Assembly: GCF_005405925.1 (NCBI RefSeq)
Contig: NZ_BJHV01000001.1
Coordinates: 5,394,001 to 5,458,000 of the forward strand
DNA: 64,000 nucleotides
Reading direction: 5' to 3'
Origin: Streptomyces antimycoticus
GTDB lineage: Bacteria; Actinomycetota; Actinomycetes; Streptomycetales; Streptomycetaceae
Part shown: in pieces, positions 1 to 64,000 of the stretch
Numbering within the stretch: the first letter of the stretch is position 1
Layout of the letters: each line of letters starts with the position of its first letter
Made by a program: the position numbers and the translations under genes
Notes under the pieces: generated by a model
What the model saw: only the letters and a program-made list of their open reading frames with translations
What the model was told of the DNA's origin: nothing
The model's database searches: none

Positions 1-1
1 G

Positions 2-340
2 AACTACCCGAACTTCGGTAATCTGCCCCAACGCAAGCAGGGCAGCGGAATCGTCGTCGACCTCGGCAGCGCCAAAAGCGTCGCGAGTATCGACATCGAC
101 TTCTACCGCGTCGGCCAGAAGGTGGAAGTTCTCGCTGCGGACCCCTCCGCCTCCAACCCCACCTCACTCAGCGACTTCTCCCAGCACCTCACCGACCTGA
201 AGATCGCCGGGAAGAAGCTGACGACCGTTCTCGACAAGCCAGTACGGACGCGTTTCGTCCTGGTTCACATCACCGAGCTTCCGGCCAGCACCACTGATCG
301 CTACCGTGGCGGCATCTCGGAGATCAAGGTCAAGGGCTGA
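2..340 (+). CDS. C-terminus of envelope-associated protein (5' truncated)
   Basis: Only the last 112 codons are present; the reading frame is already open at the window edge and stops at 338-340. The visible part is a beta-rich segment (NYPNFGNLPQ near the edge, then IDIDFYRVGQKVEVLAADP) ending in RFVLVHITELP and a final ISEIKVKG. This looks like the discoidin-like C-terminal domain of the kinase-like membrane protein that lies between murJ (mviN) and sigM in Streptomyces. That identity rests mainly on synteny. The gap to the sigma factor gene is only 36 bases, so read-through is possible. Confidence 0.6.
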   Translation, partial: NYPNFGNLPQRKQGSGIVVDLGSAKSVASIDIDFYRVGQKVEVLAADPSASNPTSLSDFSQHLTDLKIAGKKLTTVLDKPVRTRFVLVHITELPASTTDRYRGGISEIKVKG

Positions 341-376
341 CCCTCTACGGTCGGCCGAGAGGGGAGGGGCTCAACG

Positions 377-1066
377 TTGGACGACGCCACCATCGGCGGG
401 GCGAGCGACGGCGAGCTCCTTGCCCGGCACGTCGACGGCGACCCGGACGCCTTCAGCGAAATAGTGCGGCGCCACCGCGACAGACTCTGGGCGGTGGCGC
501 TGCGCACCCTCGGCGACCGTGAGGAAGCGGCCGACGCGGTCCAGGACGCGCTCGTCTCCGCCTACCGCGCCGCCCATACCTTCCGGGGCCAGTCCGCCGT
601 GACGACCTGGCTGCATCGGATCACGGTCAACGCCTGTCTGGACCGGGCCCGTAAGGCCGCCTCCCGTCGCACCTCCCCCGTGGACGACACCGAGCGGCTC
701 GAGCAACTTCTGGAGCCCCATGAATCAGCCGCCGCTCCCGCCGAGCGTGGTGATCTCCACCGCGAACTGCTCCGGGCGCTGCGCACCCTCCCTCCCGAGC
801 AGCGCGCGGCTCTGGTGCTGGTCGACATGCAGGGCTATCCCGTCGCGGAGGCGGCGAAGGTCCTGGACGTTCCGACCGGCACCGTGAAGAGCCGCTGCGC
901 CCGGGGCCGCGCACGACTGCTGCCGCTGCTCTCACATCTCCACCCCAGCGGGAGGGGTAGCTCACCCTCGGGCGTGGGAAGGAACCGGACGCAGGGGACG
1001 TCCGTCCCACCGACGGCAGGACCGAACGACACAGATGCCGTGAAGGGCGGAGGTGGGCGAGCGTGA
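377..1066 (+). CDS. sigM: ECF RNA polymerase sigma factor SigM
   Basis: Extracytoplasmic-function sigma factor of 229 residues. Region 2 spans about residues 12-90 (ELLARHVDGDPDAFSEIVRRH, then DREEAADAVQDAL), and region 4 about 123-185 with the helix-turn-helix GYPVAEAAKVLDVPTGTVKSR. A TTG start at 377 is chosen because GGGGAGGG lies at 361-368. The stop overlaps the next start (GTGA at 1063-1066), so sigma and anti-sigma are translationally coupled, as is usual for such pairs. The symbol follows the gene order sigM-anti-sigma-trxB-trxA-parB-parA near oriC. The last 40 residues are polar and low-complexity. Confidence 0.9.
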   Translation: MDDATIGGASDGELLARHVDGDPDAFSEIVRRHRDRLWAVALRTLGDREEAADAVQDALVSAYRAAHTFRGQSAVTTWLHRITVNACLDRARKAASRRTSPVDDTERLEQLLEPHESAAAPAERGDLHRELLRALRTLPPEQRAALVLVDMQGYPVAEAAKVLDVPTGTVKSRCARGRARLLPLLSHLHPSGRGSSPSGVGRNRTQGTSVPPTAGPNDTDAVKGGGGRA

Positions 1067-2031
1067 CATCCTCGACGGACACGGACGAGCACCCTGAAGT
1101 CGCGGAGATCTCCGCACTCACCGAGGGTCTGCTCTCTCCGTCCCGCGCCGTCGATGTGCGCACTCACCTCGCGAGCTGCGTGCTGTGCGCGGACGTATCG
1201 ACGTCACTGGAAGAGATCCGCTCCCTGCTCGGGACCCTACCGGGGCCGGTGCGGATGCCCGCCGATATCGCGGGCCGTATCGACGCGGCGCTGGCCGCCG
1301 AAGCGCTTCTCGACGCGACCGCCCCCGAGGCGGTGGCCGATGTTTCACGTGAAACTCCGGATCCGGATCCGGCACCGACACCGGTTTCACGTGAAACCGT
1401 CGACGGCGCCCCCGCCTCCGACACCGTGAAGCCCCTGTCCAAGTCCTCCACCGCTACGGACCGGCCCGCTGGGCGCCCGCGTGGCGCCACCGGACCGGGA
1501 CGAGGGTCCACCGGACCCGGCGCCCGTCCGGGCCGCTCCCGCCGCTGGCCCAAGGTCGTCCTCGGCGGCGCATGTGCCGCGGCGGTGATCGGCATCGGCT
1601 CCTTCTTCATCCAGGGCGGCTCCTCGGGTGATCACGGCGACCCCGGCACCCAGGCCCAAGCCAGCCAGAGCTCCGGGAAGTCCACCCTCTCCTCTGGCAC
1701 GCTCAAGGACCGTGTGCACGAGCTGCTCGCCGACCGGAAGTCCACCGCGTCGAACGGGGTCACCGGGCAGGGCAACTCACCCGATGTGCCGCTGCGCGCC
1801 GACGACGACCCGAACGTGCCGTCCTGTGTACAGAGCGGCACCGGCCGCAAGGAGCCGGCACTCGCGGCGCAGCAGGACACCTACGACGGCCAGACCGCCT
1901 ATATCGTCGTCCTCCCGCACCCCTCCGACAGCTCGCTCGTCGATGCCTTTGTGATCGACGCGTCCTGCGTCTCGGCGTCTCCGTCGTCTCCCGGGGAGCT
2001 TCTGGTGACCCGGACCTATCCGCGGCCCTGA
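1063..2031 (+). CDS. Zinc-binding anti-sigma factor, membrane anchored
   Basis: Partner of the upstream sigma factor. It carries the zinc anti-sigma motif H-x3-C-x2-C (H35, C39, C42, in THLASCVLC), a flexible Pro/Ala/Arg-rich linker, and one membrane helix at about 164-184 (VVLGGACAAAVIGIGSFF). About 140 residues follow outside, including two cysteines (PSCVQSGTG and DASCVSAS) that could form a disulfide. The linker contains two copies of the peptide VSRET (residues 94-98 and 108-112), each encoded by a perfect parS site, so the coding sequence doubles as a ParB-loading platform. A role in holding SigM at the membrane and releasing it on envelope stress is inferred from the family. Confidence 0.88.
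   Translation: MTSSTDTDEHPEVAEISALTEGLLSPSRAVDVRTHLASCVLCADVSTSLEEIRSLLGTLPGPVRMPADIAGRIDAALAAEALLDATAPEAVADVSRETPDPDPAPTPVSRETVDGAPASDTVKPLSKSSTATDRPAGRPRGATGPGRGSTGPGARPGRSRRWPKVVLGGACAAAVIGIGSFFIQGGSSGDHGDPGTQAQASQSSGKSTLSSGTLKDRVHELLADRKSTASNGVTGQGNSPDVPLRADDDPNVPSCVQSGTGRKEPALAAQQDTYDGQTAYIVVLPHPSDSSLVDAFVIDASCVSASPSSPGELLVTRTYPRP
1342..1355. other. parS centromere site
   Basis: Perfect 14-base palindrome GTTTCACGTGAAAC, the Streptomyces ParB-binding site, inside the anti-sigma factor gene. Confidence 0.95.
1384..1397. other. parS centromere site
   Basis: Second perfect GTTTCACGTGAAAC in the same gene, 42 bases (four helical turns) from the first and in the same codon phase. Confidence 0.95.
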
Positions 2032-2070
2032 GGCACACCGCGCACCCCAGGGCCCTGTCTGACAGCGCTC

Positions 2071-2097
2071 GGGAATGCCTGACCCGTAGGATCCGTT
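2071..2097 (+). promoter_or_regulatory. SigR-type promoter of trxBA
   Basis: GGGAAT at 2071-2076, exactly 18 bases, then GTT at 2095-2097. This is the disulfide-stress sigma factor R consensus (GGAAT-N18-GTT) known upstream of trxBA in Streptomyces coelicolor. It lies about 85 bases before the trxB start. Confidence 0.88.
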
Positions 2098-2185
2098 GGG
2101 TGGGGTGGCAGCGGAATTCCGGGGGGACTCGGAGCCGCCCGCCCAGTCAGCAGTCCGGCAGTCGGCAGAGACAAGGAAGACATCC

Positions 2186-3136
2186 GTGAGCGACGTCCGC
2201 AACGTGATCATCATCGGTTCCGGGCCCGCGGGCTATACGGCCGCGCTCTACACCGCCCGCGCTTCCTTGAAGCCGCTGGTCTTCGAGGGCTCCGTGACCG
2301 CGGGTGGTGCCCTGATGAACACCACCGATGTGGAGAACTTCCCCGGCTTTCGGGACGGGATCATGGGCCCCGACCTGATGGACAACATGCGGGCTCAGGC
2401 CGAGCGCTTCGGCGCCGAGCTCATCCCGGACGATGTGGTCGCGGTCGACCTCACCGAGCAGATTAAGACCGTCACCGACTCCGCCGGTACGGTCCACCGC
2501 GCCAAGACCGTCATCGTGACCACCGGCTCCCAGCACCGCAAGCTGGGGCTGGCCCGCGAGGACGAGCTCTCCGGCCGCGGTGTCTCCTGGTGTGCCACCT
2601 GTGACGGGTTCTTCTTCAAGGACCAGGACATCGCCGTTATCGGCGGCGGCGACACGGCCATGGAGGAGGCGACCTTCCTGTCGCGGTTCGCCAAGTCGGT
2701 CACCGTGGTCCACCGCCGGGACACCCTGCGCGCCAGCAAGGCGATGCAGGAGCGGGCCTTCGGCGACCCGAAGATCTCGTTCATCTGGGACAGCGCGGTC
2801 GAGGAGATCCACGGCGACGGCAAGCTCTCCGGTCTCACCCTCCGCGATGTCAAGAAGGACGAGACCTCGGAGCTGCCGGTCACCGGACTGTTCATCGCGA
2901 TCGGCCACGACCCGCGCACCGAGCTGTTCAAGGGCCAGCTGGCCCTGGACGACGAGGGCTACCTGAAGGTGGATGCGCCGACCACCCGGACGAACCTGCC
3001 CGGTGTCTTCGCCGCGGGCGATGTCGTGGACCACACCTACCGCCAGGCGATCACCGCGGCCGGCACCGGTTGCTCGGCGGCGCTGGACGCCGAGCGGTAC
3101 CTCGCCTCGCTGGGCCAGGGCGACGCCACCGTCTGA
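2186..3136 (+). CDS. trxB: Thioredoxin-disulfide reductase
   Basis: FAD enzyme of 316 residues that reduces thioredoxin with NADPH in the cytoplasm. The N-terminus holds the FAD-binding [10 protein letters not shown], the centre the redox-active C136-A-T-C139, followed by the NADPH-binding [10 protein letters not shown]; the C-terminus has the second FAD motif around GVFAAGDV. The GTG start at 2186 is preceded by AAGGAAGA at 2173-2180; longer readings upstream would run into the SigR promoter. trxA follows after 43 bases, making a trxBA operon. Length is typical for the family. Confidence 0.97.
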
Positions 3137-3179
3137 CTTCGCTTCCCACCCCCTGCACCAACTCACTAAGGAGATTGCC

Positions 3180-3509
3180 ATGGCCGGTGCCACGGTGACC
3201 GTGACGGACGCCGACTTCGAGGAGAAGGTCCTCAAGAGCGACAAGCCGGTACTCGTCGACTTCTGGGCCGCGTGGTGCGGTCCGTGCCGCCAGATCGCCC
3301 CCTCGCTGGAGGCCATCGCGGCTGAGCACCCGGACAAGATCGTCATCGCCAAGCTCAACATCGACGAGAACCCGGCGACGGCCGCCAAGTACGGCGTGAT
3401 GTCCATCCCGACGCTCAATGTCTACCAGGGCGGCGAGGTCGCCAAGACCATCGTCGGCGCCAAGCCGAAGGCCGCCATCGAGCGCGACCTGGCCGACTTC
3501 ATCGGCTGA
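3180..3509 (+). CDS. trxA: Thioredoxin
   Basis: Thioredoxin of 109 residues with the active site W-C33-G-P-C36 and the conserved cis-proline in SIPTLNVYQGG. It is the electron carrier reduced by TrxB and reduces protein disulfides in the cytoplasm. The ATG at 3180 follows AAGGAG at 3168-3173. It is the last gene of the SigR-controlled operon; a strong hairpin starts 25 bases after the stop. Confidence 0.97.
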   Translation: MAGATVTVTDADFEEKVLKSDKPVLVDFWAAWCGPCRQIAPSLEAIAAEHPDKIVIAKLNIDENPATAAKYGVMSIPTLNVYQGGEVAKTIVGAKPKAAIERDLADFIG

Positions 3510-3534
3510 ACGCATCACGCGTCGCGCTGATGCA

Positions 3535-3566
3535 CGAAGGGGCTGCCCATGCGGGCAGCCCCTTCG
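3535..3566 (+). terminator. Terminator of trxBA
   Basis: Perfect 14-base-pair stem (CGAAGGGGCTGCCC with GGGCAGCCCCTTCG) around a 4-base loop. It also serves the convergent acetyltransferase gene. Confidence 0.9.
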
Positions 3567-3567
3567 T

Positions 3568-3581
3568 GTTTCACGTGGAAC
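3568..3581. other. Degenerate parS site
   Basis: GTTTCACGTGGAAC, one base different from the parS consensus. It sits between the terminator and the convergent gene. ParB binding is plausible but weaker than at the perfect sites. Confidence 0.6.
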
Positions 3582-3584
3582 TCT

Positions 3585-4202
3585 CTACAGCGGCCGAAGC
3601 GCGGGCTCCTTCTGGACGGCGCCGAGCAGCCGGTCCAGCGCCAGCTCGACATCCTCCTTCCAGGAGATCGTCGTCCGCAGCTCAAGCCTCAGCCGGGGAT
3701 AGCGCGGATGCGGCCGGACGGTTTTGAAGCCCACGGCCAGCAGATGCTCGGCGGGCAGCACACACGCCGGTTCCTTCCAGGTGGCGTCCCCGAACGCCTC
3801 CACCGCCTTGAAGCCCCGGCGGATCAGATCCTTGGCGACGGTCTGCACCATCACCCGGCCCAGCCCCTGGCCCTGGTATCCGGGCATCAGCCACGCCGTC
3901 ATCAGCTGGACGGCATCCGCCGCGACCGGACTGGTCGGGAAGGCCGTGGATCGCGGCACATACGCCGGAGGCGCGTACAACACAAAGCCCACCGGAACCT
4001 CATCGACATAGACCACCCGGCCGCAGGAGCCCCACTCCAGCAGCACGGCCGAGATCCAGGCCTCCTTCTCCAGCTCCGGCCGGCCGGCCCTTACGGCTGC
4101 CTCGCCGCTGACCGGATCGAGCTCCCAGAAGACACAGGCGCGACAGCGCTTGGGGATGTCCGGGAGGTTGTCCAACGTGAGCGGTACGAGCCGACGCCCC
4201 AT
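3585..4202 (-). CDS. GNAT family N-acetyltransferase
   Basis: Protein of 205 residues with a GNAT acetyl-CoA-binding signature: the core strand followed by PGYQGQGLGRVMVQTVAKDL at about 115-135 (R/Q-x-x-G-x-G/A pattern), then the typical GFKAVEAFGD strand. The N-terminus has an unusual Cys/Arg-rich stretch (PKRCRACVFWELDP). Substrate is unknown. The gene is conserved between parB and trxA in Streptomyces, corresponding by position to SCO3888 of S. coelicolor. It runs towards trxA and away from nothing obvious; a parB terminator lies upstream. Confidence 0.85.
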   Translation of the reverse strand: MGRRLVPLTLDNLPDIPKRCRACVFWELDPVSGEAAVRAGRPELEKEAWISAVLLEWGSCGRVVYVDEVPVGFVLYAPPAYVPRSTAFPTSPVAADAVQLMTAWLMPGYQGQGLGRVMVQTVAKDLIRRGFKAVEAFGDATWKEPACVLPAEHLLAVGFKTVRPHPRYPRLRLELRTTISWKEDVELALDRLLGAVQKEPALRPL

Positions 4203-4527
4203 GAAGCCAGTCCTTCACTTCCGTGGCCAGCCGCGCCACGGGCGGCTGACAGCGCACTACGCTCCCTGAGCAGACTGCCGACGAAGCCGCCAACAGCTCC
4301 CAGGCCCAATCCTGTGGCCACCAGCCCGGTGCGGCTCACCGATCGCATGGCCCTGCCCTCCACATGCGGCGCCTCCACCTGGATCCGCCCTGCCTGATCG
4401 CATCGTATCCGTGCCGAGATTGCACCGATACCGCCCTTGGGCAAACAGCGGGTCGCGTTCCGACCATGTCGGACCGCGACCCGCCCCGCACTGCCCTTCC
4501 GTACGGCCTTGCCGCACGGACAGCGCC
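4203..4527. other. Gap between acetyltransferase and parB
   Basis: 325 bases with no confident gene. It holds the parB terminator (4449-4483) and, on the minus strand, an open frame from ATG 4348 to 4091 (85 codons) whose first 30 residues look like one membrane helix (VATGLGLGAVGGFVGSLL). That frame overlaps the acetyltransferase start by about 110 bases, and I do not call it a gene. Confidence 0.5.
4449..4483 (-). terminator. Terminator of parAB
   Basis: Stem CGGGTCGCG / CGCGACCCG with an inner CCGAC / GTCGG stem, 45 bases past the parB stop on the minus strand. Confidence 0.75.
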
Positions 4528-5670
4528 TCACTCGTCCTCGTCCTCCGCTCCGCCCTCGGAGGAGAGCGGCTGCTCCAGCACCGGCCCCTCACCGGGAGCC
4601 AGCGAGCCGAGGATCCGCTCGAGATCCTCTATCGAGGCGAACTCGACGACGATCTTTCCCTTCTTCTGACCGAGGTCGACCTTCACCCGCGTCTCGAACC
4701 GGTCGGAGAGACGTGACGCCAGATCCGTGAGCGCGGGGGACACCCTCGCACCCGCCCGCGGGCTCTTGGTCTTCGTCGTACCGCCCGATCGCGACCCCAT
4801 CAGGGTGACGATCTCCTCCACCGCACGCACCGAGAGTCCCTCGGCGACGATGCGATGGGCCAGCCGGTCCTGCTCCTCCGCGTCGTCCACGGAGAGCAGC
4901 GCCCGCGCATGGCCCGCGGAGAGAACCCCCGCCGCCACCCTGCGCTGAACGGACGGGGAGAGCCTCAGCAGCCGCAGCGTATTGGAGACCTGCGGACGTG
5001 AGCGCCCGATGCGGTCAGCCAGTTCGTCATGCGTGCAGTTGAAGTCCTTCAGCAACTGGTCGTATGCCGCCGCCTCTTCCAGCGGGTTCAGCTGGGCCCG
5101 GTGCAGGTTCTCCAGCAGCGCGTCGAGCAGAAGCTTCTCGTCGTCGGTGGCCCGGACGATCGCGGGGATCTTCTCCAGCCCGGCCTCACGACAGGCCCGC
5201 CAGCGGCGCTCGCCCATGATGAGCTCATAGCGCTCCGGCGCCAACTGCCGTACGACGACCGGCTGGAGGAGACCGACCTCCTGGATCGAGGTGACCAGTT
5301 CGGCGAGCGCGTCCTCGTCGAAGACCTCACGGGGCTGCCGCGGATTGGGGGTGATGAAGTCCAGCGGCAGCTCGGCGAAGTGTGCCCCGGCCACCTCCTC
5401 CGGCATCACCGCCGGTGCGGCCTCGGGCTCCGCCTCCGGCGGTGTGGGCTCGGGCTCCTGTGGAACGGTGTGCGTCGACAATGCGGCCACCTTGGCCGCC
5501 GGCACTCCGCGCTCCTGGGTGAGCACCGGGACCGCGGTCGGTGAGGTGGTGGCCCCGGTCGTCGTGACCGTTCCCGCCCCCGCCGAGGGCGCGGCGTTGT
5601 CCGCCCCCTTCGGCGCGGGAGGAATCAGGGCACCGAGCCCACGGCCCAGTCCTCTGCGTCGCTCACTCAC
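4528..5670 (-). CDS. parB: Chromosome-partitioning protein ParB
   Basis: 380 residues. The family N-terminal box [14 protein letters not shown] is followed by a low-complexity Ala/Pro/Thr linker. The ParB/Spo0J CTPase domain starts with [13 protein letters not shown] and includes the phosphate-binding GERRWRA box. The helix-turn-helix [22 protein letters not shown] recognises parS, and a C-terminal dimerisation domain ends in an acidic tail. It loads at the parS sites listed here and segregates the origin, notably during sporulation. The GTG start overlaps the parA stop (GTGA), so the two are co-translated. Confidence 0.97.
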
Positions 5671-6752
5671 TGAATCCCCTCCTGCATACTGTGCTGGTCG
5701 TGCTGGCTGAGCTCGGGCAAGGCATGAACGTGCTGGGCCTCGTAGTGCACGCCGACGCCTCTGAGGGCGATCTCGCGGGCCGCCTCGAGATAGGAGAGCG
5801 CCCCACTGGACCCCGGGTCATAGGTGAGGACGGTCTGCCCATAGCTGGGGGCCTCGGAGATGCGCACCGATCGGGGAATGCTCGTCCGAAGCACCTCACC
5901 GCCGAAATGGCTGCGCACCTCGTCCGCGACCTGGGAGGCCAGCCGGGTGCGGCCGTCGTACATGGTGAGAAGGATCGTCGAGACATGGAGCTTGGGGTTG
6001 AGATGGCCCCGCACCAGATCCACGTTCCGTAGCAGCTGCCCCAATCCCTCCAGCGCGTAGTACTCACACTGGATCGGGATCAGCACTTCCGCACCGGCCA
6101 CCAGTGCATTGACCGTCAGCAGCCCCAACGAGGGCGGGCAGTCGATCAGGATGTAGTCCAGCGGCTGCTCATATGCCTGGATGGCCCGCTCCAGTCGGCT
6201 TTCCCTCGCCACCAGAGAGACCAACTCGATCTCGGCACCGGCGAGATCGATCGTGGCCGGGGCACAGAAGAGCCCCTCCACATCCGGGACCGGCTGCACC
6301 ACATCGGACAGCGGCTTGCTGTCGACCAGCACGTCATAGATCGATGGGACCTCGGCGTGGTGGTCGATCCCCAGCGCCGTCGAAGCATTGCCCTGTGGGT
6401 CGAGGTCGATCACCAGCACCCGACCACCGTGCAGGGCAAGCGAGGCGGCCAGGTTGACCGTGGTCGTGGTCTTTCCGACCCCGCCCTTCTGGTTGGCGAC
6501 CACCATCACCCGGGTCTGCTCCGGCCTGGGCAGCCCCTCACCAGCACGGCCCAGAGCTTCTACCGCCAGTTGAGCAGCACGGCCAATAGGGGTGTCGTCC
6601 ATCGGGGGTGGCGTTTCACGTGAAACATCCTCCCCCGGCGATTCGGTACGGGGGCCGGGGACCGGATCGGTCATCGGCCCCGCGATGTTGGCGTCGGACC
6701 GCAAGGATTCACTCTCCTCGACATCAGGCTCGCAATAAGCAGAGCCTGCCAT
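5667..6752 (-). CDS. parA: Chromosome-partitioning ATPase ParA
   Basis: ParA/Soj ATPase. The deviant Walker A motif [12 protein letters not shown] follows RVMVVANQ; Walker B is [12 protein letters not shown]; a conserved [10 protein letters not shown] lies between. It drives ParB-parS complexes along the hyphal cell. The start is uncertain: ATG at 6752 (361 residues) is used, but ATG at 6809, 6674 and 6602 are also in frame and none has a strong ribosome site. The region before [11 protein letters not shown] is poorly conserved and contains a VSRET peptide encoded by parS at 6613-6626, so it may be untranslated leader if the 6602 start is right. Confidence 0.9.
6613..6626. other. parS centromere site
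   Basis: Perfect GTTTCACGTGAAAC at the 5' end of parA, coding for VSRET if the longer start is used. Confidence 0.95.
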
Positions 6753-6880
6753 GCTTTTGGGGTCGTGAACCAGCGAGGCCCGTTCTCCTGTGGATGAATC
6801 CACGTTCATACGGGGTCGGCGGTCGCGGGGCGAGGCCGCCGCACGACCGCGACTGATGATTCCATGCAGCAGGGAGCGAC

Positions 6881-6894
6881 GTTTCACGTGAAAC
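6881..6894. other. parS centromere site in parA leader
   Basis: Perfect GTTTCACGTGAAAC between rsmG and parA. On the minus strand it lies just downstream of a possible promoter (TTGCTC, 18 bases, TACGCA, about 6936-6965). ParB binding here could feed back on parAB transcription; that is inference. Confidence 0.95.
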
Positions 6895-6978
6895 ACGATG
6901 CACGGGAGGCCCTGCGGATTGGTCGCGACACTCCGGTATGCGTAGTTTTGCCAGCTTGTATGGAGCAATGCCCTCGGC

Positions 6979-7691
6979 TCAGGGTCGACGGCGCGGCGTC
7001 CGGCGAGCGGCCTTGGCCCGCTTCGCGGCAAAGCGCACACCCCCGGGACTCTCCCCGACCTCGACCCGCACCACCGTCGAGGGCGGGTCCACCACTCCCT
7101 CTCCGACATGCAGCACCGAGGTCTCCACCACGCCCAGCTTGCCCAACGCGGCCCGGGCCTGCTTCAGCTCCTCCTCGGCGGTGTCGCCCTTCAGAAGCAG
7201 CATCTCGCCGTACGGGCGCAGCAGCGGAACCCCCCAGCCGGCCAGCCGGTCCAGCGGGGCCACCGCCCGAGCCGTCACCACATGCATCGGGGTCAGCTTC
7301 CCGAGGACCTCCTCGGCACGGCCGCGCACCACCGTCACATGATCCAGCCCCAGCAGCTCGACCACTTCCCGCAGAAAGTTCGTCCGCCGCAGCAAGGGCT
7401 CCAGAAGCGTGATCTGGAGATCAGGGCGGGTCAGGGCGAGCGGGATACCGGGGAGCCCAGCCCCCGACCCCACATCGCAGACGGTGACCTCCTCGGGCAC
7501 TACTTCGGAGAGCACCGCGCAGTTCAGCAGATGCCGCTCCCACAGCCGCGGCACCTCGCGTGGGCCGATCAGCCCGCGTGTCACTCCCACATCGGCCAGC
7601 AGCTCGCCGTAGCGCACGGCCTCCGGGAAGCGGTCACCGAATACGTCCCTTGCCTCGGGGGGCGCCGGGGGAGCTCCGCTGCTTCCGTCAC
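6979..7691 (-). CDS. rsmG: 16S rRNA (guanine-N7) methyltransferase, apparent 5' frameshift
   Basis: RsmG/GidB, the SAM-dependent methylase of 16S rRNA G527, whose loss gives low-level streptomycin resistance. The SAM site VCDVGSGAGLPGIPLAL is intact, as is the conserved GPREVPRLWERHLLNC. The natural start appears to be GTG 7691 with GGAAGGA upstream: it begins VTEAAEL like known Streptomyces RsmG proteins, but the frame is lost at the C run 7667-7671. One extra C restores a 237-residue protein of normal length. The conserved part alone can be read from ATG 7788, but that crosses the jag terminator. Treated as intact with a probable sequence error. Confidence 0.85.
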
Positions 7692-7750
7692 GGGGACCGT
7701 CCTTCCGTACCGAACACTGTGCTGAACGATGATGTAAGGCTGACAAGATT

Positions 7751-7778
7751 CGGCCCCGTCTGCGTGCAGACGGGGCCG
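7751..7778 (-). terminator. Terminator of rpmH-jag operon
   Basis: Perfect 13-base-pair stem CGGCCCCGTCTGC / GCAGACGGGGCCG with a 2-base spacer, 25 bases past the jag stop. Confidence 0.88.
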
Positions 7779-7802
7779 TGTGGATCACGATGCGGAACCG
7801 CT

Positions 7803-8312
7803 TCAGACCGGAAGCACGACCACGCAGCGCTGGGGCTCCTCGCCCTCGGACTCGCTGCGCAGCCCGGCGGCGGCCACAGCGTCGTGCACCACCTTCCGCT
7901 CGAAGGGCGTCATCGCCTTGAGCTTCACCGGCTGAGCGGTGCCCTTCGCCTCCTCCGCGGCCTTGGTGCCCAGCTCGGTCAGCTCGGCACGCTTACGGGC
8001 CCGGTATCCGGCGATGTCGAGCATCAGCCGGCTGCGGTCGCCGGTCTCCCGGTGCACCGCGAGGCGGGTCAGCTCCTGCAGGGCCTCCAGCACCTCGCCG
8101 TCGCGGCCGACCAGCTTCTGCAGATCGCGACTGGTCGAGTCGCTGATGATCGACACCGCTGCGCGATCGGCCTCGACGTCCATGTCGATGTCGCCGTCGA
8201 GGTCCGCGATGTCCAGCAGCCCCTCGAGGTAGTCGGCCGCGATCTCCCCTTCCTGCTCAAGGCGGGACAGGGTGTCGACACCCTCGGCGGCCGGGGTGGT
8301 GCCTTCCGTCAC
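7803..8312 (-). CDS. jag: RNA-binding protein Jag/KhpB
   Basis: 169 residues. An acidic N-terminus is followed by a KH domain (about 45-115, with the GRDGEVLEALQEL loop) and an R3H domain (about 130-169, PFERKVVHDAV then RSESEGEEPQR). These proteins bind RNA and are linked to cell division and elongation. The GTG at 8312 follows AAGGAG. It is last in the rpmH-rnpA-yidD-yidC-jag operon, 15 bases after yidC, the arrangement found widely in Gram-positive bacteria. The Jag N-terminal domain of Firmicutes is absent. Confidence 0.94.
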   Translation of the reverse strand: MTEGTTPAAEGVDTLSRLEQEGEIAADYLEGLLDIADLDGDIDMDVEADRAAVSIISDSTSRDLQKLVGRDGEVLEALQELTRLAVHRETGDRSRLMLDIAGYRARKRAELTELGTKAAEEAKGTAQPVKLKAMTPFERKVVHDAVAAAGLRSESEGEEPQRCVVVLPV

Positions 8313-8327
8313 GGATGGACTCCTTCG

Positions 8328-9473
8328 TTACTTCTTGGACGGGTGCTTGGGGCGCTGCTGGCCCTTGCGCTGGCCGGACTTCGCGCCGCGGGAGGAGCCG
8401 GAAGCCGAGCCACCGGCCGGCTTGCCGCCTTGCGCGCCCTTCTTCTGCCCCGCGCCCTGCTTCTCGTCGGGCTTCTTGACCTCGGCGGACTTCTCCGTGG
8501 AGGCCGCGGAATCCGCCTGCACGCCGGCCCTGCTGTGGCCGGTCGTGGAGCGCTGCGCCTTGGTCTGGCGCTTGGGCTGCTGACGGTTGGCACGCGCCGT
8601 CTCGGCCGCCTGCTTCGCGACGACGTCGGCCGGCTCCTCCTTCAGCTTGCCCTGGGCCCGCAGCCGCTCCTGGCGAGCCTTGAAGGCGAGGCTGCCCGGG
8701 GTCGGGTTACGGCGGATGACGAACATCTGCTGGCCCATGGTCCAGACGTTGGTGGTCAGCCAGTAGACGAGGACACCGACGGGGAAGTTGATGCCGAAGA
8801 CGGCGAACATGATCGGGAAGACGTACATCAGCATCTTCTGCTGCTGCATGAACGGCGTCTTCACCGTGAGGTCGACGTTCTTGGTCATCAGCTGGCGCTG
8901 GGTGAAGAACTGCGACGCCGACATGAGGACGATCATGGTGATCGTCACGATGCGCACATCGGTCAGCGAGGCGCCGAGGGATTCGACCTTCGAGGCCGAG
9001 TCCATGAACTTCACCGACAGCGGAGCGCCGAAGATGTGGGCGTTACGGGCGCTGTCCAGCAGAGCCTGGTCGGTGATGACACCGACCGTCCTGTTGTTCG
9101 CGATGTGGTTCAGGACCTGGTACAGCGAGATGAAGAACGGCGACTGGGCGAGGATCGGCAAGCAGCTGGAGAGCGGGTTGGTCCCCGTCTCCTTGTACAG
9201 CTTCATCATCTCTTCGGACTGACGCTGCTTGTCGCTCTTGTAGCGCTCCTGGATCGCCTTCATCTTGGGCTGGAGCGCCTGCATGTTCCGCGTCGACTTG
9301 ATCTGCTTCACAAAGAGCGGGATCAGGCAGATACGGATCAGCACCACCAGCGAAACGATGGACAGACCCCACGCCCAGCCACTGTCCCGATCAAAAATGA
9401 GGCTGTAGAACGAGTGGAACTGGACGATGATCCAGGAAACTACGTCATAAAGAGGACCGAGGATCGTGTCCAC
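8328..9473 (-). CDS. yidC: Membrane protein insertase YidC
   Basis: 381 residues, the Oxa1/YidC insertase that places proteins in the membrane alone or with Sec. N-terminal membrane anchoring segment, then the insertase core from about residue 35 ([19 protein letters not shown] with the groove arginine, then [18 protein letters not shown], the cytoplasmic hairpin, and [21 protein letters not shown]). Further membrane helices end near residue 265. The C-terminal 120 residues are a Lys/Gln/Ala-rich cytoplasmic tail typical of actinobacteria, probably for ribosome contact. GTG start at 9473; yidD ends 3 bases upstream. Confidence 0.96.
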
Positions 9474-9476
9474 GAA

Positions 9477-9794
9477 TCAGGCTCCTTGGGCGTTGGGCTG
9501 GGTCTCGGGCTGTGCGGCAGGCTCCACAGTCGGATGCCCGCCGAGGCGGTTCCGCAGCCGCTGGTGCCACACCGGACGCTTCCGGGGCGGAACGTGGTCG
9601 ACGCCACCGAGCGACCATGGGTTGCAGCGCAAGATGCGCCAGGCCGTCAGCGCCGTTCCTTTTACCGCGCCATGCCGGTCAATGGCCGTGTAGCCATAGT
9701 GCGAGCACGACGGGTAGTACTTGCAGACCGGTCCCAGCATCGGGCTGATGGTCCACTGGTACAGCTTGATCAACCACAGCAGCGGGTACTTCAT
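9477..9794 (-). CDS. yidD: Membrane protein insertion efficiency factor YidD
   Basis: 105 residues with the YidD signature [22 protein letters not shown] and [16 protein letters not shown], ending in [18 protein letters not shown]. It is a small amphipathic membrane-associated protein that assists YidC. Its ATG overlaps the rnpA stop by 4 bases. The last 30 residues are a variable polar tail. Confidence 0.95.
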
Positions 9795-10174
9795 CGCGGC
9801 ACCCCTCCCAGTAGCCGCTGCACTGCCGTGTCGAGATCGCGGGCCAGCTGGTCGTGACCCGCCTCACCCGCGCCGGGCAGCGCCCGTACGACCACAAGGC
9901 TACCTGCGCCAAAACGATCGATGCGGTCCCGCATCAGATGACGCAGTCGCCGCTTCACCAGATTGCGGACGACTGCGCCGCCGACGGCCTTGCTTACGAC
10001 GAAACCCGCACGCGCCGGAGGAGCACTCTCCCCGGATGCGTGCGGGTCCGTATCACCGCTGGTGAGGCCGGTGCGAAGATGCACGACAAGGAGCGGGCGA
10101 CCGGCCCTGCGTCCTCGGCGTACCGCGGCCGCGAAGTCCTCGCGCCGCCTCAGCCGATGCTCGGTAGGCAGCAC
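9791..10174 (-). CDS. rnpA: Ribonuclease P protein component
   Basis: 127 residues, the protein cofactor of RNase P, which matures tRNA 5' ends. It begins [20 protein letters not shown] and carries the RNR motif region as [16 protein letters not shown], then a conserved VVVRALPGA. An insert of about 15 residues before the FVVSKAVGG strand is common in Streptomyces. GTG start at 10174, 24 bases after rpmH. Confidence 0.95.
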
Positions 10175-10198
10175 GTCATGGACCTTGGATCAGGCTGC

Positions 10199-10336
10199 TC
10201 AGGCCGACAGGCGTCCGCGACCCTTGCTACGGCGGGACGCGAGGATCGCGCGGCCGGCACGGGTGCGCATCCGCAGCCGGAAGCCGTGGGTCTTCGCGCG
10301 GCGACGGTTGTTCGGCTGGAAAGTGCGCTTGCTCAC
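10199..10336 (-). CDS. rpmH: 50S ribosomal protein L34
   Basis: 45-residue L34: begins [20 protein letters not shown] and ends with [10 protein letters not shown]. The GTG start at 10336 is preceded by CTGGAG on the minus strand. It is the first gene of the leftward operon and is divergent from dnaA, the classic arrangement at bacterial origins. Confidence 0.97.
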
Positions 10337-10512
10337 TCGGGGGCTCCAGAAATGAATCGGATGGTGGCGGTCTATCGCTTGGCTGTCACCGTGCGCCCAC
10401 GAGTAGCTCGCAATACGCCCGAGTGCACCGCTTCACGATCACAGGTCATCTCGCCCGTGATCCTTGCCCATCGGAGGCAGGCGGCAGCAGCCATCGACAA
10501 CTCGACCTGGTT

Positions 10513-10542
10513 ACGGTACGCGCGGCTACGCCATCCGGTCAA
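10513..10542 (-). promoter_or_regulatory. rpmH promoter
   Basis: On the minus strand TTGACC (10542-10537), 18 bases, TACCGT (10518-10513): a good housekeeping (HrdB-type) promoter about 175 bases upstream of the rpmH start. Confidence 0.7.
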
Positions 10543-10623
10543 ACCGGTGGCCGACACCAAGACAGCGCGGTTCCCCTCCCAGCCTAGGGGCAAGGGAACG
10601 CCCGGCGACATCGCATGGCACAT

Positions 10624-10678
10624 TTGTACACACCCTGTGGACAACGACTTGAACCGCGTACCCCGGCCTGACTACCGT
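10624..10678 (+). promoter_or_regulatory. dnaA promoter with paired DnaA boxes
   Basis: TTGTACACA (10624-10632, one mismatch) and TGTGGACAA (10636-10644, a perfect box on the minus strand) face each other with 3 bases between. Directly downstream lies TTGAAC (10649-10654), 18 bases, TACCGT (10673-10678). DnaA bound at the pair would abut the -35 element, which fits the known autoregulation of Streptomyces dnaA. Confidence 0.78.
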
Positions 10679-10772
10679 GGCTGGGCTCCGATTCCTTCAC
10701 GCCCGTCCTGAGAACCACGCATTCGTGGGACCTGTCGGCGTCCCCACCCAGCGAGCTGAGAGAGCGTGCCCT

Positions 10773-12620
10773 GTGGCTGACGTACCTGCCGATCTTGCCG
10801 CAGTGTGGCCACGCGTGCTCGAGCGGCTGCTGGGAGAGGGCTCGGGACAGGGCGGACAAGGCGTCGAGGCGAAGGACGAGCACTGGATCAAGCGGTGCCA
10901 GCCCCTCGCGCTGGTCGCCGACACCGCGCTGCTCGCCGTCCCCAATGAATTCGCCAAGGGCGTGCTGGAGGGCCGGCTGGCCCCCGTCGTCAGCGAAACG
11001 CTGAGCCGGGAGTGCGGCCGCCCGATCCGCATCGCGATCACCGTCGACGAGTCCGCCGGCGAACCGGTCGTCCCCCCGCAGGTCCAGCGCGACCAGCGCG
11101 AGTCCTACGAGAGCCGCGACCAGCGCGAGTCCTACGAGAGCTACGACGGCCGGGACGGCTATGGCCGCCAGGCGCCGGACGATCTGCCGTCGGCCCGCCC
11201 CGCGTACCCCGGCTATCAGCAGCCGCGCCCCGAACCGGGCGCCTGGCCGCGGCCCCGTGACGACTACGGCTGGCAGCAGCCCCGGCTCGGCGGCTTTCCC
11301 GAGAGCGATCCGTACGCCTCCCAGCACTCCTCGTCCGGCTATGACCAGCAGCCGTACGACCAGCAGCGGCGCGGTGACTACCGCGGTCCGGGCGCCGAGC
11401 GCCCCGGGCCGGGCGGTCCCGGCGGCGGTCCGGGTCCTGGTGCCGAGCGCCCGCCGTACGAGCAGCGCCACGATCTGCCCGACCCGCTCGAGCGCGCCCG
11501 CGGCGGACCGCCCGTCCTGCCCTCGCAGACCGGCGCCCCCGGCCCGCTCGCCGCTCAGCCCGCGCCCGCGTCCGGCCCCGGTGAGCCGACCGCGCGGCTG
11601 AACCCCAAGTACCTCTTCGACACCTTCGTCATCGGCGCGTCCAACCGCTTCGCACACGCCGCGGCGGTCGCCGTGGCCGAGGCGCCGGCCAAGGCGTACA
11701 ACCCGCTGTTCATCTACGGGGAGTCCGGGCTCGGCAAGACCCACTTGCTGCACGCCATCGGTCACTACGCGCGCAGCCTGTATCCCGGCACCCGGGTGCG
11801 CTATGTGAGCTCGGAGGAGTTCACCAACGAGTTCATCAACTCCATCCGCGACGGCAAGGCGGACGCGTTCCGCAAGCGCTACCGCGACATGGACATCCTG
11901 CTGGTCGACGACATCCAGTTCCTGGCGAGCAAGGAGTCGACGCAGGAGGAGTTCTTCCACACCTTCAATACGCTCCACAACGCCAACAAGCAGATCGTGC
12001 TCTCCTCCGACCGGCCGCCCAAGCAGCTGGTCACCCTGGAGGACCGGCTCCGCAACCGCTTCGAGTGGGGCCTGATCACCGATGTGCAGCCGCCGGAGCT
12101 GGAGACGCGTATCGCGATCCTCCGTAAGAAGGCGGTGCAGGAGCAGCTGAACGCGCCGCCGGAGGTGCTGGAGTTCATCGCCTCGCGGATCTCCCGCAAC
12201 ATCCGGGAGCTGGAGGGCGCGCTCATCCGCGTCACCGCCTTCGCGAGCCTGAACCGGCAGCCGGTGGACCTCGGACTCACCGAGATCGTGCTGAAGGATC
12301 TGATCCCCGGCGGCGAGGACGCGGCCCCGGAGATCACCGCCACCGCGATCATGGCCGCCACCGCCGACTACTTCGGGCATACGGTCGACGATCTGTGCGG
12401 CGCCTCCCGCAGCCGGGTGCTGGTCACCGCGCGGCAGATCGCGATGTATCTCTGCCGGGAGCTGACCGATCTGTCGCTGCCCAAGATCGGCGCGCAGTTC
12501 GGCGGCCGCGACCATACGACGGTCATGCACGCCGACCGCAAGATCAGGGCGCTGATGGCCGAGCGGCGCTCCATCTACAACCAGGTGACCGAGCTGACCA
12601 ACCGCATCAAGAACGGCTGA
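10773..12620 (+). CDS. dnaA: Replication initiator DnaA
   Basis: 615 residues, the AAA+ initiator that opens oriC. Domain I (1-90, [18 protein letters not shown]) binds partners. Domain II (about 95-275) is the very long Pro/Gly/Gln/Tyr-rich linker typical of Streptomyces and contains a DQRESYES duplication. Domain III has Walker [16 protein letters not shown], Walker [11 protein letters not shown] and the arginine-finger region [10 protein letters not shown]. Domain IV ends with the box-recognising [15 protein letters not shown]. The GTG at 10773 is used because it gives the conserved VADVPADL start. Confidence 0.98.
11088..11141 (+). repeat. 27-base tandem duplication in dnaA domain II
   Basis: Two exact adjacent copies of a 27-base unit encoding RDQRESYES, in frame, in the disordered linker. 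Confidence 0.9.
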
Positions 12621-12650
12621 GAGGGGCCCGCAGGGCCACCGCGAACCGCT

Positions 12651-12690
12651 GAAGGGCGCCCCGGGAGGGACAACTCCCGGGGCGCCCTTC
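12651..12690 (+). terminator. dnaA terminator
   Basis: 17-base-pair perfect stem (GAAGGGCGCCCCGGGAG with its complement) and a 6-base loop, 30 bases past the stop. It separates dnaA transcription from oriC. Confidence 0.92.
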
Positions 12691-12737
12691 GTCGTTCACC
12701 CCTACGAGCTGTTCGATTCCCTGCCCGGCCGGCCCGG

Positions 12738-13300
12738 TTCTCCACAGATACGCGGCTCATCCACCGTCCACACCCTGGGGACGTGGAAGTTGTCCCGATC
12801 GCGTCCACAGGGTGTCCGATGGGGAAGGCATCCACCGAGGTCAGGTGGTTGTGGAATTGTGGCTATCGGGAGTCCACAGACTGTGGACGACCGAGATACC
12901 CACAGGCCGTGCATCAGCTTGTCCACCGGCAACCCACAGCCGAAGGCCCGTTGCCCACAGCTTCTCCACACCGCTGTCCACTGTTCGGCAACGAAATGGC
13001 CACGGTCACCGGCGCGAGTGAAAGGCGTCACACCAAGGAGGCGGGTTGGGCTGTGGGGAAGGTGGGTAAAACTGGGGACAGCGCTGGGGAGAACCAGGCG
13101 ATGTCTGTGCATCGCATGTGCAGAACTCTTCGGCATCCACAGACAACCCTGGTTGTCCACCGCCGTCACCCACAGGCCCGGTGGACAAAAAACCGCCGCT
13201 GACCAGGGCAAAGTCAGTTTTCCACGGTTTCCACAGGCCCTACTACTACGACCACAGAGTTATAGCGAGGAAATCGCTTCGAAGTGGGGCCTGTGCACAA
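12738..13300. other. oriC: Chromosomal origin of replication oriC
   Basis: The dnaA-dnaN gap (12621-13448) is packed with DnaA-box-like nonamers. Forward examples: 12738 TTCTCCACA, 12764 CCGTCCACA, 12801 GCGTCCACA, 12870 GAGTCCACA, 12919 TTGTCCACC, 12951 TTGCCCACA, 12962 TTCTCCACA, 12974 CTGTCCACT, 13133 GCATCCACA, 13153 TTGTCCACC, 13166 TCACCCACA, 13218 TTTTCCACG, 13227 GTTTCCACA. Reverse examples: 12850, 12882, 13052, 13180 (GGTGGACAA) and 13292 (TGTGCACAA). About 19 in all, as known for Streptomyces oriC. None is a perfect TTGTCCACA, whereas the dnaA promoter and 31.8 kb regions have perfect boxes. The short AT-richer stretch at 13241-13275 could help unwinding. Confidence 0.95.
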
Positions 13301-13448
13301 CCTCGGGCCGAGCCGCCCGACACCCCGCGCACCGACTTGACCCCGAGCCGCACCGACTGTCGGCGGCGTGCGTCAGACTGGTCTCCGGCTACTCAGCCGA
13401 CGACGAAGGCCAGCAGGGCGAGCCAGCAACAGCAGGAGGCGGCTTACG

Positions 13449-14579
13449 GTGAAGATCCGGGTGGAGCGCGATGTACTCGCGGAGGCGGTGGCCTGGACGG
13501 CCCGCAGCCTCCCGGCCCGACCGCCGGTGCCCGTCCTCGCGGGCATCCTCATGAAGGCGGAGGAAGGCGCGCTCAGCCTCTCCGGCTTCGACTACGAGGT
13601 CTCGGCCCGCGTCTCGGTGGAGGCCGACATCGAGGACGACGGCACGGTCCTCGTCTCCGGCCGGCTGCTCGCCGACATCTGCCGCGCCCTCCCCAACCGC
13701 CCTGTGGAGATCTCCAGCGACGGGGTGCGGGTCACCGTCGTCTGCGGCTCCTCGCGATTCACACTCCACACCCTGCCTGTGGAGGAGTACCCGGCGCTGC
13801 CGCAGATGCCGACCGCGACCGGCACCGTCCCCGGTGAGGTCTTCGCCGCCGCCGCTGCCCAGGTCGCCATCGCCGCCGGCCGTGACGACACCCTGCCGGT
13901 GCTCACCGGTGTGCGGATCGAGATCGAGGGCGACACCGTCACGCTGGCCTCCACCGACCGCTACCGCTTCGCGGTCCGCGAGTTCCTGTGGAAGCCCGAG
14001 ACCCCCGACATCTCCGCTGTCGCGCTGGTGCCCGCCAAGACGCTCCTCGACACCGCCAAGTCGCTGACCAGCGGTGACACCGTCGCCCTCGCGCTCTCCG
14101 GCTCGGGTGCGGGCGAGGGCCTGATCGGCTTCGAGGGCGCCGGGCGCCGTACGACCACCCGGCTGCTCGAGGGCGACCTGCCGAAGTACCGCACGCTCTT
14201 CCCCACCGAGTTCAACTCGGTCGCGGTGATCGAGACGCCCCCGTTCGTCGAGGCCGTCAAGCGTGTGGCCCTGGTCGCCGAGCGGAACACCCCGGTGCGG
14301 CTCACCTTCGAGCAGGGCGTGCTGATCCTGGAGGCCGGGTCCAGCGACGATGCACAGGCTGTGGAGCGGGTGGACGCCCAGCTCGACGGCGACGACATCT
14401 CGATCGCCTTCAACCCGACGTTCCTGCTGGACGGCCTCAGCGCGATCGACTCGCCGGTCGCCCAGCTGTCCTTCACCACCTCGACCAAGCCCGCGCTGCT
14501 CAGTGGCAAGCCCGCCATGGACGCCGAGGCGGACGAGGCGTACAAGTACCTGATCATGCCGGTGCGACTCAGCGGCTGA
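13449..14579 (+). CDS. dnaN: DNA polymerase III sliding clamp (beta subunit)
   Basis: 376 residues forming the ring-shaped processivity clamp: three repeats of the clamp fold, beginning KIRVERDVLAEAVAWTARSLPARPPVPVL, with DTLPVLTGV at the second domain and ending in the conserved YLIMPVRLSG. It tethers polymerase III and other partners to DNA. GTG start at 13449 with AGGAGG at 13434-13439. It lies immediately right of oriC and is followed by gnd after 102 bases. Confidence 0.98.
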   Translation: MKIRVERDVLAEAVAWTARSLPARPPVPVLAGILMKAEEGALSLSGFDYEVSARVSVEADIEDDGTVLVSGRLLADICRALPNRPVEISSDGVRVTVVCGSSRFTLHTLPVEEYPALPQMPTATGTVPGEVFAAAAAQVAIAAGRDDTLPVLTGVRIEIEGDTVTLASTDRYRFAVREFLWKPETPDISAVALVPAKTLLDTAKSLTSGDTVALALSGSGAGEGLIGFEGAGRRTTTRLLEGDLPKYRTLFPTEFNSVAVIETPPFVEAVKRVALVAERNTPVRLTFEQGVLILEAGSSDDAQAVERVDAQLDGDDISIAFNPTFLLDGLSAIDSPVAQLSFTTSTKPALLSGKPAMDAEADEAYKYLIMPVRLSG

Positions 14580-14681
14580 GAGCGCGAATGAGCAGGTGTA
14601 GCCCACATCTGTGCGGCTACCCGCGGGCGTAGGCTCGGACTCACCGCGAAACGCAACGCACTACGGCATGAAGGATCACTG

Positions 14682-15563
14682 ATGGAGCTCGGTCTCATCG
14701 GCCTCGGCAAGATGGGCGGCAACATGCGCGAGCGCATTCGCCGCGCAGGCCACACCGTCATCGGATACGACCGGAACCCGGACGTCGCCGATGTCCACAG
14801 CATCGATGAGCTCGTCAACAAGCTCAAGGGCCCCCGCGTGGTGTGGGTCATGGTCCCGGCGGGCGTCCCCACCCAGATCACCATCGACGAGCTGGCCGAG
14901 CTGCTGTCGCCCGGCGACATCGTGGTGGACGGCGGGAACTCCCGCTGGACGGACGACGAGAAGCACGCCGAGCAGCTCAACGCCAAGGGCATCGGCTTCG
15001 TCGACTGCGGTGTCTCCGGCGGTGTCTGGGGTCTGGAGAACGGCTACGCGCTGATGTACGGCGGCGCCGCCGAGCATGTGGCCAAGGTCCAGCCGATCTT
15101 CGACGCGCTCAAGCCCGAGGGCGAGGGCGGCGCCGTCCACGCCGGCAAGGTCGGCGCGGGCCACTTCGCCAAGATGGTCCACAACGGCATCGAGTACGCG
15201 ATGATGCAGGCGTACGCCGAGGGCTGGGAGCTGCTGGAGAAGGTGGACTCGGTCACCGACGTCCGCGAGGTCTTCCGCTCCTGGCAGGAGGGCACGGTCA
15301 TCCGTTCCTGGCTGCTGGACCTGGCCGTGCGCGCCCTGGACGAGGACGAGCACCTGGCCAAGCTGCGCGGCTATGCGGAGGACTCCGGCGAGGGCCGCTG
15401 GACCGTGGAGGCGGCGATCGACAACGCCGTGCCGCTGCCCGCGATCACCGCATCGCTCTTCGCCCGGTTCGCCTCCCGTCAGGAGGACTCGCCGCAGATC
15501 AAGATGATCGCCGCGCTGCGCAATCAGTTCGGCGGCCACGCGGTCGAGAGCAGCGACAAGTAA
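14682..15563 (+). CDS. gnd: 6-phosphogluconate dehydrogenase (decarboxylating)
   Basis: 293 residues, the short YqeC/GndA-type enzyme. NADP Rossmann motif [12 protein letters not shown] at the start; catalytic signatures [35 protein letters not shown] and the lysine motif [20 protein letters not shown]. It converts 6-phosphogluconate to ribulose 5-phosphate, giving NADPH. Its place between dnaN and recF is a Streptomyces trait and has no evident link to replication. It is shorter than the 470-residue enteric form because the C-terminal helical domain is reduced. Confidence 0.95.
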
Positions 15564-15618
15564 CCACCCCACGGGGTGGAGCAAGCAGTTCAGCCGGGGG
15601 AGGTCGGCGCAGCCCACT

Positions 15619-16761
15619 ATGCACGTCACGCATCTCTCGCTCGCCGACTTCCGCTCGTACACCCGGGCCGAGGTGGCGCTCGACCCGGGCGTCACGGCCT
15701 TCGTCGGGCCCAACGGCCAGGGCAAGACCAATCTCGTCGAGGCCGTCGGCTATCTCGCCACCCTCGGCAGCCACCGGGTCTCCTCCGATGCCCCGCTGGT
15801 GCGCATGGGCGCGGAGCGGGCCGTGGTCCGGGCCGCGGTCGTCCAGGGTGACCGGCAGCAGCTGATCGAGCTGGAGCTCAACCCGGGCAAGGCCAATCGC
15901 GCCCGTATCAATCGGTCCTCGCAGGTCAGACCGCGTGATGTGCTGGGGATCCTGCGGTCGGTGCTGTTCGCGCCCGAGGATCTGGCCCTGGTCAAGGGCG
16001 ATCCGGGCGAGCGCCGGCGCTTCCTCGACGAGCTGATCACCGCGCGGGCGCCCCGGATGGCCGGGGTCCGCTCCGACTACGACCGGGTGCTCAAGCAGCG
16101 CAACACCCTGCTGAAGACCGCGGCCCTGGCCCGGCGGCACGGTTCGCGCAGCGGCGGCGGCGACGCGGCCCTGTCCACGCTCGACGTCTGGGACCAGCAT
16201 CTGGCCCGGGCCGGTGCCGAGTTGCTCGCGCAGCGGCTCGATCTGATCGCCGTGCTCCAGCCGCTCGCCGACAAGGCGTACGAGCAACTCGCCCCGGCCG
16301 GCGGTCCCGTGCTGCTGGAGTACCGCGGCTCGGCCGGTGAGGGGCTGACCGACGCGGGCAGCCGCGAGGAGCTGTACGAGCTGCTGATGGCCGCCCTCAC
16401 CGAGGCCCGTAAGCAGGAGATCGAGCGCGGGGTCACGCTGGTGGGCCCGCACCGCGACGACCTGATCCTCAAGCTGGGCCGACTCCCGGCGAAGGGCTAC
16501 GCCAGCCATGGCGAGTCCTGGTCGTACGCCCTCGCCCTGCGGCTGGCCTCCTACGATCTGCTGCGCACCGAGGCGGCCGAGCCGGTGCTGGTGCTCGACG
16601 ACGTCTTCGCGGAGCTGGACGAGCGGCGCCGGGAGCGGCTGGCCGAGCTGGTCGCCCCCGGGGAGCAGGTGCTGGTGACCGCGGCGGTGGAAGATGACGT
16701 TCCGCAGGTGCTGTCCGGCACGCGCTATGCGGTGTCCGAGGGCGAGGTGCGGCGCGTATGA
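15619..16761 (+). CDS. recF: DNA replication and repair protein RecF
   Basis: 380 residues, SMC-like ATPase that loads RecA at single-strand gaps. Walker [15 protein letters not shown] at about 33-46; signature [17 protein letters not shown]; Walker [22 protein letters not shown]. The N-terminus [18 protein letters not shown] is typical. ATG at 15619. Its end overlaps the next start (ATGA), forming a recF-DUF721 pair ahead of gyrB. Confidence 0.97.
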
Positions 16762-17300
16762 CCGACGGAATGGACCAGCCTGCGGGGTCCCCACCGGTGC
16801 CCGAACCCTCGGGCGTCGATCTTGCGAGGGTGGCGCTGCGCGCCGCCAAGGAGCAGGCGCGCGCCCGGGGAGCCGCGGCCCAGCAGAAGAAGCAGGCGCG
16901 CAGAGGGGGCTTGCGCTCCGGCGCGCGCGCCGATGGCCGCGATCCGCTTCCGCTCGGTGCGGCGATCAACCGGCTGATCACCGAGCGCGGCTGGGAGGCC
17001 CCGGCCGCGGTCGGCGGGGTGATGGGCCGCTGGCCCCAGATGGTGGGGCCCGAGGTGGCGCAGCACTGCGAGCCCCAGCGGTACGACGAGGACGCCCGGG
17101 TGCTCACGGTGCGCTGTGACTCCACGGCGTGGGCGACCCAGCTGCGACTGCTCGCCCCGCAGCTCGTGGCCCGGCTGAACGCGGATCTGGGTCATGGCAC
17201 CGTCAAGATGATCAAGGTCCTGGGCCCCGGCGGCCCGGCCCACCGCTACGGCCCGCTGCGCTCTCCGGGCTCCACCGGCCCGGGCGATACCTACGGCTGA
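16758..17300 (+). CDS. DUF721 / DciA-like protein
   Basis: 180 residues with a DUF721 domain at about 75-160 ([21 protein letters not shown], then [21 protein letters not shown]), preceded by a charged Ala/Arg/Gln-rich region. The family includes DciA, a loader of the replicative helicase DnaB in bacteria that lack DnaC/DnaI, and its location in the origin cluster agrees with such a role. It overlaps recF by 4 bases. The assignment to DciA is by domain and context only. Confidence 0.85.
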
Positions 17301-19641
<2,341 letters not shown>

Positions 19642-19683
19642 GTCGGCCCCCAGCCGCAGACGACAGAAGGACTTTGACCAGCA

Positions 19684-22308
19684 ATGGCCGACGAGAACAC
19701 CCCGAACACGCCCGATGAACTGACCCCCGACGAGCTCGCCGAAGGCGCCGCACTCCGCGTCGAGCCGGTCGGCCTCGAGACGGAGATGCAGCGCTCGTAC
19801 CTCGATTACGCGATGAGCGTGATCGTCAGCCGTGCGCTGCCGGACGTCCGGGACGGGCTCAAGCCGGTGCACCGCCGGGTGCTGTACGCGATGTACGACG
19901 GTGGGTACCGCCCCGAGAAGGGCTTCTACAAGTGCGCCCGCGTCGTCGGCGACGTCATGGGCACCTACCATCCGCACGGCGACTCGTCGATCTACGACGC
20001 CCTGGTGCGGCTCGCTCAGCCGTGGTCCATGCGGATGCCGCTGGTCGACTCCAACGGCAACTTCGGCTCCCCGGGCAATGACCCCGCGGCGGCCATGCGG
20101 TACACCGAGTGCAAGATGGACCCGCTGGCCATGGAGATGCTCCGGGACATCGACGAGGAGACCGTCGATTTCCAGGACAACTACGACGGCCGTAACCAGG
20201 AGCCGACGGTCCTCCCGGCGCGCATCCCGAACCTGCTGGTCAACGGCTCGGCAGGGATCGCGGTCGGCATGGCCACCAATATCCCGCCGCACAATCTGCG
20301 CGAGGTCGCCGAGGGCGCCCAGTGGTTCCTGGCCAACCCGCAGGCCACCCAGGAGGAGCTGCTCGAGGCCCTGATCGACCGGATCAAGGGCCCGGACTTC
20401 CCGACCGGCGCGCTGGTCGTCGGCCGTAAGGGCATCGAGGAGGCGTACCGCACCGGGCGCGGCTCGATCACGATGCGCGCGGTGGTGGAGGTCGAGGAGA
20501 TCCAGGGTCGGCAGTGCCTGGTGGTCACCGAGCTGCCGTACCAGGTGAACCCGGACAACCTCGCGCAGAAGATCGCCGACCTGGTGAAGGACGGCAAGGT
20601 CGGAGGCATCGCCGACGTCCGCGACGAGACCTCCTCGCGCACCGGTCAGCGCCTGGTCATCGTGCTCAAGCGGGACGCGGTCGCCAAGGTCGTCCTCAAC
20701 AACCTCTACAAGCACACCGATCTGCAGACCAACTTCGGCGCCAACATGCTGGCGCTGGTCGACGGTGTGCCGCGGACCCTGTCGCTGGACGCGTTCATCC
20801 GCAACTGGGTGACCCACCAGATCGAGGTCATCGTCCGCCGGACCCGCTTCCGGCTGCGCAAGGCCGAGGAGCGGGCGCACATCCTGCGTGGTCTGCTCAA
20901 GGCCCTGGACGCGATCGACGAGGTCATCGCGCTGATCCGGCGCAGCGACACGGTGGACACCGCGCGCGGCGGCCTTATGGGCCTGCTGGAGATCGACGAG
21001 ATCCAGGCGAACGCGATCCTGGAGATGCAGCTGCGGCGGCTTGCCGCCCTGGAGCGTCAGAAGATCATCCAGGAGCACGACGAGCTGCAGACCAAGATCG
21101 ACGAGTACAACGCGATCCTGGCCTCGCCCGAGCGGCAGCGGCAGATCATCAGCGAGGAGCTGACCGCGATCGTCGAGAAGTTCGGCGACGACAGGCGCAC
21201 CAAGCTGGTGCCCTTCGACGGTGACATGTCCATCGAGGACCTGATCGCCGAGGAGGACATCGTCGTCACGATCACGCGTGGCGGCTATGTGAAGCGCACC
21301 AAGACCGAGGACTACCGCTCCCAGAAGCGCGGCGGCAAGGGCGTGCGCGGGACGAAGCTGAAGCAGGACGACATCGTCTCCCACTTCTTCGTCTCGACCA
21401 CCCACCACTGGCTGCTGTTCTTCACCAACAAGGGCCGGGTCTACCGGGCGAAGGCGTACGAGCTGCCGGACGCCGGCCGGGAGGCGCGCGGCCAGCATGT
21501 CGCGAATCTGCTGGCGTTCCAGCCCGATGAGAAGATCGCGCGGATCCTGGCGATCCGGGACTACGAGGCGGTGCCGTATCTGGTGCTCGCCACCAAGTCC
21601 GGCCTGGTGAAGAAGACCCCGCTGAAGGACTACGACTCGCCCCGCTCGGGCGGCGTGATCGCGATCAACCTCCGGGAGATGGCGGACGGCCGCGAGGACG
21701 AGCTGATCGGTGCCGAGTTGGTGTCCTCCGCGGACGACCTGCTGCTGATCAGCAGGAAGGCCCAGTCGATCCGGTTCACGGCGACGGACGAGTCGCTGCG
21801 GCCGATGGGGCGCGCGACCTCCGGTGTGAAGGGCATGAGCTTCCGCGAGGACGACGAACTCCTCTCGATGAATGTCGTCCGGCCCGGTACGTTCGTGTTC
21901 ACCGCCACCGACGGCGGGTACGCGAAGCGGACCAACGTCGACGAGTACCGCGTCCAGGGGCGCGGCGGCCTCGGGATCAAGGCAGCGAAGATCGTCGAGG
22001 ACCGCGGTTCCCTGGTCGGGGCGCTGGTGGTCGAGGAGACCGATGAGATCCTCGCCATCACGCTCAGCGGTGGCGTGATCCGTACCCGGGTCAATGAGGT
22101 CAGGGAGACGGGCCGTGACACCATGGGCGTCCAACTGATCAACCTGGGCAAGCGCGATGCCGTCGTCGGCATCGCCCGGAACGCCGAGGCCGGTCGTGAG
22201 GCTGAAGAGGTCGAGGAAGATTCCGCGACCGGGAGCGCGCCAGCCGAGGAGGCCGCGTCCGAGGCGGTCGAGGGCACACCGCCCCCGGCCGACGAGACCG
22301 AGGAGTAA
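19684..22308 (+). CDS. gyrA: DNA gyrase subunit A
   Basis: 874 residues. Winged-helix domain with [14 protein letters not shown] and the catalytic tyrosine Y140 in AAMRYTEC. The quinolone region reads [13 protein letters not shown]101 and D105, equivalent to E. coli S83 and D87, are the sensitive-type residues. Six-bladed C-terminal DNA-wrapping domain contains the GyrA box ([12 protein letters not shown]). The acidic C-terminal tail (about 835-874) is common in actinobacteria. AGAAGGA precedes the ATG, with a slightly long spacer. Confidence 0.98.
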
Positions 22309-22311
22309 GTC

Positions 22312-23091
22312 GTGAGTGGAGCCACGGGTGCCGCGGGCGGCGGTGCGGACGCCGGAGGGCGTCCGGGATCGGGAGCCCAGACTTCGGCGGGCGGCACCAC
22401 CGCTGGGGAAGGCGCCCGTGGCCCGGCCGGGGACTCCGCCCCCGCGTCGGTGACGGAGACCCGGAAGCTGCGGCCGCAGCGGGATCCGCATCCGAAGCCC
22501 CAGTACTCCAGCCCGCTCCCCAACGAGCGTCCCGCGCCCGCCCAGCCCGCGCAGCCGTACCACCCGCCGCAGGCCTACGCCCCGCCGCCCGGCGGCGGGG
22601 CCGGGCAGGGCGGCTCCGCGGTGCCCGGGCAGCCGGGCCAGGCCGCCCATTCGGGGCACCAGCAGGCCGCCACGGCCGTCCGCCGCCCCCGTACGCCCGC
22701 GGGGGCCCGTCCGGCGCCGCGGACGCGTAAGGCGCGGCTGAGGGTCGCCAGGGTCGATCCGTGGTCGGTCATGAAGGTCAGCTTCCTGCTCGCGATCGCG
22801 CTGGGGATCTGCACCGTGATCGCGGTGGCGGTGCTGTGGATGGTCATGGACGCCATGGGCGTCTTCAGCGCGGTCGGCGGCACCATCAGCGATGCGACGG
22901 AGTCGCAGGAGGGCAGCGGGTTCGACCTGGAGTCCTTCCTGTCGCTTCCGCGTGTCCTCGGGTTCACCGGGATCATCGCCGTGATCAACGTGGTGTTGGC
23001 CACCGCGTTGGCCACGCTCGGGGCCTTCATCTACAACCTGTCGGCGGGCTTCGTGGGTGGCGTCGAGCTGACCTTGGCCGAGGACGAGTAG
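22312..23091 (+). CDS. DUF3566 membrane protein
   Basis: 259 residues. A disordered Gly/Pro/Ala/Gln-rich N-terminus (1-140) is followed by a conserved DUF3566 domain: RVDPWSVMKVSFLLAIALGICTV (membrane helix), an extracytoplasmic loop and a second helix (IIAVINVVLATALATLGAFIYN) ending in a short acidic tail. The family is found just after gyrA in most actinobacteria; its role is not established. The GTG lies 3 bases after the gyrA stop, and its ribosome site AGGAG overlaps that stop, so it is coupled to gyrA. Confidence 0.88.
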   Translation: MSGATGAAGGGADAGGRPGSGAQTSAGGTTAGEGARGPAGDSAPASVTETRKLRPQRDPHPKPQYSSPLPNERPAPAQPAQPYHPPQAYAPPPGGGAGQGGSAVPGQPGQAAHSGHQQAATAVRRPRTPAGARPAPRTRKARLRVARVDPWSVMKVSFLLAIALGICTVIAVAVLWMVMDAMGVFSAVGGTISDATESQEGSGFDLESFLSLPRVLGFTGIIAVINVVLATALATLGAFIYNLSAGFVGGVELTLAEDE

Positions 23092-23110
23092 CGGCCCGCC
23101 GTTACCGATT

Positions 23111-23139
23111 TTGGGACGGGGCAGGTCGTGCGCTAATCT
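23111..23139 (+). promoter_or_regulatory. tRNA-Ile promoter
   Basis: TTGGGA, 17 bases, TAATCT, ending 13 bases before the mature tRNA. Confidence 0.65.
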
Positions 23140-23152
23140 TTCGGTGCAGCGC

Positions 23153-23226
23153 GGGGCTATAGCTCAGACGGTTAGAGCGCTTCCCTGATAAGGAAGAGGC
23201 CACAGGTTCAAGTCCTGTTAGCCCCA
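23153..23226 (+). tRNA. tRNA-Ile (GAT)
   Basis: Complete cloverleaf of 74 bases: acceptor GGGGCTA/TAGCCCC, D arm, anticodon stem CTTCC/GGAAG with anticodon GAT at 23187-23189, T stem ACAGG/CCTGT around TTCAAGT. CC follows the discriminator A, but the final A of CCA is not encoded. Confidence 0.98.
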
Positions 23227-23234
23227 CCGTCGCG

Positions 23235-23271
23235 ATCAGCCTGGATGAAGATCTTCTTCATCCAGGCTGAT
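23235..23271 (+). terminator. tRNA-Ile terminator
   Basis: Perfect 17-base-pair stem (ATCAGCCTGGATGAAGA and its complement) with a 3-base loop, 9 bases past the tRNA. Confidence 0.92.
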
Positions 23272-23418
23272 GTCGTATGGGGGGCCGGGAGTTGATCCCC
23301 GGTTCCTGCCCGGTTTCTCATCGGCCAATGCCGGTCATAGGTCACCGATCGGTATCGGTCGGTGTGTATCATCGGGCGCCAGAGGTCCCCTACGTCAAGA
23401 AAGAGACGAGGTAGCGCA

Positions 23419-23553
23419 GTGAAGAAGCTGCTCCTGGTCGCACTGGCCGCCATCGGCGGGCTCCTCGTGTACCGCCAGATCCAGGCGGATCGCGCCGAGC
23501 AGGATCTGTGGACGGAGGCGACCGACTCCGTGCCCGCAGGTTCGGGTGTGTGA
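23419..23553 (+). CDS. DLW-39 family mini-protein
   Basis: 44 residues: a hydrophobic N-terminal helix (KKLLLVALAAIGGLLVY) then RQIQADRAEQDLWTEATD. The DLW motif and size match the small actinobacterial DLW-39 family found beside tRNA-Ile and gyrA. It is probably a single-pass membrane protein; function unknown. GTG start at 23419. It is followed by a strong terminator. Confidence 0.88.
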   Translation: MKKLLLVALAAIGGLLVYRQIQADRAEQDLWTEATDSVPAGSGV

Positions 23554-23581
23554 GCTCCTAGCTCCTAAGACAGTCCCAGTG

Positions 23582-23615
23582 CGGGGCCCCGACCGCTGGA
23601 GCGGTCGGGGCCCCG
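23582..23615 (+). terminator. Terminator after DLW-39 gene
   Basis: 16-base-pair perfect stem CGGGGCCCCGACCGCT / AGCGGTCGGGGCCCCG with a 2-base spacer. Confidence 0.9.
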
Positions 23616-23763
23616 TCGGCTTTACTGGCGCCGTGCGGGGAAGGGGCAGGGGCGCCGGGGATGGGATGACGGGGTGTCTTCGTGTTTCACTCTCGCAAAC
23701 GAATAGCTTGCACAGGCAAAGTTGAACGGGCCGACCGGCCGGTACGACGAGGAGTGACGCGCG

Positions 23764-25119
23764 ATGAAGGACCGCCGCAAGGTCAGGGCCGGTCTCGCCG
23801 CGGTGGCGGCACTGTGCACGGTGGCCGCGGCGCCGGGGACGTCCCTCGCCGACGGAGCCGACGGGGCCCAGGCGTACGAGACCCGCGGCACCCGGATATC
23901 CGGCGCCGACGCCGACTCGGGCGCCCCGTCCCTGGCGGCCGGCCGCACCTATGTCGACAGCCTCGGGCCGGGCGAGAAGCGGTACTACGGCGTGACGCTC
24001 GACACGAAGTCAGCCGCCTATGTCTCAGCGGTCGCCGCACCCCAGCCGGGTGCGGACGTGACCTCGTACCGCGACGGTGTGAAGGTGACGCTGGAGAGCC
24101 CTGACGGGGGCATCTGCGGCACCGCCGCCCCGAAGATCGAAACCAATGGCGTCGCCTATCCCCTCGCCGACTACGCCTCTCGCCAGATCGAGTCCGGGCC
24201 GGCCTCCTGCCATGAAGCGGGGCGCTATGTGGTGACGGTGGAGCGCCAGGACGGGTCACCGGACCCGGAGCGCTGGCCCGTGGAGCTCCGCGTGATGGTG
24301 GAGCCACCGGTGAAGGGCGGGGCCACGGGGGCGGCTCCGGAGGGGAGTTGGAGCACGCCGTCGCCCAAGCCGCCGGACGGCACTCCCTGGCCGCGGCGCG
24401 GCGGACGCGGCTTCACCGACGCGCCGACCCTGGGGAGCGGTGTGTGGAAGGACGAGATCACGCCGGGGGAGACGCATTTCTACCGGGTGCCCGTCGACTG
24501 GGGGCAGTGCCTCACCGCCGCCGCCGAACTGTCCGCCGACGGTGAGGACCAGAGCACCCGTCTGCTCGACCGCGCCCTGGCGATGCACGCCTACAACCCG
24601 GCGCGCGGGCTCGCCAAGCGGGGCATCCCCGCCGCGCAGGACGGCGATGCGCCCCGCACCCAGGTGGCCACCGCGCCGGTGGCCTACGGAAACCGGTATG
24701 CCAACACCGGCTCCACGGTCCGCGCGATGAGCTTCAGCGGTGGGTACTTCCTGGCGGTCACCCTCAACCCGCCGCGGGTGGCGCCGCATCTGAACGGCCC
24801 GGTGCCGGTCGTCCTGCGGGTACGGGTCGCGGGCGCCGCGCGCGGCGGGCCCAGCTACGACAAGGACCCGGTCGAGGCGGGGTTCGGCCTCACGGCGGCC
24901 GACCGGAAGGCGGCCAAGCGCCATCCGGACGCCGCGGACGATGACCGGATGGCGAGTCCTGGCTCCGGCGCCGCCGACTCGAAGACGACCGCGCTGCGGG
25001 TGGTGGGGTACGCGGGGATCGGCACGGGGACGGCTCTGGTCCTCGGGCTCGGCGTGTGGACGCTCGCCGCCCGGCGCCGGGCCTCCGCGCAGCGGTACGG
25101 GCCGCCGCCCGGCTGGTAG
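23764..25119 (+). CDS. Secreted, membrane-anchored protein of unknown function
   Basis: 451 residues. A signal peptide (1-29, KDRRKVRAGLAAVAALCTVAA then SLADG) is followed by a domain containing LGPGEKRYYGVTLD and, about 190 residues later, a second similar module (ITPGETHFYRVPVDWGQ). These two short matches suggest a duplicated beta-sandwich of the peptidase pre-domain kind. Two conserved-looking cysteines (GGICG, SCHEAGRY) lie between them. A C-terminal helix (GYAGIGTGTALVLGLGVWTL) plus RRR ends the protein. It is a cell-surface protein by topology; I do not recognise a catalytic site. It is syntenic in Streptomyces near tRNA-Ile. Confidence 0.8.
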   Translation: MKDRRKVRAGLAAVAALCTVAAAPGTSLADGADGAQAYETRGTRISGADADSGAPSLAAGRTYVDSLGPGEKRYYGVTLDTKSAAYVSAVAAPQPGADVTSYRDGVKVTLESPDGGICGTAAPKIETNGVAYPLADYASRQIESGPASCHEAGRYVVTVERQDGSPDPERWPVELRVMVEPPVKGGATGAAPEGSWSTPSPKPPDGTPWPRRGGRGFTDAPTLGSGVWKDEITPGETHFYRVPVDWGQCLTAAAELSADGEDQSTRLLDRALAMHAYNPARGLAKRGIPAAQDGDAPRTQVATAPVAYGNRYANTGSTVRAMSFSGGYFLAVTLNPPRVAPHLNGPVPVVLRVRVAGAARGGPSYDKDPVEAGFGLTAADRKAAKRHPDAADDDRMASPGSGAADSKTTALRVVGYAGIGTGTALVLGLGVWTLAARRRASAQRYGPPPGW

Positions 25120-25160
25120 GTGGGGGCGCTGCTTCGCTGGGGGTGCGTCGGGGGGCGCGG

Positions 25161-25220
25161 TCAGGGGCGGTGAGGTCGGCGGGGGCGTGCTCAGGGGCGG
25201 TGACGTCGGCGGGGGCGTCG
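25161..25220. repeat. 30-base tandem duplication
   Basis: Two adjacent near-identical 30-base units beginning TCAGGGGCGGTGA (27 of 30 identical) in the convergent gap after the secreted protein gene. Confidence 0.8.
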
Positions 25221-25237
25221 TCGGCGTACAGGCGACG

Positions 25238-26946
25238 TCAGCCCGCGGCCACCAGCGCCCATGCGCCGACGGCGAAGCACACCGCCGCGACGATCAGGAT
25301 CGAGAGCGCCGCTTTCCGGGACGGCCCGGGTCGCCGCCGCCTCGCCGTGGGAACCTGCGGCCGCCCGGCGGTGTATGGACGAGTAGAAGGGAAATCACGC
25401 GGGGGCGGCGTTGGTGTCGGGGTCGGAGTCGGCGTGGGTGTCGGCGTTGGCGTCGGTGTCGGCGAGGGTGCCGCGGTCGGAGCGGAAGCGGGGGTGGGCG
25501 TATGCGGGTGCGCGTGGTGCACCGGCTGTACGGGGTGTGGGGGCTGCTGTGCGTGGTGCGGATGGTGCACGGGCGGCTGTGCCGGTGGCAGCGGGGCCGC
25601 CGTCGAGGGGGTCGGCGGGGTCAGTGGGTGGGGGAACGCCTGCGGCATCGACGGCCGCTGGACCGGTGGGGGCGGAGTCGTGGGCCGGGCGGTCGGCGGC
25701 GGAGGCGTCGGTGTCGGTGGGCCCGCGGGCTGGGGCGGTGGGGTCTGGCTCAGGGGCGTCTGGGCGTGCGGCGGTTCGGCGTGCGGGACGCCGGAGGACG
25801 GAGCCCCTGGAGACCCGGTGTGCGGGGCCTGGCCGGGCGGGGGCTCGGTGTGCGGTGTCCCTGGCTGTTGGTTTTGGGGAGCGGCGGCGGGAGGGTGAAG
25901 CTGCCGGTGTCGGACATGGACGGCTGTGGGGCGGCCGACTGGGGAGGGGACGCCTCGGCGGCGGAGCCTGCGTCGGCGGCGGTCTGAGACTGAGAGGGCG
26001 CCGCGCCGTTCGCGCCGTTCGCGCCGTTCTCTCGGGGTGGGTCCGTCTTCGCGTGGCGGCGGCGCGGCCGGGTCGGCCCGTTGGAGTCGAACCCGGCGGG
26101 CAGCGGCCCGAGATGGTCGAAGACCTCGATGGCGTCGTCGTCCAGGTCGGCCTCGGGCAGCAGGTCGACCGCCGTCGCCAGCGCCTTCCGCGCTCCTGTG
26201 GCGGTGCGGAAGCGGTCCTCGGGGTCCGGCTGCAGCAGACTCGCGATCACCTGCCACAGCGGCTCTGGCACGCCCGTGGGGGCGTTTGGCACTCCCTGCT
26301 CGAAGAGCTTGACGAGCGCCTCCGCGTCGGGCTTGTGCCCGTTGAGCAGATAGAGCGTGACCAGCCCCACGGCGAAGAGATCCGCCGGGAAGTCCGGGTC
26401 GTCGCCCATCATCTGCTCGGGCGCGAAGTAACCGGGCGTGCCCATCACGTAGTTGGCCTCGGTGAGGCGCGGCTCGCCCTTGGTCAGCGCGATGCCGAAG
26501 TCGGACAGCCGGACATGCGGCCGCCCGGTCCCGGTGGATTCCAGCAGGATGTTCGCGGGCTTGATGTCCCGGTGCACCACGCCCTCGGCATGTACCGCGG
26601 CCAGTCCGGAGAGCAGCTGGTCGAGCAGGGTGCACACATAACGTGGCGGCAGCGGACCGTAGTCCCCGATGAGATGGGCGAACGAGCCGCCGCCCACCAG
26701 ATCCATGGTGAACAGCACCTTGTCGTCGTCGGCCGCCCAGCTGGCCGGCGCCAGCACATGGGGGTGATCGATCCGCAGGGCCTGTTCCCGGACGAAGCGC
26801 AGCAGCGTATGGGCATCACGTTGCTGGAGCACCTTCGCTGCCACGTACCGTCTGCGGCGGTGGTCCCAGACGCGCCATACGGCGCCCACGCCCCCACGCC
26901 CGATCGGGTCCACCAGCTCGTACCGGCCCGCGAAGATCTCACCCAT
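25238..26946 (-). CDS. Ser/Thr protein kinase, apparent frameshift in linker
   Basis: N-terminal PknB-type kinase domain, residues 8-265: glycine loop IGRGGVGAVW, VAAKVL lysine, HRDIKPANIL catalytic loop, DFG, and GTPGYFAPEQ in the activation segment. Without a shift the frame stops at 25750 after 398 residues, in an atypical Arg/Pro tail. The other frame continues as a Pro/Thr-rich linker with a (PT)n run and then a membrane helix AALSILIVAAVCFAVGAWAL, stopping at 25238. Homologues in Streptomyces have exactly this kinase-linker-helix layout, so one base is probably missing near 25876-25890 (GGGGAGCGGCGGCGG). Full length would be about 569 residues. Confidence 0.85.
25405..25470 (-). repeat. 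(GGTGTC)n-type run encoding Pro-Thr repeat
   Basis: About eleven imperfect hexanucleotides (GTCGGC/GTTGGC/GTGGGT variants) encode a PTPTPT stretch just before the kinase membrane helix. Such runs are slip-prone and length-variable. Confidence 0.8.
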
Positions 26947-26991
26947 CGCGCCGTGCCCGCCCCGTCATCGACTCGTCAGCAGTTCAGCCCG

Positions 26992-27540
26992 TCAGCTCTG
27001 GTGCGCCTCGTAGTGGGCGACCGCATCGGCGGTCCGCCCGGCGCCGTACACACGGAGAAACTCTGCCAGCTCGGGGTGGGTCGGGGCGAGGGAGTCGGCG
27101 GCATCGATGATGTCCCCCGCGGCCGCCACGGACCGCAGCAGCGACTGGATCTCGCGCACCACTCGCCGAACGGTCGGGGCGCCCGTGCTCGTCGCCGTGG
27201 ACTGGGTGGAGTTGAGGACCGAGCCGCCCGCGGACTTCTTGATCTCCTCCATGCGCTCTGCGGCCTCGGCGGCGCTGACCCTGCCGTCCGCCGCCTGGCT
27301 GGACAGCTCCTGCAGCGCCTGCACCCGCTGGACGACGGCGGGGTTGCCGATCTTGGCGCGCTGGCCGCTCATGAGCTGCGAGAGCATGGGCGCGGACAGC
27401 CCGAGGACGGCGGCGAGACGGGCTTGGTTCAGACCGAGATCATCGATGAGACGGCGAAAGAGCGCCCCCAGCGGTTCCCCGTACCAGCTGCGCTGAAGCT
27501 CCCGTGCGCGCGCGGTGGCATCCTGCTGTGTTGCGTCCAT
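26992..27540 (-). CDS. XRE-type DNA-binding protein
   Basis: 182 residues with a helix-turn-helix at about 28-62 (LNQARLAAVLGLSAPMLSQLMSG), then a conserved NPAVVQRVQALQEL and an alpha-helical C-terminus. It matches a regulator conserved next to this kinase in Streptomyces. Target genes are unknown. It lies upstream of, and in the same direction as, the kinase with a 45-base gap, so the two may be co-transcribed. Confidence 0.85.
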   Translation of the reverse strand: MDATQQDATARARELQRSWYGEPLGALFRRLIDDLGLNQARLAAVLGLSAPMLSQLMSGQRAKIGNPAVVQRVQALQELSSQAADGRVSAAEAAERMEEIKKSAGGSVLNSTQSTATSTGAPTVRRVVREIQSLLRSVAAAGDIIDAADSLAPTHPELAEFLRVYGAGRTADAVAHYEAHQS

Positions 27541-27658
27541 CTCGCTCTCCCCTTCGCTTCGCTGCCGCGAATCTTGCGTGGCATCCTACGGAGAGCACTA
27601 CGCACGAGCGATACCCGGTCGGGAATGGTGGCCGGTAGCAGGTATCCTGATCGGCGAC

Positions 27659-27731
27659 GGGGCCTTAGCTCAGTTGGTAGAGCGCCGTCTTTGCATGGCG
27701 GATGTCAGGAGTTCGACTCTCCTAGGCTCCA
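27659..27731 (+). tRNA. tRNA-Ala (TGC)
   Basis: 73 bases: acceptor GGGGCCT/AGGCTCC (one G-U), anticodon stem CCGTC/GGCGG with TGC at 27692-27694, T stem AGGAG/CTCCT. CCA is not fully encoded (ACC then T). Confidence 0.98.
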
Positions 27732-27739
27732 CCTTCGTC

Positions 27740-27775
27740 ACCAGCCAGGACATCGTGATCGGTGTCCTGGCTGGT
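27740..27775 (+). terminator. tRNA-Ala terminator
   Basis: 13-base-pair stem ACCAGCCAGGACA / TGTCCTGGCTGGT with a 10-base loop, followed by TTGTTT. Confidence 0.88.
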
Positions 27776-27917
27776 TTGTTTCGCCCCTGATATCGGTGTT
27801 GCCACTCCTGTCATTGCCCGGCGCAACACCCGCGGGATGCTCCAGGGTGTTTCTCACAACTCGGGCAGATCGCCCGGGAGTCGTCTGATCGGCGCGAGCC
27901 GCCGTACAGGGGACACG

Positions 27918-29069
27918 ATGGGTGAGCTGCATCCGCTGGGCGAGAACCTGCCCGAGGAGTGCCGGGCCTTCGCTGTGGAGCTGAGGAAGCTGTTCCTGGG
28001 GCTGGGGATCTCGGTGCGCAGATATGCCGTGCGCAGACACCGTGACCCGAGCACCATCTCGCGGTTTCTGAGCGGCACCCGTATCCCCCCGTGGGAGTTC
28101 GTCTTCGATCTGTTCACCGATCTCGCGGCGCGGCGAGGCGTCGCTCCGACCCCCGCCGCCATCGAGCTGGTGCGGGAGCTGCACCGCGCCGCCGTCCGCA
28201 CCAGCCGCTCCCCCGGGCATGCCATGGAGATCCTGCAGATCCAGCTGGCCGACGCCGACCGGGACGCGCGGGTGTCCATGGCGCACCAGGACGTGCTGGG
28301 CGAGGCGCTGCTGGACCGCAAGCACCGCATCGCCGATCTCGAGGTGCGGCTGAACCAGGCCGAGGCGGCCTGGGCCACGGAGCGCGCCCGGGCGGACGCG
28401 CTGGAGCGGGAGCTCCCGGACCGGAAGGAGCTGATCAAGGAGCGGGATCTGCTCCGGCAGGAGGTGGGGCGGCTCACCGAGGAGCTGGAAGACGTGCGGC
28501 TGCGGGGCCGGCTGGCGGAGGAGCGCTGCCTGGTCCTGGAGCGGCAGCTGGCCATGGTGGAGTCCCAGCCCCCGGCCGCGGTGCCGCAGCCGGAGGACGA
28601 GCCCCCGGCCCCGGAGGGACCCGCGGTGCCCAAGCGGGGCACCGGGCCGCGGCCCAAGATCCTCGTGGTGGACGACCAGCAGAACAATCTGCTGGCCATG
28701 GAGGCCGTGCTGGCCACGCTCGACCAGGAGCTGGTGACCGCGACGTCCGGGCAGGAGGCCCTCAAGGCGCTGCTCGACCATGACGACTTCGCGGTGATCC
28801 TGCTGGATGTGCAGATGCCCGAGATGGACGGCTATGAGACGGCGGCCCACATCAAGCGGCGTTCCCGTAACCGCGACATCCCGATCATCTTCCTCACCGC
28901 GATGGGCGCCGATCCCGAGAACGCCTCGCGGGGCTATGCGGCCGGTGCGGTGGATTACATGGCCAAGCCGTTCGACCCCTGGGCGCTGCGGGCCAAGGTC
29001 TCGGTCTTCACCGAGATCTTCCTCGAGCGCCGTCAGCGCCGTTCCCAGGGGGAGGACCCGGCGGACTGA
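27918..29069 (+). CDS. HTH / coiled-coil / receiver response regulator
   Basis: 383 residues in an unusual order. The N-terminus (1-100) is a helix-turn-helix-like region, LGISVRRYAVRRHRDPSTIS, with RFLSGTRIPPWEFV. The middle (about 130-215) is a heptad-rich coiled coil with a run of Glu/Arg/Leu. The C-terminus (about 245-375) is a complete receiver domain: ILVVDD acid pocket, phospho-acceptor Asp in ILLDVQMPEMDGYE, switch Thr in IIFLTAMG and Lys in YMAKPFDPW. Typical response regulators have the receiver first. No histidine kinase is adjacent. The ATG at 27918 has AGGGGA upstream. Conserved in Streptomyces near tRNA-Ala. Confidence 0.88.
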   Translation: MGELHPLGENLPEECRAFAVELRKLFLGLGISVRRYAVRRHRDPSTISRFLSGTRIPPWEFVFDLFTDLAARRGVAPTPAAIELVRELHRAAVRTSRSPGHAMEILQIQLADADRDARVSMAHQDVLGEALLDRKHRIADLEVRLNQAEAAWATERARADALERELPDRKELIKERDLLRQEVGRLTEELEDVRLRGRLAEERCLVLERQLAMVESQPPAAVPQPEDEPPAPEGPAVPKRGTGPRPKILVVDDQQNNLLAMEAVLATLDQELVTATSGQEALKALLDHDDFAVILLDVQMPEMDGYETAAHIKRRSRNRDIPIIFLTAMGADPENASRGYAAGAVDYMAKPFDPWALRAKVSVFTEIFLERRQRRSQGEDPAD

Positions 29070-29087
29070 GCCGGGGCCGGAGACGGG

Positions 29088-29125
29088 GCGAGGGGCGGGA
29101 GATCATCAGATCTCCCGCCCCTCGC
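29088..29125. terminator. Bidirectional terminator
   Basis: Perfect 17-base-pair stem (GCGAGGGGCGGGAGATC and its complement) with a 4-base loop between convergent genes. Confidence 0.93.
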
Positions 29126-29159
29126 GGAGGGCCGCGCCGGACGCCGTATGCGGCGTCGT

Positions 29160-29876
29160 TCAGCGCTCGTCGTCCCTGCGGGCCTCGGCCTGCTTGGCCT
29201 GCACCTCGGGGTCGAGGGCGCTCTGGTCGCTGCCGTCCACCGCCGAAAGCCGCTCGCGGTCGCCCACCTCGGTCGCCGCCGGGGGCTCGACCAGCCAGTC
29301 GGGGTTGGCCTGCTTGTCCCACCACTTCCACGCGGCGAAGACGCCCGCGCCGACCAGTCCGATGAAGGCCGCACGCTTGGCGACACGGGCGGTCCTGGCC
29401 CGGCGGCGGTGCTTCCTGGCCAGCTTCTCGATCTCCGCGGCCGTCACATGGGTGCGCAGCGCCGCGATGGCGGCGGCCGTACGGACGGCGGCCTCCTCGC
29501 GCACCGGTCCGGCGGCGGCGCGCGCCCCGGCCATCGCCTGTTCCATCCGCGGACCGGTGTAGTCGGCGGCGTGGCGGGCTGCCTTACGGGTGCGCTTGGC
29601 GGCCCGGGTGGCGGCCTGGTCCACCTTCGGCGGCAGAGTGCCACGGGCCTGGTTGAGCATGGGCTCGATATGGGCGTGGTACTGGGCGCCGGCCGTGCAC
29701 CGGGCCTGGTGCGCCGCGGTCGACACCTTCGGCGCCAGCCGTACGCGGGCCTCGTGCGCGTAGCGCGATGCGGTGTCCTTGGCCGTGCCGGCGTAGGGTG
29801 CCACCGCCTCCGCGGCGTGCAGGACGCTGCCCTTGGCTGTGCCGGTCGCGGCTCGCACGCTGTCAATGCGGGTCAC
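29160..29876 (-). CDS. DUF5324 family protein
   Basis: 238 residues. Long amphipathic, Ala/Arg/His-rich helices (repeats of the type APYAGTAKDTASRYAHEARVRLAPKV) resemble an apolipoprotein-like or late-embryogenesis-like repeat. One membrane helix near the C-terminus (AFIGLVGAGVFAAWKWW) precedes an acidic tail. It fits the DUF5324 family of Streptomyces. Function unknown; the layout suggests a membrane-tethered helical protein. Confidence 0.82.
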   Translation of the reverse strand: MTRIDSVRAATGTAKGSVLHAAEAVAPYAGTAKDTASRYAHEARVRLAPKVSTAAHQARCTAGAQYHAHIEPMLNQARGTLPPKVDQAATRAAKRTRKAARHAADYTGPRMEQAMAGARAAAGPVREEAAVRTAAAIAALRTHVTAAEIEKLARKHRRRARTARVAKRAAFIGLVGAGVFAAWKWWDKQANPDWLVEPPAATEVGDRERLSAVDGSDQSALDPEVQAKQAEARRDDER

Positions 29877-30172
29877 GGGATCCTCCTCCTCGGTGGCGTG
29901 GTCAAGCTCCCGGGTTCAGAGTCGTGCGTTTTCGTCGCGCGCTCCATTTGCCCAGTTTCGTGTTTCCATCCCAAGAAAGATCATGCCTGTTTGTGGAGAT
30001 CATGCCCGTTCGCAGCACAGGCAGCATGCCTGACCGGGCATCTGGGTCATAGGGAGAATTCTCGTGGAAACCGCGCGGATCGGCACGCCCGGCGCCGCCT
30101 CCGCGGCTACTCGTCGACCTTGCGTCCGTGCGAGGATCAGGAGACGGAAGTGAAAACGATGGAAGGTTGATC
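29877..30172. other. Divergent gap DUF5324-cyclophilin
   Basis: 296 bases between divergent genes. No gene is seen. It includes a direct repeat of AGATCATGCC (29987-30008 area) and should hold promoters for both genes, but no strong -35/-10 pair is evident. Confidence 0.4.
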
Positions 30173-30706
30173 GTGGCCGAGCAGCTTTACGCCACCCTGA
30201 AGACGAACAATGGCGACATCGTGGTCCGGCTGCTGCCGAACCACGCCCCCAAGACGGTCAAGAACTTTGTCGAACTGGCTGAAGGCACTCGCGAGTGGAC
30301 CCACCCGGCCACTGGCAAGAAGGCCAAGGAGAAGCTCTACGACGGCACCGTTTTCCACCGGGTGATCAGCGGCTTCATGATCCAGGGCGGGGACCCGCTG
30401 GGCAACGGGACCGGTGGCCCGGGCTACGAGTTCGGTGACGAGTTCCACCCGGACCTGGCCTTCAACAAGCCCTACCTGCTCGCGATGGCCAACGCCGGCC
30501 CGGGCACCAACGGCTCGCAGTTCTTCGTCACGGTCTCCCCGACCGCATGGCTGACCGGTAAGCACACCATCTTCGGCGAGGTCGCCGACGAGGCCAGCAA
30601 GAAGGTCGTCGACGCGATCGCGGGCACCGCGACCAACCCGCGCACCGACCGTCCGCTGCAGGACGTCGTCATCGAGTCGGTCGTCGTGGAGACCCGCGAG
30701 GGCTGA
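30173..30706 (+). CDS. ppiA: Peptidyl-prolyl cis-trans isomerase (cyclophilin A type)
   Basis: 177 residues, cytoplasmic cyclophilin. Catalytic signature YDGTVFHRVISGFMIQGGDP; FVTVSPTAWLTGKHTIFGEV forms the substrate pocket with the Trp that determines cyclosporin binding. A lysine-rich insert (HPATGKKAKEKL) is typical of Streptomyces cyclophilins. The GTG at 30173 has GGAAGG upstream and gives VAEQLYATLKTNNGDI. It is a single gene with its own terminator. Confidence 0.95.
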   Translation: MAEQLYATLKTNNGDIVVRLLPNHAPKTVKNFVELAEGTREWTHPATGKKAKEKLYDGTVFHRVISGFMIQGGDPLGNGTGGPGYEFGDEFHPDLAFNKPYLLAMANAGPGTNGSQFFVTVSPTAWLTGKHTIFGEVADEASKKVVDAIAGTATNPRTDRPLQDVVIESVVVETREG

Positions 30707-30728
30707 GCCCGTACGGGGAACTTTCATG

Positions 30729-30772
30729 CCCCGCTTGTCCGTGTGAACAAGTGTCCGTGTGAACAAGCGGGG
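30729..30772 (+). terminator. ppiA terminator
   Basis: Stem CCCCGCTTGT / ACAAGCGGGG. The loop contains a direct repeat of GTCCGTGTGAACAAG. Confidence 0.75.
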
Positions 30773-30817
30773 CGGGGGAACGCCCGATCAGAAGTGGACA
30801 AGGGGCGAGGGGACATC

Positions 30818-31702
30818 ATGGAGGACCAGGCGGTCTGCTGCTATCGGCACCCCCAGCGGGAGACCGGCATCAGCTGCACCCGCTGTGAGCGCCCGATCTG
30901 CCCCGAGTGCATGATCAGCGCCTCTGTGGGGTTCCACTGCCCTGAGTGCGTGAGCGGACGGGTGCCGGCCGGGGCCGGGGCCTCGGCCGTCGGTCCCCCA
31001 CCGCGTGCCGCCCAGCCGCGCACCATGGCCGGCGGCACGATCACCTCGGATCCCCGGCTGATCACCAAGATCCTGGTCGCCATCAACATCGCGGTATGGC
31101 TCGCGGCGCTGTCCGCGGGCGACCGGCTGGTGAACGATCTCGACCTGGTCGGACGGGCCTACGACCCCGGCGCGGCGCAGATCGTCGGAGTCGCCGAGGG
31201 CCAGTGGTGGCGGCTGGTCACCTCGATCTTCCTTCACCAGCAGCTGATCCACATCGCCTTCAACATGCTCTCGCTGTGGTGGATCGGCGGGCCGCTGGAG
31301 GCCGCGCTCGGCCGCGTCCGCTTCATCGTGCTCTACATGCTGTCGGGGCTGGGCGGCAGCGCGCTGTCGTATCTCCTCGCCGCGCAGAACCAGCCGTCGC
31401 TGGGCGCCTCCGGCGCGATCTTCGGCCTGCTCGGCGCCACCGCCGTGCTGATGCGCCGGCTGAACTACGACATGCGGCCGGTCATCGCGCTGCTGGCGCT
31501 GAATCTGCTCTTCACCTTCACCTGGTCCGGAATCGCCTGGCAGGCCCATGTCGGCGGCCTGGTCGCGGGCACGGTGGTGGCGTATGGGATGGTGCACGCG
31601 CCCCGTGAGAAGCGGGCGCTGGTGCAGCGCGGGACCTGCGCCCTGGTGCTGCTCGCGATCGTCGCCATGGTGTGGATCCGGACGATCCAGCTCACCGGCT
31701 GA
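30818..31702 (+). CDS. Rhomboid family intramembrane serine protease
   Basis: 294 residues. The N-terminus (8-48) is a B-box-like zinc ribbon: CCYRHPQRETGISCTRC, CPECM, then FHCPEC, six or more Cys plus His. Rhomboid domain from about 85: six membrane helices with the WWR loop, catalytic Ser in GASGAIFGLLGA and His in AWQAHVGGLVAG. It cleaves membrane proteins within the bilayer; substrates are unknown. ATG at 30818. Zinc-ribbon rhomboids are common in actinobacteria and this locus is conserved. Confidence 0.93.
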   Translation: MEDQAVCCYRHPQRETGISCTRCERPICPECMISASVGFHCPECVSGRVPAGAGASAVGPPPRAAQPRTMAGGTITSDPRLITKILVAINIAVWLAALSAGDRLVNDLDLVGRAYDPGAAQIVGVAEGQWWRLVTSIFLHQQLIHIAFNMLSLWWIGGPLEAALGRVRFIVLYMLSGLGGSALSYLLAAQNQPSLGASGAIFGLLGATAVLMRRLNYDMRPVIALLALNLLFTFTWSGIAWQAHVGGLVAGTVVAYGMVHAPREKRALVQRGTCALVLLAIVAMVWIRTIQLTG

Positions 31703-31822
31703 GCGGGGCGGTCGGCCGGCGCTCGGCGGGCCGCCGCGGACGTGCTCCCGCAGGGCCGCTCGCAGGGCCGTGGACGGTTCCCGGCGATCTCCGGCGCATG
31801 GGGCCGAGCCGGGCTCGGTCAG

Positions 31823-32021
31823 TTGTCCACAGCAAATGGTGGATCATACGCAACCTGTGGAGAACCTGCGTACGACCCCCGGCTGACCTGCATTTTCGCA
31901 GGAAGACGGGGGTGTGAACGATCGAACAGACGCTCCTCGCCGGTCACACCGGCGTCAACACGGCAGAGGTTATCCACAGATCTTCTGAGTTTTCCCCGGC
32001 TGTGGATAACTCTGTGGACAA
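31823..32021. other. Second DnaA-box cluster, outside oriC
   Basis: The gap between convergent rhomboid and crgA genes (31703-32037, no gene) carries five DnaA boxes: TTGTCCACA 31823-31831 (perfect), TGTGGAGAA 31856-31864 (one mismatch), TTATCCACA 31970-31978 (perfect), TGTGGATAA 32001-32009 (perfect, reverse) and TGTGGACAA 32013-32021 (perfect, reverse). The last two are head-to-tail with 3 bases between. Because both neighbours end here, a promoter role is unlikely; DnaA titration, as with the D78/H69 clusters described in S. coelicolor, is the likely function. Confidence 0.85.
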
Positions 32022-32037
32022 CCTGGGGACAGCCGGG

Positions 32038-32295
32038 TCACTTCCACTGGGTGGAGACGACGAAGCCCGCGGCGATGAAGCCGAAGCCGACCACGATGTT
32101 CCAGTTGCCCAGCGACTCGACCGGCATATCACCCGTGGTCACGTAGAAGATGACGATCCACGCGAGGCCGATCAGGAACATGGCCAGCATCAGCGGTGCC
32201 ACCCACCGGCGGCCGCTGCTCAAGTTGATGCTGGCTGCCTGCTTCGCCGGCGGCGGCGTGAAGTCGTCCTTCTTGCGGATCCGTGACTTCGGCAC
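32038..32295 (-). CDS. crgA: Cell division protein CrgA
   Basis: 85 residues: [15 protein letters not shown], then two membrane helices ([22 protein letters not shown] and [18 protein letters not shown]) ending TQWK. CrgA is an actinobacterial divisome protein that coordinates FtsZ-ring formation during sporulation. GTG start at 32295 with AGGAGA upstream; a longer open frame upstream lacks support. It faces DUF881 divergently. Confidence 0.95.
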
Positions 32296-32440
32296 GAGGA
32301 ACTCTCCTGTCGATGCGCTGCGTGACCGCGCGGGGATGTGTACGGACGGCGCCGGGGCGGGACAGCGACGGGGACCACGTCCCTCCCCCACACGTCCGTT
32401 AGCGTAGTCCTTCCGCGGCGTCGTAAGGAGTAAGGGTACG

Positions 32441-33211
32441 TTGAGCAATTCCGCTGACTCCCCCACCCCGGCGTCCCGCCGCCCCCGGTTCCGGCCCGTG
32501 AGACTGCTGACCGGCGCGGTCTTCGCGCTGGCCGGAGTGATCTTCTGGACCAGTTTCAACACAGCCCAGGGCACCAATATCCGCAGCGATGAATCGATGC
32601 TGCGGCTCTCCGATCTCATCCAGGAACGCAGCCGTAAGAACGGCACCCTGGACGACAGCACCGGCAAAATACGCTCCGAGGTCGACGCACTCGCCCGGCG
32701 GGACAACGGCAGCACCCAGGCCGAGCGCCGCAAGCTGGCCGCGCTGGAGAAGACCGCCGGGACCAGGAAGCTCTCCGGAGCGGGCCTTACGGTCACCCTC
32801 ACCGACGCCCCGCCGAACGCCACCCCGCAGATCCCCGGCGTCCCGGATCCCCAGCCCAACGATCTCGTCATCCACCAGCAGGACCTGCAGGCCGTGGTCA
32901 ACGCGCTGTGGCAGGGCGGCGCCAAGGGGATCAAGGTCATGGATCAGCGGCTGATCTCCACCAGCGCGGTGCGCTGCGTCGGCAACACCCTGATCCTGCA
33001 GGGCCAGGTCTACTCCCCGCCCTACAAGGTCACCGCTGTGGGTGACCGGGGCAAGCTGAGCGCCGCCCTCACCGCCTCGCCCGCGATCCAGAACTACCGC
33101 AGCTATGTCGACGCGTACGGCCTCGGCTGGAAAGTCGACCAGCACGACACGGTGACTCTTCCCGGCTACTCCGGCACAGTGGATCTGCACCAGGCACAGC
33201 CCATCGGATAG
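32441..33211 (+). CDS. DUF881 family protein
   Basis: 256 residues. N-terminal membrane helix ([18 protein letters not shown]), coiled-coil region (about 55-115), then the DUF881 domain ([35 protein letters not shown], and [17 protein letters not shown]). It is a predicted exported single-pass protein found beside crgA and sortases in Streptomyces. It starts at TTG 32441 with TAAGGAG at 32424-32430. Function unknown; related Bacillus YlxW/YlxX proteins sit in division gene clusters. Confidence 0.88.
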
Positions 33212-33278
33212 CACCTGCGGACACCGGTACGCGGCACGGGCCGGCGCACGGGGTCGGCGGGGCGGACAGTGGGGGCCG

Positions 33279-33956
33279 ATGAGAACGCGGCTGATCGTCA
33301 GAACGCTCAGTGAGATCTGCGTCACCGTCGGAGCCCTGATCATCCTTTTGGTGGTCTACGTCCTGTACTGGACCTCGGTGCGGGCCGACCGCGCCATGGA
33401 CGGGGAGATCGACCACCTCCAGGACCGATGGGCCACCGGTACGGTCACCGCCGGCGCCGAGCCCTCGTCCGAGCCCCGCCGCTACGAGTCCGGCGACTCC
33501 TTCGCGATCATGTACATCCCGCGCTTCGGCGCCGGCTGGGCCAAGCCCGTCCTCGAGGGGACCGCCACCGGCACCCTGAAGAAGGGGCTCGGTCACTACT
33601 CCCGCACCGCCCGCCTCGGGGCCCTCGGCAACTTCGCCGTCGCGGGGCATCGCCGCACCTACGGCGACCCTTTCAAGGACTTCCCCGCGCTGCGGCCCGG
33701 TGACGCGGTGGTGCTGACCGACGGCACCACCTGGTTCACCTACCGCGTCGACCGGCGGCCCTACCGCACCCTGCCGACCGACACCGGGGTGATCGATCCG
33801 GTGCCGCGCGCGTCCGGTTTCCGGCGCCCCGGGCGCTATCTCACGCTGACGACCTGTGAGCCGGAGTGGGGCCACAGCCACCGCCTGATCACCTGGGCGC
33901 ACCTCGACGCGACCCAATCGGTTGCCCAAGGCAAGCCCAAGGCTTTGTACAGCTGA
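33279..33956 (+). CDS. Class E sortase
   Basis: 225 residues, single-pass membrane transpeptidase. Helix at about 10-31 (ICVTVGALIILLVVYVLYW), then the sortase barrel with H124 (VAGHRRTYG), C193 (TLTTCEP) and R202 (SHRLI). It cleaves LAXTG-type signals and joins surface proteins to peptidoglycan. First of three class E sortases in 3.9 kb. The N-terminus is shorter and the domain more diverged than the other two. Confidence 0.92.
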   Translation: MRTRLIVRTLSEICVTVGALIILLVVYVLYWTSVRADRAMDGEIDHLQDRWATGTVTAGAEPSSEPRRYESGDSFAIMYIPRFGAGWAKPVLEGTATGTLKKGLGHYSRTARLGALGNFAVAGHRRTYGDPFKDFPALRPGDAVVLTDGTTWFTYRVDRRPYRTLPTDTGVIDPVPRASGFRRPGRYLTLTTCEPEWGHSHRLITWAHLDATQSVAQGKPKALYS

Positions 33957-34040
33957 CCCTCCGGCCCCACCCCGCGCCCCTTACTCTGGTGCTGCACTCC
34001 GGTGCTGCAATCGACTTCGTCATCGGTGAGTAGGGATGGC

Positions 34041-34217
34041 ATGTACGGCTGGATCTGGCGGCATCTGCCGGGTAACGCATGGATGCGGGCGCTGATTTCG
34101 CTCGTGCTGGTGCTGGCGATCGTCTTCGTGCTCTTCCAGTACGTCTTCCCCTGGGCGGAGCCCCTGCTGCCGTTCAATGACGTGACGGTCGACGAGGGAA
34201 TGGCGGGTCCGCGATGA
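34041..34217 (+). CDS. Small single-pass membrane protein
   Basis: 58 residues: YGWIWRHLPGNAWMRALISL, one helix (LISLVLVLAIVFVLFQYVF), then PWAEPLLPFNDVTVD. It overlaps the next gene (ATGA), suggesting coupling. It is conserved upstream of the PabA-like gene in Streptomyces. Function unknown. Confidence 0.82.
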   Translation: MYGWIWRHLPGNAWMRALISLVLVLAIVFVLFQYVFPWAEPLLPFNDVTVDEGMAGPR

Positions 34218-34864
34218 GCGCGCGCATCTTGGTCGTCGACAACTACGACAGCTTCGTCTTCAACCTCGTCCAGTACCTCTACCAGCTCGGTGCCGAGTGC
34301 GAGGTGGTGCGCAACGACGAGGTCTCCCTGGCCCACGCCCAGGACGGCTTCGACGGCGTCCTGCTGTCCCCCGGGCCCGGCACGCCGGAGGAGGCGGGGG
34401 TCTGCGTCGACATGGTGCGGCACTGTGCGAGCACCGGCGTACCGGTGTTCGGCGTCTGCCTGGGGATGCAGTCCATGGCCGTCGCCTACGGCGGCGTCGT
34501 CGGGCGGGCCCCGGAGCTGCTGCACGGCAAGACCTCGCTGGTGATCCATGAGGGCGCCGGCGTCTTCAGCGGACTGCCCACGCCCTTCACCGCCACCCGC
34601 TACCACTCGCTGGCCGTGGAACGGGGGACGGTGCCCCCGGAGTTGGAGATCACGGCCTGGACCGAGACCGGCATCGCCATGGGGCTGCGCCACCGTGAAC
34701 TGCGGGTCGAGGGCGTCCAGTTCCATCCCGAGTCGGTCCTCACCGAATGGGGCCATCTGATGCTCGCCAACTGGCTGGTGGAGTGCGGGGACACGGATGC
34801 CGTGGGGCGGTCCGCGGGGCTCGCCCCGGTGGTCGGGGCGGTCGGCGGTAAGGCCGGCGAGTGA
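34214..34864 (+). CDS. pabA: Aminodeoxychorismate/anthranilate synthase component II
   Basis: 216 residues, class I glutamine amidotransferase. Oxyanion GPGTPEEAG, nucleophile Cys in GVCLGMQSMA, catalytic His/Glu in VQFHPESVL. It supplies ammonia to a chorismate-using partner; the PabB/TrpE component is not in this window, so folate versus tryptophan use cannot be told. Its placement among sortase genes is conserved in Streptomyces but functionally unexplained. The stop overlaps the next GTG. Confidence 0.85.
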   Translation: MSARILVVDNYDSFVFNLVQYLYQLGAECEVVRNDEVSLAHAQDGFDGVLLSPGPGTPEEAGVCVDMVRHCASTGVPVFGVCLGMQSMAVAYGGVVGRAPELLHGKTSLVIHEGAGVFSGLPTPFTATRYHSLAVERGTVPPELEITAWTETGIAMGLRHRELRVEGVQFHPESVLTEWGHLMLANWLVECGDTDAVGRSAGLAPVVGAVGGKAGE

Positions 34865-35328
34865 CCGGACCGCGCCCTGAGCGCGAGGGCGTCGGCCACG
34901 GCGCCCGGGAGCCCGCCCCGTACCCGCCGTACGGGTCTCGTCAGCAGCACGACGCCCATGGCGCGTATGCGGGCCCGGACGCGTTCGCGGCGGCCGGGGA
35001 GGGCCTTCGGGACCCTCTGGCCGGCCCGCTGCCGGACTCCGCCCCGGCCGGGCCCACGGGGCGGACCACGGGCACCGCGTCGCTCGCCGTGCCGCCGCCC
35101 ACCGGCCGCCGACGGCGCGCCCGCTCGGCCCCCGCCGGGCCGGAGGAGGCCGCTGAGGCCGCCGTGCCGCCCACGGGGCGCCGACGCGCCCGCGCGGCCC
35201 CCTCGGGGCCCTCAGGGTCCGCATACGCCCCTCAGACGCCCGTACGCGCCCCGGGGACGCCCCGACGCCCCTCCGAGACGTCCGGACGCGTCCCTGAGGC
35301 CGCGGAGACGGCCGTCCTGCCCCGGTGA
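34861..35328 (+). CDS. Proline-rich N-terminal segment, probably of the next sortase
   Basis: 155 codons of disordered Pro/Ala/Arg/Gly, with three TGRR(R)RAR-type repeats (PTGRRRRARSAP, PTGRRRARAAP). It starts at a GTG overlapping the pabA stop. It ends at TGA 35326-35328, exactly where the sortase frame begins (GTGA). One extra C in the CCCC at 35320-35323 would fuse the two frames smoothly (ETAVLPP to GDDETVALRAVE). I consider a split gene due to a missing base likely, but a separate translationally coupled protein is possible. Confidence 0.55.
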   Translation: MTGPRPEREGVGHGAREPAPYPPYGSRQQHDAHGAYAGPDAFAAAGEGLRDPLAGPLPDSAPAGPTGRTTGTASLAVPPPTGRRRRARSAPAGPEEAAEAAVPPTGRRRARAAPSGPSGSAYAPQTPVRAPGTPRRPSETSGRVPEAAETAVLPR

Positions 35329-36314
35329 GGCCCCGGGGCGACGACGAGACGGTCGCCCTGCGCGCCGTGGAGGCGGCGCCCGCCGGCCAGACCATGGCTC
35401 TGCGCAAGGTCGAGTCGGACCGGGACAGCGGCGCCGAGCCCCCGCCCGGCGGTCGGGCCGCCCGCCGTAAGGCCGCCCAGGAGGCGGGGAAGCGCGCCGG
35501 ACGGCATGGCTCCCGCGCCCGGCGCGGTACGGCCGAGGCGGGCGCCACACGGCCCACGGAGGGCGCGGGGAACGCCGGGGACGCCCCGCCCCGCACCCGT
35601 ATGGAGGCCAAGCGCGCCGCGCGGGCCCGTAAGGACAGCCCGGGGGTGGTGGCGAGCCGGGTGGTCGGCGAGCTGTTCATCACCCTCGGCGTGGTGATGC
35701 TGCTCTTCGTCACCTATCAGCTGTGGTGGACGAACATCCGTGCCCATCAGCAGGCCAACGGGGCCGCCAACAACCTGCAGAAGAAGTGGGACGAGAACGG
35801 CGGCGACGACCGGAACCCCGGCACCTTCTCCCCCGGGCAGGGGTTCGCGATCATCTACATCCCCAAGCTGGATGTGAAGGCCCCGATCGCGGAGGGCATC
35901 GACAAGCACAAGGTTCTCGACCGCGGCATGGTCGGCCACTACGGCAAGAGCCCGCTGAAGACCGCCATGCCGTGGGACAAGAAGGGCAACTTCGCACTCG
36001 CCGGGCATCGCAACACCCACGGCGAGCCGTTCCGCTACATCAACCGCCTCAAGCCCGGTGACGAGATTGTCGTCGAGACCCAGAGCCGGTACTACACCTA
36101 TGCGATGAGCAGCATCCTGCCGCAGACGTCGCCGTCCAACACGGGTGTCATCAATCCGGTGCCGCCCGGCTCCGGCTTCACCGAGCCGGGCCGGTACATC
36201 ACGCTGACCACCTGCACCCCCGAATTCACCAGCACCTACCGGATGATCCTCTGGGGCAAGATGGTCGAGGAGCGGCCGCGTAGCCAGGGAAAGCCGGACG
36301 CGCTGGTCGAATGA
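35325..36314 (+). CDS. srtE1: Class E sortase (SrtE1-like)
   Basis: 329 residues from the GTG at 35325. Arg/Ala-rich cytoplasmic tail, membrane helix at about 115-135 (LFITLGVVMLLFVTYQLWW), then the catalytic barrel: H228 (LAGHRNTHGEP), C297 (TLTTCTPEFTS), R306 (TSTYRM). The His-Cys and Cys-Arg spacings (69 and 9) equal those reported for Streptomyces coelicolor SrtE1, which with SrtE2 anchors chaplins for aerial growth. The true N-terminus may extend into the preceding frame (see 34861-35328). Identification as SrtE1 is by position and similarity. Confidence 0.87.
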   Translation: MRPRGDDETVALRAVEAAPAGQTMALRKVESDRDSGAEPPPGGRAARRKAAQEAGKRAGRHGSRARRGTAEAGATRPTEGAGNAGDAPPRTRMEAKRAARARKDSPGVVASRVVGELFITLGVVMLLFVTYQLWWTNIRAHQQANGAANNLQKKWDENGGDDRNPGTFSPGQGFAIIYIPKLDVKAPIAEGIDKHKVLDRGMVGHYGKSPLKTAMPWDKKGNFALAGHRNTHGEPFRYINRLKPGDEIVVETQSRYYTYAMSSILPQTSPSNTGVINPVPPGSGFTEPGRYITLTTCTPEFTSTYRMILWGKMVEERPRSQGKPDALVE

Positions 36315-36354
36315 GCGGGAACAGCCGGGAAACCAGAAAAAGGGGTACGACGCG

Positions 36355-37095
36355 GTGGCACGGACCGACCACGACGAGCGGCAGGACCAGCACCCCGGCC
36401 CGCCCGCAACGCCCAGCCGTCGTCCCGGCCGTGGGTGGGTAGCCTCGGCCATAGCGGTCTTCGGCGAGCTGCTGATCACCGCGGGGCTGATTCTCGCCCT
36501 GTTCGTCGTCTACTCGCTGTGGTGGACCAACGTCCTGGCCGACCGTGAGGCGAAGAAGCAGGGCGACCGGGTGCGCAAGCACTGGTCGCAGCGGGGGCCC
36601 GGCGGGCTGGACACCAAGAGCGGCATCGGCTTCCTGCACGTACCGTCCATGCACAACGGCGAGGTGCTGGTCAAGAAGGGCACCGGCACCGAGACCCTCA
36701 ACGACGGTGTGGCCGGCTACTACACCCAGCCGGTCAAGTCCGCGATGCCGTGGGACAAGAAGGGCAACTTCAGCCTGGCCGCGCACCGGGACGGGCACGG
36801 CGCGAAGTTCCACAACATCGACAAGGTCCACGACGGCGACGCGGTGGTCTTCGAGACCCGCGACACCTGGTACGTCTACAAGGTCTACGCGACGCTGCCG
36901 GAGACCTCGAAGTACAACGTGGACGTGCTGAACGCGGTCCCGAAGGAGTCGGGACGGAAGCAGCCGGGCCGCTACATCACGCTCTCGACCTGCACCCCCG
37001 TCTACACCTCCCGCCATCGCTACATCGTGTGGGGCGAACTGGAGCGCACCGAGAAGGTCGACGCGGACCGCACGCCCCCCAAGGAACTGCGCTGA
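36355..37095 (+). CDS. srtE2: Class E sortase (SrtE2-like)
   Basis: 246 residues: short polar N-terminus, helix (ELLITAGLILALFVVYSLWW), then H (LAAHRDGHGAKF), C (TLSTCTPVYTS) and R (SRHRYIVWG) at the catalytic positions. It lies 40 bases downstream of the SrtE1-like gene, with no terminator between, so they probably form an operon. GTG start at 36355. Expected to act with SrtE1 on LAXTG-bearing chaplins. Confidence 0.9.
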   Translation: MARTDHDERQDQHPGPPATPSRRPGRGWVASAIAVFGELLITAGLILALFVVYSLWWTNVLADREAKKQGDRVRKHWSQRGPGGLDTKSGIGFLHVPSMHNGEVLVKKGTGTETLNDGVAGYYTQPVKSAMPWDKKGNFSLAAHRDGHGAKFHNIDKVHDGDAVVFETRDTWYVYKVYATLPETSKYNVDVLNAVPKESGRKQPGRYITLSTCTPVYTSRHRYIVWGELERTEKVDADRTPPKELR

Positions 37096-37180
37096 GCCCC
37101 TCGGGACGGCCTCCGGGCTGAGCCCCTCGGACGGCTCGGACGGCTTGCGGACTGGCCCCCGGGCGGCCCCTGAGCACGAA

Positions 37181-37217
37181 GAAGCCCCCGGCACCCTTCT
37201 CAGGATGCCGGGGCTTC
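37181..37217. terminator. Terminator between srtE2 and pknB
   Basis: Stem GAAGCCCCCGGCA / TGCCGGGGCTTC with one bulged C, in the convergent gap. Confidence 0.8.
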
Positions 37218-37237
37218 CCCGTGTCACTGCTGTGCGT

Positions 37238-39247
37238 CTAGAAGCCGTTCTGGCCGCCGAAGATGCCGCCGTCCCCGCCTCCGTTGCCGTTCCCTCCGTT
37301 GCCCTGCCCGGCGACCGTGATGAGGTTCACCGACTGGCCCTTGGGCACCTGGGTGCCCGCACCGGGCTGGCTGGCCACCACGGTGGCTTCGTCGTCCTGC
37401 GGACCGGCGATGTTGCCCACGTTCAGGCCCAGGTCCTGGAGCGCCTTCTTGGCGTCCTTGAGCTTCTGGCCGCCCAGGTTGGGCACCGGCACGTTCTCCG
37501 CGGCGGCCTTGGCGACGGTCAGCGTGACCGTCGAACCGGGCAGGACCTCCTGGCCGCCCTTGGGCGTCTGGTCGGTCACCGTGCCGGCCTCGACGTCGCC
37601 GTTGTCGACCTCCTGCGTCTGGACCTTGAGGCCCTTCCCCTGGAGGGCGGCCGTGGCGTCCGCGACCTTCTGCGTGGTCACGTCGGGGACGGTGACCTTC
37701 TGCTGTGCCTGGGCGACGGTCAGGGTGATCGTGGCGCCCTTCGCGACCTTCTTGCCGCCCTTCGGGTCCTGGTCGATCACCTTGCCGGCGGTCTGGTCCG
37801 ACTGCTGGGTCTTCTGGTCGACCTTGAAGCCCTTGGCCTCGAGCTGATCCTTGGCCGACTCGTACTGCACGTTCAGGACGTCGGGCACCTCGACCCTCGC
37901 CGCGGGCTTGGGGCCCTTGGACATGGTCAGCTCGACCACGCCGTACCGCTTGATCTCGCCGCCGCCCTCGGGGTTCTGCTCGCAGACGGTGTCCTTGTCC
38001 GCGTTCTCGCAGAACTTGGAGCCGACGTTCTTGATCTTGAAGTCGCCGTTCTCCCCTTGGCTCTTGGCGTCGGCGATCGTCTTGCCGACCAGATTGGGGA
38101 CCGGGACCATGTCGTCGTTCTTACCGCCGCCGAACAGCGACTTCCCGATGAAGATCGCGCCGACCAGCACCAGTATCCCCGCGACGATCAGCAGGATCGT
38201 CGAGAGGTTGCTTTTCTTGCCGGAGCCCCCGCGCTCCCGGCCGCGGTCCGGCCGCTCGTCGTAGCCGAAGCCGCCGTCGTCCTCGCGCATCGGCGGGAGC
38301 ATCGAGGTCTGCGCCCCGGCACCGGAGTTCTGCGGCCGCAGCATCGCGGTGGGCTGGTCCTCGGAGCCGTAGCCGACCGCGCCCAGCGCGGCGGTCGCGG
38401 CCACCGGCTGGCCCTCCAGGGCCGCCTCGATGTCGGCACGCATCTCGTCGGCCGACTGGTAGCGGTAGTCGGGGTCCTTGACCAGTGCCCGCAGGACGAT
38501 GGCGTCCATCTCCGGGGTGATCTCGGGGTCGTACGTGCTCGGCGGCTGCGGGTCCTCCCGCACATGCTGATACGCGACGGCCACCGGGGAGTCGCCCACG
38601 AACGGCGGCCTTACGGTCAGCAGCTCGTAGAGCAGACAGCCGGTGGAGTACAGGTCGCTGCGCGCGTCGACGGTCTCGCCCTTGGCCTGCTCGGGGGAGA
38701 GGTACTGGGCGGTACCGATGACGGCGGCCGTCTGCGTCATGGTCATACCGGCGTCGCCCATGGCGCGGGCGATGCCGAAGTCCATCACCTTGACCTGGCC
38801 GTCCCGCGTGAGCATGACGTTGGCTGGCTTGATGTCCCGGTGGACGATGTTGTTGCGGTGCGAGTACTCGAGTGCCTGGAGGATGCCGGTGGTCATCTCG
38901 AGCGAGCGCTCGGGGAGCAGCTTTCTGCCCGAGTGGAGAAGCTCGCGCAGCGTGGAACCGTCGACGTACTCCATCACGATGTAGGGGATCGAGACACCGT
39001 CGACGTAGTCCTCGCCGGTGTCGTAGACCGCGACGATCGCGGGATGGTTGAGCGAGGCGGCCGACTGGGCCTCTCGGCGGAACCGGGCCTGGAAGGACGG
39101 GTCACGGGCGAGGTCCGCCCGGAGCGTCTTCACAGCGACAGTACGGCCGAGGCGGGTGTCGTGCGCGAGGTAGACCTCCGCCATGCCACCGCGGCCGAGC
39201 ACTGAGCCCAGCTCATACCGGCCGCCGAGGCGACGCGGCTCTTCCAT
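37238..39247 (-). CDS. pknB: Ser/Thr protein kinase PknB with PASTA repeats
   Basis: 669 residues. Cytoplasmic kinase domain 8-270 (GRGGMAEVYLA, VAVKTL, HRDIKPANV, DFGIARA, GTAQYLSPEQA). Juxtamembrane low-complexity region, one membrane helix (STILLIVAGILVLVGAIFI), then four extracellular PASTA repeats, which sense muropeptides or lipid II. A Gly/Asn-rich tail ends at the stop. The ATG at 39247 follows GGAG. It is the last gene of the fhaA-fhaB-PP2C-SEDS-pbpA-pknB set, the same as in Mycobacterium; pbpA ends 167 bases upstream. Confidence 0.96.
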   Translation of the reverse strand: MEEPRRLGGRYELGSVLGRGGMAEVYLAHDTRLGRTVAVKTLRADLARDPSFQARFRREAQSAASLNHPAIVAVYDTGEDYVDGVSIPYIVMEYVDGSTLRELLHSGRKLLPERSLEMTTGILQALEYSHRNNIVHRDIKPANVMLTRDGQVKVMDFGIARAMGDAGMTMTQTAAVIGTAQYLSPEQAKGETVDARSDLYSTGCLLYELLTVRPPFVGDSPVAVAYQHVREDPQPPSTYDPEITPEMDAIVLRALVKDPDYRYQSADEMRADIEAALEGQPVAATAALGAVGYGSEDQPTAMLRPQNSGAGAQTSMLPPMREDDGGFGYDERPDRGRERGGSGKKSNLSTILLIVAGILVLVGAIFIGKSLFGGGKNDDMVPVPNLVGKTIADAKSQGENGDFKIKNVGSKFCENADKDTVCEQNPEGGGEIKRYGVVELTMSKGPKPAARVEVPDVLNVQYESAKDQLEAKGFKVDQKTQQSDQTAGKVIDQDPKGGKKVAKGATITLTVAQAQQKVTVPDVTTQKVADATAALQGKGLKVQTQEVDNGDVEAGTVTDQTPKGGQEVLPGSTVTLTVAKAAAENVPVPNLGGQKLKDAKKALQDLGLNVGNIAGPQDDEATVVASQPGAGTQVPKGQSVNLITVAGQGNGGNGNGGGDGGIFGGQNGF

Positions 39248-39414
39248 AGCTACTCCAGCCCTCTTCCGTGGTTCCCGGCCGCACCTGTGGGGGCCGGCGA
39301 AGTGCTGCTCGCGCATACCGTACCCGGCACGTCTTACGGGACCCGGCCTCAGTTGCTATCTGATACCGGACCGGTACGGCGACGTGCGGGATTGATATCC
39401 GGACGTGACGGGGG

Positions 39415-40887
39415 TCACTTGTCGCTCTGGGTTTCCAGTACGGCCTGCATCACGCTCTTGGCGATCGGCGCGGCCAGCTTGCCACCGGCGATGTCGCCGC
39501 GGAGGGTGTCGGACCCCTCGATGACGACCGCGACCGCGACCGGCGAGCCGTCATCGCCCTTGGCGTAGGAGATGAACCACGCATAGGGGTTCTTGCTGTT
39601 GGCGACGCCGTGCTGTGCGGTACCGGTCTTGCCGCCGACCGTGACGCCCGGGATCTGGGCGCTGGTGCCGGTGCCCTCCTTGACCACGGTCTCCATCATG
39701 CTCTGGAGCTTCTGGGCGTTCTCCGAGCTGAGCGGCTGGCTCATCTCCTCCGGGTCGGTCTGCTCGATGGTGTTGAGGTTGGGCGCGCGCAGCGAGTCGA
39801 CCATGTACGGCTTCATCAGCTTGCCGTCGTTGGCGACCGCGGCGGCGACCATCGCCATCTGCAGCGGGGTGGCCCGGTTGTCGAACTGGCCGATGGCCGA
39901 CATCGCGTTGCCCGGCTGGTCCATCTTCTCGGGGTAGACGCTGGCGTCGGCGCGGACCGGCGTGAAGACCTCCTCGTTGAAGCCGAACTTCTCGGCCTCC
40001 TTGAGCATCTTGTCCTTGCCCAGGTCGTCACCGAGCTTGCCGAAGACCGTGTTGCAGGAGTAGCGGAGCGCCTGCCGCAGCGAGGCGTTCTTGCAGGGGA
40101 TGTCCCCCTCGTTGGGCAGCGGCTGGGTGGACAGCGGGAGCTTCCAGGGGTCCGGCGAATCGGTCGGCCCGTCGATGTCGGTGTACTTGCCGTTCTCCAG
40201 CGCGGCCGCCGCGGTGACGACCTTGAAGGTCGAGCCGGGCGGGTACGTCTGCCGCAGCGCCCGGTTGAGCATCGGGTCGTCCTTGTCGACGTCCGGCTTG
40301 AGCGCGTTGTAGGCGTCGGAGTCCTTCTTGGAGGCGCCCGCGAACTTCGAGGGGTCGTAGCTCGGGGTGGAGGCGAGGGCGAGGATCTTGCCGGTGCGCG
40401 GATCGAGCGCGGCGACGGCGCCCTTCTTGTCACCGAGGCCCTCGAACGCGGCCTTCTGGGCCTTGCCGTTCAGGGTGGTGATGACGTCGCCGCCCTTCTG
40501 CTTCTTACCGGTGATCATGTCGATCGTCCGGTTGAAGAAGAGGCGGTCGTCGTTGCCCGTAAGGATTTGGTCTTCGAGCTTCTCGATCTGGTTGGCGTCG
40601 AAGGCCTGCGAGGCGAACCCGGTGACCGGTGCCCACATGGGACCGTTCTTGTAGGTGCGCTTGTACTTGAAGTCGGTGCCGTTGGTCTCGACGGATCCGG
40701 TGATCGGCTGGCCGTCGACGATGATGTTGCCGCGCGGCTGGCCGTAACGGGCGATCAGGACCCTGCGGTTCTTCTCGTGGTTCTTGAGCTCGTCGGCCTG
40801 CACGTACTGGATCCAGTTGTCCCGCAGCAGCAGGGCGAAGACGAGAAGTCCGCAGAAGATCGCGATTCGGCGCAGCGGCTTGTTCAC
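39415..40887 (-). CDS. pbpA: Penicillin-binding protein, transpeptidase (PbpA)
   Basis: 490 residues, class B PBP. One N-terminal helix (IAIFCGLLVFALLLRDNWI), a dimerisation region, and a transpeptidase domain with SxxK as STFK, SxN as SCNT and KTG as KTGTAQ. It cross-links peptidoglycan together with the SEDS protein encoded just upstream, with which it overlaps by 4 bases (GTG at 40887). PbpA is a known partner of the kinase/phosphatase pair in this operon. Confidence 0.95.
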   Translation of the reverse strand: MNKPLRRIAIFCGLLVFALLLRDNWIQYVQADELKNHEKNRRVLIARYGQPRGNIIVDGQPITGSVETNGTDFKYKRTYKNGPMWAPVTGFASQAFDANQIEKLEDQILTGNDDRLFFNRTIDMITGKKQKGGDVITTLNGKAQKAAFEGLGDKKGAVAALDPRTGKILALASTPSYDPSKFAGASKKDSDAYNALKPDVDKDDPMLNRALRQTYPPGSTFKVVTAAAALENGKYTDIDGPTDSPDPWKLPLSTQPLPNEGDIPCKNASLRQALRYSCNTVFGKLGDDLGKDKMLKEAEKFGFNEEVFTPVRADASVYPEKMDQPGNAMSAIGQFDNRATPLQMAMVAAAVANDGKLMKPYMVDSLRAPNLNTIEQTDPEEMSQPLSSENAQKLQSMMETVVKEGTGTSAQIPGVTVGGKTGTAQHGVANSKNPYAWFISYAKGDDGSPVAVAVVIEGSDTLRGDIAGGKLAAPIAKSVMQAVLETQSDK

Positions 40888-42296
40888 GGTCGGACCACCT
40901 GGGTCATCTCGGCGTCTGTGGTGGGAGCGGGCGTCGGCGCCGGACGGCGCGCGGTGTCGCTGACCTTGATCAGAATGGCGACGAGTGCCCAGTTGGCGAT
41001 GACGGACGAGCCGCCCTGCGCGATGAACGGCATGGTCATACCGGTCAGCGGGATGAGGCCCATCACACCGCCCGCGACGACGAAGACCTGGATGGCGAAG
41101 GCCGCGGAGAGGCCGATGGCCAGCAGCTTGCCGAACGGATCACGGGCGGCCAGCGCGGTGCGCACACCGCGCTCCACGATCAGGCCGTAGAGCAGCAGGA
41201 TCGCCATGGTGCCCGCGAGCCCGAGCTCCTCGCCGACCGTGGCCAGGATGAAGTCGGAGTTGGCGGCGAAGCCGATGAGGTCGGAGTTGCCCTGGCCGAG
41301 GCCGGTGCCGAAGACGCCACCGGAGCCGAAGGCCATCATCGCCTGGGCGATCTGGTCGCTGCCCCCGGTCTTGAACGCCGCGAAGGGGTCGAGCCAGGCG
41401 TCCACCCGCTGCTGGACGTGCGGTTCGAAGGTGGCGACGCCGACCGCGCCGACCGCGGACATCAGCAGGCCGAAGACGATCCAGCTGGTGCGCTCGGTGG
41501 CGACGTACAGCATCACGACGAAGAGGCCGAAGAACAGCAGCGAGGTGCCCAGGTCGGTCTCGAAGACGAGGATGAGGATGCTCATCCCCCAGACCACCAG
41601 GATCGGGCCGAGGTCGCGGCCGCGCGGCAGGTACAGCCCCATGAAGCGGCGGCTGGCCAGCGCGAGCGCGTCCCGCTTGACCATCAGATAGCCGGAGAAG
41701 AACACGGCGATGATGATCTTGGCGAACTCACCGGGCTGGATGGAGAAGCTGCCGAGGGTGATCCAGATGCGCGCGCCGAATCGGGGCGGGAAGAACACCG
41801 GCAGGATCAGCAGGATCAGCGCCACCACCATGGAGATGTAGGTGTAGCGCTGGAGGAGGCGGTGATCCTTGAGCAGGATCAGGACGCCGACGAAGAGGGC
41901 GACGCCCAGTGCCGAGTAGATCAGCTGGTTGGGGGCCGAGGCAGCGAAGACCTGACCGGCGTTCTCCGCCTTCTGGGCCAGCCGCTTGGACTGGTCCAGA
42001 CGCCAGATGAGCACCAGGCCCAGCCCGTTGAGGAGCGTGGCGATCGGCAGCATCAGCGGATCCGCGTAGGGCGCGAACTTCCGGACCACCAGATGGCCGA
42101 CGCCGGCCAGCAGACCGAGCCCGATGCCGTAGCTGAGCATGCCGGAGGGCATCTCGTCGCTGAGCGCCAGACCCGCGTTGGCGTACGCGAAGACCGGAAT
42201 GATCACCGCGAAGACGAGCATGGCCAGCTCGGTGTTGCGCCTGCTCGGCGGTCCGGCCGTACTGATCGTCGTCGTGTTGGTCGTACTACTGCTCAT
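40884..42296 (-). CDS. SEDS peptidoglycan glycosyltransferase (FtsW/RodA family)
   Basis: 470 residues with about 12 membrane helices. It carries the SEDS signatures: GSFSIQPGEFAKI, RGRDLGPILV, FETDLGTSLLFF, and the C-terminal GMTMPFIAQGGSSVIANW. It polymerises lipid II glycan chains. Whether it acts as RodA or an FtsW paralogue cannot be told from sequence alone; in S. coelicolor the locus encodes a RodA/FtsW-like sporulation protein. ATG at 42296 (SSSTTNTTTISTAGP); the longer upstream frame is antisense-type low-complexity and rejected. Confidence 0.93.
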   Translation of the reverse strand: MSSSTTNTTTISTAGPPSRRNTELAMLVFAVIIPVFAYANAGLALSDEMPSGMLSYGIGLGLLAGVGHLVVRKFAPYADPLMLPIATLLNGLGLVLIWRLDQSKRLAQKAENAGQVFAASAPNQLIYSALGVALFVGVLILLKDHRLLQRYTYISMVVALILLILPVFFPPRFGARIWITLGSFSIQPGEFAKIIIAVFFSGYLMVKRDALALASRRFMGLYLPRGRDLGPILVVWGMSILILVFETDLGTSLLFFGLFVVMLYVATERTSWIVFGLLMSAVGAVGVATFEPHVQQRVDAWLDPFAAFKTGGSDQIAQAMMAFGSGGVFGTGLGQGNSDLIGFAANSDFILATVGEELGLAGTMAILLLYGLIVERGVRTALAARDPFGKLLAIGLSAAFAIQVFVVAGGVMGLIPLTGMTMPFIAQGGSSVIANWALVAILIKVSDTARRPAPTPAPTTDAEMTQVVRP

Positions 42297-42318
42297 GGGT
42301 GGACGGCCCCTTACGGCT

Positions 42319-43905
42319 TCACTGCTGGGTGCTGCTGCACTGCGGGACCAACTTCTTCTCCTCCTCCGAGAGGGTGGGGCCGGGCTTCGGAGTGGGAGAC
42401 GTCGTCGGCGTGGGCTTGGTCGTGGCCTTTGCGGTGCGCGCCCCGAGCTGGTTCTCGGTCTTGTCGTCCCCGGACTGGGCGCCGCTCTGGGACGGGTTGG
42501 CGCTGTTGGAGGGGCTGCCCCCGGAGCCGCCGTTCTTGTCCTTGTCGCCGCCGGTGAGGTCCTTCTGGCTGTCCTCGGCCTTCTCCTGGGCCTCGGCCTT
42601 CTTACAGGCGCCGGCGAGGGTGGCGAGGTCCTTGGTCTTGTCCTGGGCCTGGCCGAGCCCGCTGACCGTGATGGTGTCCTCCACACGGCCGCGCTGGTCG
42701 GCCGGGAGGTACTTGAGTTCGATCTCGCGGTGGTCCTCATGGACCTTGTTGAGCTTGATCCAGGCGAGGTCCTGGCTGATGCCCTGGTAGATCGCGACAT
42801 GGTCGCCGTTGGAGCCCACGTAGTACTGCGTCTGGGTCCAGCGATAGCCGCCGTAGAGCCCGCCGCCGATCACGGCCAGGCCCAGCACGATGAAGAGCGA
42901 CCGCTTGGCCCAGGCCTTGGCGCCGCTCTTCTTGGTGAAGTCGCCGTCGGCGTAGTCGCCGTAACTGCCCTGCGGCAGACCGCCCATGGCCGGGTCGCCG
43001 CTGCCGGGCGGGCCGAAGCCGCCGTGCGGGTCGCCCTGCTGCGGTACGGACCGGCCGAGCTCGGCCGCGCGGCCCGCGGGGGTGTGCGCGGCGCCGCCGT
43101 CCCCGAGGGGGACCTGGTTCTCGGCGACCGCGCCCACGATCACGGGGGTGTCGTTGAGCTGGGCGGCCAGGGTGTCGCCGCCGTCGACGTCGAGGACGTC
43201 GGCGACGATGCAGGTGATGTTGTCGGGGCCGCCGCCGCGCAGGGCGAGCTGAATCAGCTCCTGCACGGTCTCATGGGGGCCCTGGTAGCTGCCGAGGGTC
43301 TCCTCGAGCGTCTGGTGGCTCACGACGCCGGACAGGCCGTCGGAGCAGATCAGATAGCGGTCCCCGGCCCGGACCTCGCGGATGGACAGATCGGGCTCGA
43401 CATGGTCGCCGCTGCCCAGCGCGCGCATCAGCAGGGAGCGCTGCGGGTGGGTGCCCGCCTCCTCCTCGGTGATCCGGCCCTCGTCGACCAGGCGCTGCAC
43501 CCAGGTGTGGTCCTGGGTGATCTGGGTGAGCACACCGTCGCGCAGCAGATACGCGCGCGAGTCGCCGACGTGCACCAGGCCGAGCCGCTGACCGGTCCAC
43601 AGCAGGGCGGTGAGCGTGGTGCCCATGCCCTCCAGCTGGGGGTCCTCCTCGACCATGACGCGCAGCTGGTCATTGGCCCGCTGCACGGCGGTGCCGAGGG
43701 ACGTCAGGATGTCCGAGCCCGGGACGTCGTCGTCGAGCTGGACGAGGGTGGAGATCACCTCGGAGCTGGCGACCTCGCCGGCGGCCTGGCCACCCATGCC
43801 GTCGGCGATGGCGAGCAGCCGGGGACCGGCATAGCCGGAGTCCTCGTTGCCCTCCCGGATCATGCCTTTGTGCGATCCGGCCGCGAAACGCAGTGACAGA
43901 CTCAT
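42319..43905 (-). CDS. pstP: PP2C-family Ser/Thr phosphatase
   Basis: 528 residues. PP2C domain 1-240: SHKGMIREGNEDS, ADGMGGQAAGEVAS, VGDSRAYLLRDG, SDGLSGVV and GGGPDNITCIV give the metal-binding aspartates. A membrane helix (AKRSLFIVLGLAVIGGGLYGGYRW) at about 315-337 is followed by an extracellular Lys/Glu-rich region with the DLATLAGACKKAE segment. It reverses PknB phosphorylation. The ATG at 43905 has GAGGTG upstream; the GTG at 43959 has no better support. Confidence 0.93.
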   Translation of the reverse strand: MSLSLRFAAGSHKGMIREGNEDSGYAGPRLLAIADGMGGQAAGEVASSEVISTLVQLDDDVPGSDILTSLGTAVQRANDQLRVMVEEDPQLEGMGTTLTALLWTGQRLGLVHVGDSRAYLLRDGVLTQITQDHTWVQRLVDEGRITEEEAGTHPQRSLLMRALGSGDHVEPDLSIREVRAGDRYLICSDGLSGVVSHQTLEETLGSYQGPHETVQELIQLALRGGGPDNITCIVADVLDVDGGDTLAAQLNDTPVIVGAVAENQVPLGDGGAAHTPAGRAAELGRSVPQQGDPHGGFGPPGSGDPAMGGLPQGSYGDYADGDFTKKSGAKAWAKRSLFIVLGLAVIGGGLYGGYRWTQTQYYVGSNGDHVAIYQGISQDLAWIKLNKVHEDHREIELKYLPADQRGRVEDTITVSGLGQAQDKTKDLATLAGACKKAEAQEKAEDSQKDLTGGDKDKNGGSGGSPSNSANPSQSGAQSGDDKTENQLGARTAKATTKPTPTTSPTPKPGPTLSEEEKKLVPQCSSTQQ

Positions 43906-43980
43906 GCGCACCTCGCCTGTCGGCTCCGGGTACAGCCCCTTGCCAACCACGCTGCCCACCCTCCGGTCGTCATGGTCCTA

Positions 43981-44499
43981 CTACTTCCGCAGCTCGATGA
44001 CGGTCTTGCCGATGCGAATCGGCGCACCCAGCGCGATCGGTGTCGGTGTGGTGAGTCGGGTCCGGTCGAGATACGTGCCGTTGGTGGACCCGAGATCCTC
44101 GACGATCCACTGGCCGTCACGGTCCGGGTAGATCCTGGCATGCCGGCTGGAGGCGTAGTCGTCGTCCAGCACGATTGTTGAATCGTGCGCACGGCCGAGG
44201 GTGATGGTCTGCCCCTGCAGGGCGACCGTGGTGCCGGTGAGCGTGCCCTCGGAGACCACCAGCTTGGTGGGGGCACCGCGGCGGCCGCGGCCACCGGACT
44301 GCTGGCGCTGCGGCGGCGGCGCGCTCTGCCGCTGTTGTTGCTGCTGCGGCCGGTCGGGGGCGCCGCGCCGCGCCGAACCGCGCTGGGTCACGCGGGTCCC
44401 GAACAGGTCGCTGCGGATGACCTGGACGGCCACGATGACGAACAGCCACAGTACGGCGAGGAAACCCAACCGCATGACCGTGAGGGTCAGCTCTGACAT
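43981..44499 (-). CDS. fhaB: FHA-domain protein FhaB (FipA-binding type)
   Basis: 172 residues. N-terminal membrane helix (LGFLAVLWLFVIVAVQVIRSDLFGTR), Gln/Arg-rich linker, then an FHA domain at about 90-170 (ITLGRAHDSTIVLDDDYASSRHARIY and DLGSTNGTYLD) that binds phosphothreonine. It is a substrate and partner of PknB. ATG at 44499, 10 bases after fhaA. In this sequence it appears fused in frame to the shifted end of fhaA, which is an artefact. Confidence 0.92.
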   Translation of the reverse strand: MSELTLTVMRLGFLAVLWLFVIVAVQVIRSDLFGTRVTQRGSARRGAPDRPQQQQQRQSAPPPQRQQSGGRGRRGAPTKLVVSEGTLTGTTVALQGQTITLGRAHDSTIVLDDDYASSRHARIYPDRDGQWIVEDLGSTNGTYLDRTRLTTPTPIALGAPIRIGKTVIELRK

Positions 44500-44509
44500 T
44501 GCCCCCGCT

Positions 44510-45351
44510 TCACCCTTCGGCTTGCCGGTAAACGATGGTGGTGCTGCCCACGACGATCCGCGAGCCGTCGCGGAGCGTAGCGCGCGTGGTGTGCTGTCCG
44601 TCCACCACGATGCCGTTGGTCGACCCGAGATCCTGCACGGTCGGTGGGGTTCCGACCCGGATCTCGCAGTGTCTGCGGGAGACACCGGGATCGTCGATCC
44701 GCACGTCAGCGTCGGTGGAGCGGCCCAGGACGAGCGTGGGCCGGGAGATCTGGTGGCGGCTGCCGTTGATCTCGATCCAGCGGCGGGTCTGGCCCTGCTG
44801 CTGGGCTCCGGCGCCGGCCCCGGCTCCGCTGGTGCGGGGCACCGGGCGGGCGCCGGGGGCGTGGACGGCATCGGCGGGGCACCGGCGGGCTGGGCGGGGT
44901 AGCCGTAACCGCCGGGGCGCTGCTGCGGGGCTCCGGCGCCGGGGCGGCCCGGCGCCTGCTGCGAGTCCTGGGACTCGCTGGACGCCAGCGTCCGGCTGCG
45001 CACCCGGTACAGGCCGGTGTCGAGATCGTCGGCCTTCTGCAGATGCACCTTGATGGCGCCCATGAAGGTGTAACGCTGCTGCTTGGCGTAGTCGCGGACC
45101 ATGCCGGCCAGCTCGTCGCCGAGCTGGCCGGAGTACGGGCTGAGCCGCTCGTAGTCGGGCGTGCTCAGCTCGACGATGAAGTCATTGGGGACGACCGTCC
45201 GGTCGCGGTTCCAGATCGTGGCGTTGTTGTCGCACTCCCGCTGGAGGGCGCCGGCGATCTCGACAGGCTGGACCTCGGACTTGAACACCTTGGCGAAGGT
45301 GCCGTTCACGAGGCCCTCGAGACGCTGCTCGAAGCGTTTCAGTACTCCCAC
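44510..45351 (-). CDS. fhaA: FHA-domain protein FhaA, apparent frameshift
   Basis: N-terminal DUF3662 domain (GVLKRFEQRLEGLVNGTFAK, VQPVEIAGALQREC, VPNDFIVELSTPDYERLS), Gln/Pro/Gly linker, and a C-terminal FHA domain (LVLGRSTDADVRIDDPGVSRRH, DLGSTNGIVVD). The two parts are in different frames; adding one base in the G/C runs near 44843-44858 restores a protein of about 280 residues, close to the usual size. Without it the first frame runs on as a Pro/Ala/Arg/Ser sequence into FhaB. FhaA recruits PknB-phosphorylated partners such as the MurJ-associated pseudokinase. GTG start with AAGGAGGT. Confidence 0.88.
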
Positions 45352-45676
45352 GGGGCACCTCCTTCCGTCAGTCGTGCTCTATGCCGTCCTGGTACTGCTT
45401 ACTGATCGTATCCACGCGTCGGGAAATCGGGTGGTTCCCCTTCCTGGCCCTGTGGAGCAGTGTCACCTCTCACAGGGATCGTAGAGGTGCCCTGACGACA
45501 GTGTCCCGCAACCGTGACGCTCCACGGACGGGTGGGGGCGGGGCGCCGGTAACGGGTGTGATTGCACCCCGGAGGGCGTGCTAATGTTCTGGATGTCGAA
45601 AGGCGCTCCACACGAACCGGACGGGTCCAGAGGATCAACCGGGGAGCGGGACGAGTGGCCGGACGGCAGCACCCAT
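45352..45676. other. Divergent gap fhaA / tRNA-Leu
   Basis: 325 bases, no gene. A TAATGT at 45582-45587 preceded by TGATTG 17 bases upstream could be the tRNA-Leu promoter. The fhaA operon promoter must also lie here but is not clear. Confidence 0.4.
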
Positions 45677-45763
45677 GCGCGGGTGGCGGAATAGGCAGAC
45701 GCGCTGGATTCAGGTTCCAGTGCCCGAAAGGGCGTGGGGGTTCAACTCCCCCCTCGCGCACCA
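45677..45763 (+). tRNA. tRNA-Leu (CAG)
   Basis: Class II tRNA with long variable arm: acceptor GCGCGGG/CTCGCGC, anticodon stem CTGGA/TCCAG with CAG, variable stem TGCCCGAAAGGGCG, T stem GGGGG/CCCCC. CCA is encoded at 45761-45763. Confidence 0.98.
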
Positions 45764-45765
45764 GT

Positions 45766-45817
45766 CGGAGCGGGCCTCTCAGAAGTGACGAAAGTCGCTT
45801 TTGGGAGGCCCGCTCCG
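45766..45817 (+). terminator. tRNA-Leu terminator
   Basis: Long hairpin: outer stem CGGAGCGGGCCTC / GAGGCCCGCTCCG, inner AAGTGAC / GTCGCTT. Confidence 0.88.
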
Positions 45818-45880
45818 CGTTGTGGCAGGGGCGGGCCTTGCCGGGGCTTTGCCGGAGCCTTGCCTTCCCAGGGAAATGGC

Positions 45881-45912
45881 CAGGGGCCTCCCCGGGCGAG
45901 GGGAGGCCCCTG
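45881..45912. terminator. Hairpin between tRNA-Leu and azoR
   Basis: 13-base-pair stem CAGGGGCCTCCCC / GGGGAGGCCCCTG with a loop of 6-7 bases. Confidence 0.75.
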
Positions 45913-45963
45913 TGGCCTGATGCCCGGGTGGGACGGGATCGGGCGCCTCAGGCTGGGTTGGGC

Positions 45964-45993
45964 GGTCAGGCTGACCGGTCGGTCAGCCTGACC
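45964..45993 (-). terminator. azoR terminator
   Basis: Perfect 13-base-pair stem GGTCAGGCTGACC / GGTCAGCCTGACC with loop GGTC, 33 bases past the azoR stop. Confidence 0.85.
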
Positions 45994-46025
45994 AGGTGTC
46001 CGGATTGATCAGACGGTCGGACCGA

Positions 46026-46679
46026 TCAGGCAGCGAAGCGGGCGGCGAGCTCCTTGGCCTTGGCCGCGGCCTCCTCGTGGGCCTTCGCCTTGGAGGCGTC
46101 CGAGGCCTCGACCAGCTCGGCCATGGCCGGATTGCTGCGGGCCAGCGTGAGTTCGGGCACAACGAAGGTGACATCGAGGCCGAGCCCGTCGCCCAGCGCC
46201 TTCCCCAGGTAGTTCGTGACGAACTCGAAGCTCTCCCGGGGCGTGCCGGGGCCGTAGCCGCCGCCACGGCTGGCGACGACGACGGTCGGGGTGCCCGAGG
46301 TGGTGGTCTGCTCGGCGCCCGAGGTGCGGCCCACGATGATCACGTGGTCCAGCCACGCCTTGAGGGTGGAGGGGATCGTGAAGTTGTACATCGGGGCGGC
46401 GATCAGGACCGTGTCCGCCTGCTCGAGCTCGCTGGCAAGGGTCTCCCGCAGGGCGAAGGCGGCGTGCTGCTCGGGCGAGCGCTGATCGGGAGCGGCGAAA
46501 CCGGCCGCGGCGGCGAGACCGTCCAGGTGCGGCAACGGCTCGGCGGCCAGGTCGCGATAGATCACCGTGCCGTTCGGGTGCTGGGCCTCCCATTCCTTGC
46601 GGAAGGTGGCCGTGACCGAGCGGGAAGCGGAGGCCTCGCCGGGGAAGACGGACGTGTCGATGTGCAGAAGAGTCGGCAT
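46026..46679 (-). CDS. azoR: FMN-dependent NADH-azoreductase
   Basis: 217 residues, flavodoxin-like NAD(P)H oxidoreductase. HIDTSVFPGEASASRS binds FMN phosphate; APMYNFTIPSTLKAWLDHV and VASRGGGYGPGTP are family motifs. It reduces quinones and azo compounds. It is divergent from an HxlR regulator, which very probably controls it, the usual pairing for stress-responsive azoreductases. Confidence 0.92.
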   Translation of the reverse strand: MPTLLHIDTSVFPGEASASRSVTATFRKEWEAQHPNGTVIYRDLAAEPLPHLDGLAAAAGFAAPDQRSPEQHAAFALRETLASELEQADTVLIAAPMYNFTIPSTLKAWLDHVIIVGRTSGAEQTTTSGTPTVVVASRGGGYGPGTPRESFEFVTNYLGKALGDGLGLDVTFVVPELTLARSNPAMAELVEASDASKAKAHEEAAAKAKELAARFAA

Positions 46680-46723
46680 GGATGCCTCCAGTGAAGAGGG
46701 CTCGGCGAGGAGCCCGTACTGCC

Positions 46724-46754
46724 TACGTACTTACAGATGGCACAGTAGCTTACT
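46724..46754. promoter_or_regulatory. Putative HxlR operator
   Basis: In the azoR/HxlR divergent gap, GTACTTAC (46727-46734) and GTAGCTTAC (46745-46753) form a direct repeat with an 18-base period; TACGTA and AGTAGCTTACT are locally palindromic. This suggests adjacent dimer sites controlling both promoters. Confidence 0.5.
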
Positions 46755-46794
46755 TTTCTGCAGTCCCAAACCAGAACGCAGTAGTCTGTATTCC

Positions 46795-47172
46795 ATGGCG
46801 AAGGATCGTGGGCAGCACAACGAGCAGGCCTGCAAGCAGGTCGACGGCGAGATGACGCGGTTCTTCGAGCTGTTCGGCAAGCGCTGGACGGGGCTCATCG
46901 TGGCCGTGCTGACGGAGCAGGCGGCGTACTTCGCCGATCTGCGGCGAGCCATCCCGGGGATCAGTGAGCGGATGCTGTCGGACCGGCTCACCGAGCTCTC
47001 CACGGCGGGTCTGGTGGTGCGGGAGGTCGACGCCGGACCGCCGCTGCGGGTGGCCTATCGGCTGACCGACGCGGGGAAGGCGCTGGAGCCCGCGCTGAAG
47101 GAGCTGTCGCGGTGGGCGGAGAGCCATCTGCCCTCGGGCGGCGACAACTGCCCGGAGCAGTTCCGGGGCTGA
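46795..47172 (+). CDS. HxlR-family transcriptional regulator
   Basis: 125 residues, winged helix of the HxlR family: CKQVDGEMTRFFELFGKRWTGLI, LRRAIPGISERMLSDRLTEL (recognition helix), then the wing VVREVDAGPPLRVAYRLT. The single N-terminal Cys (QACKQVD) is at the position often used for redox or electrophile sensing. It is expected to regulate the divergent azoreductase gene. ATG at 46795. Confidence 0.93.
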   Translation: MAKDRGQHNEQACKQVDGEMTRFFELFGKRWTGLIVAVLTEQAAYFADLRRAIPGISERMLSDRLTELSTAGLVVREVDAGPPLRVAYRLTDAGKALEPALKELSRWAESHLPSGGDNCPEQFRG

Positions 47173-47377
47173 GGCTGGGGTTGGGCCGGGTCGGGGACTG
47201 GTTCCGTGACCGAGCCTGGGCTGGAGCTCGGGCTGAGGTGGGCCGGGCCGGGATGAGCTGCGTCTGATCAGGGGTTTCACCATGATCGCCGAGGTTTTCC
47301 ACAGGCTCTGACGGGGTGGGCTGACAGGGGGTACGGTCTGCTCAGTCGATGTCGTGTGCAAGGAAGGCGGGGGCGCG

Positions 47378-48931
47378 ATGACGGACGACCGGAGCGGTCA
47401 GGACGGCGGAAGCGGCGAGGGCGGCCGGAGCGGCGAGGGCGGCCGGGGCGGCGAGGGCGGCCGGGGCGGAGGGAGTGGCGAGCGGGGGCCGGGCGGCGAG
47501 GGCGCCGCGGCCGGGGCGGCCCGGCGGCTGCCGCCGGTTCCGGGCTTCGCCGTCTGGCGCGGTGAGGGGCCGTCTCCCCGGCAGATGGGCAAGGCGCTGC
47601 GCAAGCGGGTGCCGCGCTCGGCGCATGCCGAGCCGCCGAGGGCCGGCGGGCGGCCGGATCCGGTGGCGGCGGTCGAGCGGTCGAATGCCGGGCGGCTGCC
47701 GGAGCTCACCCCGATCCGGGTGGGGCGGATGGCCGCGGGCCCCTTCTCCTTTCTGCGCGGGGCCGCCGGGCTGATGGGGCACGACCTCACGACCACGCCG
47801 GTGACCGGCATCGGGACACAGCTGTGTGGCGATGCGCACGCCGCCAACTTCGGAATCTACGGAGATGCGCGCGGTGGCCTGGTCATCGATCTGAACGACT
47901 TCGACGAGACCGTCCACGGCCCGTGGGAGTGGGACGTGAAGCGGCTCGCGGTCTCGCTGGTGCTGGCCGGCCGGGAGGCGGGTGCCGACGAGGACACCTG
48001 CCGGGCGGCGGCTCAGGACGCCGTGGGCGCCTATCGGCGCACGGTGCGGCTGCTGGCCAAGCTGCCGGCGGCGGACGCGTGGAACGCGATCGCGGACGAG
48101 GAGTTGGTCTCCCACACGGACGCCAAGGACCTGGTCGGGACTCTGGAGCGGATCTCCGAGAAGGCCCGGCGGAACACCAGCGCGCGGTACGCGGCCCGGT
48201 CCACCGAGCCCGTACCGGGCGAGGAGGGCTCCTCCGGCCGGCCGGAGGCCCGGCGCTTCGTGGACGCGCCGCCGGTGCTGCGGAGGGTGCCAGACGAGGA
48301 GGCGGCGGCGGTGGCCTCCTCGCTCGCCGAGTATCTGGGCACGCTGCCGGAGGACCGGCTGCCGCTGCTCTCGCGGTACGAGGTGCACGATGTGGCGTTC
48401 CGGGTGGTCGGCACGGGCAGTGTGGGCACCCGCTCCTATGTGGTGCTGCTGCTCGACCACCGGGGCGAGCCGATGGTGCTCCAGGTGAAGGAGGCGCGCC
48501 CCTCCGCGCTGCTGCCGTATGTGGCGAAGGCCGGTTTCGAGGTGCCGGACGTCACACATGAGGGACGGCGGGTGGTGCTCGGCCAGAAGCGGATGCAGGT
48601 GGTCAGCGACATCCTGCTGGGGTGGACGACGGTGCGGGGGCGGCATTACCAGGTGCGCCAGTTCCGCAACCGCAAGGGAAGCGTGGACCCGGCGGCGCTT
48701 GCGGCGGACCAGATGGACGACTACGGGCGGATGACCGGCGCGCTGCTGGCGCGGGCGCATGCCCACAGCGCGGACCCTCGGCTGCTGGCCGGTTACTGCG
48801 GCAAGGGCGAGGAGCTGGACGAGGCGGTGGCCACCTTCGCGGTGGCGTACGCGGATCGCACGGAAGCGGATCACTCCGCGCTGGTCGTGGCGGTGCGCAA
48901 CGGCCGGATAGCGGCCGAGTTGGGGGTGTGA
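47378..48931 (+). CDS. DUF2252 family protein
   Basis: 517 residues. N-terminal 35 residues are a Gly/Glu/Arg/Ser repeat, followed by the DUF2252 domain, a kinase-like (aminoglycoside phosphotransferase) fold: QLCGDAHAANFGIYGD and VIDLNDFDETVHGPWEWD are the conserved motifs. Enzymatic activity is not established. ATG at 47378 with AAGGA upstream. Neighbours share direction but no common theme. Confidence 0.87.
   Translation: MTDDRSGQDGGSGEGGRSGEGGRGGEGGRGGGSGERGPGGEGAAAGAARRLPPVPGFAVWRGEGPSPRQMGKALRKRVPRSAHAEPPRAGGRPDPVAAVERSNAGRLPELTPIRVGRMAAGPFSFLRGAAGLMGHDLTTTPVTGIGTQLCGDAHAANFGIYGDARGGLVIDLNDFDETVHGPWEWDVKRLAVSLVLAGREAGADEDTCRAAAQDAVGAYRRTVRLLAKLPAADAWNAIADEELVSHTDAKDLVGTLERISEKARRNTSARYAARSTEPVPGEEGSSGRPEARRFVDAPPVLRRVPDEEAAAVASSLAEYLGTLPEDRLPLLSRYEVHDVAFRVVGTGSVGTRSYVVLLLDHRGEPMVLQVKEARPSALLPYVAKAGFEVPDVTHEGRRVVLGQKRMQVVSDILLGWTTVRGRHYQVRQFRNRKGSVDPAALAADQMDDYGRMTGALLARAHAHSADPRLLAGYCGKGEELDEAVATFAVAYADRTEADHSALVVAVRNGRIAAELGV
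47400..47470 (+). repeat. Gly-rich tandem repeat in DUF2252 N-terminus
   Basis: About three copies of an 18-base unit GGCGGCCGGAGCGGCGAG, encoding GGRSGE-type repeats, imperfect at the ends. Confidence 0.8.
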
Positions 48932-48989
48932 GGCGCGGGGCGGGGGTGCGCGCTCGGTCGCCGATCACCGCCGGACGTAGTCTGAGCGG

Positions 48990-50033
48990 GTGACGAATCC
49001 GGAAGCGCAGCAGCAGGCACGGCAGTCGGTGTCGGACGCGGAGCCCCAGGCGGAGTCGCACGACCGGTCCGGGGAGACGCGATCCGGGGAGACATGGTCC
49101 GGGGAGGCGTGGTCCGGGGAGACGCGGTCCCAGGGGCCCTGGTCCGAGGAATCCGGGTCCGGTGATGCCGGGCCCGGGGACGCGGGGTCATCCGGGGACG
49201 CCGGTTCCGGGGATGCTGCGGACGCCGGGGATGCCGGGGATGCCCGTGCCCAGGAGGAGGCTCAGGCCGCCGAGCGTCTGGAGCGGGCGGTGCGCGCGGC
49301 CGAGCAGGCGCTGATCGAGTTCGAGATCGCGGTGGAGACCTTCCGGGTGGAGGTGGAGAACTTCTCCCGGCTGCACCACCAGCGGCTCGGGCCGATGTAC
49401 TCGCGCCTCGACGAGCTGGACGCGCTGATCGCCGAGGCGGTCGCGGCGCGCACCGGCGATCCCGAGGACATCCGCAAGGCCCAGGAGGCGCGGGGGCTGG
49501 TGCAGCCGATGCCGGGCGTGGAGGAGCTGTTCCACGGCTGGATCGACTCGGAGGGGCTCTCTCCGGAGGCGGCCGCGATGCTCACCGAGCGGCCCGTGCA
49601 GCCGCCGCCGCGGGTGCGGCCGAGCGAGGAGGCCCGCCGGATCTACCGGGAGCTGGCCCGTAAGGCCCATCCGGATCTGGCCGAGGAGGAGGCCGAGCGG
49701 GAGCGGCGCGGTGCCTTCATCGTGCGGGTCAACGCGGCGTACGCGGCCGGGGACGAGGAGGCGCTGCGGGCGCTGGCCGAGGAGTGGGAGGCCGGTCCGC
49801 CGCCGCCGGAGCGGCGGGCGAGCCGCAGCGAGGAGCTGTACGCCCGGCTGGAGTGGCTGGCCGAGCGCAAGGAGATGCTGGCCGCGGTCGCCGCGGAGCT
49901 GGAGTCGAGCGCGATCGGCGCGATGATCAAGATGGCGCCGGAGGACCCCGACCGGCTGCTGGACGAGATCGCCGAGCAGCTGCTGGCCCAGGCCGCGGAG
50001 AAGGAGACCCGGCTCGCGGAGCTGATGCGGTAG
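48990..50033 (+). CDS. J-domain-like coiled-coil protein
   Basis: 347 residues. N-terminal low-complexity region (about 25-85) has repeats of the SGETWSGEA and GDAGSGDA kinds. Heptad-rich helices at about 90-160. A J-domain-like module near 205-250 contains the HPD motif (RELARKAHPDLAEEE) followed by FIVRVNAAYAAGDEEAL, as in DnaJ-like proteins without J/G/F/CxxCxGxG regions. A C-terminal coiled coil ends the protein. A role with DnaK is possible but unproven. GTG start at 48990. Confidence 0.8.
   Translation: MTNPEAQQQARQSVSDAEPQAESHDRSGETRSGETWSGEAWSGETRSQGPWSEESGSGDAGPGDAGSSGDAGSGDAADAGDAGDARAQEEAQAAERLERAVRAAEQALIEFEIAVETFRVEVENFSRLHHQRLGPMYSRLDELDALIAEAVAARTGDPEDIRKAQEARGLVQPMPGVEELFHGWIDSEGLSPEAAAMLTERPVQPPPRVRPSEEARRIYRELARKAHPDLAEEEAERERRGAFIVRVNAAYAAGDEEALRALAEEWEAGPPPPERRASRSEELYARLEWLAERKEMLAAVAAELESSAIGAMIKMAPEDPDRLLDEIAEQLLAQAAEKETRLAELMR
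49066..49150 (+). repeat. Imperfect 15-base repeats in J-like protein
   Basis: Five units of the type TCCGGGGAGACGCGA/TGGTCCGGGGAG encode SGET(R/W)/SGEAW; base and codon usage here differ from the rest of the gene. Confidence 0.75.
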
Positions 50034-50076
50034 TAGGTTTGCCGCAGCTGCCGATGTCATGTGAGAGGTGTGTCTG

Positions 50077-50430
50077 ATGCATTTTGCCCAGCTTCCCCAG
50101 ATGGAGGCGGCGGCGGTACCGGCCGATGGCCTTCTGCTGGATGTCCGGGAGGACGACGAGTGGACGGCCGGGCATGTCGAGGGCGCGCTGCACATCCCGA
50201 TGGGTCAGGTCGTGGCGCGGTTCGATGAGCTGACCGCGAAGGTCGGCGAGGGGCAGCGGGTGCATGTGATGTGCCGGGTCGGCGGCCGCTCCGCGCAGGT
50301 GACGCAGTACCTGGTCGCGCAGGGCCTGGACGCGGTGAATGTGGACGGCGGGATGCTCGCCTGGGACGCGGCGGGCCGGCCGATGGTGAGCGGCCCCGAC
50401 GGCACCGCCGAAGGGGCCTTTGTGCTCTAG
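50077..50430 (+). CDS. Rhodanese-like domain protein
   Basis: 117 residues, one rhodanese fold: LLLDVREDDEWTAGHVEGALHIPM, active-site Cys in VMCRVGGRSAQ, then LDAVNVDGGMLAW. It probably transfers sulfane sulfur; acceptor unknown. ATG at 50077 with GAGAGG upstream. Confidence 0.92.
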   Translation: MHFAQLPQMEAAAVPADGLLLDVREDDEWTAGHVEGALHIPMGQVVARFDELTAKVGEGQRVHVMCRVGGRSAQVTQYLVAQGLDAVNVDGGMLAWDAAGRPMVSGPDGTAEGAFVL

Positions 50431-50442
50431 GAGTTTCCCTAC

Positions 50443-50462
50443 GATCGGCGGTCCCGCCGATC
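50443..50462. terminator. Terminator between convergent genes
   Basis: GATCGGCGG / CCGCCGATC with a 2-base spacer. It overlaps the stop of the acyl-CoA dehydrogenase gene. Confidence 0.7.
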
Positions 50463-51609
50463 AGCCGAGGGGGTGGGCGGCGAGGAGTTCGCCCAGTGCC
50501 TCCTCATGGGCGGCGGCGGACCCCAGTGAGAGCTCCAGCTGCTTGCCCCACGCGTGGTAGCGGTGCAGGGAGTAGTCGGTGACCGCGCCGAAGCCGCCGT
50601 GCAGATGCTGTGCGGTCTGCACGACGCGGCGCACGCCCTCGGCGGCCCAGATCTTGGCGACGGCGACATCCCCCGCGATGGGCAGCGCCCCGCTCGCCGT
50701 CGGCCGCTCCTCGGCCAGGGACAGCCGCCAGGCCGCTTGCCACAGCGTGGCCTCCATGGCCCGCAGATCGATATAGCGGTCGGCGGTCTGCACGGCGACC
50801 GCCTGGAAGCTGGCGAGTGGGAAGCCGAACTGCTCGCGCTCGCTCACATAGGAGCTGGTCAGGTCCAGCACCGCCGAGCCGAGGCCCAGCGCGAGCGCAC
50901 AGGTGCCGGTGGTGAGCAGATCGCGCAGCCATTCCCAGGCGTCGTCCGCGGCCAGCACCTCGCGGTCGGTGAGCCGCACTCCATCCAGCCGGATCTCGGC
51001 CAGGCGCTCACCGCTGGTGGAGATCTGCTCATCGAGGGCGACGCCCTCATGGTCGCGCGGGACCAGGGCGAGGATCGTCCGGCCCTCCCCGGTGTGGGCC
51101 GGGATCAGCACCTGATCGGCGCCATGCGCCCAGGGGACAGCGGTCTGGACGCCGTCCAGCACCCAGCCGTCCCCGTTCCGCCGCGCCTGGACGGCGAGTT
51201 CGGCCGGGCCATGGCCGGTGCGGCCGCTGGAGGCCGTGGTGAGGACCAGCTCACCGTCGGCGGCCCGGGGCAGTACGGCGGTGCGCAACTCGGCCCCGCC
51301 GTACCGCTGCACGGCCAGTGCCGCGGCGCTGGACTCCAGCAGCGGCACCCGGGCCAGCACCCGGCCGCATTCCCGCAGCACCAGGCACAGGGCGAGCGGG
51401 TCGAGGCCCGAACCCCCGTACTGGGGGTCGAGGCTCAGGCCCAGCAGATCGCTCTCGGCGAGCTTCCGCCACAGCGCGCGGTCAAAGTCCTCGGCGACGG
51501 CGCCGGCGGTCAGCGCGGGGCTGGGCACGCTGTCCGGTGTGACGGAGGAGAAGACGGCCTTCGCCGCTTCGACGGCCGCCTGCTGCTCCTCGGTGAAGGT
51601 GAAGTCCAC
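50461..51609 (-). CDS. Acyl-CoA dehydrogenase family protein
   Basis: 382 residues. Two-part flavoprotein fold: N-terminal DFTFTEEQQAAVEAAKAVF; the DPQYGGSGLDPLALCLVLRECG turn; a beta domain that is less conserved than usual; C-terminal ALGLGSAVLDLTSSYVSEREQFGFPLASFQAV and HLHGGFGAVTDYSLHRYHAWGKQ. The usual catalytic glutamate position near GFGAVTDY is Asp/Ala-like here, resembling steroid-type FadE subunits that work as alpha2beta2 pairs. A KstR-like palindrome lies 47 bases upstream of the start, so a sterol or aliphatic side-chain substrate is possible. Confidence 0.9.
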   Translation of the reverse strand: MDFTFTEEQQAAVEAAKAVFSSVTPDSVPSPALTAGAVAEDFDRALWRKLAESDLLGLSLDPQYGGSGLDPLALCLVLRECGRVLARVPLLESSAAALAVQRYGGAELRTAVLPRAADGELVLTTASSGRTGHGPAELAVQARRNGDGWVLDGVQTAVPWAHGADQVLIPAHTGEGRTILALVPRDHEGVALDEQISTSGERLAEIRLDGVRLTDREVLAADDAWEWLRDLLTTGTCALALGLGSAVLDLTSSYVSEREQFGFPLASFQAVAVQTADRYIDLRAMEATLWQAAWRLSLAEERPTASGALPIAGDVAVAKIWAAEGVRRVVQTAQHLHGGFGAVTDYSLHRYHAWGKQLELSLGSAAAHEEALGELLAAHPLG

Positions 51610-51655
51610 TGTCCGTACCTCCCGCGCTGCGGCTTTGTCTGACGGCCCGTCAAGA

Positions 51656-51669
51656 TAGAACAGGTTCTA
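51656..51669. promoter_or_regulatory. KstR-like operator
   Basis: TAGAACAGGTTCTA: an inverted repeat that fits the KstR steroid-catabolism consensus TnnAACnnGTTnnA at every fixed position. It lies 47 bases upstream of the acyl-CoA dehydrogenase start. No KstR gene is in the window. Confidence 0.65.
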
Positions 51670-51702
51670 CAAGAAGGGAACGCCGGTGCCGCGCCCGGGG
51701 CT

Positions 51703-52815
51703 TCAGCGGTCGAAGTCCAGCTCCACCCGCTCGCCCACCGGATGGGACTGACAGGCCAGCACATAGCCCGCCTCCACCTCGTCCGGCTCCAGCGCGAAAT
51801 TACGGTCCATCCGCACCTCGCCGGAGACCAGGAAGGCCCGGCAGGTCCCGCAGACCCCGCCCTTGCACGCATACGGCGCGTCGGCCCGGTTGCGCAGCAC
51901 GGTCTCCAGCAGCGGCTCGCCGGCCTGGACCGGCCAGGTGCCCGACCGGCCGTCCAGGGTCGCCGTGACCGAGCTCTGCCACGCGGCCCGTGCCGGATCC
52001 GGCACGGGGGAGACGTCCTCGGCGGGGGCCGCCTCCACATGGAAGATCTCCTGATGGACCCGGCCGCGGGAGACCCCGAGGCCGCGCAGCGCCCGCTCGG
52101 CGGCGCGCACCAGACCATAGGGCCCGCACAGGAACCAGCCGTCCACCGAGGTGACCGGCAGCAGCGCCGGCAGCAGCGCGGTCAGCCGCTCCTCGTCGAG
52201 CCGCCCGGACACCAGCCCGGCCTGCTGCTCCTCCCGGGAGAGTGCGCACACCAGGTGGAACCGGTCGGGCCAGCGGTCCTTGAGGTCGGCGACCTCCTCC
52301 AGGAACATCGTCGAGGCCGCGGTGCGGTCGCTGCGGATCAGACAGAACCGCGCCTCGGGCTGCCGGCTGAGCAGCGTGGCCGCGATGGACAGCACGGGGG
52401 TGATGCCGCTGCCGCCGACGACCGCCGCGAAATGGCCGGGCCGGGGCTCCAGGACGAAACGGCCGGCCGGGGCCATCACCTCCATGACCTCCCCGACGGC
52501 CAGTTCCTTGAGGGCATAGGCGGAGAACTCACCGCCCTCGACCAGCCGCACCCCGATCCGCAGGAACTCCGGGCCCTCTGCGCCCGGGGCCGGGGTGCAC
52601 AGCGAATACGTCCGGCGGATCTCCGCGCCGTCCGCGAACCGGCGCACCGCGATGTGCTGCCCCGCCGTGAAGCGGAACGTCTCCCGCAGCGCGGGCGGCA
52701 CCAGGAGTGTGACCATCACCGCGTCATCGGTGAGCCGATCGACCGCCGCCACCCGCAGCGGGTGGAACGCGCCGTGGCGGGGCGTGGCCCGCTGCACCGC
52801 CTCCGCGGCCATCAC
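51703..52815 (-). CDS. paaE: Phenylacetyl-CoA epoxidase reductase PaaE
   Basis: 370 residues. FAD-binding domain (RTYSLCTPAPG), NAD(P)-binding domain (VVGGSGITPVLSIAATLL), and C-terminal plant-type 2Fe-2S ferredoxin with C-x4-C-x2-C...C (ACKGGVCGTCRAF, then LACQSHP). It transfers electrons from NADPH to PaaAC. It overlaps paaD by 4 bases and is last in paaABCDE. Confidence 0.95.
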   Translation of the reverse strand: MMAAEAVQRATPRHGAFHPLRVAAVDRLTDDAVMVTLLVPPALRETFRFTAGQHIAVRRFADGAEIRRTYSLCTPAPGAEGPEFLRIGVRLVEGGEFSAYALKELAVGEVMEVMAPAGRFVLEPRPGHFAAVVGGSGITPVLSIAATLLSRQPEARFCLIRSDRTAASTMFLEEVADLKDRWPDRFHLVCALSREEQQAGLVSGRLDEERLTALLPALLPVTSVDGWFLCGPYGLVRAAERALRGLGVSRGRVHQEIFHVEAAPAEDVSPVPDPARAAWQSSVTATLDGRSGTWPVQAGEPLLETVLRNRADAPYACKGGVCGTCRAFLVSGEVRMDRNFALEPDEVEAGYVLACQSHPVGERVELDFDR

Positions 52816-53351
52816 AACTCCTTGAAGTGGTCGAACGGTTCACCGCAGGCCGTGCAGCGGCGCAGCGCCTTGCAGGCGGTGGAGGAGAAGCGGCTCAGCA
52901 GCTCGGTCTCGGTCGAGCCGCAGTGCGGGCAGCGCACCGCCAGGGCCACCGGGACCGGGCCGTCCGCCGCCGCACGGCGCGGCGAGGGCGGCGCTATGCC
53001 GGACTCCGCCAGCTTGCGGCGGCCCTCGGCGCTGATCGCGTCCGTCGTCCAGGGCGGGGAGAGGACCGTGCGCACGGCGACCTCGGGGACGCCGTGGTCA
53101 TGGAGCACCCGCTCGATATCGGTGGCCATCGACTCCAGTGCCGGGCAGCCGGTGTAGGTGGGCGTCAGCTCGACCTCCACCCGGCCCGGCCCCAGCAGCC
53201 GCAGCCCGCGCATCACGCCCAGCTCGGCCAGGGACACCATCGGCAGCTCGGGGTCCGGTACGGATCCGGCCAGCCGCAGCAGCTCCTCCTCGAGCGGGGT
53301 GGTGCCGGACGCGGGAGGTGTGGGCGCCGCGGAGGGCGTGGGCGTCACCAT
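52812..53351 (-). CDS. paaD: Phenylacetyl-CoA epoxidase assembly protein PaaD
   Basis: 179 residues, MIP18/SufT-like domain (LRLAGSVPDPELPMVSLAELG, TPTYTGCPALESMATDI) with an extra C-terminal zinc-ribbon-like region CPHCGSTE...CTACGEPF. It helps Fe-S or diiron centre assembly. ATG at 53351, overlapping paaC by 7 bases. Confidence 0.94.
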   Translation of the reverse strand: MVTPTPSAAPTPPASGTTPLEEELLRLAGSVPDPELPMVSLAELGVMRGLRLLGPGRVEVELTPTYTGCPALESMATDIERVLHDHGVPEVAVRTVLSPPWTTDAISAEGRRKLAESGIAPPSPRRAAADGPVPVALAVRCPHCGSTETELLSRFSSTACKALRRCTACGEPFDHFKEL

Positions 53352-54046
53352 GTCGCCCCCGGGTGACTGCGGTGCAGATGCTGCATCTCGGCGAGCATCC
53401 GGCCGAACGGCTCGGTGTGCAGACCCTGGCGCCCCGCCCCGGCCGCCCAGCCGCCGCGCCGCGGCCCCTCGGGCACCGCCAGGGTGGCGCGCTCCAGGAC
53501 CGAGGTGATCCGGGTCAGCCAGGCGTCGTGCAGCGGGTGCCACTCCACCTCGCACCCCTCGACCGGCTCGAAGAGCTCACCGGTGAACCGCCAGAGCGCG
53601 TCCAGCCCCCGCCGCATCCGCTCATGGCTCTCCTCCGTGCCGTCGCCGAGCCGCAGGGTCCACTGCTCGGCGTGGTCGCGGTGGTAGGCCACCTCCTTGA
53701 CCGCCTTGGCGGCGAGCGGGGCGAAGGGGCCGGTGCCGCGCGCCAGCCGCTCGTACAACAGCTCCTGGTAGGTGGAGAAGTAGAGCTGGCGGGCGATGGT
53801 CTGGGCGAAGTCACCATTGGGCTGCTCGACCAGCTGCACGTTCCGGAACGCCCGCTCCTCGCGCAGATACGCCAGCTCGTCCTCGTCGCCGGCGAGGGAG
53901 AGCAGCACCCGGGCCTGGCCGAGCAGGTCGAGGGCGATATTGGCGAGCGCGACCTCCTCTTCCAGCACGGGGGCGTGCCCGGCCCACTCCCCCAGCCGGT
54001 GGGAGAGCACCAGCGCGTCGTCGCCCAGGGCGAGGGCCGCCGTCAT
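53345..54046 (-). CDS. paaC: Phenylacetyl-CoA epoxidase structural subunit PaaC
   Basis: 233 residues, ferritin-like helical protein without the full diiron ligand set: ALALGDDALVLSHRLGEWAGHAPVLEEEVALANI and KEVAYHRDHAEQWTLRLGDGTEE. It supports PaaA in the epoxidase. Overlaps with paaB and paaD. Confidence 0.94.
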   Translation of the reverse strand: MTAALALGDDALVLSHRLGEWAGHAPVLEEEVALANIALDLLGQARVLLSLAGDEDELAYLREERAFRNVQLVEQPNGDFAQTIARQLYFSTYQELLYERLARGTGPFAPLAAKAVKEVAYHRDHAEQWTLRLGDGTEESHERMRRGLDALWRFTGELFEPVEGCEVEWHPLHDAWLTRITSVLERATLAVPEGPRRGGWAAGAGRQGLHTEPFGRMLAEMQHLHRSHPGATW

Positions 54047-54335
54047 AGATGCCGCACCCCCTCCGGGATCGCGTAGAAGGTGGGGTGGCGGTAGGGCTTG
54101 TCGGCGGACGGCTCGAAGAACGGATCCCGCTCGTCCGGGGAGGAGGCGGTGATCTCGGCGGACGGCACCACCCAGATCGAGACACCTTCCGAGCGCCGGG
54201 TGTACAGATCCCGTGCGTTTCGCAAAGCCATCTCCGCGTCCGGGGCGTGGAGGGATCCGGCGTGGGTGTGCGACAGTCCGCGCCTGCTGCGGACGAACAC
54301 CTCCCACAGCGGCCACTCGGCGCTCGGGCTACCGC

Positions 54336-54339
<4 letters not shown>
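54043..54339 (-). CDS. paaB: Phenylacetyl-CoA epoxidase subunit PaaB
   Basis: 98 residues: [26 protein letters not shown] and [20 protein letters not shown] are characteristic. It is a bridging subunit of the multicomponent epoxidase. Overlaps paaA and paaC by 4 bases each. Confidence 0.95.
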
Positions 54340-55286
<947 letters not shown>

Positions 55287-55333
55287 GCGAAGCCCCTCCG
55301 CCCATCCGTCTCCGCCGACCGGCCAGCCGACCG

Positions 55334-55347
55334 ACCGATCGTTCGGT
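55334..55347. promoter_or_regulatory. PaaR-like operator of paaABCDE
   Basis: ACCGATCGTTCGGT, the exact reverse complement of the site at 60210-60223. 48 bases upstream of paaA. Confidence 0.8.
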
Positions 55348-55382
55348 TCAATGGTGTGCTGAGGAACGTAGGGTGTCAACCC

Positions 55383-55391
55383 TGTGGATAA
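55383..55391. other. DnaA box near paaA
   Basis: TGTGGATAA, a perfect reverse TTATCCACA, 35 bases from the paaA operator and 92 bases upstream of the paaA start. Confidence 0.6.
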
Positions 55392-55510
55392 CGCTGAGGA
55401 CGCTGTGCCGAGTGGTTCCGCATGGGTACGGTGCCGGGGACGTGGGGGCCACGGGGCGCGCGGTCGACCGGCGCGCGCGAAGACCTGGACCATCGGGAGC
55501 GGGGCGGGGT

Positions 55511-56251
55511 ATGGCGGGGCTGGGTATGGCCGGGACGGCGCCGGAACCGGGACCGACGGAACCGGAACCGGAACCGGCATCGACGGAGCCGAAGCCGGAC
55601 GCCGGCGCGGCGGAACCGCTCACCGTGCTCTCCCTGCCCGCTCAGCTGATCATCGCGGTGGGCATCGCGGTCGCCGCCGTCGCCGCCGCGATCCACCTCT
55701 CGGCGGCCTTTCTGGCCGTCTCACCGCCCAACACCCTCACCAAGCGGCACGGCGCGGCGATCGACGACTACATCTATCCGGAGTTCGAACGGGTCTGGAA
55801 GCTCTTCGCCCCCAACCCGCTCCAGCAGAACATCGCCGTCCAGGCCCGCGCCGAGATCCGCACCCGCGAGGGCGGCACCGCGACCACCGGCTGGCGCGAC
55901 CTCTCGGCCCAGGACGGGGCGGCCATCCGCCACAACCCGCTGCCCAGCCACACCCAGCAGAACGAGCTGCGCCGCGCCTGGGAGTTCTACGTCGGCTCGC
56001 ATGACGCGCAGGAGCGGCCGCAGGGCATGCGCGGCAGCCTCTCCGAGCAGTACATCCGCCGGATCGTGATGCTCCGCTTCGGCCGCGAGGAGGACGGCGG
56101 CGCCGTGGAGCGAATACAGGTGCGCTCCGCGACCACTCCGGTGGCCCCGCCGTCCTGGAGCGACGAGAAGATCGACACCAAGACGATCTACCGGACGCTG
56201 CCGTGGTGGACGGTGACCACCGATGACATCCCGGAGGCGAAGAGCCGGTGA
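55511..56251 (+). CDS. DUF5819 family membrane protein
   Basis: 246 residues. Pro/Glu-rich N-terminus, one membrane helix ([25 protein letters not shown]), then an extracytoplasmic domain with [22 protein letters not shown] and RYVGS-type features of DUF5819. It is found with HTTM-domain proteins in Streptomyces, as here. Start uncertain: ATG 55511 is chosen; ATG 55526 is also in frame. Confidence 0.82.
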
Positions 56252-57494
56252 CCCCTCCGCCCGCCTCCAGACCGCCGTGTCGCATGGCTACGCCCGCGTC
56301 ACCGGAGCCGCGCTCGGCCCCCGGCAGAGCGCCGTGGTGCGCATCGGCTTCTCCTTCACCTGGCTCCTCTTCCTGGTGCGCGAATGGCCGCACCGCCAGG
56401 AGCTGTACGGGCCGGACGGCCCGTGGAACTGGGACATGGCCGCGCGGCTGATCGATGGCAACCGCGCCTTCAGCGCGCTCATGTGGTCCGACGGCGGGGT
56501 GTGGTTCGAGGTCGTCTACGCCCTCGCCCTCGTCTCCAGCGCGCTGCTGCTGGTGGGCTGGCGCACCCGCACCATGTCCGTGCTGTTCATGATCGGGGTG
56601 CTGTCGCTGCAGAACCGCTCCATCTTCGTGGGGGACGGCGGCGACAATCTCATCCATCTGATGTCGATGTACCTGGTGCTCACCCGGTGCGGTCAGGTGT
56701 GGTCGCTGGACGCGCGCCGCGCGGCCCGGCAGGCGGACCGCGAGCGGCCGCCGCGCGACACCACCGGCATCGTGCTGTGGGCCGTCACCGGGACCGCCCT
56801 GCTCTGGGTACAGCTGCTCACCGACGCCCGGCTCTCCCTGACCTCCGACGGCCCGCTGCCCGGACTGGGCTGGGCCACCGTGCTGTGGGGGTTGTGGATC
56901 GTCCAGGCCGGCTGGTGGCTCGTCCAGCGTTACGCACCGGGAGAGCCGCGCACCGTTCTGGACGTGCTCGCCAATGTGGCGCACAACGGGGCCCTGGTGG
57001 TGATCATGGCCGAGGTGTGTCTGCTGTACGCCACGGCCGGCTGGTACAAGATCCAGGGCTCGCGCTGGCAGGACGGCACCGCCCTCTACTACCCGCTGCA
57101 TCTGGACTACTTCTCGCCCTGGCCGGGGCTGACCGACCTCATGGCGTCCAGCGGCACCCTGGTGATGGTGCTGACCTACGGCACGGTCATCGTCCAGGTG
57201 GCCTTCCCGTTCACCCTGCTCAACCGGCGGGCCAAGAACGCGATGCTCGTCCTGCTGATGCTGGAGCACCTCGGCATCGCCGTGATGCTGGGGCTGCCCT
57301 TCTTCTCGCTCGCCGTGATCGCGGCGGACTCGGTCTTCCTGCCGACGAACTTCCTGCGCTGGGTCGAGGCGCGGCTGGCCCGGGCCCGGGATCGGCTGAC
57401 GGCGCGCGCGGTGTGGCTGCCGGGGCAGCGGGTGCGGGAGAGCGACGGGGAACCCGCGGCCGACACCCTCGTACGCTGGGGGAATGATCGATGA
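56223..57494 (+). CDS. HTTM-domain membrane protein
   Basis: 423 residues with eight or more helices; HTTM features include VRIGFSFTWLLFLVREWPHRQELYGP, SLQNRSIFVGDGGDN and LLYATAGWYKIQGSRWQDGTALYYPLHLDYF. Related to vitamin-K-dependent carboxylase membrane domains; function unknown here. The ATG at 56223 overlaps DUF5819 by 29 bases. A GTG at 56248 in the usual GTGA overlap would be the expected start, but is one base out of frame; an extra C at 56252-56255 would correct it (VTPSARLQTAV). Confidence 0.85.
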   Translation: MTSRRRRAGDPSARLQTAVSHGYARVTGAALGPRQSAVVRIGFSFTWLLFLVREWPHRQELYGPDGPWNWDMAARLIDGNRAFSALMWSDGGVWFEVVYALALVSSALLLVGWRTRTMSVLFMIGVLSLQNRSIFVGDGGDNLIHLMSMYLVLTRCGQVWSLDARRAARQADRERPPRDTTGIVLWAVTGTALLWVQLLTDARLSLTSDGPLPGLGWATVLWGLWIVQAGWWLVQRYAPGEPRTVLDVLANVAHNGALVVIMAEVCLLYATAGWYKIQGSRWQDGTALYYPLHLDYFSPWPGLTDLMASSGTLVMVLTYGTVIVQVAFPFTLLNRRAKNAMLVLLMLEHLGIAVMLGLPFFSLAVIAADSVFLPTNFLRWVEARLARARDRLTARAVWLPGQRVRESDGEPAADTLVRWGNDR

Positions 57495-58244
57495 CGAGGC
57501 CGTGCAGGCCGTACGGCACTGGCGCGCGACGGCTCCCGAGACCGTCCTGCTCGACGGCTTCCACGCGCTGAAGCACGCGCTGCGCTTCGGCGCGGAGGTG
57601 CGCGCCGCGGTCACCAGCGACAAGGCGGCCGCCGTGGAACTCGCCGAGGGCCTTGCCGACGATCTCACCGAGACGATCGCGGATCTCCTGGTGGAGGTGG
57701 AGGCCGGTACCCTGCGCGATCTGGTGCCCAGGGTGCACCCCACACGGGTCGCCGCGCTGGCGGTACGGCGCGGCCGGCAGGGCAATCTGGACGAGCTGTC
57801 CAAGCGGCCCCGGACTGCCCCGGTGGTCGTCCTGGACAACCCCCGCAACCTGGGGAACGTCGGGGCCGTGGTCCGGCTCGCCGCAGGCTTCGGGGCCACC
57901 GGCGTGGCCACCACCGGCGATATCGATCCCTGGCATCCGAACGCGGTGCGGTCCGGCGCCGGGCTTCACTTCGCCACCGCGGTCGAGCGGCTGCCGGGAG
58001 ACGCCCTTCCGGAGGGGCCGCTGTATGTGCTGGACGCGGAGGGGAGGACATCCGGTCCGTGACCATCCCCGATGACGCGCTGCTCGCCTTCGGCTCCGAG
58101 CGGCACGGGATCTCGCCGGAGCTGCGGAAGCGGGCCACAAGGCTGGTGGCCCTCCCCATGCGGCCGCAGGTCTCCAGCTACAACCTGGCCACCAGCGTGG
58201 CCATGGCCCTCTTCCACTGGGGCGGCCCCGATCGCCCGGCCTAA
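57484..58244 (+). CDS. SpoU/TrmH-family RNA methyltransferase, apparent frameshift
   Basis: 2'-O-methyltransferase of tRNA or rRNA with a knotted SPOUT fold. First frame (57484-58062): substrate-binding N-terminus, then VVLDNPRNLGNVGAVVRLA and DPWHPNAVRSGAG (motif 2). Second frame (from 58059): ALLAFGSERHGISPEL and the SAM-knot motif SSYNLATSVAMALFHW. The frames meet at the G run 58041-58044 (EG then GRT); one extra G gives DAEGEDIRSVTIPDD, a clean match to the family, and a 253-residue protein. Confidence 0.9.
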
Positions 58245-58426
58245 GCGCTCCGCGGGAAGGGCCCTGACATGCCGTCGATCGTCTGCGGCGCCGTCGTGGC
58301 CGGTCGCCCAAGCGGCGGAGCCGCACATCGACACAGCCGCGGCGGAGCCGCACGTCCACTCAGCCCCGCGCCCCTTCAGGGCGGGGCGCCGGTCACCGCG
58401 CCGCCCCGCCCCGCCCACTGGGCCCG
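58245..58426. other. Gap with direct repeats
   Basis: 182 bases between convergent genes. A 23-25 base direct repeat (CGGAGCCGCACATCGACACA / CGGAGCCGCACGTCCACTCA types, at 58317 and 58343) and a GC hairpin (GCCCCGC/GCGGGGC, 58364-58390) are present; the latter may terminate transcription. Confidence 0.55.
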
Positions 58427-60150
58427 CTACTCCGCCGGGCGGCGGACTTCGATCATCCGGAAGCGGCCGGCCACGAACGCCCCGTCGCACAGCGTGGCGT
58501 TGGCCGACGGGTTGCCGCCCGAGCCGTGGAAGTCCGAGAAGGCCGCGGTCTGGTTCACATACACCCCGCCGGTCAGATTGAGCGACAGCTGGGCGCACTC
58601 CTCCAGGCACGCCTCCTCGATCAGCCGCTCCGCCTCCGGTGAGGAGGTGTACGCGCCGACCGTCATCGCGCCCTTGTCCCGGGTGGTCCGGCGCAGCAGC
58701 GCGACCGCGTCCTGTGTGGAGTCGACGGCGACGGCGAAGGAGACCGGGCCGAAGCACTCGGACAGATAGGGCGCGTCCGCGTCGGCCCCCTCCCAGAACT
58801 TCCGTGCGCCGTCCGCCTTGACCATCAGCGGCGTGCGGACCGTGGCGCCCGGGAAGTCGGGGTGGGTCACGGTGCGCGAGGCCAGGGCGACCGCGCCCAG
58901 GCCGGGCGCGGCCTCCAGCCGCTCCTGGACCCGCGGGCCCACGATCGCGCCCAGCAGCGCGCTCGCCCGGGCGTCGTCGCCCAGCAGGCCGTCCACCGCC
59001 GCCGCCAGGTCGGCCACCACCTCGTCGTAGGTCTTGGGACCGGCGTCGGTGGTGATGCCGTCGCGGGGGATCAGCAGATTCTGCGGGGTGGTGCACATCT
59101 GGCCGCTGTAGAGGGACAGGGAGAACGCCAGGTTGGCCAGCATGCCCTGGTAGTCGTCGGTGGAGTCGATCACCACCGTGTTGACCCCCGCCTTCTCGGT
59201 GAAGACCTGGGCCTGGCGGGCATGGGTCTCCAGCCAGTCGCCGAAGGCGGTCGAGCCCGTGTAGTCGATGATGCGGATCTCGGGGCGGACGGCCAGGACC
59301 TTGGCGATCCCCTCGTCCGGCCGCTCGGCGGCCAGCGCCACCAGATCGGGGCTGAACCCCGCCTCCTTCAGCACCTCGCGCGCCACCTGGACGGTCAGCG
59401 CCAGCGGCAGCACGGCCTGGGGGTGGGGCTTGACCAGCACCGGATTGCCGGTGGCGAGCGAGGCGAAGAGCCCCGGATAGCCGTTCCACGTCGGGAAGGT
59501 GTTGCAGCCGATCAGCAGTGCGATCCCGCGCGGGACGGCCGTGAACGTCTTGCGCAGGCGCAGCGGGTCGCGCTTGCCCTGCGGCTTGGACCAGTCCGCG
59601 GCGCCGGGGGTGCGGGTCTGCTCGGCGAACGCGTACGCCACCGCCTCGAGGCCGCGGTCCTGGGCGTGGGGGCCGCCGGCCTGGAAGGCCATCATGTACG
59701 CCTGACCACTGGTGTGCATGACGGCCTGGGCGAACTCATGCGACCGGGCGCCGATCCGGGCCAGGATCTCCAGACACACCATGGCCCGCGTCTCCGGACC
59801 GGCCTCCCGCCAGGCGGACATCCCCGCCCGCATCGCCGGGAGGAGCACATCGAGGTCCGGATGCGGATACTCCATGCCCATCTCGACGCCGAACGGCGAG
59901 ACTTCGGAGCCCGTCCAGCCGTCGGTGCCCGGCTGGTCCAGCTCGATGCGCCGGCCGCGCAGCGCCTCGAACGCGGCCTGGCCCTCGGCGACGCTCAGGC
60001 TCGGGCGCCCGCTCTCGCCCTCGCCGCCGTAAGCCTTCGGGTGCTCGGGTGCGGGGACCAATAGGCGCGGGTACGAATCGCCTCCAGGGCCTGGTCGAGG
60101 GTGGGGCGGTGCTCTTGCGTCAACTGCGCGGTGGTGAGTGCGGCGGTCAC
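58427..60150 (-). CDS. paaN: Phenylacetic acid degradation protein PaaN, apparent 5' frameshift
   Basis: Aldehyde dehydrogenase-superfamily protein, about 574 residues after correction. Cofactor region GIALLIGCNTFPTWNGYPGLFASLATGNPVLVKPHP; active Cys/Glu regions around YSGQMCTTPQN and DYTGSTAFGDWLE. The GTG at 60150 with GAGGAG upstream encodes VTAALTTAQLTQEH...TRAYWSPHP, then loses frame at the CCC (60047-60049). The conserved EHPKAYGG continues in the next frame; one more C joins them. It is divergent from paaH with a PaaR-like site between. Confidence 0.9.
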
Positions 60151-60209
60151 GACTGACCAACTCCTCGTCGAGCTGGGGCTGGGCTGGAATGGGCGACAGA
60201 GTTAGAGTA

Positions 60210-60223
60210 ACCGAACGATCGGT
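60210..60223. promoter_or_regulatory. PaaR-like operator of paaN/paaH
   Basis: ACCGAACGATCGGT, identical (reverse complement) to the paaA site. It lies in the divergent paaN-paaH gap. Confidence 0.8.
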
Positions 60224-60247
60224 CGGGACAAGAGGGCCTGGCGAACC

Positions 60248-60256
60248 TGTGGATAA
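60248..60256. other. DnaA box near paaH
   Basis: TGTGGATAA (perfect TTATCCACA, reverse), 24 bases from the operator and just before the paaH ribosome site. Confidence 0.6.
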
Positions 60257-60279
60257 CTTCGTCGAAAAGGATCTGCGGC

Positions 60280-61797
60280 ATGACTGCGAGCGACCGTGGG
60301 ATCGACCGCGCCGGCGTCGTCGCCGTCATCGGCACCGGCACGATGGGCCAGGGGATCGCCCAGGTGGCGCTGGCCGCGGGCCATCCTGTGCGGCTCTACG
60401 ACGCGGCGCCCGGCCGCGCCTCCCAGGCCGCCGACGCCATCGCGGCCCGGCTCGGCCGGCTGGTCGCCAAGGAACGGCTCACGGCCGCCGACCGTGACGC
60501 GGCCCTCGGCCGGCTCGCCCCCGTCGCCGACCTCGCGGACCTGGCCGAGGCGGAGCTGGTGGTCGAGGCGATCCTCGAGGAACTCGGCGCCAAGCAGCAG
60601 CTGTTCACCGCGCTGGAGTCGGTGGTCTGCGACGGCTGTCTGCTCGCCACCAACACGTCCTCCCTCTCCGTCACGGCCGTCGCGGGCGTCCTGCGCCGCC
60701 CCGGCCGCCTCGTCGGTCTGCACTTCTTCAATCCGGCCCCGCTGATGCCGCTGGTGGAGGTGGTGCGCGGCGCCGCCACGGACGAGGCCGCCGCCGACCG
60801 TGCCCACGCCACCGTCGCGGCCTGGGGAAAGACCCCGGTGCGCTGCGCCGACACCCCCGGATTCATCGTCAACCGGATCGCCCGCCCCTTCTACGCCGAG
60901 GCCTTCCGGGCGTACGAGGAGGGCGCCGCCGACCCCGCCACCCTGGACGCCGTGCTGCGGGAGTCCGGCGGCTTCCGGATGGGCCCCTTCGAGCTCACCG
61001 ACCTGATCGGCCAGGACGTGAACGAGGCCGTCACCCGATCCGTGTGGGAAGCGCTGTTCCACGATCCGAGATTCACGCCGTCGCTCGCCCAGCGGCAGCT
61101 CGTGTCCGCCGGACGGCTCGGGCGCAAGACGGGCCACGGCTGGTTCGACCACTCCGAGGGCGCCGGGCGGCCCGCCCCGCACACCGCCGAGCCGTGCGAG
61201 CCGCCCGCGAAGGTCGCCCTCCACGGCGACCTGGGGCCGGCGCAAGGGCTGGTGGGCCTCATCGAGGAGGCGGGCATCCCGGTGACCCGCGAGCCCGTCG
61301 GGGGACATCTCGCCCTGCCCGACGGCACCCGCCTGTCCCTGACCGACGGCACGACCGCCACCGACGACCCCTTCGCCGCGACGGTCCGCTTCGACCTGGC
61401 GCTGGACTACCGCACCGCCGCCCGTGTCGCCCTCGCCCCCTCCTCAGCCGCCACCGAGGAGTCCCTGCGGTCCGCGATCGGCCTGTTCCAGGCGCTCGGT
61501 AAGGCGGTCAGCGTGGTCCAGGACGTCCCCGGCATGGTCGTGGCCCGCACGGTCGCGATGCTCGTGGACTTCGCCGAGGACGCCGTCGCACGGGGCGTGG
61601 CGAGCCCCGAGGACGTAGACACCGCCATGCTGACGGGGGTGAACTACCCGCGCGGGCCGCTGGCCTGGGGGTACGCGCTCGGCGCCCGCTGGGTGCGCGA
61701 CACGCTGCGCAACCTCCACCAAGCCTGTCCAACCGGCCGCTACGCCCCCTCCCAGGCGCTGATCCGGCGTGCCGCCGCCGATGAGAGGCTGCTCTAA
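60280..61797 (+). CDS. paaH: 3-hydroxyacyl-CoA dehydrogenase PaaH-like
   Basis: 505 residues. NAD Rossmann GTGTMGQGIAQVALAAGH; VVEAILEELGAKQQLF, TNTSSLSVT, GLHFFNPAPLMPLVEVV and GFIVNRIARPF are the 3HCDH signatures. The second half (about 390-505) repeats the C-terminal domain (GKAVSVVQDVPGMVVART, MLTGVNYPRGPLAWGY). This long form matches 3-hydroxyadipyl-CoA dehydrogenases of phenylacetate breakdown. Followed after 2 bases by a TetR gene. Confidence 0.9.
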   Translation: MTASDRGIDRAGVVAVIGTGTMGQGIAQVALAAGHPVRLYDAAPGRASQAADAIAARLGRLVAKERLTAADRDAALGRLAPVADLADLAEAELVVEAILEELGAKQQLFTALESVVCDGCLLATNTSSLSVTAVAGVLRRPGRLVGLHFFNPAPLMPLVEVVRGAATDEAAADRAHATVAAWGKTPVRCADTPGFIVNRIARPFYAEAFRAYEEGAADPATLDAVLRESGGFRMGPFELTDLIGQDVNEAVTRSVWEALFHDPRFTPSLAQRQLVSAGRLGRKTGHGWFDHSEGAGRPAPHTAEPCEPPAKVALHGDLGPAQGLVGLIEEAGIPVTREPVGGHLALPDGTRLSLTDGTTATDDPFAATVRFDLALDYRTAARVALAPSSAATEESLRSAIGLFQALGKAVSVVQDVPGMVVARTVAMLVDFAEDAVARGVASPEDVDTAMLTGVNYPRGPLAWGYALGARWVRDTLRNLHQACPTGRYAPSQALIRRAAADERLL

Positions 61798-61799
61798 TC

Positions 61800-62393
61800 A
61801 TGACCATGGCCAAGCGCGACACCTACACGCCCGAATCGCTGCTCGCGGTCGCCGTGGAGGTGTTCAACGAGCGTGGCTACGACGGCACCTCCATGGAGCA
61901 CCTCTCCCGAGCCGCCGGGATCTCCAAGTCCTCCATCTACCACCATGTGAAGGGCAAGGAGGAGCTGCTCCGGCTCGCCATAAGCCGTGCGCTTGACGGG
62001 CTGTTCGGCATCCTCCAGGAGCCCGCCGCACGCGACGGGCGGGCGATCGAACGGCTGGAGCATGTGACCCGGCGCACCAGCGAGGTGCTGATGGAGGAGC
62101 TGCCCTACGTCACCCTGCTGCTGCGCGTCCGGGGCAACACGGACACCGAGCGGTGGGCCATGGAGCGGCGCCGGGAGTTCGACCACCAGGTCGCGGAGCT
62201 GCTCAAGCAGGCGGCGGCCGACGGCGACCTGCGGTCCGACGTGGACGCCCGGCTGGCGACCCGGCTGCTCTTCGGCATGATCAACTCCATTGTGGAGTGG
62301 TACCGGCCGGGCCGCGGCGGGGCCGCGACCTCCCAGGAAGTGGCCGAGGCCGTGGTCCGTACGGCCTTCGCGGGCCTGCGCACGGAGCGCTGA
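61800..62393 (+). CDS. paaR: TetR-family regulator (probable PaaR)
   Basis: 197 residues. N-terminal TetR helix-turn-helix: SLLAVAVEVFNERGYDGTSMEHLSRAAGISKSSIYHHVKGKEEL (about 12-55); C-terminal ligand domain of the PaaR/TetR_C kind. It is 2 bases downstream of paaH, so co-transcribed with it. Three matching palindromes at paa and bkd promoters suggest it represses these genes until phenylacetyl-CoA binds. Confidence 0.85.
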   Translation: MTMAKRDTYTPESLLAVAVEVFNERGYDGTSMEHLSRAAGISKSSIYHHVKGKEELLRLAISRALDGLFGILQEPAARDGRAIERLEHVTRRTSEVLMEELPYVTLLLRVRGNTDTERWAMERRREFDHQVAELLKQAAADGDLRSDVDARLATRLLFGMINSIVEWYRPGRGGAATSQEVAEAVVRTAFAGLRTER

Positions 62394-62408
62394 GCGCTCC
62401 AGCCCCCG

Positions 62409-62897
62409 CTACGGCTCCGAGTCCAGATCCGTCTCCTCGAAGACCAGCAGCGTCCGGGTGCTCAGCACCTCCGGTATGGCCTGGATCCGGGTGAGGACCA
62501 GCTCGCGCAGCGAGCGGTTGTCCTCGGTGTGCACCAGGAGCAGCACATCGAAGTCCCCGCTGACCAGGGCGATGTGGGCGGCCCCGGGGAGCTGGCGGAG
62601 CTGTTCGCGCACGGTGCGCCAGGAGTTCTGGACGATCTTCAGCGTGATGTACGCGGACGCACCCTGCCCGGCCCGCTCCTGGTCCACCCGGGCGCTGAAA
62701 CCCCGGATCACCCCGTCGTCGATCAGGCGGTTGATCCGGGCATAGGCGTTGGCGCGCGAGACATGCACCTGCTCGGCGACGGAGCGTATGGAGGCACGGC
62801 CATCCGTTCGGAGCAGACGCAGGATGTCGTGGTCGATGGCGTCCAGAGGGCGTGCCGGGGGTTTGCCGTCCGGATTGGCCATCTGTTCGCCCCGCAT
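62409..62897 (-). CDS. AsnC/Lrp-family regulator
   Basis: 162 residues. N-terminal helix-turn-helix (LDAIDHDILRLLRTDGRASIRSVAEQVHVSRANAYARINRLIDDG), then the RAM amino-acid-binding domain (ITLKIVQN, HIALVSGDFDVLLLVH). ATG at 62897 has GGGGAGG upstream and is preferred over 62882 or 62918. Divergent from the 2-oxoacid dehydrogenase gene, as BkdR in pseudomonads and streptomycetes; probably its regulator. Confidence 0.92.
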   Translation of the reverse strand: MRGEQMANPDGKPPARPLDAIDHDILRLLRTDGRASIRSVAEQVHVSRANAYARINRLIDDGVIRGFSARVDQERAGQGASAYITLKIVQNSWRTVREQLRQLPGAAHIALVSGDFDVLLLVHTEDNRSLRELVLTRIQAIPEVLSTRTLLVFEETDLDSEP

Positions 62898-62955
62898 ATC
62901 GTCCCGCCTCCCCTTCATGGACGTCCTGTCTTCATCACAGGCGCTGCAGAACCGT

Positions 62956-62964
62956 TTGTCCACA
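62956..62964. other. DnaA box in asnC-bkdA gap
   Basis: TTGTCCACA, perfect Streptomyces consensus, 34 bases from the third PaaR-like site. Confidence 0.6.
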
Positions 62965-62998
62965 GGCTTGGGTCGCCTGTAGCCAAAATGCGTCAACG

Positions 62999-63012
62999 AC
63001 CGAACAATCGGT
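62999..63012. promoter_or_regulatory. PaaR-like operator at bkd promoter
   Basis: ACCGAACAATCGGT, one base from the other two sites, 69 bases upstream of the E1 alpha start. Confidence 0.65.
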
Positions 63013-63080
63013 AGGGGGAGGGCGATGCCGCACGGCACGTCCCGCCCTCCCGCCGTACGCCACGCCCAGGAGGTCGCGAC

Positions 63081-64000
63081 ATGACGGTCCTTGAGCAGCC
63101 CGGTGCCTACCGGCCCACTCCCCCGCCCGGCTGGCAGCCCCGCGTCGAGGCCGCGCCGCTGCTGCCCGACGCGGAGCCGTACCGCCTGCTGGGCACCGCC
63201 GCTGCCGCCGACATCTCCCCCGATCTGCTGATCCGGCTCCACCGCGAGCTGGTGCGCGGCCGCCGCTACAACGCCCAGGCCACCGCCCTCACCCGACAGG
63301 GCCGGCTGGCCGTCTATCCCTCCTCCACCGGGCAGGAGGCCTGCCAGGTCGCGGCCGGGCTGGTGCTGGAGGACCGCGACTGGCTCTTTCCCAGCTACCG
63401 CGACACCCTGGCCGCCGTGGCCCGCGGGCTCGACCCCGTCGACGCCCTGACCCTGCTGCGCGGCGACTGGCACTCCGGCTACGACCCCCACGAACACCGC
63501 GTGGCCCCGCTGTGCACCCCGCTGGCCACCCAGCTGCCGCACGCCGTCGGCCTCGCCCACGCCGCCCGCCTCAAGGGCGACGATGTCGTGGCCCTCGCCC
63601 TGGTCGGCGACGGCGGCACCAGCGAGGGCGATTTTCATGAGGCGCTCAACTTCGCCGCCGTCTGGCGCGCCCCGGTGGTCTTCCTCGTCCAGAACAACGG
63701 CTTCGCCATCTCCGTCCCGCTCGCCAAGCAGACCGCCGCGCCCTCCCTCGCCCACAAGGCGGTCGGGTACGGGATGCCCGGCCGCCTCGTCGACGGCAAT
63801 GACGTGGCCGCCGTCCACCAGGTCCTGGCGGAGGCGGTGCGCCGGGCCCGCGGCGGAGGCGGCCCCACCCTGGTCGAGGCGGTCACCTACCGCATCGAGG
63901 CCCACACCAACGCCGACGACGCCACCCGCTACCGCCCCGACTCCGAGGTCGAGGCGTGGCAGGCACACGACCCGATAGCGCTCCTGGAGGACGCCATGCG
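63081..64000 (+). CDS. bkdA: Branched-chain 2-oxoacid dehydrogenase E1 alpha (3' truncated)
   Basis: 306 codons to the window end, frame still open. Thiamine-diphosphate enzyme subunit: HRELVRGRRYNAQATALTRQGRLAVYPSSTGQEACQV, the cofactor motif GDGGTSEGDFHEALNFAAVWRAPVVFLVQNN. Oxidatively decarboxylates 2-oxoacids from valine, leucine and isoleucine, which supply branched fatty-acid primers and polyketides. ATG at 63081 follows AGGAGG (63068-63073). A pyruvate-specific E1 cannot be excluded; the AsnC neighbour favours the branched-chain type. Confidence 0.87.
   Translation, partial: MTVLEQPGAYRPTPPPGWQPRVEAAPLLPDAEPYRLLGTAAAADISPDLLIRLHRELVRGRRYNAQATALTRQGRLAVYPSSTGQEACQVAAGLVLEDRDWLFPSYRDTLAAVARGLDPVDALTLLRGDWHSGYDPHEHRVAPLCTPLATQLPHAVGLAHAARLKGDDVVALALVGDGGTSEGDFHEALNFAAVWRAPVVFLVQNNGFAISVPLAKQTAAPSLAHKAVGYGMPGRLVDGNDVAAVHQVLAEAVRRARGGGGPTLVEAVTYRIEAHTNADDATRYRPDSEVEAWQAHDPIALLEDAM

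Follow-up and report, generated by a model that had tools for sequence, protein, structure and literature searches.

Conserved and helically phased DnaA boxes beside crgA: a candidate oriC-proximal control element in Streptomyces and other actinobacteria

The means by which actinobacteria lower the activity of DnaA after each round of replication are, to our knowledge, poorly understood; as far as we know, they lack the Hda and SeqA proteins of E. coli. A locus in the 11.2-Mb genome of Streptomyces antimycoticus gives the question a concrete form. In the window, i.e., the whole stretch of 64,000 bp that was analysed (contig positions 5394001–5458000), five DnaA boxes, four of them perfect, are crowded into 199 bp about 18 kb from oriC. 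They lie inside the 335-bp gap between crgA and a rhomboid gene (Table 1). What do they do there? The first-pass annotation had pointed to these five boxes, and they are present at the places it gave. It had also described the gap as convergent and free of any expected promoter. This too is borne out: the two genes end towards each other, and simple scans of 31600–32500 revealed neither a promoter-like nor a terminator-like site. A search of 31500–32500 yielded no Rfam match.

Table 1. Features of the crgA gap and its surroundings (positions in the window)
Feature	Position	Strand	Remarks
DnaA box e (distal)	31823..31831	+	TTGTCCACA, perfect
Conserved block adjoining box e	31841..31852	+	GGATCATACGCA here; GGATCTTGTGCA in many other Streptomyces
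Weaker DnaA box	31856..31864	-	TTCTCCACA, one mismatch; same place in 14/80 (best 80 of 504 relatives)
Conserved 17-mer, putative second-factor site	31943..31959	+	GTCACACCGGCGTCAAC
DnaA box d (middle)	31970..31978	+	TTATCCACA, then GATC
Degenerate box c	31990..31998	+	TTTTCCCCG
DnaA box b	32001..32009	-	TTATCCACA; 31 bp from d
DnaA box a	32013..32021	-	TTGTCCACA; 43 bp from d
crgA, cell division protein	32038..32295	-	Pfam CrgA PF06781, E 3.3e-29; start set by homology
Rhomboid-family membrane protein, convergent neighbour	30743..31702	+	Pfam Rhomboid, E 2.2e-38
dnaA	10677–12620		
dnaA-dnaN gap (oriC)	12621..13445	.	8 boxes with at most 1 mismatch, 0 perfect TTRTCCACA; dnaN ORF from 13368, dnaN start provisional

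Chance is the simplest answer, and it is ruled out by the counts in the window, in the whole genome and in shuffled sequence. The window contains eight perfect boxes (TTRTCCACA) where 0.22 are expected, and 2000 dinucleotide shuffles of the gap never produced more than one. The whole genome has 91, as opposed to 24 for the reversed control. Four of these 91 within 200 bp are found at this place only; the number of such clusters expected by a Poisson estimate is about 6e-8.

Some other boxes deserve mention. The second-densest cluster of perfect boxes in the genome, three in 299 bp (contig 5308248–5308546; L173:1749–2047), is flanked by pheA and serS and lies about 98 kb away, across oriC from crgA; it may be the counterpart of D78 of S. 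coelicolor. A pair of DnaA-like boxes, one of them perfect, precedes dnaA directly (10624–10644), as might be expected for dnaA autoregulation. Three one-mismatch boxes are found at the start of the rhomboid ORF (30742–30801). One genome of the Streptomycetaceae (G482) has 21 paired-box matches on two contigs, in sequences that look like repeats; the boxes might belong to a dispersed repeat. That the boxes of the gap are stronger matches than anything in oriC, as had been proposed, depends on the definition of a perfect box. It is correct for TTRTCCACA, which oriC lacks. It is not for TT(G/C)TCCACA, the perfect actinomycete box according to an excerpt of one review (PMC4285127), by which two boxes of oriC are perfect (TTCTCCACA, at 12738 and at 12962).

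The boxes are conserved. Searching named genomes for crgA gave 504 confirmed relatives, the nearest of them in Streptomyces, of which the best 80 supplied 80 loci. The annotation had conceded that its reading would fall if the boxes were not conserved in related genomes; the comparison was made, and in these best 80 of 504 the middle box d is perfect (TTATCCACA) in 80/80. A perfect inverted TTRTCCACA lies 20–60 bp from d in 79/80, the exception (L055) having two one-mismatch boxes instead. The distal box e, TTNTCCACA, is at its place in 78/80, with TTRTCCACA in 76 of these; it is missing there in L018 and L073. The count of the inverted partner accepts any place between 20 and 60 bp from d, whereas boxes a and b were counted place by place. 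At the place of a (41–46 bp from d) the box is perfect in 54 of the best 80 of 504 and within one mismatch in 71; at that of b (29–33 bp from d) the numbers are 37 and 61, so that a is perfect more often than b. Both are within one mismatch in 56/80 and both perfect in 16/80. By these counts the spaced a-b pair is a kept feature, and the pair with 3 bases between its boxes at 32001–32021, singled out in the annotation, is real and conserved. In L018 (Streptomyces eurocidicus) the boxes are reversed in order and direction, yet still 147 and 43 bp apart; from this one assembly, the orientation of the element appears not to matter.

In the alignment of the gaps, d and e stand out with a constancy of about 90% or more per column, while the gap is otherwise much less conserved. 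Additional conserved blocks are the GATC after d (72 of the best 80), the 17-mer and the block beside e. In the window, box d runs directly into AGATCT (31978–31983), which is described as a 6-mer site for ATP-DnaA in E. coli (PMC4285127, in excerpt); among the best 80 of 504 relatives, AGATC stands beside d in 72, the full AGATCT in only 40. Of 392 Streptomyces genomes, 341 have the three-box geometry as such (331 of the 380 good ones), and none has its reversed control; the two-box form with GRTC occurred in 304 of 382. The exact patterns are thus missing in 51/392 and 78/382 genomes, respectively, partly owing to the limited gap ranges allowed.

The spacing of the boxes follows the turns of the helix. 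The distance between d and e is 145–149 bp in 61 of the 79 gaps that gave a value (the window included, the relatives being the best 80 of 504) and 156–159 bp in 15; 115, 136 and 170 bp occur once each. In 150 places among the matches listed, for which 129–159 bp were allowed, it is 146–150 bp in 126, 155–159 in 20, 135–138 in three and 143 in one, and none falls at 151–154, 144–145 or 139–142 bp. On one quick protein tree of 80 rows (the best 80 of 504), evaluated with a concave cost, the inferred changes in spacing comprise 18 of 1–3 bp, ten of 9–12 and one of 33, and none of 4–8 bp. The P values, 4e-5 and a Rayleigh P of 0.00086, come from crude nulls. The 20 loci of other genera that were compared likewise keep near whole turns, with a weaker tendency (R 0.53) and outliers such as 55, 88, 113 and 129 bp. 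That whole-turn changes are tolerated and part-turn changes are not argues for a folded complex and against a simple soaking-up of DnaA. A review, as far as excerpted, states the same tolerance of whole-turn but not part-turn changes for selected boxes of oriC (PMC4285127).

How far does the element extend beyond Streptomyces? At least two perfect boxes within 950 bp past crgA were seen in all 28 loci from 16 other genera of the Streptomycetaceae, drawn from 51 such genomes sampled. Their layout varies. Box e was not seen past crgA in the g6, g8, g9 and g19 loci, and the g14 locus has only two boxes in one direction, b or a being missing. What would correspond to box c reads TTATCCCCA in some of the other Streptomycetaceae. 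The two-box spacing pattern was met in 94/119 genomes of the order and in 26/61 of the family sample. A locus of family f2 (L208) has no box past crgA; its genome (G392) carries, about 26 kb away on the same contig (L171), a pair of same-direction boxes spaced as in Streptomyces.

In other families the core takes the form of a head-to-head pair, TCCMCA-N(1-3)-TGKGGA, which 38 of 51 loci have no more than 200 bp past crgA, with a gap of a single base in 33 of the 38. The other 149,719 bp of the same 51 loci, taken as control, contain two. Altogether 26 of 35 families outside the Streptomycetaceae have this core; 13 of the 51 loci lack it. A third box, a, precedes this pair; its distance from b is 13 bp in 28 of 33 outside loci and 12 bp in two, as against three hits in 988 control places. 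A blind search for the strict double box TCCMCANTGKGGAYAA found 49 sites in 48 of 148 class-level genomes, sampled evenly over groups rather than over phylogeny, and 48 of the 49 lie 25–256 bp past the crgA match; a single one is away from crgA. In the phylum outside the class, two of 181 genomes have it, both beside a crgA-like gene. This near-uniqueness bound to one locus is the strongest result of the analysis. The 11 Streptomyces of the class sample lack the strict double box; their box c looks decayed, and d is the strong inverted partner there. The arms of the class double box tend to be unlike at position 7, one TCCACA and one TCCCCA in 21 of 33, which suggests a pair of a strong and a weak box. 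Judged by its distribution, the core is older than the genus Streptomyces.

The element keeps close to oriC. For 20 of 26 genomes, two of them Streptomyces, a single contig gave the distance from dnaA to crgA without wrapping; it is 13–124 kb. The rhomboid gene was the neighbour in 14 of 20 ORFs scanned, which were taken from 20 of the 51 outside loci. In L158 the scanned neighbour ORF encodes an alpha/beta hydrolase, and the core is still present. In L246 palindrome (see below) and boxes lie at the end of the rhomboid gene, next to cyclophilin, with crgA about 41 kb off, if the contig is circular. Because of these two arrangements, the element seems to be tied to the oriC-side neighbourhood rather than strictly to crgA. 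Its distance past crgA is 25–256 bp outside the family and up to 669 bp within it.

The boxes are not alone. The 17-mer GTCACACCGGCGTCAAC, with up to three mismatches, occurs in 66 of 81 gaps (the window plus the best 80 of 504) and in 0 of 81 control stretches of the same loci. In many loci outside the Streptomycetaceae, box a is immediately preceded by a palindrome (consensus GAATNACACNNGTGTNATTC); with at most four of 16 positions differing, it is present in 34/49 loci and in 0/46 control stretches. The 17-mer, which in Streptomyces lies on the far side of box d, is a related-looking sequence. It may consist of direct repeats of the PhoP or MtrA type; the published MtrA motif is a direct repeat with a period of 11 bp, and the motif outside the Streptomycetaceae is a palindrome. 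Joined to TCCMCA, the palindrome was found in 19 of 148 genomes, with 13 sites by crgA and six elsewhere, as decided by comparison with the places of the crgA matches. Five of the six were inspected. One is L246; the other four precede nrdJ, the gene of class II ribonucleotide reductase. These four (L245, L247, L248, L249) combine the palindrome with a DnaA-like box, and in L245 and L248 lexA lies on the other side of it. ATCTAGT-like repeats adjoin the palindrome at the nrdJ sites and resemble NrdR boxes. A regulator shared by dNTP supply and the crgA element is possible.

That the gap is a control site outside oriC to which DnaA binds is well supported by its conservation, its near-uniqueness and its closeness to oriC. 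Beyond this, we consider it fairly probable that the crgA gap is an oriC-proximal DnaA control element, most likely of a datA-like, i.e., repressive kind. The binding of DnaA, the repressive sign and the second protein are what we infer from sequence. The gap would hold a cis element dedicated to this task, on which DnaA assembles into a nucleoprotein complex whose geometry is fixed. The same-direction boxes a and b, 12–13 bp apart, would be opposed by an inverted box. In other families this is c, mostly 10 bp further along; in Streptomyces it is the strong d, 31–33 bp from b, and there a fourth strong box, e, would sit on the same face of the helix some 14 turns away. Being close to oriC, the element would double soon after initiation. 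It would then collect DnaA, possibly help to inactivate it, and so keep re-initiation low. E. coli datA acts in this sense: it promotes hydrolysis of the ATP bound to DnaA, and its deletion leads to over-initiation. The palindrome beside the boxes probably binds a second protein. Some findings count against the datA-like reading. The orientation of the three-box core is closer to that of DARS, an activating site; the core is missing in a quarter of the outside loci (13/51), the strict pattern is limited to 48/148 class genomes and the two-box spacing to 26/61 genomes of the family, and box e is missing past crgA in g6, g8, g9 and g19, as is b or a in g14.

Other explanations have to be weighed against it. 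That the cluster is a passive leftover, or a chance assembly carried along by slow change of synteny near oriC, is the one we hardly believe at all. The region around oriC is indeed syntenic, and rhomboid is the neighbour in 14 of 20 ORFs scanned, but d and e stay constant in a gap that is mostly poorly conserved, and the element survives in L158, where the scanned neighbour is not rhomboid. The conservation already contradicts this reading. It is very improbable, too, that we are looking at an RNA hairpin terminator with a stem that is similar to DnaA boxes by accident. The double box is an inverted repeat able to fold, many actinobacterial terminators have no U-run, and the arms agree slightly above expectation at positions 1–3 (24, 26 and 18 of 33, as opposed to 21.3, 23.4 and 15.2). 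At position 7, however, they differ above expectation (same in 12 of 33, 17 expected); positions 4–6, 8 and 9 are fixed by the search pattern. Moreover, neither a nor e has an arm to pair with in the class core, and the spacing follows helix turns. The hairpin was rejected on the arm comparison and on the terminator and Rfam scans reported above. It is also quite unlikely that DnaA blocks transcription at the 3' end of crgA, thereby stopping read-through between the convergent genes and tying crgA expression to DnaA. The linkage to crgA and the convergence of the genes would fit; the one strict double box found away from crgA in 148 genomes, the inverted boxes of L018 with their spacings intact, the L246 element that stays by the rhomboid gene and the widely varying distance past crgA do not.

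A DARS-like site is a more serious competitor, albeit an unlikely one. DARS sites stimulate the release of ADP from DnaA. Here, DnaA-ADP would assemble on the a-b-c core via head-to-head contacts and lose its ADP, which would raise DnaA-ATP. The gaps of DARS1 and DARS2 in E. coli K-12 both contain the triple (+)14(-)12(-); in reverse, this makes two same-direction boxes 12 bp apart and then an inverted box at 14, a topology identical to that of the class core with its mostly 13 and then 10 bp, and in both the geometry is kept. A review excerpt likewise describes a core of three boxes in which I points against II and III, and which is spaced alike at the two sites (PMC5742627). Yet the inverted box of our element is 10–12 bp away, not 14, and the element is oriC-proximal, while DARS sites are placed between oriC and terC (PMC5742627, same excerpt). 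Nor does topology decide the matter, since the stretch of E. coli datA that was scanned also has a head-to-head pair, 12 bp apart. Membership in DARS is ruled out by spacing and position. The annotation had offered DnaA titration or reactivation; of this, the control site outside oriC stands on good ground. Titration alone is insufficient, because it would not need phased spacing, and the likeness to a reactivating site ends with the topology. A bolder proposal, possible but in our eyes doubtful, is an ancestral actinobacterial DnaA switch: a helically phased machine that would change the nucleotide state of DnaA and be co-bound by the regulator of the palindrome TNACACNNGTGTNA. Since the same palindrome stands with a DnaA-like box upstream of nrdJ in four genomes, one regulator might tie initiation to dNTP supply.

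The datA-like, repressive element is the preferred reading. Strong boxes have stayed next to the same cell-division gene in widely differing actinobacteria, and the site is, for this reason, a good candidate for an intrinsic control over the frequency of chromosome replication. It can be found by position, just past crgA, is near-unique and has a defined layout; it can, therefore, be deleted, moved or footprinted in many species. Phasing and second motif make a specific mechanism testable that goes beyond boxes soaking up DnaA.

Among known sites, some clusters of Streptomyces itself come close to the element. A study of 2006 reportedly described the clusters H69, H24 and D78 of S. coelicolor, a single species, as DnaA affinity or titration sites. 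Clusters of this type are said to bind DnaA with an affinity above that of oriC and to change initiation when deleted or supplied in extra copies, and D78 is reported to hold down re-initiation. Going by the cosmid names, crgA is presumably on cosmid H69, and the H69 cluster may be this very locus in S. coelicolor (presumably SCO3854–SCO3855); the annotation, which named H69 as an analogue, may then have put the case too low. Like H69, H24 and D78, the crgA-gap element consists of several strong boxes outside oriC in the segment that flanks it; it differs in its fixed, phased architecture across the class and in its second conserved motif. In the open-licence literature, which leaves out most subscription papers, we found no account of a class-wide crgA-linked DnaA element, no Streptomyces DnaA ChIP-seq by title, and nothing on H69/D78, on DnaA boxes in the crgA gap or, among the papers listed, on DnaA-reactivating sites in actinobacteria or, of relevance, on the sequence of the palindrome.

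Excerpts of reviews ascribe the repression of untimely initiation to DnaA-box clusters in both S. coelicolor and B. subtilis (PMC4585315, PMC5742627, PMC10950094). With the B. subtilis clusters near oriC, the likeness is one of reported role, the repression of untimely initiation (PMC4585315, in excerpt). Like E. coli datA, the element is a cluster of boxes that lies outside genes and in the oriC-side part of the chromosome; its box layout is unlike that of datA, which, according to the excerpt of one review, needs an IHF site (PMC5742627). With DARS, it shares the topology of the three-box core, a(+) b(+) c(-), and departs from it in the core spacing (mostly 10/13 in the class core instead of 14/12) and in its place near oriC (13–124 kb from dnaA in 20 genomes) instead of at mid-replichore. 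The oriC-proximal position fits datA and the clusters of B. subtilis and S. coelicolor better, and a repressive role is, therefore, favoured.
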